37,109 bases of DNA from Phenylobacterium parvum (GCA_029977805.1 JAPOKE010000009.1:1-37109); one strand, 5' to 3'; shown: positions 1-37,109, counted from the stretch's first letter. Program-made: numbers and translations. Notes: generated by a model not told the origin, from the letters alone.

Positions 1-1
1 C

Positions 2-91
2 GACGGCTATGTCGGACCTGACCGGCGCTTCAAGGACGGGGGGCTTCCCGAGGGCGTCGCCGTGGGCCGCCGGCGGGAGGACGCCGCCTAG
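2..91 (+). CDS. C-terminal tail of a probable response regulator (partial)
   Basis: Only the last 29 codons are in the window, ending in TAG at 89-91. The visible peptide contains GYVGPDRRFKD and ends GRRREDAA. From memory, GPDRR followed by a basic tail is common at the C-terminus of single-domain CheY-like receivers in alphaproteobacteria. That, and the CheE-like gene behind it, suggest a chemotaxis-type response regulator. No receiver-domain residue (the phosphorylated Asp, or the Thr and Lys) is in view, so this rests on a short tail motif and position only. It could be any protein with such a tail. Confidence 0.4.
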   Translation, partial: DGYVGPDRRFKDGGLPEGVAVGRRREDAA

Positions 92-265
92 GACCATAAG
101 CTCCCGGATCGGAGGCCGGGGGACGGTCCTGGACCGAGGGATTTGCACCTTCCGGTTGAACCTCGGGGTCCGGGGCGTCCGGAAGGCGGCGAGATGAGGG
201 TTAGGCTTTGACTCCGGGGGCGCCGCGCCTGCAGGGTCATCGCACAAGGGGGAAGACGAGTATCC

Positions 266-739
266 ATGAGCGACGTGGCCCGCATCCATACGCCCGACGT
301 GCCGCTTGGCCGCCTCATCCGCATGCCCGGGGGCAAGACGGCGGGACAGGCCATCGCCGACGCGGAAAAGGGCCTGGAATCGCTCCAGGCCGAGAGCATG
401 AGCGAGCTCCAGCGCGTCCTGAAGAAGGCCGAGGAGTACTACGCCCGGGCCGAAGGCAAGTTCAACGCCCTTGTGGTCAACGCCTTCTATGACCTGATCA
501 ACGGCGCCATCGGCCTGCCCACCGCCAGCAAGGACCGGGCGATCGACAGCATGCTGGTCAGCCTGGCCGACCTGCTCGACTACTACCGGACCTCCGGCGA
601 CTGGGGCGACAAGTCCGTCCAGGTCCACCTCAGCACCTTCCAGCTCCTGCTCCGCACGGAGGGCGTCCGCGACCTTGAGGGAACCGAGGCCATCCTGTCC
701 GGCCTCAAGAAGGTCAGCCGCAAGGCCGCGCGCGGCTGA
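266..739 (+). CDS. CheE-like small helical protein (chemotaxis-associated, tentative)
   Basis: 157 residues, predicted mostly helical. The N-terminal part has [20 protein letters not shown] followed by a long amphipathic stretch, then [10 protein letters not shown] near the C-terminal third. This pattern (PGG, an AxAxxxLE helix, then VxVHLxxxxLL) recalls the Caulobacter CheE family, whose job in the chemotaxis cluster is poorly defined and which may be Hpt-like. No obvious phospho-accepting His lies in an HxxKG context, so I do not call it an Hpt domain. The start is ATG at 266; an AGGGGGAAG stretch lies about 11 bases upstream. The preceding ORF ends at 91, so the 174-base gap may carry its promoter; I could not identify one. 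Confidence 0.5.
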
Positions 740-812
740 GAGGGCGGGGCCGGCGGCTGGACCGGGACGGGCCGCTGGGCCAAGATCGGCCGCGTCCCCC
801 GGGAGGAGCCCC

Positions 813-1922
<1,110 letters not shown>

Positions 1923-1988
1923 GCCGGCCCGCCGGCGCAACCGTCATCACAGTCCAGCAAGGGGGCGGAACCCCCGGGGGAAACGCAC

Positions 1989-2939
1989 ATGATCCAGACC
2001 CGCATCACCGACATGCTCGGCATCCGCTATCCCATCATCCAGGCCCCCATGGGATGGATCGCCCGCTCGGCCCTCGCTTCGGCGGTGTCCAACGCCGGCG
2101 GCATGGGAATCATCGAGACCTCCTCCGGCGACCTGCCGGCGGTGCGCGAGGAGATCCAGAAGATGCGGGGGCTCACCGACAAGCCCTTCGGCGTCAACAT
2201 CGCCCAGGCCTATGTCCGCGACCCGGACATCGTCTCCTTCGTCGTCGACCAGGGCGTGAAGTTCGTCACCACCTCGGCGGGTGATCCCAACCGCTACTGC
2301 GCGGCCCTGAAGGAGGCCGGCCTGACCGTCTTCCACGTGGTTCCCTCCCTGGCGGCGGCCATCAAGGCCATCGAGGCCGGGGTGGACGGCCTGGTGGTCG
2401 AGGGCGGCGAGGGCGGGGGCTTCAAGAGCTCGCGCGAGGTCTCCACCATGGTCCTCCTGCCCCTGGTCTGATCGAAGCTGGACGTGCCCATCGTGGCCGC
2501 CGGGGGGATCAGCGATGGCCGCAGCATGGCCGCCGCCTTCGCCCTGGGCGCCGAGGGCGTGCAGATGGGAACCCGCATGGTCTCCGCGGCCGAGAGCCCG
2601 GTGCACCAGAACTGGAAGTCCGCCATCGTCGACGCCAAGGAAACCGACACGGTGTTCCTCAACCGCTTTGGTCCCGGGCCCGCCTGTCGCGCCCTGCGCA
2701 CGGAGAAGACCACCCTCCTGGAAAAGGAACCCGGCGAGAACGGGGTCGCCCCCGAGTTCCGCCGTTCGCAGGAACTCTACTTCGGCGGTGACATGGAGGC
2801 CTCCATCGCCCTGTCGGGCCAAGTGGCGGGCCGCATCGAGTCCGTCAGGCCCGTGGCCGAGATCATCTCCGAGATGGTGGCCGAGTTCGAGACGATCATG
2901 GACAGGCTCTCGTCGCGGTTCGCCACCGCGCGCGCCTGA
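1989..2939 (+). pseudogene. Nitronate monooxygenase-like gene interrupted by an in-frame TGA
   Basis: The two ORF-track pieces (1989-2471 and 2484-2939) are in the same frame and together make one 316-codon FMN-dependent TIM-barrel protein of the nitronate monooxygenase/2-nitropropane dioxygenase type. The first half has RYPIIQAPMGW, KPFGVNIAQ and the phosphate-binding VEGGEGGGFKS. The second half has PIVAAGGISDGRSMAAAFALGA and VQMGTR. The only lesion is TGA at 2469-2471 (codon 161), followed at once by SKLDVPIVAAGG. An Arg codon CGA would restore the frame with a single C-to-T reversal. Codon use stays normal after the stop, so the change is recent or a sequence error. The N-terminal part alone lacks the second half of the barrel and should not be active. 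Start ATG 1989. Confidence 0.85.
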
Positions 2940-2952
2940 CCCTGGGCGGCGT

Positions 2953-3333
2953 TCAGGCGGCCAGGGCGTCGGGGGCGGGGCTGTAGCTTTCCTCGTCCCA
3001 CAGGGCGTCCCACTCGGCCCAGCGGGCCGAGGCCTCGCGCAGGCGGGCGTCGTCGCGGACCAGGACCACCTCGCCCTGGGCCTCGTCCCAGACCACCGTC
3101 AGGTCGCAGAGGCGCAGGTCGGGCGCGTCCAGCCGGCCCAGCCGGACCAGGTCCCGGGCCATGGCCTCCGACAGGCGCAGGCGCAGGCGTCCGCCCGAAA
3201 GGCGTTCGGCCCGGTCGGCGTGGCGGATCACCGCCTCGATCATGGCCGGGGTGGCGGGGCGCAGCGGCCGGCGCGCGTCAAAGCGGAAGGCGGCGTCGGG
3301 ACGGGTGGGGCGGATCGACTGGACATTCTGCAT
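2953..3333 (-). CDS. Hypothetical protein, divergent from a WYL regulator
   Basis: 126 residues starting MQNVQSIRPTRPDAAFRF and ending SYSPAPDALAA. I do not recognise the family. It is charged, with no signal peptide or membrane segment, and looks cytoplasmic. It has an arginine-rich middle (RLSGGRLRLRLSEAMARDL) and a Trp-containing acidic C-terminal part. ATG at 3333 is preceded by AGGAAAGG at about 8 bases; the longer ORF-track version to 3801 would run into the divergent regulator gene and is rejected. It is transcribed away from the WYL regulator across 110 bases holding an inverted repeat, so it is a likely target of that regulator (inference from arrangement). Confidence 0.7.
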   Translation of the reverse strand: MQNVQSIRPTRPDAAFRFDARRPLRPATPAMIEAVIRHADRAERLSGGRLRLRLSEAMARDLVRLGRLDAPDLRLCDLTVVWDEAQGEVVLVRDDARLREASARWAEWDALWDEESYSPAPDALAA

Positions 3334-3359
3334 CTTGGAGACCTTTCCTGGGGCTCGCG

Positions 3360-3376
3360 CCTTGCGTTGAGCAAGG
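3360..3376. promoter_or_regulatory. Inverted repeat between divergent genes (candidate WYL-regulator operator)
   Basis: CCTTGC-gttga-GCAAGG is a perfect 6-base inverted repeat with a 5-base spacer. It lies 27 bases before the small hypothetical gene and 67 bases before the WYL regulator gene. The size and position suit a dimeric repressor, but no binding consensus is known to me for this regulator. Confidence 0.35.
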
Positions 3377-3443
3377 AATGGACCGATGCTGCGCCAGAAG
3401 CGGACGTAGGTTTTCCATCTGTTCTCATTTTCCGGGGTGGGCG

Positions 3444-4436
3444 ATGCGACATGAGAAGGCGGCGCGGCTACTGGAGCTGGCCAGGCGTCTGGCGGCCTCG
3501 GCCGAGGGCCTGACCCTCGACGAGATGGCCTCGGCCATGCAGGTCTCGCGCCGGACGGTGGAGCGGATGCGGGACGCCGTCCGCGAAGCCTTCCCGCAGA
3601 TGGAGGAGGTCGCCGACCCGCCGACCGTGCGCTTCCGGATCCCCTCCGGGCTCGACGGCATCTTCCAGGCTCCGACGGCCGAGGAATTCGCCGCCCTGCG
3701 CGCCGCCGCGGACCAGTTCCGCCAGTCCGGCGCCACCGCCCGGGCCGGGGCCCTGGCCGCCCTGGAATCCAAGGTCCTGTCGGCCATCCGCTCGGGTGCA
3801 AGACGCCGGCTGGCGCCGGACATGGAGGCGCTGCTGGAGGCCGAGACCATGGCGGTGCATCCCGGGCCGCGACCCTTCGAGGACGAGGCCGTGCTGGGCG
3901 CCGTGCGCGAGGCCATCGTCTCCCTGCAGAGGCTGCGCTTCTTCTACGACGGCGGCTCGACCCCCGGGCGCGAGCGGGAGGTTGTCCCCTACGGCCTCCT
4001 GTTCGGGCGTTCGAACTACCTCGTCGCCGCGGAGGGCGCGGGCGGCGAGCCCCGGAACTGGCGGCTCGACCGCGTGCGCGACATCCGGGTCATCGCCGCG
4101 CCCGGCGCGCGCCCGGCCGACTTCTCGCTCTCCGCCTATGCCTCGCGCAGCTTCGGCATCTACCAGGATGCGGTGGAGGACGTGGTCCTGCACATCCTGC
4201 CGCACGGTGCGGACGAGGCCCTGGGCTGGCGCTTCCACGCCACCCAGGCCCTGGAGCCCCAGGCGGACGGCTCGGTCATCGCGCGTTTCCGCGCCGCCGG
4301 CATGCGGGAGCTCGCCTGGCACCTCTTCACCTGGGGCGACAAGGTCCGCATCCTCGCCCCCGACCGGCTCAGGGCCCAGATGGCGGAGGAACTGGCCGCC
4401 GCCGTCAGGGCGCACGGGGCGCAGGGGGCGTCCTGA
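3444..4436 (+). CDS. HTH-WYL domain transcriptional regulator (YafY/PafC type)
   Basis: 330 residues. The N-terminal winged-helix domain (about residues 1-65) contains GLTLDEMASAMQVSRRTVER. A WYL domain occupies roughly residues 150-225, with LRFFYDGG, VVPYGLLFGRSNYLVA and WRLDRVRDIRVI; the WYL signature itself reads NYL here. A WCX-type C-terminal domain follows (VVLHILPHGADEA to RILAPDRLRAQM). These proteins usually bind DNA, with the WYL/WCX part sensing a ligand, often a nucleotide or nucleic acid; the ligand here is unknown. ATG 3444 is chosen because the HTH begins just after it; the ORF-track start at 3378 adds an unlikely Cys-rich leader. It is divergent from the 126-residue hypothetical gene. 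Confidence 0.85.
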   Translation: MRHEKAARLLELARRLAASAEGLTLDEMASAMQVSRRTVERMRDAVREAFPQMEEVADPPTVRFRIPSGLDGIFQAPTAEEFAALRAAADQFRQSGATARAGALAALESKVLSAIRSGARRRLAPDMEALLEAETMAVHPGPRPFEDEAVLGAVREAIVSLQRLRFFYDGGSTPGREREVVPYGLLFGRSNYLVAAEGAGGEPRNWRLDRVRDIRVIAAPGARPADFSLSAYASRSFGIYQDAVEDVVLHILPHGADEALGWRFHATQALEPQADGSVIARFRAAGMRELAWHLFTWGDKVRILAPDRLRAQMAEELAAAVRAHGAQGAS

Positions 4437-4445
4437 CGCCCGGGT

Positions 4446-6716
4446 TCAGGCCGTCTTCAGGGCCGCCAGCACCGCGTCGGGCCGGATCGGGAGGCGACGC
4501 ACCCGGGCTCCGACCGCGTTGAAGATGGCGTTGCCGATCGCCGGCGCCACCACGGTGGTGGCCGGCTCGCCCAGGCCCACCGGCGCGTGGTCGCTGTCCA
4601 CGAAGTCGATGGCCAGGTCGGGCACGTCGCTCATCCTCAGGGGCGTGTAGGCGCCCAGATTGGTCTCCTGGATGCGTCCGTCCCGGAAGGTGGCGCCCTC
4701 GTGGAGGGCGAGGCTCAGGCCCCAGAGGGCGGCCCCTTCCATCTGCGCCCGGGCGCCGTCCGGATGGATGATGGCCCCGGCGTCCACGACGATGTGGAGC
4801 TTCTCGACCTTGACCTCGCCCGTCCGGCGGTCGACCCGGACCCGGGCGGCGCAGGCCGTCCAGGTCGGCATGTCCCGCTCCTGGCCAAAGGTGGTGGCGA
4901 GGCCCAGCCCGACGTCCGCCGGCAGCTTGCCGCCCCAGCCTGCGGCCTTGGCGACCCGCGACAGGACGGCGGCCTGGCGGCGGGCGCCGCCCACCGCGTT
5001 CGGCGCCGAACCGGCGTTGCGGCCCGCGCCATCCAGCATCTTCAGGCGGAAGGCCAGGGGGTCCTGGCCGGTGGCGTGGGCCGCCTCGTCCATGGCGCTT
5101 TCCACGGCCCAGTTGGTCCAGCCCGGCCCCACCGAGCGCAGCCAGCCCGGGCGGAAGGCCCGGTTCGCCAGGTCGTTGGACAGGGCCCGAACCCGGTGGG
5201 CGCCGACATTGTACCAGTGGTTGGCGCCGTTGATCGCAAAGGGGTCGAAGGGCCGGTCATTCGCGCCCTTGGGCATGAAGAAGGGCGCCATGACCTCGGT
5301 GGGCCAGCCTGCGGCGGCGGCGTGGTCCATGGCCGTGACCCGGCCGCCCTCGCCGAAGGCCATCCTCACCCTCTGGACGGAGGGCGAGCGGAAGCTGTCG
5401 AACAGGGTGTCGTCCTCGCGGGTGAAGACCAGCTTGACCGGCTTGCCCAGGGCCTTGGCCGCCAGGGCCGCCGGCACGGCGTAGTCGCCGTTCAGCCGCC
5501 GCCCGAAGCCGCCGCCGAGCAGGTAGGTCTTGAGGACAATGCTTGCTTCCGGCCGGCCGAGGGCCTTGGCCAGGGTCGGCAGGATCAGGGACTGCCACTG
5601 GTTGCCCGTGTGGATCTCGAAGACGCCGTTGCGCTCGAAGGCCAGGGCGTTCAGCGGCTCCATCTGGAAGTGCAGGGCGGCGTCGGTGGCGTACTCCGCC
5701 TCGATCTTCGACTTCGCTGCGGCGAAGGCCGCCTCCACCCCCGGGTCATTGACCACCAGGGAGCCCGCGCCGGCGTCGGCGATCAGGGTCCGCGCCCGGG
5801 CCTCGAGGTCGGCGTCGGAGACCTTCGCCGTCGGACCGTTCTCCCAGGTCACCTTCAGGGCCCGCACGGCGCGATCCGCCGCCACGAAGCTGTCGCCGAG
5901 GGCCAGGACCCAGCCCGGGACCGTGCCAGAGGGATCGTCGAGGACCAGGTGCCCGCGATAGCCGGGAACACCCTTCGCTCCGGACTCGTCCACCGAGACG
6001 ACCTTGGACTCGTTGCGCGTCGGCGGCAGGACCGGCCGGGCGTAGACCATGCCGGCGATCTTCGCGTCGATGCCGAACATGGCCGAGCCATTGGTCTTGG
6101 CGGGGATGTCGCGGGCCTGGAACTCGCCGCCGATCAGCCGCCGCTCGGCCGCCGGCTTGATGGGCAGGGCGGCCAGCTCCTTGTCCGTGAAGCCGGTGCG
6201 CAGGCCGCCCTTCGCGACGATGTCGCCGTAGCTGACCGAACGCTTGCCGGCCAGGACCGCACCCTTGCGGGCGATGCAGGACGAGGCCGGGACGCCGAGG
6301 ATCTTCGCGCCGGCCTCGATGAGGGCGATCCGCCCGGCGGCGCCGGCCTGGCTCAGGAAGGGATAGCTCTGCCAGACCGACCAGGACCCGCCGGTGACCA
6401 TCAGGCCCCACTTGGGGTCGGTGTCGACGTGGACGATGCGGACCTTGTCCCAGTCCGCCTCGAGCTCATCGGCGACGATGCGGGCCAGGGCCGTCCCGAC
6501 GTGCTGGCCCATCTCGGCCCGGACGACGTTGACGGTCACGATCCCCTGGGCGTCGATGGCGTACCAGAGGCTGGGCTCGAAGGCCGCCGCCCCGGAATAG
6601 GGCCCGAGGGACACCGCAGCCTCGGCGGCGGCGGCGAAGCCGAAGGCCGCGCCCGCGGCCCCGGCGGCGATCAGGAACCGGCGGCGGCCGGGATCGGGGA
6701 TCAGGGGGCGGTTCAT
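4446..6716 (-). CDS. iorB: Molybdopterin-binding large subunit of an aldehyde/isoquinoline-type oxidoreductase
   Basis: 756 residues. The N-terminus [20 protein letters not shown] is a twin-arginine signal, so the enzyme works in the periplasm. The molybdenum cofactor domains follow: [39 protein letters not shown] and, near the C-terminus, [20 protein letters not shown], which carries the expected catalytic Glu. This is the xanthine oxidase family, type with a single MoCo subunit plus a 2Fe-2S subunit (IorB of isoquinoline 1-oxidoreductase, also many aldehyde dehydrogenases). The substrate cannot be read from sequence. ATG 6716 overlaps the small-subunit stop as ATGA, so the two are translationally coupled. 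The ORF-track start at 7034 runs through the small-subunit gene and is wrong. No cytochrome subunit or MoCo-insertion chaperone (XdhC type) is adjacent. Confidence 0.88.
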
Positions 6717-7204
6717 GAGCGCACCTCCGCCTTGCGCGCCGGACCGCCGCGGGCGCCCTTGCGGGCCGCCAGCTTCACCGCCTTGCGGATCCGCACATAG
6801 GCCATGCACCGGCAGAGATTGCCGTCCATGGCCGCCTCGATCTCGGCGTCCGTCGGATTGGGATTGGCCGAAAGCAGGGCGGCGGCCTGCATGATCTGGC
6901 CGGACTGGCAGTAGCCGCACTGCGGGGCCTGGGCCTCGACCCAGGCCGCCTGGACCGGGTGGACCCCGCCTGCCCCAAGGCCCTCGATGGTCGTCACCGA
7001 AAGGCCCTCGACGGCGCTGACGGGGGTCAGGCACGAGCGGATGGCCTGGCCGTCAACGTGCACCGTGCAGGCGCCGCACTGGCCGACCCCGCAGCCGAAC
7101 TTGGTCCCGGTCAGGCCCAGCTCGTCCCGGAGCACCCAAAGCAGGGGTGCGTCTCCGGGGCCGGAGGCCTCCACCTGTCGTCCGTTGACCCTGAACTTCG
7201 CCAT
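6713..7204 (-). CDS. iorA: 2Fe-2S small subunit of the molybdenum hydroxylase
   Basis: 163 residues. The plant-ferredoxin-type cluster is in [15 protein letters not shown] with a later Cys (IRSC), and the helical second cluster is in CGYCQSGQ with CRC. Both 2Fe-2S clusters pass electrons from the molybdenum centre of the large subunit. It has no signal peptide, so it is probably carried across the membrane with the Tat-exported large subunit. A basic C-terminal tail ([20 protein letters not shown]) goes beyond the usual end of the family. ATG 7204 follows GGGGAG about 8 bases upstream. It is the first gene of the pair; its TGA overlaps the next ATG. Confidence 0.9.
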
Positions 7205-7289
7205 GGCGAGAGCTCCCCTGCTGAGGTGTTTCCTTCCCTGGGGTGAGGCTGCGCCCGGGCCGTTCGTCTGTCCAGTCCCCTCCCGGGGA

Positions 7290-8327
7290 TCAGGCGCGGA
7301 ACAGGTCGACCAGGTCCCCGACCCAGGCCTTCAGGAGGTCCTTCTTTTCGGTCGACGTCCGGCCGTGGCGCACCACGATCAGGTCAAGGTCGGGGACGAG
7401 GACCGTGAACTGGCCCTCGTGGCCGTTGGCGGAGAAGGAGCCCGGGCCGCCGAGGTCCAGCCACCAGTGCGCGCCATAGCGCCCATCCGTGACGCCGGGC
7501 TGCTGGTAGGTGGGGGTGCGGGCGTAGTCGACCCAGCCCTCCGGCAGGATCCGCCGGCCATCCCAGGTCCCGTCGCGCAGGTAGAGCAGGCCGAAGCGGG
7601 CGAAGTCCCGGCCGCTCGCGAAGCAGAAGGAAGAACCGATGAAGGTGCCGGCCGGATCGAACTTGGGGACCGGCGTCTTCATCCCGAGAGGGCCGAAGAG
7701 ACGCTCGCGCATGAAGCCGGCGAAGGCCTCGCCCCTCAGGCCTGTCATGTCCGCGAGGATGCGACAGATGATGTTGGTCGTCCCGGAGGAGTAGCTGAAG
7801 TGGCTGCCCGGCGGATGCGCCAGGGGCTTGTCTGCGGCGTAGTGGGCGACGCTCGCCTTGCCGGACCCCCACATCATCTCGATGGTGTCCGAGGGCTTGT
7901 CCGGCTCGTAGACCTCGGCGAACTCCAGGCCGCTGGACATGCGCAGCAGCTGGTCCGTGGTGATCGCCCCGCGTGGATCGGCGGGCGTCCGCCACTCCGC
8001 CACCGGGGCGGGGTCGTGGATGTCCAGCAGGCCGTCGCCGACGATGACGCCCACCAGGGCGTGGGTCAGGCTCTTGGCCTTGGACCAGGACATGCAGGTG
8101 GCGTCCGGGCCGTGCTCGGGGCCGTGGCGCTCGACGAGAAGGCGTCCGCCCTGGACGATGACCACGGCGTGGGTCTCGTCGAAGTCGCTCATCCCGCGCG
8201 CCAGGTGGGCTTCGAGGCGCGCCCGGTCCACGCTGTCCGGCAGCGCCCCGGTCGGCCAGTCCAACGTCGGCCAGGGGGTCCCGGCCGGCTGGACCGGCAA
8301 GGGCGGCAGTCCCTCCGCCGCGCTCAC
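7290..8327 (-). CDS. Serine hydrolase of the beta-lactamase / 6-aminohexanoate-dimer hydrolase type
   Basis: 345 residues from a GTG at 8327. The nucleophile motif SWSK (Ser80, Lys83) is followed by FSYSSGTTN (Tyr179, YxS form) and a C-terminal GHEGQF in place of KTG. This is the penicillin-binding-protein-like serine hydrolase fold (class C beta-lactamase family, esterase/amidase branch), not a typical resistance beta-lactamase. No signal peptide is seen, suggesting a cytoplasmic esterase or amidase. GTG overlaps the TGA of the aldo/keto reductase as GTGA, so the two are coupled. The ORF-track start at 8384 lies further inside the reductase gene and gives an atypical Arg-rich N-terminus. Substrate unknown. 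Confidence 0.82.
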
Positions 8328-9259
8328 GCGACCAGCGCCCGGACTTCGGAGACTTCCTCGGGGGTCAGGATCCACTCGGCGCACCGGGCGTTGGCCTGGA
8401 CCTGCTCGGGGCTGGTCGCGCCGGCGATGACCGAGCTCACGGCCCCATGCCCGAGGAGCCAGGCGAAGGCGAGGTCTAGGATCCGCCTGCCCCTCTGCTC
8501 TGCCCAGCGGTCCAGGGCCTCGAGCCGGTCGAAGTTGCGGTCGTTCAGCGCCGCCTCTCCCCGCTTGCCCCAGGCGGCCAGCCGCGTGCCCTGCCGGGGC
8601 GGCTCGCCGCGATGGTACTTGCCGGTCAGGAAGCCGCTGGCCAGGGGGAAGTAGGGCAGGAGGCCAAGCCCGAAGCGCTCGCAGGCGGGAAGGACCTCGC
8701 GCTCGACGCCCCGTTCGAGCAGGCTGAAATTGTTCTGGGCCGAGACGAAGCGTTCCAGGCCCTGGGTGCGGGAGGTCCAGTCCGCATCGGCGATCTGCCA
8801 GCCGGTGAAATTGGAGTTGCCGATGTAGAGGACCTTGCCGGTCCGGACGAGGTCGTCGAGGGCGCGGAGCGTCTCCTCGATGGGCGTGTCCGCGTCCGGC
8901 ACGTGCATCTGGTAGAGGTCGATGTGGTCGGTGTTCAGGCGCTTCAGGCTGTCCTCGACCGCCTTGACGATGTAACGCCGCGCCCCGCCGCGCTGGTAGG
9001 CGCCCTCGCCCATGGGATTGGCGAACTTGGTGGCCAGGACCGCCTTGTCGCGCCGTCCCTTCAAAGCCTCGCCCAGGAACGCCTCGGACTTCGACCCTCC
9101 GTAGATGTCGGCCGTGTCGAAGAAGTTGATCCCGGCGTCGAGCGCGGCGTCGACGACCATCCGGGTCTGGGCCTGGTCGATCCGCATGCCGAAATTGTTG
9201 CAGCCGAGCCCGATGACGCTGACCTTCAGCCCGCTGTTCCCCAGCCGTCGCAGTTGCAT
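8324..9259 (-). CDS. Aldo/keto reductase
   Basis: 311 residues, a complete (beta/alpha)8 aldo/keto reductase. The catalytic tetrad is readable: Asp48 in FDTADIYGG, Tyr53 in the same motif, Lys78 in VLATKF and His119 in LYQMHVPD. It reduces a carbonyl with NADPH in the cytoplasm. IGNSNFTGWQI is typical of the YajO/Tas/potassium-channel-beta branch. A strong GGGGAGGA sits 4 bases before ATG 9259. The downstream serine hydrolase overlaps its stop codon, so the pair probably acts on one substrate, such as an ester or lactone, followed by carbonyl reduction (inference). Confidence 0.9.
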   Translation of the reverse strand: MQLRRLGNSGLKVSVIGLGCNNFGMRIDQAQTRMVVDAALDAGINFFDTADIYGGSKSEAFLGEALKGRRDKAVLATKFANPMGEGAYQRGGARRYIVKAVEDSLKRLNTDHIDLYQMHVPDADTPIEETLRALDDLVRTGKVLYIGNSNFTGWQIADADWTSRTQGLERFVSAQNNFSLLERGVEREVLPACERFGLGLLPYFPLASGFLTGKYHRGEPPRQGTRLAAWGKRGEAALNDRNFDRLEALDRWAEQRGRRILDLAFAWLLGHGAVSSVIAGATSPEQVQANARCAEWILTPEEVSEVRALVA

Positions 9260-9359
9260 GGCGTCCTCCCCGAAAAACCAGACGCGCCCAGCCTAGGTCA
9301 GGCGCCCGGACGGCGCCAGACCCTGTCGCGGGCGGGGAGGGAGGTGCAGGGGCGAGGGC

Positions 9360-9518
9360 TCAGATCGCCCGGACCAGCCTCAGCGTCTCGGCGTTCTCGA
9401 CGGCCGCGCGACGGAGGTTCACCGCCTCGAAATCGATGGCGGCCTCCCTCTCGAACTCGCCGAAGGCGGCGGACTCATCCTCGGTCTCGAGGGGGGCGAA
9501 CAAGGGCCGGTAGTTCAT
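9360..9518 (-). CDS. Small acidic protein of 52 residues (not in the ORF track)
   Basis: The reading frame runs from ATG 9518 to TGA 9360: it begins MNYRPLFAPLETEDESAAFG, continues through an acidic helix (FEREAAIDFEAVNL) and ends LRLVRAI. It is preceded by a textbook GGGAGG with 5 bases to the ATG, which is the main reason to believe it. It has no signal peptide or membrane segment and looks like one helical, soluble small protein; I do not recognise it. It lies 100 bases upstream of the aldo/keto reductase on the same strand and could be the first gene of that unit. A TTAA-N6-TTAAC box lies 33-47 bases before its start. Confidence 0.6.
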   Translation of the reverse strand: MNYRPLFAPLETEDESAAFGEFEREAAIDFEAVNLRRAAVENAETLRLVRAI

Positions 9519-9523
9519 GACGA

Positions 9524-9529
9524 CCTCCC
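9524..9529 (-). promoter_or_regulatory. Ribosome binding site of the 52-residue gene
   Basis: GGGAGG on the minus strand, 5 bases before ATG 9518. It is a near-perfect Shine-Dalgarno and decides that this short ORF is likely real. Confidence 0.65.
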
Positions 9530-9550
9530 ATTCCGGGTGCGGGAGGCCAG

Positions 9551-9565
9551 TTAAGGGTCGTTAAC
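9551..9565. promoter_or_regulatory. CtrA-like TTAA-N6-TTAAC box
   Basis: TTAA-gggtcg-TTAAC stands out in a GC-rich intergenic region. The Caulobacter CtrA consensus is TTAA-N7-TTAAC, so this is one base short. It lies between the divergent 52-residue gene and the oxidoreductase operon. GANTC (CcrM methylation) sites follow at 9591, 9601 and 9698. Confidence 0.35.
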
Positions 9566-9771
9566 CTTTGCCCGCCAAGGGGCATCCGGGGACTCTCACG
9601 GACTCTTGAATTCGGGCCCCCGGCGTCAGGCTCGCCGGAATTTCGGGGCGGGGCGGCATGACATCTGGTCTTGCCCGCCGTCCGACCTTAAAGAATGGAC
9701 TCAGCGCCCACGCGAAGCGGCGAAGGACCGGGTCCCGGAAGAGGATCAGGCCCCGCCCGCCGGGCGACCTG

Positions 9772-9776
9772 GGAGG
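9772..9776 (+). promoter_or_regulatory. Ribosome binding site fixing a TTG start
   Basis: GGAGG followed after 9 bases by TTG 9786. It supports the short start of the FAD/Fe-S subunit over the upstream ATG at 9606, whose extra 60 residues look non-coding. Confidence 0.6.
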
Positions 9777-9785
9777 AAACGGGTC

Positions 9786-11576
9786 TTGCAGCCAACGCGT
9801 ACCGAGGGGCCGGACTACTATCACAAGGTAGTCGATTGCCAGTGGGCCTGCCCGGCCCACACGCCCGTGCCGGAATACATCCGCCTGATCGCCGATGGCC
9901 GGTACGATGACGCCTACATGATCAACTGGAAGTCGAACGTCTTCCCCGGCGTCCTGGGGCGGACCTGCGACCGGCCCTGCGAGCCGGCCTGCCGTCGCGG
10001 ACGGGTCGAGGAGGAGCCGGTGGCCATCTGCCGGCTCAAGCGCGTGGCGGCCGACAACAAGCAGGACGTCGGGCCCCTCATGCCGCCGGTCGCGGCGAAG
10101 CGGAACGGCAAGCGGGTGGCCCTGGTGGGCGCCGGCCCGGCCTCGCTGACCGTGGCCCGCGACCTCGCCCCCCTCGGCTACGAGCTGGTGCTCTTCGACG
10201 GCGAGCCGCGGTCGGGCGGCATGATCCGCAGCCAGATCCCCCGGTTCCGCCTGCCCGAGGAGGTGATCGACGAGGAGGTCGGCTACGTCACCCGTCTCGG
10301 GGGGGTGGAGCTTCGCCTCGGCCAGCGGATCGAGAGCCTCAAGGGCCTGCTGTCCGAGGGCTTCGACGCCGTGTTCGTCGGCTCCGGCGCGCCCCGGGGC
10401 CGGGACCTCGACATTCCCGGCCGCAAGGAGGCCGCCGCCAACGTCCACATCGGCATCGACTGGCTGTCCAGCGTGTCCTTCGGGCACATCGAGAAGATCG
10501 GCCGCCGGGTCATCGTCCTTGGCGGCGGCAACACCGCCATGGACTGCTGCCGCACCTCGCGCCGCCTGGGAGGCGAGGAGGTCAAGGTCGTCGTCCGCTC
10601 GGGCTTCGAGGAGATGAAGGCCAGCCCCTGGGAAAAGGAAGACGCGATCCACGAGGACATCCCGATCCTCAACTTCCGCGTCCCCAAGGCCTTCACCCAC
10701 GAAAACGGCCGCCTGACCGGCGTGACCTTCGAGATCGTCCGCGCGGAATACGACGACAAGGGCCGCCGCAACCTGGTCCCCTCGGGAGAGCCCGACGAGC
10801 ATCACGAGTGCGACGACGTCCTCGTCGCCGTCGGGCAGGAAAACGCCTTCCCCTGGATCGAGCGCGACATCGGCCTGGAGTTCGACCGCTGGGACATGCC
10901 CCAGGTCGATCCGGTGACCTTCGAGTCCACCCGCAAGGGCGTGTTCTTCGGCGGCGACGCCGCCTTCGGCCCGAAGAACATCATCTGGGCCGTCGCCCAC
11001 GGCCATGATGCGGCGGTCTCCATCCACCGCCACTGCATGGGCGAGGACGTCCATGACCGGCCGCCCCCGGGCTTCTCCCTCGTCTCCCAGAAGATGGGCA
11101 TCCACGAGTGGAGCTACGACAACGACATCTCCCTCGAGCAGAGGCACCGGGTGCCCATGCTCGACAAGGCCGAGGCGCTCAAGAACGTCCGGGTCGAAGT
11201 CGAACTCGGTTTTGACTCCCGGCTCGGCTACGCCGAGGCCCAACGCTGCCTGAACTGCGACGTGCAGACCGTCTTCACCGACAACCTCTGCATCGAGTGC
11301 GACGCCTGCGTCGACATTTGCCCCGTCGACTGCATCACCTTCACCGAGGACGGCGAGGAGGCCGACCTTCGGCAGCGCCTGAAGGCCCCGGCCCTCAACC
11401 TCGACCAGGACCTCCTGGTCTCCGGCGCCCTGGCCACCGGCCGGGTCATGGTCAAGGACGAGGACGTCTGCCTGCACTGCGGCCTCTGCGCCGAACGATG
11501 CCCGACCGGGGCCTGGGACATGCAGAGGTTCACCCTCGAGATGACCCACGCCGACCAGATGGGAGGCGCCGCATGA
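9786..11576 (+). CDS. FAD/NAD(P)- and Fe-S-containing subunit of a 2-oxoacid oxidoreductase (GltD-like)
   Basis: 596 residues from a TTG start. The order of parts is: an N-terminal cysteine-rich cluster domain (Cys18 and Cys22 in CQWACP, then TCDRPCEPAC), as in the small subunit of glutamate synthase and dihydropyrimidine dehydrogenase; an FAD Rossmann motif VALVGAGPASLT at about 115-128; an NAD(P) Rossmann motif VIVLGGGNTAMDC near 243; GVFFGGDAAFGP, the second FAD contact; and a C-terminal two-cluster ferredoxin (CIECDACVDICP near 501 and CLHCGLCAERCP near 561). This is an electron-transfer module between NAD(P)H and low-potential 4Fe-4S clusters. Its stop overlaps the ATG of the gamma-alpha subunit, so it is very probably a working part of that enzyme rather than a glutamate synthase subunit; no gltB-like gene is present. 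Confidence 0.85.
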   Translation: MQPTRTEGPDYYHKVVDCQWACPAHTPVPEYIRLIADGRYDDAYMINWKSNVFPGVLGRTCDRPCEPACRRGRVEEEPVAICRLKRVAADNKQDVGPLMPPVAAKRNGKRVALVGAGPASLTVARDLAPLGYELVLFDGEPRSGGMIRSQIPRFRLPEEVIDEEVGYVTRLGGVELRLGQRIESLKGLLSEGFDAVFVGSGAPRGRDLDIPGRKEAAANVHIGIDWLSSVSFGHIEKIGRRVIVLGGGNTAMDCCRTSRRLGGEEVKVVVRSGFEEMKASPWEKEDAIHEDIPILNFRVPKAFTHENGRLTGVTFEIVRAEYDDKGRRNLVPSGEPDEHHECDDVLVAVGQENAFPWIERDIGLEFDRWDMPQVDPVTFESTRKGVFFGGDAAFGPKNIIWAVAHGHDAAVSIHRHCMGEDVHDRPPPGFSLVSQKMGIHEWSYDNDISLEQRHRVPMLDKAEALKNVRVEVELGFDSRLGYAEAQRCLNCDVQTVFTDNLCIECDACVDICPVDCITFTEDGEEADLRQRLKAPALNLDQDLLVSGALATGRVMVKDEDVCLHCGLCAERCPTGAWDMQRFTLEMTHADQMGGAA

Positions 11577-13420
11577 CCGCCCCCCTCGCCGCAGTGAACG
11601 ACTTCGTCGTCAAGTTCGCCAACGTCAACGGCTCCGGCTCGGCCAGCGCCAACTCCATGTTCGCCAAGGCCGTCCTGCGGATGGGCGTGCCGGTCGCCGT
11701 GCGCAACATCTTCCCGTCGAACATCCAGGGCCTGCCCACCTGGTTCGAGGTCCGCGTCACCGAGGCCGGCCACCTGGGCCGGCGCGGCGGCGTCGACATG
11801 ATGGTGGCGATGAACCCCCAGACCTGGGACCGGGACGTCGCCGAGATCGAGCCGGGCGGGTATCTCTTCTACGACTCCACCAAGCCCATGCCGGCCTCGA
11901 AGTTCCGGGACGACATCACGGTGGTGGGCGTGCCCCTGACGGCCATCTGCAACGCCGCCTACACGGTCGCGCGCGAGCGGCAGCTGTTCAAGAACATCAT
12001 CTATGTCGGCGCCCTGGCGTCCCTGCTGGGCATCGAGATCGCCGTCATCGAACAGCTGCTCGCCGAGCAGTTCGAGGGCCGCGAGAAGCTCATCAAGGCC
12101 AATTTCGACGCCCTGCACATGGGCCGCGACTGGGTGAAGGACAACATGGCCCCCCTGGGCCTCCAGGTCCGCCGGGCCGACGCCGTGGGCGACCGGATCT
12201 TCATCGAGGGCAACCAGGCCGCCGGCCTCGGGGCCGTCTATGGCGGGGCCACGGTCTGCGCCTGGTACCCGATCACCCCCTCCACCTCCCTGGCCGAGGC
12301 CTTCACCAGCTACTGCCAGGAGCTGCGGGTCGACCCGGAAAGCGGCAAGGCCAACTTCGCCATCGTCCAGGCCGAGGACGAGATCGCCTCCATCGGCATG
12401 GTGATCGGCGCCGGCTGGAACGGCGCCCGGGCCTTCACGGCCACCTCCGGGCCGGGCGTGTCGCTGATGACCGAGTTCATCGGCCTGTCCTACTTCGCCG
12501 AGATCCCGGCGGTGATCTTTGACGTCCAGCGGGGCGGCCCCTCCACCGGCATGCCGACCCGCACCCAGCAGGCCGACCTGATCGGCGCGGCCTACGCCAG
12601 CCACGGCGACACCAAGCACCCCATGCTCCTGCCCATGGACCCGGGCGAGTGCTTCACCTTCGCCGCCCAGGCCTTCGACCTGGCCGACCGGCTTCAGACC
12701 ACCGTCTTCGTCATGCTCGACCTCGACATGGGCATGAACGAGTGGCTGGTGGAGCCCCTGAAATGGGACGAGAGCCGCCGCATGGACCGCGGCAAGGTCA
12801 TGACCTACGAGGAGCTGGAGGCGGGCCGCGACTTCGGTCGCTACCTCGACGTCGACGGCGACGGCATTCCCTTCCGGACCTATCCTGGCGTCCACCCGAC
12901 CCGGGGCGGCTACTTCACCCGCGGCACCTCGCGGAACCCCTACGCCCGCTATTCGGAGGAAGGGTCGGTCTATGTCGACAACGTGCAGCGCCTGCTGCGC
13001 AAGTTCGAGACCGCCAAGACCCTGGTCCCGGCGCCGGTCCTGACCCGCGCCAGCCAGCCCACCCGCGAGGGCGTGATCTACTACGGGTCCACGGGGCCGG
13101 CCATGCATGAGGCGCTCGGGCTCTTCGAGGGCCAGGGCCGCCGCCTGGACGCCCTGCGCATCCGCGCCTTCCCCTTCTCCTCGGAGGTGGACGAGTTCCT
13201 GGCGTCCCACGACCGCATCTTCGTGGTCGAGCAGAACCGGGACGCCCAGCTGCGCACCCTGCTCATGGCCGAGAACGGCGGCGACCCGGACCGGCTGGTC
13301 CCGGTGCTGCACTTCGACGGCACGCCCATCACCGCCCGCTTCATCGTCTCCGCCATCACCCAGATGATGGACGCAACCCAGCCGCCGGGCTCTCGCCCGC
13401 TCCGGGAGGCCGCCGAATGA
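11573..13420 (+). CDS. korA: 2-oxoacid:ferredoxin oxidoreductase, fused gamma-alpha subunit
   Basis: 615 residues. The gamma domain (about 1-200) has VNGSGSASANSMFAKAV and TEAGHLGRRGG. The alpha part starts near 205 with IEGNQAAGLGAVYGG, then YPITPSTSL, SGPGVSLMTEFIGLS and QRGGPSTGMPTRTQQ, typical of 2-oxoglutarate or branched-chain 2-oxoacid oxidoreductases (KorA/VorA). With the beta subunit it decarboxylates a 2-oxoacid to an acyl-CoA and reduces ferredoxin. The gamma-alpha fusion matches the aerobic KOR type known from mycobacteria. ATG 11573 overlaps the previous TGA (ATGA) and follows GGGAGG; the ORF-track start at 11297 is inside the upstream gene. Substrate specificity is not settled by sequence alone. 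Confidence 0.92.
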   Translation: MTAPLAAVNDFVVKFANVNGSGSASANSMFAKAVLRMGVPVAVRNIFPSNIQGLPTWFEVRVTEAGHLGRRGGVDMMVAMNPQTWDRDVAEIEPGGYLFYDSTKPMPASKFRDDITVVGVPLTAICNAAYTVARERQLFKNIIYVGALASLLGIEIAVIEQLLAEQFEGREKLIKANFDALHMGRDWVKDNMAPLGLQVRRADAVGDRIFIEGNQAAGLGAVYGGATVCAWYPITPSTSLAEAFTSYCQELRVDPESGKANFAIVQAEDEIASIGMVIGAGWNGARAFTATSGPGVSLMTEFIGLSYFAEIPAVIFDVQRGGPSTGMPTRTQQADLIGAAYASHGDTKHPMLLPMDPGECFTFAAQAFDLADRLQTTVFVMLDLDMGMNEWLVEPLKWDESRRMDRGKVMTYEELEAGRDFGRYLDVDGDGIPFRTYPGVHPTRGGYFTRGTSRNPYARYSEEGSVYVDNVQRLLRKFETAKTLVPAPVLTRASQPTREGVIYYGSTGPAMHEALGLFEGQGRRLDALRIRAFPFSSEVDEFLASHDRIFVVEQNRDAQLRTLLMAENGGDPDRLVPVLHFDGTPITARFIVSAITQMMDATQPPGSRPLREAAE

Positions 13421-14472
13421 CCTACATCGCCAAGCCCAAGCTCCATCACCCGGCCCTGACCCCGAACGGCCTTGGCTACCTGCGCCGGGACTATGAGGGA
13501 TCGGTCTCGACCCTCTGCGCCGGCTGCGGACACGACTCCATCTCGGCGGCCATCATCCAGGCCGCCTACGAGCTGGACCTGCCCCCGCACCGGGTGGCCA
13601 AGCTGTCCGGAATCGGCTGCTCGTCCAAGACGCCGGACTACTTCCTGGGCAATTCCCACGGCTTCAACACCGTGCACGGTCGCATGCCCTCGGTGACCAC
13701 CGGCGCCAACCTCGCCAACCGCGAGCTGATCTACCTGGGCGTCTCCGGCGACGGCGACTCCGCCTCCATCGGCCTCGGCCAGTTCGCCCACGCCATCCGG
13801 CGCGGGGTGAACATGACCTACATCGTCGAAAACAACGGCGTGTACGGGCTGACCAAGGGCCAGTTCTCGGCCACCTCAGACCGCGGCTCCAAGTCCAAGA
13901 AGGGCGTGGTCAACCATGACGCCGCCATCGACATGGTGGGCCTCGCCCTCCAGCTTGGCGCGACCTTCGTGGCCCGCTCCTTCTCGGGCGACAAGGCCCA
14001 GCTGGTGCCCCTGATCAAGGCGGCCCTGCGCCATCCGGGCCCAGCCTTCATCGACACGCTGAGCCCCTGCGTGCAGTTCAACAACCACGCCGGCTCGACC
14101 AAGAGCTACGACTATGTCCGCGAGCACAACGAGGCCGTGAACCGGCTGGACGTGATCGCCGACCGCAAGCCCATCGAGGTCGACTACGAGCCGGGGACGA
14201 CCATCTCGGTCACCCAGCACGACGGCTCGGTCCTGGCTCTGCACAAGCTTTCGGACCACTACGATCCCACCGACCGGATCGCCGCCATGGCCTACCTGGG
14301 CGAGCGGCAGGCGGCGGGCGAGATCGTCACGGGCCTGTTGTACGTGGATCCCGAGCCCGGCGACCTGCATGGCGCCCTCGGCACGACCGACCGGCCGCTC
14401 AACAGCCTGTCCGACGCCGAGCTCGTGCCCGGCCAGGCGGCGCTCGACCGGATCAACGCCGGCCTGCGCTAG
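13417..14472 (+). CDS. korB: 2-oxoacid:ferredoxin oxidoreductase, beta (TPP) subunit
   Basis: 351 residues. The cysteine motif CAGCGHDSISAAI is followed by the thiamine-diphosphate/Mg site GDGDSASIGLGQFAHAIRRG and YIVENNGVYGLTKGQ, the KorB pattern. It binds TPP and carries out the decarboxylation with KorA. ATG 13417 overlaps the TGA of korA as ATGA and is preceded by GGGAGG. Residues 200-230 include SPCVQFNNHAGSTKSYDYV, also usual for the family. The MBL-fold gene follows 29 bases later with its own ribosome binding site. Confidence 0.93.
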   Translation: MTYIAKPKLHHPALTPNGLGYLRRDYEGSVSTLCAGCGHDSISAAIIQAAYELDLPPHRVAKLSGIGCSSKTPDYFLGNSHGFNTVHGRMPSVTTGANLANRELIYLGVSGDGDSASIGLGQFAHAIRRGVNMTYIVENNGVYGLTKGQFSATSDRGSKSKKGVVNHDAAIDMVGLALQLGATFVARSFSGDKAQLVPLIKAALRHPGPAFIDTLSPCVQFNNHAGSTKSYDYVREHNEAVNRLDVIADRKPIEVDYEPGTTISVTQHDGSVLALHKLSDHYDPTDRIAAMAYLGERQAAGEIVTGLLYVDPEPGDLHGALGTTDRPLNSLSDAELVPGQAALDRINAGLR

Positions 14473-14501
14473 GCCGGGCGAAACGGGAAGGGGAGGTCGG
14501 C

Positions 14502-15383
14502 ATGCTCAGGTGGCGGATCGGCGAGGTGACGGTCACCCGCGTCGTCGAGATGGAGATGCCGGTCCCCTACAACCCCAGGCGGGCCTTCCTGCGGGAGGCC
14601 ACGCCCGAGGCCCTCGCCGCCATCCCCTGGCTGGCGCCCCACTACGTGACGCCCGAGGGTCACCTGCGCCTCTCCATCCACGCCCTCCTCGTCGAGGCGC
14701 CCGGTCTGCGGCTGGTGGTGGACACCTGCATCGGCAATGACCGTCCGCGCAGCCTGGTCGGCGGCCAGGCCCTGTCGACCGGCTTCCTGGAGGCCTTCGA
14801 GTCCACCGGCTGGACCCGGGACAGCGTCGACGCCGTGGTCTGCACCCACCTGCACGTGGACCATGTCGGCTGGAACACCCGCCTGCAGGATGGCCGCTGG
14901 GTGCCCACCTTCCCCAAGGCCCGCTACCTGATCGGCCGGCGCGAGTACGACCACTGGAGCGCGGAGGGGGATGACGAGCAGCAGGCCATCCTGTCGGACT
15001 CCATCCGACCGGTCTTCGAGGCCGGCCTGGTGGACTTCGTCGAGATGGACCACGTGATCTCGCCCGAGGTCCGCCTCGTCCCGACCCCCGGCCACACGCC
15101 CGGCCATGTCAGCGTCCGGATCGAATCCGCCGGCGAGACCGGCCTGATCACCGGCGACATGGTCCACCATCCCTGCCAGATGGCGCATCCGGAGTGGTCG
15201 CCGCCCTTCGACAGCGACCCCGTCGCCTCGGCCTCCATGCGCCGCGGGGTCTTCGAGGGCGTGGCCGAGCAGCCGGTGCTGGTCATCGGAACCCACTTCG
15301 CCGCGCCGACCGCCGGCCTCGTCCGCCGCGACGGCGACGCCTTCCGCTTCGAGGGCGCCCCGTCGGAGACGCCGGACGCCTGA
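14502..15383 (+). CDS. MBL-fold metallo-hydrolase
   Basis: 293 residues. The metal motif THLHVDHVG gives His116, His118, Asp120 and His121. Further ligands lie in TPGHTPGH, ITGDMVHHP and GTHFAAPT. It is a cytoplasmic di-zinc hydrolase of the lactonase-like branch of the metallo-beta-lactamase superfamily; no signal peptide is present. GGGGAGG lies 5 bases before the ATG. It sits 29 bases behind korB on the same strand and may be the last gene of the KOR operon, for example as a thioesterase or lactonase acting on a product (inference). The substrate is unknown. Confidence 0.85.
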   Translation: MLRWRIGEVTVTRVVEMEMPVPYNPRRAFLREATPEALAAIPWLAPHYVTPEGHLRLSIHALLVEAPGLRLVVDTCIGNDRPRSLVGGQALSTGFLEAFESTGWTRDSVDAVVCTHLHVDHVGWNTRLQDGRWVPTFPKARYLIGRREYDHWSAEGDDEQQAILSDSIRPVFEAGLVDFVEMDHVISPEVRLVPTPGHTPGHVSVRIESAGETGLITGDMVHHPCQMAHPEWSPPFDSDPVASASMRRGVFEGVAEQPVLVIGTHFAAPTAGLVRRDGDAFRFEGAPSETPDA

Positions 15384-15454
15384 CCGGCTGGCCTGACAGG
15401 CCCCTGCGGCCCATATTCCGGGGGCGATTCGCGCGCAGGACCCCGGAGGTTCCG

Positions 15455-16522
15455 ATGAGCGAGACCCTGGCCCACATCGACGGCCGGCCGATCGGTCCGG
15501 GCCACCCGCCCTATGTCGTCGCCGAGATGTCCGGCAACCACAATGGCGACATCCGGAGGGCCCTCGACCTGATCTCGGCCGCGGCCGGGGCGGGCGCCGA
15601 TGCCGTCAAGATCCAGACCTACACCGCAGACACCATCACCCTCGACCATGACGGCCCGGGCTTCCGGATCACGGGCGGCCTCTGGGACGGCCGCCGGCTG
15701 CACGAGCTCTACGCCGAGGCCCACACCCCCTGGGACTGGCACGCCCGGATGTTCGAGCACGCCCGGACGGTGGGGATCACCCTCTTTTCCTCGCCCTTCG
15801 ACGCCACCGCCGTGGACCTGCTGGAGCGCCTGGGCGCCCCGGCCTACAAGATCGCCTCCTTCGAGCTGGTCGACCTGCCCCTGATCCGGCGCTGCGCCGC
15901 CACCGGAAAGCCCCTGGTCATGTCGACGGGCATGGCTGCGCCGGAGGAGATCGCCGAGGCGGTGGAGGCCGCCCGGGGCGCCGGCGCCCGGGACCTTGTC
16001 GTCCTTCACTGCACCAGCGCCTATCCCGCGCCCATGTCGAGCATGAACCTCGCCACCCTGCCGGACATGGCCCGGCGGTTCGGCGTCCTGCCCGGCCTCT
16101 CCGACCACACCCTGGGGACGGCGGCCTCGGTCGCCGCGGTCGCCCTGGGCGCGGTCTTCATCGAGAAGCACTTCACCCTCAGCCGCGCCGAGGGCGGGGT
16201 CGACTCCGCCTTCTCCCTGGAACCCGCCGAACTGGCGGAGCTGGTCAGCAGCTGCCGGGGCGCCTGGGAGGCCCTGGGCCAGGTGGCCTACGGGCCCGGC
16301 GAGGCCGAGGCGGGGAACGCCGGCATGCGCCGCTCGCTCTATGTCAGCGCCCCGGTGGGGAAGGGGGAGGCCTTCACGCCGGCCAATGTCCGCTCTGTGC
16401 GGCCTGGCCATGGCCTGGCGCCGAAGCATCTCGACACGGTGCTTGGACGCCGGGCGACCCGGGACATCCCCTTCGGCGCGCCGCTGGACTGGACCATGGT
16501 CGAGGGCGGCGGCCCGGCTTGA
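15455..16522 (+). CDS. pseI: Pseudaminic acid synthase (NeuB family)
   Basis: 355 residues. The NeuB TIM barrel (about 20-265) has YVVAEMSGNHNGD, AVKIQTYTADTITLD, TPWDWHARMFEHAR, FSSPFDATAVDLLE, YKIASFELVDLPLI, STGMAAPEEI and LSDHTLGTAASVAAVALGA. These are the PseI rather than sialic acid synthase forms. A C-terminal antifreeze-like SAF domain holds NVRSVRPGHGLAPKHLD. It condenses phosphoenolpyruvate with 2,4-diacetamido-2,4,6-trideoxy-altrose. ATG 15455 follows GGAGG by 5 bases; the ORF-track extension to 15194 lies in the MBL gene. The other Pse genes (pseB, pseC, pseH, pseG) are not in the window. In Caulobacterales such sugars decorate flagellins (known context, not shown here). Confidence 0.88.
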   Translation: MSETLAHIDGRPIGPGHPPYVVAEMSGNHNGDIRRALDLISAAAGAGADAVKIQTYTADTITLDHDGPGFRITGGLWDGRRLHELYAEAHTPWDWHARMFEHARTVGITLFSSPFDATAVDLLERLGAPAYKIASFELVDLPLIRRCAATGKPLVMSTGMAAPEEIAEAVEAARGAGARDLVVLHCTSAYPAPMSSMNLATLPDMARRFGVLPGLSDHTLGTAASVAAVALGAVFIEKHFTLSRAEGGVDSAFSLEPAELAELVSSCRGAWEALGQVAYGPGEAEAGNAGMRRSLYVSAPVGKGEAFTPANVRSVRPGHGLAPKHLDTVLGRRATRDIPFGAPLDWTMVEGGGPA

Positions 16523-16528
16523 GCCCGG

Positions 16529-17224
16529 TCAGGCGTCGGCTTCCCGCCGGGAGAAGGGCAGGGCGAGGACATCGTCCGAGCTGAAGGCCGGGTTGGCGGG
16601 GTAGAGCGCCGCATAGACCCGCTCCACGAAGTCGAAGTCCGCCGGCAGGTCCACGGTCCACCGGAACGCGCTGAGGTCCGGCGACCGGACAAGCGCGCCC
16701 AGGCGAAAGGGCGTTCCCGGGCCATAGATCCAGGGCGTCACATGCTCGCGGTCGTAGGGCGAGGTCGCCTCGGCCCCGGCCCGCCGGAGCGCCCCGGCGG
16801 TGAAGACCTCCACGTCCAGGCCCCGGGGATAGGTGCGGACCTGCCCGTTCGAGGCGTAGTCGAAGCCCCCCTCCCGCCGCAGGGCGACGCAGGCGTCGAT
16901 GACCCCGGGATCAGCCAGGGGGCAGTCAGCGGTCAGCCGCACGATGTCGCCCCGGAGCTCCAGCTGGTCGGCCGCCAGCACGAACCGTCCCAGGACGTCG
17001 TCCAGCGGCCCGCGCACGGTCTCGAGGCCCGCCTGGACAAGGGTCTCCGCGAGGATGTCGTCGGAGGGATCGCGGCTGGTCGCCACGACGATGCGGTCGA
17101 GCTCGCGGCAACGCCTCAGGCGCTCGACCTGCCGCAGGATCATCGGCTGTCCCAGCAGGGGCCGCAGGACCTTGCCGGGCAGGCGGCTGGAGCTCATCCG
17201 CGCCTGAAGAATCGCCGTGGCCAT
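16529..17224 (-). CDS. SpsF/CMP-sugar type nucleotidyltransferase (possible PseF)
   Basis: 231 residues. The nucleotidyltransferase signature ILQARMSSSRLPGKVL is at the N-terminus and DIVRLTADCPLADPGVID holds the metal-binding Asp region; TSPYDREHVTPWIY and FRWTVDLPADFDFVE complete the SpsF/NeuA-like pattern. It should attach CMP (or another NMP) to a sugar acid. Its stop lies 6 bases from the stop of pseI, tail to tail, so it is a good candidate for the cytidylyltransferase step of the same pathway (PseF), although the SpsF branch has no fixed substrate. GGGAGG lies 5 bases before ATG 17224. Confidence 0.8.
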   Translation of the reverse strand: MATAILQARMSSSRLPGKVLRPLLGQPMILRQVERLRRCRELDRIVVATSRDPSDDILAETLVQAGLETVRGPLDDVLGRFVLAADQLELRGDIVRLTADCPLADPGVIDACVALRREGGFDYASNGQVRTYPRGLDVEVFTAGALRRAGAEATSPYDREHVTPWIYGPGTPFRLGALVRSPDLSAFRWTVDLPADFDFVERVYAALYPANPAFSSDDVLALPFSRREADA

Positions 17225-17344
17225 GGCGGCCTCCCGTGGTGTCCGGGGCCATCAATAGACCCGCCTCCGCCCGGCGCAAGACACCCCCGCGACCCCGCCG
17301 GCGACTCGGGTCTAGAGTGGCGCGAAGGGGAAGGGACGGATCTC

Positions 17345-18010
17345 ATGCTGGTGCTCCTGGGCGTGCTCCTGGTCGTGGCGGGCTTCGCCGTCGGCCTGAA
17401 CCCCCTGCTCGTCGTCCTGGCCTCGGCCCTCGCCACCGGGCTGGCCGCGGGCCTTTCCCCCCTCGAGGTGCTGGCCGCCTTCGGCAAGGCGTTCAACGAG
17501 AACCGCTATGTCAGCGCCGCCTGGCTGATCCTGCCGGTCATCGGCGTGCTGGAGCGGTCGGGCCTGCAGGAGGCCGCGCGGGGCCTGATCGGCCGCCTCA
17601 GGGGCGTGACCTTCGCCCGGCTGATGCTGGCCTACCTCTTCTTCCGCCAGGCCACCGCCGCCCTCGGCCTGACCTCCATCGCCGGCCAGACCCAGACCAT
17701 CCGGCCGATCATCGCCCCCATGGCCGAGGCCGCCCGGGCGGCGGAGACCGGCGCCCCGGCCCTCGAGCCCGCGGAGACCCAGAAGGTCAGGGCCTTCGCC
17801 GCCGGCACGGACAACATCGGCCTCTTCTTCGGCGAGGACATCTTCCTGGCCATCGGCTCGATCCTGCTGATGGTCGGGTTCCTCGACCAGAACGGGATCA
17901 CGGTGGAGCCCCTGCACCTGTCTGTCTGGGCCATACCGACCGCCATCGCCGCCTTCCTCGTCCATGGCGCGCGCATCCTCCTGTTCGGCCGCCGGAGGAC
18001 GCGCCCGTGA
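17345..18010 (+). CDS. DUF969 membrane protein (putative 5-oxoproline transporter subunit)
   Basis: 221 residues with about five or six hydrophobic segments. Landmarks are GLNPLLVVLASALATGLAAG, AAWLILPVIGVLERSGLQEAA, LGLTSIAGQTQTIRP and GTDNIGLFFGEDIFLAIGSI. This matches DUF969, which always travels with DUF979 and has been proposed from gene neighbourhood as a 5-oxoproline transporter pair. Nothing here proves the substrate, and no pxpABC or pyroglutamyl peptidase gene is in the window. ATG 17345 is preceded by a purine-rich GAAGGGGAAGGGA; the ORF-track start at 16742 crosses the opposite-strand gene. The stop overlaps the GTG of the DUF979 gene. Confidence 0.85.
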   Translation: MLVLLGVLLVVAGFAVGLNPLLVVLASALATGLAAGLSPLEVLAAFGKAFNENRYVSAAWLILPVIGVLERSGLQEAARGLIGRLRGVTFARLMLAYLFFRQATAALGLTSIAGQTQTIRPIIAPMAEAARAAETGAPALEPAETQKVRAFAAGTDNIGLFFGEDIFLAIGSILLMVGFLDQNGITVEPLHLSVWAIPTAIAAFLVHGARILLFGRRRTRP

Positions 18011-18966
18011 TCGGCCTGTCCCAGGTCTACGCCCTGGCGGGCCTCGTCTTCGCCGGCTTCGCGGTGATGAGCCTGCGCGACGCCGCCAATCCGCGCCGGC
18101 GCCGCAACGCCCTCTTCTGGGGGCTCTTCGCCCTGTCCTTCCTCGCAGGCGACCACCTGGGGGACCTCGGCAACGGCGTGCTCGTCCTCGCCATGGCCCT
18201 GGCCGCGGCCCTTGGCCTGGGGCGCAGCGGGACGTCGGCGGACGATGCGGAGGCGCGGGCGGCATCGGCCCGCACCCATGGCCTGCGCCTCTTCCTTCCC
18301 GCCCTCCTGGTCCCGGTCATCGTGTTGGCCGGCAGCCTCGGCGTGCGCCATGGCGGGGCGATAGCGGCGGCCCTGGTGGACCCGAAGCAGGCGACCCTCG
18401 TCTCCCTCAGCCTCGCGGCCCTGGTGGTCGCGGCCCTGTCGGTGCGGCTCTTCCGGCAGCCCGTCCTCGCGCCCCTGACGGAGGGGCTGCGCCTCGCCGA
18501 CACGGTGGGCTGGATGGCCCTGCTGCCGCAGATGCTGGCGGCCCTGGGCGCCGTCTTCGCCCTCGCCGGGGTCGGGACCGTGGTCGGCGAGACGGTGACC
18601 CGGGTCTTCCCCATGGACACCCGGCTGGCGGCGGTGGCGGTCTACTGCCTGGGCATGGCGGGCTTCACCGTGCTGATGGGCAACGCCTTCGCCGCCTTCC
18701 CCGTGATGACCGCGGGCGTGGCCCTGCCGGTCCTGGTCAAGGTCTATGGCGGCGACCCCGCCGCCATCTGCGCCATCGGCATGCTCTCCGGCTTCTGCGG
18801 CACCCTGCTGACGCCCCTGGCGGCCAATTTCAACCTGGCGCCCGCCGCCCTGCTTGACCTGGACGACCGTTTCGCCGTCATCCGGGCGCAGGCGCCGACC
18901 GCCGTGGTCCTCCTGCTCGTCAATACGGTCCTGATGCATGTCCTCGCCTTCCCGGCTCACCCCTGA
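18007..18966 (+). CDS. DUF979 membrane protein (putative 5-oxoproline transporter subunit)
   Basis: 319 residues with about eight hydrophobic segments. Landmarks are YALAGLVFAGFAVMSLRDA, FLAGDHLGDLGNGVLVLAM, MGNAFAAFPVMTAGVALPVL and MLSGFCGTLLTPLAANFNLAP, the last with the small-residue-rich re-entrant look of secondary transporters. It is the partner of DUF969. GTG 18007 overlaps TGA 18008-18010 as GTGA, so translation is coupled; the ORF-track start at 17236 is an out-of-gene extension. The C-terminus overlaps the DUF2891 gene by 29 bases. Confidence 0.85.
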   Translation: MIGLSQVYALAGLVFAGFAVMSLRDAANPRRRRNALFWGLFALSFLAGDHLGDLGNGVLVLAMALAAALGLGRSGTSADDAEARAASARTHGLRLFLPALLVPVIVLAGSLGVRHGGAIAAALVDPKQATLVSLSLAALVVAALSVRLFRQPVLAPLTEGLRLADTVGWMALLPQMLAALGAVFALAGVGTVVGETVTRVFPMDTRLAAVAVYCLGMAGFTVLMGNAFAAFPVMTAGVALPVLVKVYGGDPAAICAIGMLSGFCGTLLTPLAANFNLAPAALLDLDDRFAVIRAQAPTAVVLLLVNTVLMHVLAFPAHP

Positions 18967-19954
18967 GATCGCCGCCGGCTTCGCCCGGATCGCCCTCGGG
19001 CACGTCACCCGGCCCTGGCCCTACAAGCTGGACCAGGTGCTCGCCGGCGAGGACGACCTGGCGACGCCCCGCCGCCTGCATCCCATCTTCTTCGGCAGCT
19101 TCGACTGGCATTCCTGCGTCCACGGATACTGGACCCTTGCGGCGGTGCGCCGCCGCTTCCCCGACCATCCCGTCGCCGCCGAGATCGACGCCCGCTTCAC
19201 CGCGGCCTTCACGGAAGACGCCGTGGAGGGCGAGCGCGCCTTCCTGCGCCGCCCCACGGCCCGGGGCTTCGAACGACCCTATGGCTGGGCCTGGCTCCTC
19301 AAGCTGCAGGCCGAGCTCCTCCGGCTCGAGGGTCCCTGGGCGATGCGCCTCGCCCCCCTGGCCGCCGACTTCGCGGACCGGTTCCGGGCCCACCTGCCCC
19401 TCGCCGCCTATCCCGTCCGCACGGGGGTGCATTCCTCCACGGCCTTCGCCCTCGCCCTGGCCCTGGACTACGCCGAGGCGGCCGGCGACCGCGAACTCGG
19501 AGACCTGCTCTGCGCCAAGGCCCTGTCCTGGTACGCCCGGGACCGGGACTGCCAGGCCTGGGAGCCCTCCGGCGAGGACTTCCTGTCGCCCGCCCTGATG
19601 GAGGCCGAGTGCCTTCGCCGGGTGCTTCCCCGCGACGACTTCCGCGCCTGGTTCGCCGGCTTCCTGCCGCGGGCCGCCGAGGGCGCGCCCGCCAGCCTCT
19701 TCACCCCCGCCAGCGTCAGCGACCGCAGCGACGGCAAGATCGCCCACCTCGACGGCCTCAACCTGTCGAGGGCCTGGTGCTGGCGGAACATCGCCGCCGC
19801 CCATGCCCCCGGGGATCCCGTCGCGGAGGCCGCCCGCGCCGCCGCCGGGATCCACCTCGAGGCGAGCCTGCCGCACGTGGCCGGCGACTACATGGGCGAG
19901 CACTGGCTGGCCAGCTTCGCCCTGCTGGCCCTCACCGCGGGAGAGGCGGCGTGA
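18938..19954 (+). CDS. DUF2891 family protein
   Basis: 338 residues, soluble, no signal peptide. Conserved-looking blocks are HPIFFGSFDWHSCVHGYW, PTARGFERPYGWAWLLKL, TGVHSSTAFAL, AWEPSGEDFLSPALMEAE and DRSDGKIAHLDGLNLSRAW. The many Trp, His and acidic residues and the all-helical look suggest an alpha/alpha-barrel hydrolase, but function is unknown. DUF2891 genes are often beside DUF969/DUF979 (from memory). ATG 18938 lies inside the end of the DUF979 gene (29-base overlap); starting MSSPSRLTPEIAAGFARIAL agrees with the expected family N-terminus. The stop overlaps the sulfotransferase GTG. Confidence 0.85.
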   Translation: MSSPSRLTPEIAAGFARIALGHVTRPWPYKLDQVLAGEDDLATPRRLHPIFFGSFDWHSCVHGYWTLAAVRRRFPDHPVAAEIDARFTAAFTEDAVEGERAFLRRPTARGFERPYGWAWLLKLQAELLRLEGPWAMRLAPLAADFADRFRAHLPLAAYPVRTGVHSSTAFALALALDYAEAAGDRELGDLLCAKALSWYARDRDCQAWEPSGEDFLSPALMEAECLRRVLPRDDFRAWFAGFLPRAAEGAPASLFTPASVSDRSDGKIAHLDGLNLSRAWCWRNIAAAHAPGDPVAEAARAAAGIHLEASLPHVAGDYMGEHWLASFALLALTAGEAA

Positions 19955-21960
19955 CCGAGGCCAGCCTCGACGCCGCGATCCGCCAGGGCCTGGGCCTCCT
20001 GGCGGCCCGGCCGGACCTCGCCGAGGCGCAGGCGCAGGAGATCCTCGCGGTCGTCCCCGGCCACCCGGCGGGCCTCCTCATGCGCGGCGCCGCCCGCCGC
20101 AGGATGGGCCGGTCCACCGAGGCCCTCGGGGACCTGGCGCCCCTGGCTGCGTCCCAGCCGACCTGGCCGCCCGCCCACCTGGAGCTTGGACTGGCCCGGG
20201 GCGAAGCCGGTGATCCCCGCGGGGCGGTGGAGGCCCTGTCCCGCGCGGTGGCCCTGGACGCCGGCCTGGTCGAGGGCTGGACCGCGCTGGGCGTCCAGCA
20301 CCGCCTCCTGGGACATGTCGCCGCCGCAGAGCGCGCCGAGGCCCGCGCCCTCAGCGCCGCAACCCGCGATCCGGGCCTTCTGGAGGCGGGCGCGGCCCTC
20401 AACGAGGGCCGGCTGGCGGTGGCCGAACACCTCCTGCGGGACCGGCTGAAGGCCCGGCCGGACGACCCGCCGGCCCTGCGCATGCTGGCGGAGACCGCCA
20501 CCCGGCTCGGCCGCTACGAGGACGCCGAGGCCCTTCTCAGGCGCTGCCTGGAGCTGACGCCAGGCTTCATCCCCGCCCGCCACAACCTCGCCGTGGCCCT
20601 CTACCGCCAGACCCGGGCCGCCGAGGCCCTCGCCGAGACGGAGGTCCTCCTGCGGGCCGATCCCCGGCATCCGGGCTACCGCAACCTCCAGGCCGCCGCC
20701 CTCGGCCAGCTGGGGGAGTACCCCCGCGCCATCGCGGTGTTCGAGAGCCTGCTCGCCGACTTCCCCGTCCAGCCCAAGGGCTGGATGAGCTATGGCCATG
20801 CGCTCAAGACGGTGGGGCGGCAGGACGACGCCGTCGCCGCCTACCGGCGCGCCATCGGCCTCGCCCCCGGCCTTGGCGAGGCCTGGTGGAGCCTGGCCAA
20901 CCTCAAGACCTTCCGCTTCGCCCCGGCTGACCTGGACGCCATGCGTCGGGCCCTCGCCGGCGACGGACTGTCAGACGAGGACCGCTTCCACCTCGACTTC
21001 GCCCTCGGCAAGGCCCTGGAGGACGCCGGCGAGGACGAGGCCGCCTTCGCCGCCTACAGCCGCGGGAACGCCCTGCGCCGGATGGGCCTGGACTATGACG
21101 CGGAGGAGACCCACCGCCACCTGGTGCGCTCGCGCGCCCTCTTCACCCCCGGGTTCTGGGCGGCGCGGGAAGGGTGGGGCTGTCCCTCGCCCGACCCGGT
21201 CTTCATCCTGGGCCTGCCCCGGGCCGGCTCGACCCTGGTCGAGCAGATCCTCGCCAGCCATCCCCTCGTGGAGGGGACGATGGAGCTGCCCGACATGCCG
21301 GCCATCGCCAAGCGGCTGGGCGGCCGCACCCGGCGGGACCAGGACTCGGCCTATCCCGACATCCTCGAGGGCCTGGACGCCGACGCCTGCCGGGCCCTCG
21401 GCGAAGAATACCTTGCCCGCACCGCGCCCCAGAGGAAGACCGGCCGGCCCTTCTTCATCGACAAGATGCCCAACAACTTCGCCCATGTCGGCCTGATCCG
21501 GCTGATCCTTCCCCGGGCCAAGATCATCGATGCGCGGCGCCATCCCCTGGGATGCTGCTTCTCGGGCTTCAAGCAGCACTTCGCCCGCGGCCAGGCCTTC
21601 ACCTACGACCTCACGGACCTCGGCCGGTACTATGCCGACTATGTCGACCTCATGGCGCACTTCGACCGGGTCCTGCCCGGCGCGGTCCACCGGGTGATCT
21701 ACGAGCGCATGGTGGCGGACCCCGAGGCGGAGGTCCGGGCCCTCCTGGCCTATTGCGGGCTCGACTTCGACCCGGCGTGCCTGAGGTTCTACGAGAACGA
21801 CCGCGCCGTCCGCACCGCCAGTTCCGAGCAGGTCCGGCGGCCCATCTTCACCGAGGGGCTCGACCAGTGGCGGCGCTTCGAGCCCTGGCTCGGCCCGCTC
21901 AAGGCGGCGCTGGGACCGGCGCTGGAGGCCTATCCTGAGGCGCCTGCGCCACAGGAATGA
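19951..21960 (+). CDS. TPR-repeat sulfotransferase
   Basis: 669 residues from GTG 19951, which overlaps the previous TGA as GTGA. Residues 1 to about 400 are tandem TPR helices (repeats around PGHPAGLLMRGAARRRMGR, GRYEDAEALLRRCLELTPGF, GRQDDAVAAYRRAIGLAPGL). The C-terminal part (about 415-660) is a sulfotransferase with the PAPS 5-prime phosphosulfate loop GLPRAGSTLVEQIL and the 3-prime phosphate site DARRHPLGCCFSGF. It moves sulfate from PAPS to an unknown acceptor, with the TPR part probably binding a protein or oligosaccharide. No signal peptide. This architecture next to a TonB-dependent receptor is common in Caulobacterales and Sphingomonadales (from memory). The ORF-track start at 19609 is inside the DUF2891 gene. 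Confidence 0.88.
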   Translation: MTEASLDAAIRQGLGLLAARPDLAEAQAQEILAVVPGHPAGLLMRGAARRRMGRSTEALGDLAPLAASQPTWPPAHLELGLARGEAGDPRGAVEALSRAVALDAGLVEGWTALGVQHRLLGHVAAAERAEARALSAATRDPGLLEAGAALNEGRLAVAEHLLRDRLKARPDDPPALRMLAETATRLGRYEDAEALLRRCLELTPGFIPARHNLAVALYRQTRAAEALAETEVLLRADPRHPGYRNLQAAALGQLGEYPRAIAVFESLLADFPVQPKGWMSYGHALKTVGRQDDAVAAYRRAIGLAPGLGEAWWSLANLKTFRFAPADLDAMRRALAGDGLSDEDRFHLDFALGKALEDAGEDEAAFAAYSRGNALRRMGLDYDAEETHRHLVRSRALFTPGFWAAREGWGCPSPDPVFILGLPRAGSTLVEQILASHPLVEGTMELPDMPAIAKRLGGRTRRDQDSAYPDILEGLDADACRALGEEYLARTAPQRKTGRPFFIDKMPNNFAHVGLIRLILPRAKIIDARRHPLGCCFSGFKQHFARGQAFTYDLTDLGRYYADYVDLMAHFDRVLPGAVHRVIYERMVADPEAEVRALLAYCGLDFDPACLRFYENDRAVRTASSEQVRRPIFTEGLDQWRRFEPWLGPLKAALGPALEAYPEAPAPQE

Positions 21961-21980
21961 CCCTACGGTCAATCCGGATA

Positions 21981-22009
21981 TTGACAGCCCGTGCCCGCGG
22001 GCCGGTTAT
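21981..22009 (+). promoter_or_regulatory. Possible promoter of the TonB-dependent receptor
   Basis: TTGACA at 21981-21986, a 17-base spacer and GGTTAT at 22004-22009. The -35 is perfect, the -10 weak (3 of 6). The spacer holds the palindrome GCCCGCGGGC (21993-22002), which could be a repressor site. It would give a leader of about 45 bases before ATG 22060. Confidence 0.35.
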
Positions 22010-22059
22010 CGCCGGATAGAGATTCGCGCCCGCCTGCCCTTCCTGACCTGGATTCCAAT

Positions 22060-24402
22060 ATGCTCCGCAAGACGTCCCCGGCCCGCCTGACCGCCATGCT
22101 CCTCGCCTCCACCATGCTCGCCGGCGTGTCTTCCGCCCGCGCGGCGGAGGAGGCCGCCTCGGTCGAGGAGCTGGTGGTGACGGCCCAGAAGCGGGCGGAG
22201 AACATCCAGGACGTGCCGGTGGCGGTGACGGCCCTGTCCACCCGCAAGCTCGAGGAGCTGCAGGTCCAGGGCTTCGACGACTATGTGAAGTTCCTGCCCA
22301 GCGTCGCCTACCAGAGCTCGGCGCCCGGCTTCTCCACGGTCTACATGCGCGGCGTCGCCTCCGGCGGGGATGGCAACCACTCCGGCTCCATGCCCAGCGT
22401 CGGGACCTACCTCGACGAGCAGCCCATCACCTCCATCGGCGGGGCGCTCGACCTGCATGTCTATGACGTCGCCCGGGTCGAGGCCCTCGCGGGCCCGCAG
22501 GGCACCCTCTACGGCGCCAGCTCGCAGGCCGGCACGATCAAGATCGTCACCAACCCGGCCGACCCGTCGGGCTTCTCGGCGGCCTACGACGTCGGCGTGA
22601 ACACTGTCAGCGACGGCGGCCCCGGCTATTCCCTCGAGGGCCTGGTCAACATCCCCCTGAACGACCGCATGGCGGTCCGCCTCGTCGCCTGGAACACCCA
22701 TGACGGCGGCTACATCGACAATGTGAAGGGCACGCGCACCTATCCGACCTCGGGCGTGACCATCAACAACAACGCCCTGGCCAAGGACGACTACAACGAG
22801 GTCGACACCTGGGGCGTGCGCATCGCGGGCCTGGTCGACCTGAACGAGAGCTGGACGATCCGGCCCACCTTCATGAGCCAGGACACCAAGGCCGACGGCA
22901 TCTTCGCCTACGACCGGACCCAGGGTCCGATGAAGGTCACCCACTATCTTCCGGAATCCGGGCACGACCGGTGGCACCAGGCTGCCCTGGCGGTCGAGGG
23001 CCGGATCGCCGACTTCGACCTCGTCGTCTCCTCGGCCTACATGGACCGCCGGATCGACACCCAGTCCGACTACACGGACTATTCCTTCTTCTACGACACC
23101 CTGTTCGGCTCCGGCGCCTACATCACGGACGCTGCGGGCAATGTGATCGACCCGACCCAGCGGATCACCGGGCGCGACCACTTCACCCGGGTGTCCAACG
23201 AAATCCGCCTGTCCTCGCCCCAGGACCAGCGCGTCCGCTTCGTGGTCGGCGCCTTCCAGCAGAGGCAGACCCACTTCATCGAGCAGAACTACCAGATCAA
23301 GGGGATCGGACCGGACATCACCGTCACCGGCTGGCCAGACACCCTCTGGCTGACCGAGCAGATGCGCATCGACCGGGACTACGCCGCCTTCGGCGAGGCC
23401 TACATCGACCTGACGGAGAAGCTGACCCTCACCCTTGGGATGCGCGCCTTCAAGACCGACAACTCCCTCGAGGGCTTCTTCGGCTTCAGCGACGGCTATT
23501 CCTCGCGCACCGGCGAGGCGGCCTGCTTCGCCCCGGGCAAGGTCGGCCGCGCGCCCTGCACCAACCTCGACAAGCGGGTGAAGGAGACCGGCCAGATCTA
23601 CAAGGTCAACCTCAACTACAAGTTGAGCGACGACAAGCTGGTCTACGCCACCTATTCCCAGGGCTTCCGCCCGGGCGGCATCAACCGGCGCTCGACCCTC
23701 GCGCCCTACGAGGCCGACTACCTCTACAACTACGAGCTGGGCTGGAAGACGGAGTGGGCCGACAACTCGATCCGGTGGAACGGCGCTGTCTTCTTCGAGA
23801 CCTGGAAGGACTTCCAGTTCTCCTTCCTGGGCGCCAACTCCTTCACCCAGATCCTCAACGCCGGCCAGGCGGAGATCAAGGGCGCGGAGACGGAGGTCAG
23901 CTGGGCTGCGCCCGTCCAGGGCCTCACCGTCACCGGCGGGGCCTCCTACACCGACGCCTACCTGACCGAGCCCTACTGCGGGACCACGGACGCCCAGGGA
24001 AAGCCGATCAAGAACTGTGCGACGCCCCAGGCGCCGTCCGGTACGGCCCTGCCCGTCACGCCCAAGCTCAAGGCCAACGCCCGGGTGCGCTACGAGTTCG
24101 ACCTGTCGGGCTTCGACGCCCACGTCCAGGCGGTCGGGGTCTACCAGGGCGAGGCCTGGCCTGACCTGCGGCTCGAGGAGCGGGGCATACTGGGCAAGCA
24201 GGACGCCTTTGGTTCGGTCGACGTCGCGGCGGGACTCGCCCGGGGCAACTGGCGCGCCGAGCTGACCATCAGCAACCTCTTCGACGAAGTCGGCGACAAG
24301 TATCGCTACGCCCAGTGCACGCCCACGGTCTGCGGCGGGCGGACCTATTCCGTGCCGATCCGGCCGCGCACCATCGGGCTGAGCTTCGGCCAGAAGTTCT
24401 AG
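22060..24402 (+). CDS. TonB-dependent receptor
   Basis: 780 residues. The signal peptide (MLRKTSPARLTAMLLASTML, cut near SARA-AEEA) is followed by the TonB box region VEELVVTAQKRAENIQDVPV, the plug (QGFDDYVKFLPSVAY, GPQGTLYGASSQAGTIKIVT) and a 22-strand barrel ending in the usual C-terminal Phe (LSFGQKF). It takes up a substrate across the outer membrane using TonB energy. QKRAENIQDVPVAVTAL is the sphingomonad/caulobacter broad-family form, which gives no clue to the ligand. ATG 22060 is chosen because the signal peptide starts there; the ORF-track start at 21991 adds a proline/arginine-rich leader overlapping the likely promoter. No clear Shine-Dalgarno is seen. Confidence 0.92.
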   Translation: MLRKTSPARLTAMLLASTMLAGVSSARAAEEAASVEELVVTAQKRAENIQDVPVAVTALSTRKLEELQVQGFDDYVKFLPSVAYQSSAPGFSTVYMRGVASGGDGNHSGSMPSVGTYLDEQPITSIGGALDLHVYDVARVEALAGPQGTLYGASSQAGTIKIVTNPADPSGFSAAYDVGVNTVSDGGPGYSLEGLVNIPLNDRMAVRLVAWNTHDGGYIDNVKGTRTYPTSGVTINNNALAKDDYNEVDTWGVRIAGLVDLNESWTIRPTFMSQDTKADGIFAYDRTQGPMKVTHYLPESGHDRWHQAALAVEGRIADFDLVVSSAYMDRRIDTQSDYTDYSFFYDTLFGSGAYITDAAGNVIDPTQRITGRDHFTRVSNEIRLSSPQDQRVRFVVGAFQQRQTHFIEQNYQIKGIGPDITVTGWPDTLWLTEQMRIDRDYAAFGEAYIDLTEKLTLTLGMRAFKTDNSLEGFFGFSDGYSSRTGEAACFAPGKVGRAPCTNLDKRVKETGQIYKVNLNYKLSDDKLVYATYSQGFRPGGINRRSTLAPYEADYLYNYELGWKTEWADNSIRWNGAVFFETWKDFQFSFLGANSFTQILNAGQAEIKGAETEVSWAAPVQGLTVTGGASYTDAYLTEPYCGTTDAQGKPIKNCATPQAPSGTALPVTPKLKANARVRYEFDLSGFDAHVQAVGVYQGEAWPDLRLEERGILGKQDAFGSVDVAAGLARGNWRAELTISNLFDEVGDKYRYAQCTPTVCGGRTYSVPIRPRTIGLSFGQKF

Positions 24403-24407
24403 GGGCC

Positions 24408-25334
24408 GTGACGCAGGGAGGATCGCCGGAAGCGGCGGCCTTCGCCCTGCGCGAGGGCCGGCTCGTCATCCTTCCCACCGAGACCGTCTACGGTCTGGCG
24501 GCGGACGCGGGGAACCCGCGCGCCGTGGCCTCGGTCTACGCCGCGAAGGGCCGCCCCGCCTTCAATCCCCTGATCGCCCACGTCGCCGACATCGACGCCG
24601 CCCGCCGGATCGCGGTCTTCGGCCCTGATGCGGAGATCCTCGCGGCGGCCTTCTGGCCGGGTCCGCTGACCCTGGTCCTGCCTGTCCAGCCCGGCGGCGC
24701 GGTCTGCGACCTCGCCCGGGCGGGCCTGGACACGGTGGCGGTAAGGGTCCCGGCCCATCCCCTTGCCCGCGCCGTGCTCGTGGCCTTTGGCGGACCCGTG
24801 GCCGCACCGTCTGCCAACCGGTCGGGCCGGCCGAGCCCCACCACCTTCGCCGCCGCCTGCGAGGAGACCGGCGACGCCGCCGAGGTCGCCCTGGACGGCG
24901 GCCCCTGCGAGGTCGGGCTGGAGTCCACCGTCGTCGCCCTGCTCGACACGCCGCGCCTCCTGCGCCCCGGCCGGGTGACCCGGGACCAGGTCGAGGCCCT
25001 GGTGGGGCCCCTCGCCGAGGCGGAGGCCGACGCGCGCCGTTCCCCGGGGCGGCTCACCCGGCACTACGCCCCCGAGGCGCCGGTCCGGCTGGACGCCCGC
25101 GACCTCCGGTCGGGGGAGGTCTACCTCGCCTTTGGGGACGCACCCGGGGACCCCGGCGTTCTCAACCTCAGTCCCTCGGGCGACCTCGTCGAGGCCGCCG
25201 CCAACCTCTTCGCCTTCCTCCGCGAGGCTGACGCCCGGCGTCCCGCCGGCATCGCCGTCGCCCCCATCCCGCACGAGGGCCTTGGCGAGGCGATCAATGA
25301 CCGGCTCCGGAGGGCCGCCGGCGCCATCGGATGA
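24408..25334 (+). CDS. tsaC: L-threonylcarbamoyladenylate synthase (Sua5/TsaC)
   Basis: 308 residues, the long Sua5 form. The YrdC domain has LPTETVYGLAADA, VYAAKGRPAFNPLI, FWPGPLTLVLP, VAVRVPAHPLAR and APSANRSGRPSPT. The C-terminal Sua5 domain begins at SPGRLTRHYAPEAPV. It makes threonylcarbamoyl-AMP from Thr, bicarbonate and ATP for the t6A37 modification of ANN-decoding tRNAs. The start is GTG 24408, only 5 bases after the TonB receptor stop, with just AGGGG in front. An ATG at 24315 inside the receptor gene would add 31 non-family residues. Its expression may depend on read-through from the receptor gene. Confidence 0.92.
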   Translation: MTQGGSPEAAAFALREGRLVILPTETVYGLAADAGNPRAVASVYAAKGRPAFNPLIAHVADIDAARRIAVFGPDAEILAAAFWPGPLTLVLPVQPGGAVCDLARAGLDTVAVRVPAHPLARAVLVAFGGPVAAPSANRSGRPSPTTFAAACEETGDAAEVALDGGPCEVGLESTVVALLDTPRLLRPGRVTRDQVEALVGPLAEAEADARRSPGRLTRHYAPEAPVRLDARDLRSGEVYLAFGDAPGDPGVLNLSPSGDLVEAAANLFAFLREADARRPAGIAVAPIPHEGLGEAINDRLRRAAGAIG

Positions 25335-25380
25335 GCGCGGCGCTCTGGCTTCCCGGACGCCAAGCGCCTACCTTCCCCGC

Positions 25381-26790
25381 ATGACCTCCGCACCTTCCGA
25401 CGCCGTCCTGGACCGGCTCAAGGCCCTCGTCGGGCCCGACGGCTGGACCGATGACCCGGAGATCCTTGCGCCGCGGCTTGTCGAGTGGCGCGACCGCTGG
25501 AGCGGCGCCACCCCCCTCATGCTCTCGCCGGCCTCGACGGAGGAGACCGCCGCCATCGTCAGGCTCTGTGCAGCCGAGGGCGCGCCCCTGGTGGTCCAGG
25601 GCGGCAATACCGGCCTTGTCGGCGGCCAGATCCCCCAGGGCGAGATCCTCCTGTCCACCCGCCGGATGCGCGCCATCCGGGACGTCGATCCCGTCGATGA
25701 CGTCCTCGTCGCCGAGGCCGGCGTCACCCTGGCCGAGGTCCAGGCGGCCGCCGAGGCGGCGGGGCGCCGCTTCCCCCTCAGCCTCGCCTCGGAAGGAAGC
25801 GCCACCCTCGGGGGGGTGATCTCCACCAACGCCGGGGGCGTGGCGGTGCTGAGGTTCGGGACTGCCCGGGACCTCGTCCTCGGCCTTGAGGCGGTGCTGC
25901 CCAGCGGAGAGGTCTGGCGGGGCCTCAGGCGCCTGCGCAAGGACAACACCGGCTACGACCTGCGGGGGCTCCTGTCGGGTGCGGAGGGCACCCTCGGCGT
26001 GGTCACCGCCGCCAGCGTCAAGCTGTTCCCGCGTCCCGCCGGCCGGGCCGTCGCCATGGTGGCGGTGGAGAGCCCTCAGGCGGCCCTCGACCTCCTGTCC
26101 CGCGCCCGCGGGGTCGCCGACGCCGGGCTTGAGGCCTTCGAGCTGATGGCCCGACAGGGGGTCGACTTCGCCCTGCGCAACATTCCCGGCCAAAGGGACC
26201 CCCTGTCCGGCGCCCCGCCCTGGCGGGTGCTGCTCGAGGTGGCTTCGCCGGACGCGGGCGGTGCGGGACGGCTGATGGAGACCCTCCTCACCGAGGCCTG
26301 TGCCGACGGGGTCGCGGGGGAGGCCGTCATCGCCGCCAGCCAGGCCCAGGCTGCGGCCTTCTGGTCCCTGCGTGAGAACCAGTCCGCCGCCCAGAAGCCC
26401 GAGGGGGCGACCTGGAAGCACGACATCTCGGTCCCGGTCAGCCAGGTCCCGCGCTTCCTGCACGAGGCCTCGACGGCCATGGCCGCCTTCGCGCCCGGGT
26501 GCCGGATCAGCGCCTTCGGCCATGTCGGCGACGGCAACATCCACTTCGACGTCCTGCGGCCCGAGGGCGGGGACGACGCCGCCCACCTCGCCCGGCGCGC
26601 CGAAGGCCAGGCCCGGGTCCATGACATCGCCATCGCCCTGGGCGGATCGGTCTCGGCCGAGCATGGCCTCGGAGTCATGAAGGCCGACGAGGCCCGCCGC
26701 CAGAAGGACCCCGCAGAGATCGCCCTGTTGTCCGCGATCCGCACCACCCTCGATCCGGGCCGCATCCTCAACCCGCGCGTGCTATTCTGA
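25381..26790 (+). CDS. FAD-linked 2-hydroxyacid dehydrogenase (D-2-hydroxyglutarate/D-lactate type)
   Basis: 469 residues. The PCMH FAD-binding domain (about 40-220) has VVQGGNTGLVGGQIPQGEI, SLASEGSATLGGVISTNAGG and GAEGTLGVVTAASVKLFPRP. The C-terminal catalytic domain carries the metal-binding FGHVGDGNIHFDV and SAEHGLGVMK. It oxidises a D-2-hydroxyacid to the 2-oxoacid with electrons going to FAD and then an electron-transfer flavoprotein or a quinone. It resembles D2HGDH and D-lactate dehydrogenases equally by eye. ATG 25381 starts a normal N-terminus; the ORF-track start at 25132 lies in tsaC. No strong ribosome site is visible. Confidence 0.9.
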   Translation: MTSAPSDAVLDRLKALVGPDGWTDDPEILAPRLVEWRDRWSGATPLMLSPASTEETAAIVRLCAAEGAPLVVQGGNTGLVGGQIPQGEILLSTRRMRAIRDVDPVDDVLVAEAGVTLAEVQAAAEAAGRRFPLSLASEGSATLGGVISTNAGGVAVLRFGTARDLVLGLEAVLPSGEVWRGLRRLRKDNTGYDLRGLLSGAEGTLGVVTAASVKLFPRPAGRAVAMVAVESPQAALDLLSRARGVADAGLEAFELMARQGVDFALRNIPGQRDPLSGAPPWRVLLEVASPDAGGAGRLMETLLTEACADGVAGEAVIAASQAQAAAFWSLRENQSAAQKPEGATWKHDISVPVSQVPRFLHEASTAMAAFAPGCRISAFGHVGDGNIHFDVLRPEGGDDAAHLARRAEGQARVHDIAIALGGSVSAEHGLGVMKADEARRQKDPAEIALLSAIRTTLDPGRILNPRVLF

Positions 26791-26800
26791 GAGTCGCACC

Positions 26801-27592
26801 ATGCTGATCCTCCTCTCCCCCGCCAAGGCGATGGACTTCACGCCGCCCCCGGTCCAGGCGCCCATGACCCGTCCGGTCCTGGAGGCCGAGACCGCCCGCC
26901 TCGCGGAGTCGACGCGGCGCCTCTCGGTGGCCCGGCTCCGCGCCCTGATGGACCTGTCCGAGAAGCTGGCCGTCCTGAACCGCGAGCGCTTCCAGGCCTT
27001 TGACCCGGCGGCCGACGGCGCCCTTCAGGCGGCCTTCGCCTTCAACGGCGACGTCTACGCCGGCCTGAAGGCGCGCGAGCTCGATCCCGACGCCCTCGCC
27101 TGGGCCCAGGACCATGTCCGCATCCTGTCCGGCCTCTACGGCGTGCTGAAGCCCCTCGACGGCATCCAGCCCTACCGGCTGGAGATGGGCTCGCCCCTGC
27201 AGACCCGCCGGGGCAAGAGCCTCTACGCCTTCTGGGGCGACCGCATCGGAAAGGCCCTGGCCGCCGAGCTCGAGGGGCGGGCCGACCCGGTGGTCGTCAA
27301 CGCCGCCTCCCAGGAATACGCCTCGGCCGTGGACCGCAAGGCCCTGCGCGCCCGCGTCGTCGAAGTGCGCTTCCTGGAGGAAAAGGACGGCCGCTCCAAG
27401 ATCATCAGCTTCTTCGCCAAGCGGGCGAGGGGCGCCCTGGCGCGCTTTGCGATCGACAACCGGATCGAGAGGGCGGATGACCTGCGGGCCTTCGACCGCG
27501 ACGGCTACCGCTTCCTGGCCGGGGACTCCTCGGCCGACCTCTGGGTCTTTTCACGGCCCCAACCCGCGCCCGCCGGCGCCGACAAGGAGTAG
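26801..27592 (+). CDS. yaaA: Peroxide stress protein YaaA (DUF328)
   Basis: 263 residues, the family length. It begins MLILLSPAKAMDF, has FNGDVYAGL, YGVLKPLDGIQPYRLEMG, LYAFWGDRI, VVNAASQEYASAVD and SFFAKRARGALARF, all in the expected order. In E. coli YaaA lowers free iron under hydrogen peroxide stress and binds unusual DNA structures. Cytoplasmic. It starts 10 bases after the dehydrogenase gene and ends 4 bases before the hydroxybutyrate dehydrogenase, so it is probably in one transcription unit with them. No OxyR-type site could be recognised. Confidence 0.93.
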   Translation: MLILLSPAKAMDFTPPPVQAPMTRPVLEAETARLAESTRRLSVARLRALMDLSEKLAVLNRERFQAFDPAADGALQAAFAFNGDVYAGLKARELDPDALAWAQDHVRILSGLYGVLKPLDGIQPYRLEMGSPLQTRRGKSLYAFWGDRIGKALAAELEGRADPVVVNAASQEYASAVDRKALRARVVEVRFLEEKDGRSKIISFFAKRARGALARFAIDNRIERADDLRAFDRDGYRFLAGDSSADLWVFSRPQPAPAGADKE

Positions 27593-27596
27593 GCCC

Positions 27597-28394
27597 ATGG
27601 CCGTCGACTACAAGCTTGAAGGCCACGTGGCGGTCATCACCGGCTCGACCAGCGGCATCGGCCAGGCCCTTGCTGCGGCCCTGGCCGAGCAGGGGGTCAA
27701 CGTCGTCCTGAACGGCCTGGGCGATCCGGCGAAGATCGAGGCCGACCGTCAGGCCCTGCAGGCCCGGACCAACGCCGCCGTCCGCTACCACCCCGCCGAC
27801 ATGACGAAGCCGGAGGAGATCAAGGACCTCATCGCCTACGCGGTGCGCGAGTTCGGGCGGCTGGACATCCTGGTCAACAACGCCGGCATCCAGCACGTGG
27901 CGCCGGTGGACGAGTTCCCCGAGGAGAAGTGGGACGCCCTCATCGCCGTCATCCTGTCCTCGACCTTCCACGCCAGCCGGGCCGCCATCCCCGTGATGAA
28001 GGCCCAGGGCAGGGGGCGGATCATCAACATCGCCTCGGCCCACGGACTGGTGGCCTCGCCCTTCAAGGCGCCCTACGTGGCCGCCAAGTTCGGGGTGGTG
28101 GGTTTCACCAAGGGCCTGGCCGTCGAGCTCGCCCGCACCGGCATCACCGCCAACGCCATCTGCCCTGGTTATGTGAAGACCCCTCTCATCGAGGCGCAGA
28201 TCGTCGACCAGGCGAAGACGCGGGGCATTCCCGAGGACCGGGTGATGGAAGACGTCATCCTCGCCGCCCAGCCCACCAAGAAGTTCGTCGAGTACGAGCA
28301 CCTCGCGGGCATGCTGCTCTACCTGGCCTCCGACGTCGGGGCCTCCGCCACGGGCGCCGCCCTGTCGGTCGACGGGGGCTGGACCGCAACCTGA
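27597..28394 (+). CDS. bdhA: 3-hydroxybutyrate dehydrogenase (short-chain dehydrogenase)
   Basis: 265 residues. The Rossmann motif is TGSTSGIG, followed by NNAGIQHVAPVDEFP. The catalytic Ser-Tyr-Lys lie in SAHGLVASPFKAPYVAAKFG, and CPGYVKTPLIEAQI plus the C-terminal SVDGGW complete the pattern. NAGIQHVAPV and VKTPLIEAQI are typical of D-3-hydroxybutyrate dehydrogenase, which makes acetoacetate with NAD+ during polyhydroxybutyrate or ketone-body use. ATG 27597 is 4 bases after the yaaA stop; AAGGAG lies about 8 bases before it, inside the end of yaaA. It is the last gene before the PadR repeat region. Confidence 0.85.
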   Translation: MAVDYKLEGHVAVITGSTSGIGQALAAALAEQGVNVVLNGLGDPAKIEADRQALQARTNAAVRYHPADMTKPEEIKDLIAYAVREFGRLDILVNNAGIQHVAPVDEFPEEKWDALIAVILSSTFHASRAAIPVMKAQGRGRIINIASAHGLVASPFKAPYVAAKFGVVGFTKGLAVELARTGITANAICPGYVKTPLIEAQIVDQAKTRGIPEDRVMEDVILAAQPTKKFVEYEHLAGMLLYLASDVGASATGAALSVDGGWTAT

Positions 28395-28398
28395 CAAG

Positions 28399-28457
28399 GC
28401 AAGGTACCTATTTAAAAAAGGTACCTTGCGCTAACAGATACCTTGCGATAGATACCT
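28399..28457. promoter_or_regulatory. Operator-like repeat array before the PadR operon
   Basis: GCAAGGTACC (28399-28408) and GGTACCTTGC (28420-28429) form a perfect 10-base inverted repeat around an 11-base AT-only loop (tatttaaaaaa). The half-site TACCTTGCG recurs at 28439-28447, 17 bases downstream, and AGATACCT occurs at 28436 and 28450, 14 bases apart. This AT-rich patch is unlike anything else in the window. It lies right before the PadR gene and is most simply the autoregulatory operator region; it could also act as a hairpin ending the upstream transcript. Confidence 0.6.
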
Positions 28458-28466
28458 CCTCAGAAG

Positions 28467-28473
28467 AAGGAGG
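28467..28473 (+). promoter_or_regulatory. Ribosome binding site fixing the PadR TTG start
   Basis: AAGGAGG, 8 bases before TTG 28482. It decides the start, since the next internal ATG would cut away most of the DNA-binding domain. Confidence 0.7.
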
Positions 28474-28481
28474 CGTCTGTC

Positions 28482-28808
28482 TTGCCCGAAGCCGTACAGG
28501 TTCAGCTGAAGAGGGGGGTCCTGGAGCTTTGCGTCCTGGCCCTGCTCTCCCGCGCCGACGCCTACGCCTATGACATCGCCGCCCGCCTCGCGGCGGCGAT
28601 CGACATGGGCGAAGGCACGATCTACCCCCTCATGCGCCGGATGCAGTCCGATGGACTGGTCGACACCTACCTGGTCGAAAGCCCGTCCGGTCCCCCCCGA
28701 AAGTACTACCGGCTGACCCCTGCGGGTCGGAGCAGCCTCGCCGCCCAGAAGGCGGAGTGGGTGTCCTTCTCCGCCGCCGTCGGTCAAATCCTTGGAGACG
28801 AACAATGA
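28482..28808 (+). CDS. PadR family transcriptional regulator
   Basis: 108 residues from a TTG start. The winged-helix domain fills most of it: LKRGVLELCVLALLSRADAY, YDIAARLAA, GEGTIYPLMRRMQSDGLV and RKYYRLTPAGR, the standard PadR pattern with a short C-terminal dimer helix. In the HAAS-linked subgroup it is thought to repress its own operon. The repeat array 25-80 bases upstream is the obvious operator candidate. The TGA overlaps the ATG of the HAAS gene (ATGA), so regulator and membrane protein are made together. Confidence 0.93.
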   Translation: MPEAVQVQLKRGVLELCVLALLSRADAYAYDIAARLAAAIDMGEGTIYPLMRRMQSDGLVDTYLVESPSGPPRKYYRLTPAGRSSLAAQKAEWVSFSAAVGQILGDEQ

Positions 28809-29380
28809 GCCGTGAGCTCTTCCTGGGCCGGTTGAGGACCGGTCTCGCCGGCCTGCCGCCGGAAACCATCGAGGACTATGTGGCGGACTACGCCGCCCAC
28901 TTCGACGAGGGCGTCGCCGCCGGCCGCAGCGAGGCTGACGTCGCTGCGGGCCTCGGCGATCCCTCCCGCCTCGCGCGGGAGCTTAAGGCCGAGGCCGGCC
29001 TCAAGCGCTGGGAGACAGAGCGCAATCCCTCCGCCGCGGCGGGCGCCATTTTCGCGGTGCTGGGCCTCGGGGTCCTGGACGTGGTGATCCTGCTGCCGAT
29101 CCTGTTGCCCATCCTGGGCACGCTGCTCGGCTTCGCCATCGCCTCGGTGGCCGGCTTCGCCGCCGGCGCCTTCGTCTTCGTCGCCGGCGCCCTCGCCGGC
29201 GCCGCCCGTGACATCGGCGCAGCCATGCTGGCGGGCCTGGGCGTGATGGCGGGCTCCGTCTCGGTCGGGGCCCTGACGGCCCTCGTCACCATCGGCCTGG
29301 TCAACGCCCTGGTCTGGTACGGCCGGCTGCACCTGAAGCTTCTCAAGCCCGCCCTCGAGGGCGGGGAGGTCCGCAAATGA
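28805..29380 (+). CDS. HAAS/DUF1700 membrane protein
   Basis: 191 residues. The N-terminal cytoplasmic HAAS domain (about 1-70) has LFLGRLRTGLAGLPPETIED, DYAAHFDEG and GLGDPSRLARELKAE. Three or four hydrophobic segments follow (VLDVVILLPILLPILGTLLG, FAAGAFVFVAGALAG, VGALTALVTIGLVNALVWYG). Families of this kind always sit beside PadR genes and are thought to relay membrane state to the regulator (from known neighbourhoods; mechanism unproven). The start overlaps the PadR stop (ATGA) and the stop overlaps the next ATG (ATGA). ORF-track start 28757 is inside the PadR gene. Confidence 0.88.
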   Translation: MSRELFLGRLRTGLAGLPPETIEDYVADYAAHFDEGVAAGRSEADVAAGLGDPSRLARELKAEAGLKRWETERNPSAAAGAIFAVLGLGVLDVVILLPILLPILGTLLGFAIASVAGFAAGAFVFVAGALAGAARDIGAAMLAGLGVMAGSVSVGALTALVTIGLVNALVWYGRLHLKLLKPALEGGEVRK

Positions 29381-30129
29381 TCCGCACCCTCGCCATCATC
29401 GCCGCCGCCGCCTTCATCCTCTGCATCGGCTCCCTGTCCGGGGCCCTCGCCCTCGCAGGGGGGGCTGAAGGGCTGGAGCAGAAGATCGAAAGCTTCGCCA
29501 AGAACGCCAACATCCACATCGAGACCGATGAGGGCGACGAGATCGTCCTGGGACACGACGGGGGCCCCCGCGCCACCCGAAAGCTGGCCTGGGACGGATC
29601 GGACACCCTGGAGATCGACGCCTTCGCCGACGTCACCTACATCCAGGGGCCCGCCGCCAGCGTCAGCCTCGAAGGCCCCGCCGCCCTGCTGGACCGCGTC
29701 ACCATCAAGGACGGCCGGATCGACTTCGACGGTCGCCGCTGGAAGGGCGGCGCGCTGAAGGTGGTCATCGAGGCGCCGGGAGTCACCCATTTCGACTTGG
29801 GCGGGGTCCAGGACCTCAAGATCACCGGCTATGACCAGGACACCCTTGAGATCAGCCTCAGCGGCGCCGGACGGGTGACCGCCTCCGGCAAGGCCCGCAG
29901 GGCGAGCCTCGACATCTCCGGGACCGGCGCGGCCAACCTCGCCGCACTGGAGCTCAAGGAGGCCGAGGTCGACCTGTCCGGCGCCGGCAAGGCCACCCTC
30001 GGCCCCAAGGACTCTGCGAAGATCGACGTCTCCGGCATCGGCGAGGTGGAGCTGACCCGCCGTCCGGCCCAGCTGGAGCAGAACATCTCCGGCGCCGGCC
30101 GGGTGAGCCAGCCGGGTCTTCCGGGCTAG
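29377..30129 (+). CDS. GIN-domain (DUF2807) exported beta-helix protein
   Basis: 250 residues. A hydrophobic N-terminal signal (about 1-28) is followed by a region of unknown fold and then a right-handed beta-helix-like C-terminal half with repeats of SGAGxV type: LSGAGRVTASG, ISGTGAANL, LSGAGKATL, VSGIGEVEL and ISGAGRVSQ, about 20 residues apart. This is the putative auto-transporter adhesin head (GIN) family. A single Cys in FILC does not make a convincing lipobox. It is probably periplasmic or surface-facing and anchored or secreted by the signal. It overlaps the HAAS gene by ATGA and ends the operon; the terminator follows 33 bases later. Confidence 0.85.
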   Translation: MIRTLAIIAAAAFILCIGSLSGALALAGGAEGLEQKIESFAKNANIHIETDEGDEIVLGHDGGPRATRKLAWDGSDTLEIDAFADVTYIQGPAASVSLEGPAALLDRVTIKDGRIDFDGRRWKGGALKVVIEAPGVTHFDLGGVQDLKITGYDQDTLEISLSGAGRVTASGKARRASLDISGTGAANLAALELKEAEVDLSGAGKATLGPKDSAKIDVSGIGEVELTRRPAQLEQNISGAGRVSQPGLPG

Positions 30130-30162
30130 GGATTTCAGGGCCCGGTCCTCAGCGGCCGCCCT

Positions 30163-30204
30163 GGGCGGAAGGGAACACCTCCAGGATCCCTTCCGCCCTT
30201 CTTC
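30163..30204 (+). terminator. Strong hairpin terminator after the PadR-HAAS-GIN operon
   Basis: GGGCGGAAGGGA and TCCCTTCCGCCC are perfect 12-base complements around a 12-base loop, followed by TTCTTCC. It lies 33 bases after the GIN gene stop and ahead of the next gene on the same strand. The T-tract is broken by C, as usual in high-GC genomes. Confidence 0.7.
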
Positions 30205-30352
30205 CTGCCCGGGGCGCCGCCCGCCGCCCCGACATGGCCCAGGGCTAAGGCGTCCGGCCGCTCGAATTTCCGTCCCTCGACCGCTGATCCGGCTTGACGC
30301 CCGCCGCCCCCGTGCGGTCCTTCATTCCCGACACACAACGGGAGGATGACCC

Positions 30353-31138
30353 ATGGCCTATCGGCCTTTTGATCTGACGGGAAAGGTGGCCCTGGTCACC
30401 GGCGGAAACGGCGGCATCGGCTTCGGCATGGTCGAGGCGCTCGCCCAGGCCGGGGCGGACGTGGTCATCTGGGGCTCCAACGGCAAGAAGAACGCCGCCG
30501 CCGCCGAGGCGCTCAAGGACTCCGGCGTCCGGGTGCTGACCCAGGTGGTGGACGTGGCCGACGAGAACGCCGTGCGCGAGGGCATGGCCGAGGCGGTCCG
30601 CCAGATGGGCCGGATCGACACCGTGGTGGCCAACGCCGGCATCGGCGGCGGCGCCTCCTCCTTCGCCGAATTCCCCACCGAGACCTACCGGCGGGTCCTG
30701 GCGGTCAACCTGGACGGCGTCTTCTTCACCTTCCGCGAGGCCTGCAAGCACATGGTCGCCCGTGCCGAAGGCGGCGACAAGGCGGGCGGATCCCTGGTCG
30801 TGATCTCCTCCCTGTCGGCCTACGACGGCGCGCCGCGCAACGAGGCCTACGCCGCCACCAAGGGCGCGGTGATCTCCATGATCCGGGCCATCGCCGTGGA
30901 GCACGCCCGCTACGGCGTGCGCGCCAACGCCGTCCTGCCCGGCTGGATCGCCACCGACATGACCGCCGGCGCCCAGGGCAATGACAAGTTCAACGATGCG
31001 GTGATCCGCCGGGTGCCCGTCCGCCGCTGGGGTCAGCCGGCCGACTTCGGCGGCATCGCGGTCTACCTGGCGTCCGACGCCTCGGCCTTCCACACCGGCG
31101 ACAGCTTCCTGATCGACGGCGGCTACGGGATCTTCTGA
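30353..31138 (+). CDS. Short-chain dehydrogenase/reductase
   Basis: 261 residues. The cofactor motif TGGNGGIGFGM is followed by WGSNGKK, VANAGIGGGASSF, the catalytic SSLSAYDGAPRNEAYAATKG (Ser, Tyr, Lys) and LPGWIATDMTAG, with SFLIDGGYGIF at the end. It is a classical NAD(P)-dependent alcohol/keto oxidoreductase of unknown substrate. Loss of an acidic residue after the second strand (WGSNG) suggests NADPH rather than NADH use (inference). GGGAGGA lies 6 bases before the ATG. It stands alone: a terminator lies upstream and the converging metZ downstream. Confidence 0.9.
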   Translation: MAYRPFDLTGKVALVTGGNGGIGFGMVEALAQAGADVVIWGSNGKKNAAAAEALKDSGVRVLTQVVDVADENAVREGMAEAVRQMGRIDTVVANAGIGGGASSFAEFPTETYRRVLAVNLDGVFFTFREACKHMVARAEGGDKAGGSLVVISSLSAYDGAPRNEAYAATKGAVISMIRAIAVEHARYGVRANAVLPGWIATDMTAGAQGNDKFNDAVIRRVPVRRWGQPADFGGIAVYLASDASAFHTGDSFLIDGGYGIF

Positions 31139-31150
31139 ACCCCTCCCGGG

Positions 31151-32335
31151 TCAGACCTTGTCGAGGGCCTGGAGGACGTCGTCCGCCAGGTCCCCGGCGT
31201 CCTCCAGCCCGACGCTCATCCGCACCCAGCCCTCGGTGAGGCCGATCTCGAGCCGCTCGGATTCCGACATCGACCGGTGGGTCGTTGTGCTGGGGTGGGT
31301 GGCCATGGACTTGGCGTCGCCCAGGTTGTTCGAGATGTCGACGATCCCGAGGGCGTCCAGGAAGGCCCAGGCCCGGGCGCGGTCGCCGAGGTCGAAGGCC
31401 ACGACATTGCCGGGGCCGCTCATCTGGCGGGCGATCAGGTTCGCCTGGGGATGGTCCGGCCGGCCCGGGAAGACCACCCGCCGGACGGCGGCGTGGCTGG
31501 CCAGAGCCTCGGTCACCCGTACGGCGTTGTCGGCCTGGCGCCGGACCCTCAGGTCCAGGGTCTCCAGCCCCTTGAGCAGGACCCAGGCGTTGAACGGCGA
31601 CAGGGCCGGGCCGGTATGCCTCAGGATGTCGCGGTAGGACTCGGTCATCAGTTCGGCGCCGCCCAGGATGGCGCCGCCCAGCACCCGTCCCTGGCCGTCG
31701 ATGTGCTTGGTGGCCGAATAGACGACGATGTCCGCTCCCAGCTCGAGCGGCTTCTGGAAGACGGGCGTGGCGAAGACATTGTCCACGACCAGGCGGGCTC
31801 CGGCCTGGTGGGCGATCTCCGCGACCTCGGCGATGGGGGTGACCTCGAGCAGGGGATTGGCCGGGCTCTCCACCAGGAAGGCCCGGGTGTTCGGCCGCAC
31901 GGCGGCGGCCCAGGCGGCCGGGTCGGTGGCGTCGACGAAGGTCACCTCCACGCCGAAGCGCGGCATCCACTGCGACAGGATCCAGCGGCAGGAGCCGAAA
32001 AGCGCCCGGCCGGCCACCACGTGGTCGCCCGCCCGCACCAGGCCCTGCAGGGCCACATGGACGGCGGACATGCCCGAGGCGGTGGCGCGGCAGACCTCGG
32101 CGCCCTCCAGAAGGGCCAGCCTGTCCTCGAACATCTGCGTCGTGGGGTTGCCGAAGCGCTGGTAGATGAAGCCCGGATCCTCGCCCGAGAAGCGCCGGTC
32201 CGCCGCCGCCGCGCTGTCGTAGGCGAAGCTCTGGGTCAGGAAGAGGGCCTCGGAGATCTCCCCGTAGGGCGAGCGGGCCATGCCGCCGCGCACCATCCGG
32301 GTCTGGGGCTTCCAGTCCTTGGGGCTCTTGGTCAT
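31151..32335 (-). CDS. metZ: O-succinylhomoserine sulfhydrylase
   Basis: 394 residues of the Cys/Met PLP-dependent gamma family. Landmarks are FIYQRFGNPTTQMFEDRLA, ATASGMSAVHVAL, FGSCRWIL, VVDNVFATPVFQKPLELGAD, and the PLP Lys210 in YSATKHIDGQG. It makes homocysteine from O-succinylhomoserine and sulfide in the cytoplasm; MetZ rather than MetB is indicated by the short FGSCRWILSQWMPRFG region. It is divergent from dcd across 107 bases, an arrangement seen in other alphaproteobacteria (from memory). GGAGACAG lies just before the ATG on the minus strand. I saw no SAM-II riboswitch. Confidence 0.9.
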   Translation of the reverse strand: MTKSPKDWKPQTRMVRGGMARSPYGEISEALFLTQSFAYDSAAAADRRFSGEDPGFIYQRFGNPTTQMFEDRLALLEGAEVCRATASGMSAVHVALQGLVRAGDHVVAGRALFGSCRWILSQWMPRFGVEVTFVDATDPAAWAAAVRPNTRAFLVESPANPLLEVTPIAEVAEIAHQAGARLVVDNVFATPVFQKPLELGADIVVYSATKHIDGQGRVLGGAILGGAELMTESYRDILRHTGPALSPFNAWVLLKGLETLDLRVRRQADNAVRVTEALASHAAVRRVVFPGRPDHPQANLIARQMSGPGNVVAFDLGDRARAWAFLDALGIVDISNNLGDAKSMATHPSTTTHRSMSESERLEIGLTEGWVRMSVGLEDAGDLADDVLQALDKV

Positions 32336-32442
32336 GGTCTGTCTCCGTCCTTCGCGCCTGCTTCAACAGGGCTGGGCGCTGCAGGTCAAGCGACCGCGCC
32401 GATGGCCTTGCCAATCGGCGCCCCGGCGGCGAGTGTCGACCC

Positions 32443-33465
32443 ATGTCCGAGACTTCGCCCGCAGGGATTCTGCCCTGCCAGACCCTGGAGGCCCTGATCG
32501 CGCGCGAGGCGATCACCGCCGCCCGGCCCTTCGACGCCGACCAGGTCCAGCCCGCCAGCCTCGACCTGCGCCTCGGCGCCCGCGCCTGGCGGGTCCGAGC
32601 CTCCTTCCTGCCCCGTCCCGGCCGCACGGTGGCCGACCGGCTCGCCGACGTGGTCATGCACGAGATCGACCTCTCCGCCGGCGCCGTCCTGGAGCGCGGC
32701 TGCGTCTACATCGCCGAGCTCCAGGAGGCCCTGGCCCTGCCCGCCGGGGTCTCGGCCCGCGCCAACCCCAAGAGCTCCACCGGGCGGCTGGACGTCTTCG
32801 TCCGCCTGCTCACGGACCACCAGCCCGCCTTCGACGACGTGGCTGACGGCTACCGGGGCCCGGCCTTCATCGAGATCGCCCCGCAGACCTTCTCGGTCCT
32901 GGTCCGCGCCGGCACGCGCCTGAACCAGTTGCGCCTCAAGCGCGGCGCCCCGCCCCGGCTGGCCACGGTCAGCGTCGGGGTCGACCTGGAGAGCGACGAG
33001 GTCGCCGGCTTCCGCGCCCGCCGCCACGCCGGGGTGGTCGACATGGACCGGGTGGCCGGCCATGACCCCCGCGACTTCTGGGAGCCGCTCACCCCCCGGC
33101 GCGGGGAGCTGCTGCTCGACCCGGGCGAGTTCTACATCCTGGCCTCCCGCGAGGCGGTGGAGATCCCCGTCCTGCAGGCGGCGGAGATGACCCCGATCGA
33201 CCCCTCCGTGGGCGAGTTCCGGGTCCACTACGCCGGCTTCTTCGATCCGGGCTTCGGCGCCGCCGAGGCGGGCGCCGCGGGGTCACGGGGCGTCCTGGAG
33301 GTGCGCAGCCATGAGACGCCCTTCCTGCTGGAGCATGGCCAGACCGTGGCCCGGCTGGTCTACGAGCCCCTGACCGAGCGCCCGTCGCGGCTCTACGGCG
33401 AGGGCGGGGGGCACTACCAGAGGCAGGGCCTGCGGCTCTCCAAGCACTTCCGCCCCTGGGGCTGA
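32443..33465 (+). CDS. dcd: dCTP deaminase, two-domain long form
   Basis: 340 residues, about twice the length of the E. coli enzyme (193). The first dUTPase/Dcd fold carries VQPASLDLRLG, the active-site ANPKSSTGRLDVFVRLLTD and QTFSVLVRAGTRLNQLRL. A second fold in the C-terminal half has HYAGFFDPGFG and LEVRSHETPFLLEHGQTVARLVYE, matching the alphaproteobacterial long-form Dcd. It turns dCTP into dUTP for dTMP synthesis. ATG 32443 has no strong ribosome site but gives the normal N-terminus. It is divergent from metZ. Confidence 0.9.
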   Translation: MSETSPAGILPCQTLEALIAREAITAARPFDADQVQPASLDLRLGARAWRVRASFLPRPGRTVADRLADVVMHEIDLSAGAVLERGCVYIAELQEALALPAGVSARANPKSSTGRLDVFVRLLTDHQPAFDDVADGYRGPAFIEIAPQTFSVLVRAGTRLNQLRLKRGAPPRLATVSVGVDLESDEVAGFRARRHAGVVDMDRVAGHDPRDFWEPLTPRRGELLLDPGEFYILASREAVEIPVLQAAEMTPIDPSVGEFRVHYAGFFDPGFGAAEAGAAGSRGVLEVRSHETPFLLEHGQTVARLVYEPLTERPSRLYGEGGGHYQRQGLRLSKHFRPWG

Positions 33466-33472
33466 GCCGGGC

Positions 33473-34336
33473 TCAGAGCCGGTCGCGGACCGGCAGCTTC
33501 ATGGTCGAGAAGCGGTCGTCCAGGTGCTCGATCTCGAGGAAGCCGGACGAGGCGCCGAAGGGCTTGTAGATCGAGAAGGTCTTGGCGATCCCCAGGGTGG
33601 CGGCGCTCTCCAGGGGCGAGACGAAACTGCAGTCCCGGTCGAGCCAGTGGGGCTGGGCCATCCAGTAGGACAGCTGGTCGCGGGTGAGGGCGTAGAAGCC
33701 GGAGTGCGGGTTGCGGGCCCGCTGGAAGACCCCGTTCCGGCCGAAGGGCGATCCGTAGAGGGTCTCCTCGTCAGCCACGTGCCGCTTCATGTCCGCGGCG
33801 AGGGCCGGGGCGAGGTCGCCGTCGATGTAGGTCTTGGGGGCGTGCCCGCGGGGGTTCAGCTCCACCCGGTTGGGCATCAGCACCCGGCGCGGGCCGAAGG
33901 TGCGGTTGAACCAGGCCAGCTTGTCGACGAAGGCCGGGTCGTTGATCTTCAGGTCGTCCTCGCTGAAGACGAACAGGTCGTAGAGGTTCCGCCAGGCGGC
34001 GAACAGGCCCTGGGCGGTGAAGCCCAGCATGCGGGGGTCGTCGAGGTTGTGCTTGGCCACCCGCACGCCCATGGCCGTGCAGAACTCCGGCGTCATCAGG
34101 TGCTTCTCGCCGGTGGTGGAGACCACGATGTCCACCGTGTCCTCCGACCGGGGCCCCATGTGGAAGGACCGGGAACCGACATCGAGCATGGCGCTCGGGC
34201 CGAAGTGCGCCCGCCAGCTGCGGATGGCGCCCTCAACCGCCGCCTTGCGGTCGGCCTCGCGGCTGCCGTCCGTCGAGGCGTGCCGGGGCTTGGCCTCGGC
34301 GGCGAAGTAGTGAGCGAAGATGACCAGGATGCGCAT
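33473..34336 (-). CDS. Glycosyltransferase-like protein of unknown function
   Basis: 287 residues, no signal peptide or membrane segment. It begins MRILVIFAHYF. The midpoint LFVFSEDDLKINDPAF holds a DD pair in the position of the metal-binding DxD of GT-A glycosyltransferases. KTYIDGDLAPALAADMKRH and ARNPHSGFYALTRDQLSYW look like acceptor-side regions. I do not recognise the exact family. GAGG lies about 13 bases before ATG 34336. It converges on dcd (7-base gap). It may add a sugar to envelope polysaccharide, but that is a guess from the DD motif alone. Confidence 0.6.
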   Translation of the reverse strand: MRILVIFAHYFAAEAKPRHASTDGSREADRKAAVEGAIRSWRAHFGPSAMLDVGSRSFHMGPRSEDTVDIVVSTTGEKHLMTPEFCTAMGVRVAKHNLDDPRMLGFTAQGLFAAWRNLYDLFVFSEDDLKINDPAFVDKLAWFNRTFGPRRVLMPNRVELNPRGHAPKTYIDGDLAPALAADMKRHVADEETLYGSPFGRNGVFQRARNPHSGFYALTRDQLSYWMAQPHWLDRDCSFVSPLESAATLGIAKTFSIYKPFGASSGFLEIEHLDDRFSTMKLPVRDRL

Positions 34337-34367
34337 GGGGATCCGCCCTCGTGTGTCCCCCGCTTCC

Positions 34368-34426
34368 TACAGCCCGACGCGCCCCGGGGAAAGCCGCGGC
34401 CTTGAGCCCCGCCCTCCCGGGCTGTA
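34368..34426. repeat. Inverted repeat flanking the tRNA promoter region
   Basis: TACAGCCCG (34368-34376) and CGGGCTGTA (34418-34426) are perfect 9-base complements 41 bases apart; with one bulge the pairing extends to about 12. The interior holds GCCGCGGC and complementary GGGG/CCCC runs, so the segment can fold into a nested structure. The right arm overlaps the proposed -10 of the tRNA promoter. Confidence 0.5.
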
Positions 34427-34428
34427 AG
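34402..34428 (+). promoter_or_regulatory. Probable promoter of the tRNA-Gly gene
   Basis: TTGAGCC at 34402-34408, 12 bases, then GCTGTAAG at 34421-34428. The Caulobacter housekeeping consensus is TTGACGS, 10-14 bases, GCTANAWC; the -10 matches 6 of 8. It would start RNA about 6 bases before the mature tRNA end. Confidence 0.45.
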
Positions 34429-34440
34429 GAGGGAAGGCGC

Positions 34441-34515
34441 GCGGGCGTAGTTCAGAGGTAGAACGCAAGCTTCCCAAGCTTGATGTCAGGGGTTCGATTC
34501 CCCTCGCCCGCTCCA
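34441..34515 (+). tRNA. tRNA-Gly (anticodon CCC)
   Basis: 75 bases with encoded CCA. The acceptor stem GCGGGCG pairs with CGCCCGC. The D arm is GTTC-AGAGGTA-GAAC, the anticodon stem CAAGC/GCTTG with loop TTCCCAA (anticodon CCC), and the T arm AGGGG-TTCGATT-CCCCT. The discriminator is T, followed by CCA at 34513-34515. It reads GGG codons, which are frequent in this high-GC genome. The 3-prime end lies 8 bases from the converging VOC gene stop. Confidence 0.97.
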
Positions 34516-34523
34516 AACCCTCC

Positions 34524-34904
34524 CTACCCCTCAGGAAGACTGAAGGCGCACAGCTTGTTGCCGTCCAGGTCTCGGAAGTAGGCGAACCACCAGCCGGGGC
34601 CGCGCAGGCCGGGAGCGCCCTCGCAGGTTCCGCCAAGCTCCAGGGCCCGGGCGTGCAGGGCGTCGACCTCGGCGCGGGTCTCGCAGCGAAAGGCGAACAT
34701 CGCGCCATTGCCCACCGTGGCGGGCTTCCCGTCGAAGGGGCCCAGGACGCCGAACCCGGGAACGCCGTCCCGGCCATAGACCCTCCCGCCGGAAGGGTGC
34801 TCGAAGAGGGCCGGCAGGCCCGCCACCGCCATCAGCTCATCGTAGAAGGCCTTGGCCTCCTCCAGCCGGTTGGAACCCACGGTCGCATAGGCAAGGGTCG
34901 CCAT
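34524..34904 (-). CDS. VOC family (glyoxalase/bleomycin-resistance fold) protein
   Basis: 126 residues, one betaalphabetabetabeta pair of VOC modules. It begins MATLAYATVGSNRLEEAKAF and has FYDELMAVAG, FGVLGPFDGKPATVGNGAMF and WWFAYFRDLDGNKLCAF, the last with the usual C-terminal metal-site region. Substrate unknown; the fold covers glyoxalases, dioxygenases and drug-binding proteins. ATG 34904 is used because the family N-terminus starts there; the ORF-track version from 34952 adds 16 atypical residues. It converges on tRNA-Gly. Confidence 0.85.
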   Translation of the reverse strand: MATLAYATVGSNRLEEAKAFYDELMAVAGLPALFEHPSGGRVYGRDGVPGFGVLGPFDGKPATVGNGAMFAFRCETRAEVDALHARALELGGTCEGAPGLRGPGWWFAYFRDLDGNKLCAFSLPEG

Positions 34905-34926
34905 TTCCGTCGCGCCTCTGAACTGG

Positions 34927-34970
34927 GATCCGTGTCCATTCCGGATCTGCAAGGGTCAGTGAACCTGACC
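34927..34970. repeat. Two adjacent inverted repeats upstream of the VOC gene
   Basis: GATCCG (34927-34932) pairs with CGGATC (34942-34947), and GGTCAG (34954-34959) pairs with CTGACC (34965-34970). Both are perfect 6-base repeats with loops of 9 and 5 bases. They lie 23-66 bases before the VOC start and could be operators or a folded leader. Confidence 0.35.
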
Positions 34971-35131
34971 TGTCCGGGCGAGGGAAGGCCGATTCCCGCC
35001 CTTCAGGGAGCCCCCGGGGCGCATTCCCGCGCCGGCCTCCGGAAGGGCTCGACGCCGTCGTCCGGTCAGGCCAAGAAGGGCGGTGACGACCGCTCGGGCC
35101 CCGGGCGTCGCAGAGCTTTCTGGAGTCCGGG

Positions 35132-35425
35132 GTGGAACTGCCCCCCGCCGCCGTATCCGTCTTCCTCGCCTTCCTGGATGCGACCATCACCCATTTCGGG
35201 CTCAAGGGAGGGCGGGTCGAGGAGGCGAACGACGCCGTCCTTTGGGTCTATCGCCGACTGCCGCCGCCGGTGTTCATCGCCGTCTTCGCTCTGGTCGCCG
35301 GGGCGATCTCCCTTGTCCTGTCCCGCCTGTTCGGCCTTGCCGGCCAGGCGGGCTTCGTCGCCGCAGGCCTTCTTCCGGTGATCTGGAACATCTGGCTTCT
35401 CTTCCGGACCCGCAAGGCGGGCTAG
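35132..35425 (+). CDS. Small membrane protein, DUF5658-like
   Basis: 97 residues from a GTG start with GGAG about 8 bases before it. The N-terminal FLAFLDATITHFGLKGGRVEEAN matches the LDAxxTxxGLxxGxxEAN pattern I associate with DUF5658. Two strong hydrophobic stretches follow (VFIAVFALVAGAISLVLS and AGFVAAGLLPVIWNIWLLF), ending in a basic FRTRKAG. An inner-membrane protein of unknown role. It converges on the phytase gene (14-base gap). The upstream 227 bases to the VOC gene hold only the paired inverted repeats. Confidence 0.65.
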   Translation: MELPPAAVSVFLAFLDATITHFGLKGGRVEEANDAVLWVYRRLPPPVFIAVFALVAGAISLVLSRLFGLAGQAGFVAAGLLPVIWNIWLLFRTRKAG

Positions 35426-35439
35426 CCGGACCTGCCGAA

Positions 35440-36477
35440 CTAGGGAGTGGGCGTCCGAACGGCCATGAGGATCTCCGCCCAGGAGGCGAGCTTGAAGTTC
35501 TGGGCGTCCGGGGCGTTGTCACCATCCTGCGCCACGAAGAGGCCGTCGGGGTAGGTGCGACTGAAGCGGCCCGGCGCAAGGGCGATTCCGTCGGTCTCCT
35601 CCGTCGCGCCGATGGGTCCGCCGGCGATCCGGAACCGGCCGGCGGGTGCGAGGTCCGGCAGGCGGTAGAGGGCGTAGGCGTTGTCGCCCTGGCTGGAGAC
35701 GACCAGCCATCCGCCCGTTCGACCCTCAGCTGCAAGGGCGAGACCTTCGACATCCGGGACGAGCTGGACCCCGTCGGCGCGGATCGCCAGGCGCCCCTCC
35801 GCCGACGCCCCAGGTTGGGCGTCAAATACCCAGCCCCCGGCCTTCTCCTCGCCGACAAACAACCGGCCCGTCCGGCTATCGACGACGCAGCCCTCGGCCT
35901 GGGAGGGAACCCGCAGGGTCCGGACGATCGTTCCGGTCGCCTTCGTCCTTCCCAGGTCAAGGCGTACCTGGACGATCTGCCCATCCTTGAGCACGGAGAA
36001 GGCGTGGACCTGGCGGTCCAGCACCGCTAGGCAGACGCCGTAGGCCTCCCCGGCGCCTCCCTCTGCCTCCCCGAGGGGCTGGAGAGAACCCTTACGGGTA
36101 TCGAGCCGGTACACCTTCAGGAACGCCTTCGCCGGATCATTCCGGTCTGAGGCGACGACGATTACGCCCCGGGCGCCGAGGTCGACGAGGTCCACGTTGT
36201 TGACTCGCCCGGCCGGGGTGAAATGAACGCTCTCTCCCGACAGACGATAGACGTGAAGGCCCGCCTTCTTGTCGGTGCCGACGATCAGACTCTTCTCCGG
36301 GTTGCGGGGATCACGCCAGATGGCGGGATCATCCGCGGCGTCGTCCGCAACCGTCCCGACAGGGAGGGTCTGTCCCCGGGCCGGGACACTGGCCGTCTGG
36401 GCCTGGACGCCCCCGGCGGCGAGACCCATCGCCAGGAAGCCCAGAACCAGCCCCTTCAGCCGCGCCGCCATCATCAT
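35440..36477 (-). CDS. Beta-propeller phytase
   Basis: 345 residues. A signal peptide (about 1-27, cut near GVQA-QTAS) is followed by a six-bladed propeller with DDPAIWRDPRNPEKSLIVGT, KKAGLHVYRLSG, VASDRNDPA, AYGVCLAV, DVEGLALA and ATEETDGIALAPGRF, the calcium-phosphate-binding blades of BPP phytases. It removes phosphate from phytate in the periplasm or at the surface. Three ATGs (36477, 36474, 36471) lie in TGATGATGATGG; the first overlaps the receptor stop, and the choice changes only two residues. It is downstream of and coupled to the TonB receptor gene. Confidence 0.9.
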   Translation of the reverse strand: MMMAARLKGLVLGFLAMGLAAGGVQAQTASVPARGQTLPVGTVADDAADDPAIWRDPRNPEKSLIVGTDKKAGLHVYRLSGESVHFTPAGRVNNVDLVDLGARGVIVVASDRNDPAKAFLKVYRLDTRKGSLQPLGEAEGGAGEAYGVCLAVLDRQVHAFSVLKDGQIVQVRLDLGRTKATGTIVRTLRVPSQAEGCVVDSRTGRLFVGEEKAGGWVFDAQPGASAEGRLAIRADGVQLVPDVEGLALAAEGRTGGWLVVSSQGDNAYALYRLPDLAPAGRFRIAGGPIGATEETDGIALAPGRFSRTYPDGLFVAQDGDNAPDAQNFKLASWAEILMAVRTPTP

Positions 36478-37109
36478 CAGAACGAGACCCGCACGCCGGC
36501 AGCATACCGACGGCCGAACCGCTCCCATTCGATGGTCTGGGAGGCGATGAAGCCCGTTGGTATGCCGGTCGCCGTGAGCAGATTGCCCGGCTCCGAGAAG
36601 CGTCGCCCCGGATTGTTCAGCAAGTTGGTGGCGTCGAGATAGACCTCGAAGTTCTTGTTCACCTCGTACCGCGCCGAGAAATCGAGCTCGTCGTCCTCAG
36701 CCCAGTAGGTGTCGCCGCCATCTGTCAGGTCATCGGCGTAGCCGTCCAGCCAGTCCGATCGTTTCTGGTAGCTCAGCCGCACGGACAGGCCGTACTTCTC
36801 GTAGTAGGCGCTGACGTTGTAGACTTGGTCCGAGGCGCCCGGCAGCCGGAGTTTGCGCGCCGGGATCGACCCGATGGCCGGCTTCAGCACCTGGCTGTTG
36901 TTGAAGGTCGCATTGGCGCTGACCCCAAAGCCCCCCATCCATTCCGGTACGCCCAGGCTCTCGGCCCAGGGCTCCAACTGGAACTGGGCGGCGAGCTCGA
37001 GGCCGACGAGCCGGCCGTCGCCACCGTTGGTGATGCCTGAGAAGGTGTAGCCCGAGCGGTCGATGCCATTGCTGTTCAGGGCGTCTGACCCGAAGGTCCG
37101 GGTCTGGCG
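36477..37109 (-). CDS. TonB-dependent receptor, C-terminal part (partial)
   Basis: 210 residues visible; the frame stays open to the window edge at 37109, so the ORF-track start at 36977 (a TTG) is not a real start. Barrel strands with alternating pattern are clear: NSQVLKPAIGSIPARKL, QVYNVSAYYEKYGLSVRLSY, FSARYEVNKNFEVYLDATNL, and the C-terminus FGRRYAAGVRVSF ends in Phe as outer-membrane barrels do. NKNFEVYLDATNLLNN is the usual last-but-two strand motif. It lies upstream of the phytase gene, suggesting uptake of phytate-bound iron or inositol phosphates (inference). The plug and TonB box are outside the window. Confidence 0.88.
   Translation of the reverse strand, partial: RQTRTFGSDALNSNGIDRSGYTFSGITNGGDGRLVGLELAAQFQLEPWAESLGVPEWMGGFGVSANATFNNSQVLKPAIGSIPARKLRLPGASDQVYNVSAYYEKYGLSVRLSYQKRSDWLDGYADDLTDGGDTYWAEDDELDFSARYEVNKNFEVYLDATNLLNNPGRRFSEPGNLLTATGIPTGFIASQTIEWERFGRRYAAGVRVSF

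Follow-up and report, generated by a model that had tools for sequence, protein, structure and literature searches.

The window analysed here is a stretch of 37,109 nucleotides from Phenylobacterium parvum, corresponding to contig C259 of a 2.29 Mb assembly that comprises 259 contigs and is 86% complete. Four of its genes, encoding DUF969, DUF979 and DUF2891 proteins and a tetratricopeptide repeat (TPR) sulfotransferase, follow one another without a gap and precede a TonB-dependent receptor gene and a tsaC-like gene (Table 1). The DUF969 and DUF979 genes overlap by 4 bp (GTGA), the DUF979 and DUF2891 genes by 29 bp, and the DUF2891 and sulfotransferase genes again by 4 bp (GTGA). A preliminary description of the locus had reported this run and had read its tight coupling as a sign of a single pathway. 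The run itself is borne out by coordinates, reading frames and Pfam assignments, as is the TonB receptor placed after the sulfotransferase, which begins 99 bp downstream and carries Pfam plug and barrel domains.

Table 1. Features of the DUF969-to-tsaC region, in window coordinates.
Feature	Position	Strand	Basis
DUF969 membrane protein, subunit of proposed 5-oxoproline transporter	17345..18010	+	Pfam PF06149, E=3.5e-81; hydrophobic segments
DUF979 membrane protein, partner subunit of DUF969	18007..18966	+	Pfam PF06166, E=4.3e-107; 9 TM-like segments
DUF2891 protein, soluble and all-alpha (alpha/alpha-barrel-like), homologous to C. jejuni Cj0554 (PDB 8ieu/8iev)	18938..19954	+	Pfam PF11199, E=2.3e-129; AF2 pLDDT 92; Foldseek to 8ieu
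TPR-Sulfotransfer_3 protein, first gene of the sulfotransferase-TonB pair; OGT-like TPR superhelix at the N-terminus, PAPS-type sulfotransferase domain at the C-terminus	19951..21960	+	Pfam PF13469, E=3.5e-48, plus TPRs; AF2 pLDDT 88; PRAGST motif
Promoter-like TTGACA-17/18-GTTATC element before TonB gene	21981..22010	+	Conserved in 4 sub-clade siblings with the pair
TonB-dependent receptor, second gene of the sulfotransferase-TonB pair	22060..24402	+	Pfam plug and barrel; pairing statistics
Codons of receptor motif D337-Y338-T-D-Y341, predicted surface loop	23068..23082	+	Clade alignment
tsaC-like gene (threonylcarbamoyl-AMP synthase), right-hand flank	24408..25334	+	Family name read off the sequence, without family-library scan

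Short overlaps are ordinary in such DNA. Five further 4-bp overlaps occur in the window (6713/6716, 11573/11576, 13417/13420, 28805/28808 and 29377/29380), and a census made with a home-made codon-usage gene caller found an exact 4-bp overlap in 33 of 139 same-strand neighbour pairs from 13 stretches called identically. Since such overlaps are common both in the window and in comparable stretches, overlap alone is weak evidence for a shared pathway.

The three DUF genes, here called unit A, are adjacent and occur in the order DUF969-DUF979-DUF2891. The same families are found in the same order in Campylobacter jejuni, as cj0552-cj0553-cj0554, and a C. jejuni mutant lacking these genes does not grow on 5-oxoproline, in an experiment that its authors call preliminary (PMC12795558). 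DUF2891 is a regular third member of the DUF969/DUF979 module (PMC12795558). The structural model of the window DUF2891 protein matches Cj0554 (8ieu) with a Foldseek TM score of 0.92 and 42% identity. Of 80 database loci, 16 have a gene for a fused HyuA-HyuB protein close to the triple, and in many of these it immediately precedes DUF969. The preliminary description's mention of DUF969/DUF979 as a proposed 5-oxoproline transporter gains support from the Campylobacter work and from this linkage to a fused oxoprolinase-type gene. Use of 5-oxoproline by the triple as a whole is likewise supported by what has been published on these families.

In the window genome, the fused HyuA-HyuB reading frame (about 1215 aa, at G000:C232) is located away from the triple. 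Its architecture and context suggest a 5-oxoprolinase-type enzyme; the fused protein also resembles N-methylhydantoinase and caprolactamase. DUF969 and DUF979 would import 5-oxoproline (pyroglutamate), DUF2891 may be a cytosolic helical-barrel protein that handles 5-oxoproline or a related cyclic amino acid, and the fused enzyme would open the ring to glutamate. The alternative 5-oxoprolinase component PxpA (PF03746) was considered and was found in none of the 10 genomes searched. The window genome differs from C. jejuni in that PxpA was not found in it and fused HyuA-HyuB is encoded elsewhere in the genome. In Corynebacterium glutamicum, pxpTABC provides 5-oxoproline uptake and hydrolysis, with PxpT, an APC superfamily (NRAMP-like) protein, as the transporter and PxpABC as the hydrolase (PMC13274462). 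Unit A shares with that system the substrate and the overall logic of a transporter plus a 5-oxoprolinase. However, PxpT is not a DUF969/DUF979 protein, and the C. glutamicum PxpA has no counterpart found in the window genome.

Beyond Cj0554, the fold neighbours of DUF2891 are weak all-alpha matches (best E 0.045), too weak to interpret, and the attempt to derive its chemistry from them was dropped. A search of NCBIfam names for DUF969, DUF979 and DUF2891 gave no matches, and a literature search turned up no paper that mentions PDB 8ieu. Elsewhere in the Proteobacteria, the neighbour of DUF2891 can be an aconitase-X gene (L088) or a gene for a transporter resembling bile-acid symporters (L098), both of which are compatible with small cyclic amino acids.

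The preliminary description had proposed counting how often a sulfotransferase adjoins DUF2891, and had held that an adjacency confined to this strain would speak against a common pathway. DUF2891 is present in 74 of 101 Phenylobacterium genomes, and a close sulfotransferase adjoins it in eight of these (G000, G321, G262, G096, G328, G249, G331 and G330), so the arrangement is not peculiar to one strain. Outside the genus, an order-level scan in which the coordinates of matches were compared by hand found no sulfotransferase near DUF2891. Among the 80 database loci, one other Phenylobacterium locus (L032, the locus of G249) has a sulfotransferase directly downstream of DUF2891; in an alphaproteobacterial metagenome-assembled genome (L070), two TPR-sulfotransferases lie more than 1 kb upstream of the DUF triple. 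Within the genus, the presence of DUF2891 and of a close sulfotransferase are associated (both in 47 genomes, sulfotransferase only in 3, DUF2891 only in 27, neither in 24; odds ratio 14). Order-wide, the two do not co-occur above chance (p = 0.25). The association within the genus may reflect shared ancestry, or a real or looser functional link.

The closest relatives of the window provide a natural deletion series. This sub-clade consists of 12 genomes that have common flanks as far as their contigs extend: KorAB-MBL-PseI-CTP transferase-DUF969-DUF979-DUF2891 on the left and TsaC-FAD oxidase-YaaA on the right. In five of them, the sulfotransferase and receptor genes occur between DUF2891 and tsaC. 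The other seven retain the triple but pass straight from DUF2891 to tsaC, with neither sulfotransferase nor receptor, and DUF2891 overlaps, abuts or is fused to the housekeeping tsaC gene. The four genes of the run are therefore not conserved together across close relatives. G289, a sibling whose DUF2891 is 94% identical to that of the window, places the window in the genus Phenylobacterium. Two of the genomes without the pair (G131 and G235) are rated 100% complete and have the junction in mid-contig, so the absence is not an assembly gap. An orthologous receptor is missing as well from the two sulfotransferase-less siblings that were searched.

About 40 bp matching the 3' end of the receptor gene remain at the junction in G325, G255 and G253, each scoring above all 200 shuffles, and another frame of the G255 junction (L179) reads RTLGLSF, like the receptor C-termini. 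A single open reading frame spans DUF2891 and tsaC in G325, G253 and G235, and in G255 as well, judged by open-frame length. In a tree built from the flanking proteins, sister genomes often differ in whether they have the pair (for example, G262 with and G235 without, G096 with and G332 without, G000 with and G289 without), and a scenario of losses only needs at least five losses, on a tree in which some internal nodes are weakly supported. This patchy presence might also be produced if the five species had gained the pair at the locus. However, the pair has the same position in the outgroups G249, G331 and G330, which favours loss over gain, and the in-frame DUF2891-tsaC fusions and the receptor relics in three of the seven pair-less genomes indicate repeated deletion of the pair from a locus that kept its DUF triple. 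Gain by the five is accordingly highly improbable. Two further genomes (G267 and G250) have the pair close to tsaC but not to DUF2891, which is located elsewhere in the genome in G267 and was not found in the G250 genome.

The real partner of the sulfotransferase, across many unrelated contexts, is the TonB receptor. With profiles built in the analysis, 70 of 71 close sulfotransferase homologues have a TonB gene within 3.5 kb, compared with 2 of 20 random loci, a control that may be somewhat low because paired receptors were used to train the receptor profile. The pairing holds in the genus (41/42), the rest of the order (20/20) and the rest of the class (9/9 for matches with E<=3.1e-130), and Pfam independently confirmed receptors at loci overlooked in the initial search. 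In the reverse direction, from receptor to sulfotransferase, the best 24 receptor matches in 120 genomes of the order all adjoin a sulfotransferase match. The distances of the two proteins are correlated (Mantel r = 0.88, or 0.84 without the sub-clade). Among distant TPR-sulfotransferases, none of 11 has a TonB receptor within 3.5 kb. The two genes, here called unit B, thus form a near-strict pair that is widespread in Alphaproteobacteria and apparently undescribed: a full-text search of the open literature, which takes in few subscription papers, found no description of it.

Promoter-like sequence elements occur at the locus. The window and its four siblings with the pair share a TTGACA-17/18-GTTA(G/T) element upstream of the receptor gene. 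In the three outgroup loci, a TTGACA element also occurs between DUF2891 and the sulfotransferase; it is missing in the window lineage, where no promoter is apparent for the sulfotransferase itself, which so probably relies on read-through from unit A. Such read-through would probably represent transcriptional hitch-hiking, not membership in a pathway.

The run thus very probably consists of two adjoining but independent units, A and B, with the boundary at the DUF2891-sulfotransferase junction. Unit B lies between unit A and tsaC in one Phenylobacterium lineage, where genome compaction would have turned the junction into a 4-bp overlap; unit B was then lost by deletion several times, leaving unit A untouched. 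The single pathway of the preliminary description, in which a peptide- or amide-derived compound enters through the TonB receptor and the DUF969/DUF979 transporter and is sulfated on the way, can draw on the overlapping genes, the eight adjacencies and the positive co-occurrence within the genus. Against it stand the joint loss of sulfotransferase and receptor with retention of the triple in close relatives, the lack of any such junction outside the genus among the database loci or in the order-level scan, the dozens of unrelated contexts in which the sulfotransferase pairs with a TonB receptor, and the promoter-like elements before the receptor and, in outgroups, before the sulfotransferase. 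It is very unlikely, and tight coupling does not carry the reading once placed on it. Overlapping genes need not share a pathway, as the deletions at this locus show.

The sulfotransferase has no TM-like segments and is predicted from its sequence to be cytosolic. With its Sulfotransfer_3 domain (PF13469), the conserved PAPS-binding P-R-x-G-S-T motif (PRAGST) and an APS kinase for PAPS supply encoded in the genome (G000:C241), it has the features of a PAPS-dependent sulfotransferase. The TPR array is similar to the one in O-GlcNAc transferase. Because whole-protein Foldseek searches are dominated by TPR proteins, the sulfotransferase domain was searched alone by sequence. It resembles protein-tyrosine and polyketide sulfotransferases to a similar degree; matches include 8w5z (E=7e-07) and TPST1/TPST2 chains (E ~0.003-0.006), with a polyketide sulfotransferase scoring slightly better.

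One receptor clade of 71 members is paired throughout: 70 have a close sulfotransferase within 1.5 kb and one at 1.8 kb. The pattern [DE]Y[STA]xY occurs at the motif position in all 71, and conservation reaches 99-100% for D337, Y338 and Y341 although the median pairwise identity is 37%. The pattern occurs at that position in none of 36 unpaired receptors, which belong to other clades, and D-Y-x-x-Y is missing from about ten receptors in other clades that are paired. As the receptors with the motif are one clade, motif and pairing do not count as independent events, and a perfect rule linking motif to pairing was dropped. The motif should be on the cell surface, as it is positioned just before a strand running to a short periplasmic turn. 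D-Y-x-x-Y is the kind of site used by a tyrosine sulfotransferase, which fits sulfation of the receptor but fits a ligand-binding loop as well.

How unit B would use sulfation is a separate question from the division into two units, and two models are relevant. It may be that the pair acts on a small exported or imported ligand (a peptide, glycan or siderophore-like compound), which the enzyme would sulfate and the receptor would recognise, with D-Y-x-x-Y as a binding loop. In its favour, receptors often contact their ligands through invariant loop motifs, the sulfotransferase domain also resembles polyketide sulfotransferases, and ten paired receptors have no D-Y-x-x-Y. Some paralogous loci also add a Sulfotransfer_2 gene next to the TonB and TPR-sulfotransferase genes, and one of these (L205) an Asp/Asn hydroxylase as well. 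However, the OGT-like TPR array points to a polypeptide acceptor, and an unsystematic look at the flanks of the pair revealed neither a set of biosynthetic genes nor a precursor peptide; the chance of this model is perhaps a little under even. In the other model, the TPR superhelix would hold an extended polypeptide while the cytosolic sulfotransferase modified tyrosines in the D-Y-x-x-Y surface loop of its own partner receptor before export, setting what the receptor binds. This is conceivable but rather unlikely. If the enzyme does sulfate the receptor, outer-membrane proteins would be modified in a new way, and the idea is directly testable thanks to the invariant motif.

Parts of these arrangements have parallels in known systems. 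No sulfotransferase or TonB receptor has been described at C. jejuni cj0552-4, whereas the window has both. RaxST and RaxX of Xanthomonas are a bacterial protein-tyrosine sulfotransferase and its peptide. The likeness lies in a cytosolic PAPS-dependent enzyme proposed to sulfate a tyrosine of an exported polypeptide; however, the partners of RaxST are a small peptide and an exporter of type I, while the window enzyme has a long TPR domain and a TonB receptor partner. Similarly, eukaryotic O-GlcNAc transferase has the same kind of TPR superhelix fused to a transferase domain, but its catalytic domain is a glycosyltransferase, whereas that of the window enzyme is a sulfotransferase.

The motif D-Y-x-x-Y is invariant in one clade of TonB receptors, and a TPR-sulfotransferase adjoins the receptor in every case. 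The paired receptors with this motif are that of the window and those of compared loci L153-L241 and L298-L317. It may be that two loci, L205 and L206, contain a richer form of the pair. In L197 and L200, tandem TPR-sulfotransferases adjoin a TonB receptor; an aspartyl-protease-family gene follows in L197. Phenylobacterium aquaticum (G249) has four TPR-sulfotransferase matches, and no match to APS kinase (PF01583), which synthesizes the sulfate donor PAPS, was found in its genome.

In L176, L177 and L178 (from genomes G325, G253 and G235, respectively), where the pair has been lost, DUF2891 and tsaC are joined in a single uninterrupted reading frame; this fusion is accidental.

The gene pair left of the chain was not found in the MBL-DUF969 interval of genomes G267 and G323, but is present in most sub-clade loci. 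DUF2891 can also have other neighbors.

Coordinates of the features discussed
Locus	Position	Content
Window	15455-17224	Pseudaminic-acid-synthase-like and cytidylyltransferase genes, convergent, immediately left of chain
Window	22060-24402	TonB receptor; D-Y-x-x-Y at residues 337-341
L205	2145-8194	TonB receptor, Sulfotransfer_2, Asp/Asn beta-hydroxylase (short gene), TPR-sulfotransferase; one run
L206	5989-11960	TonB receptor, Sulfotransfer_2, additional short gene, TPR-sulfotransferase; one run
L088	7995-10708	Aconitase X adjoining DUF2891, in place of DUF969/979
L098	7105-8999	SBF-like transporter adjoining DUF2891, in place of DUF969/979
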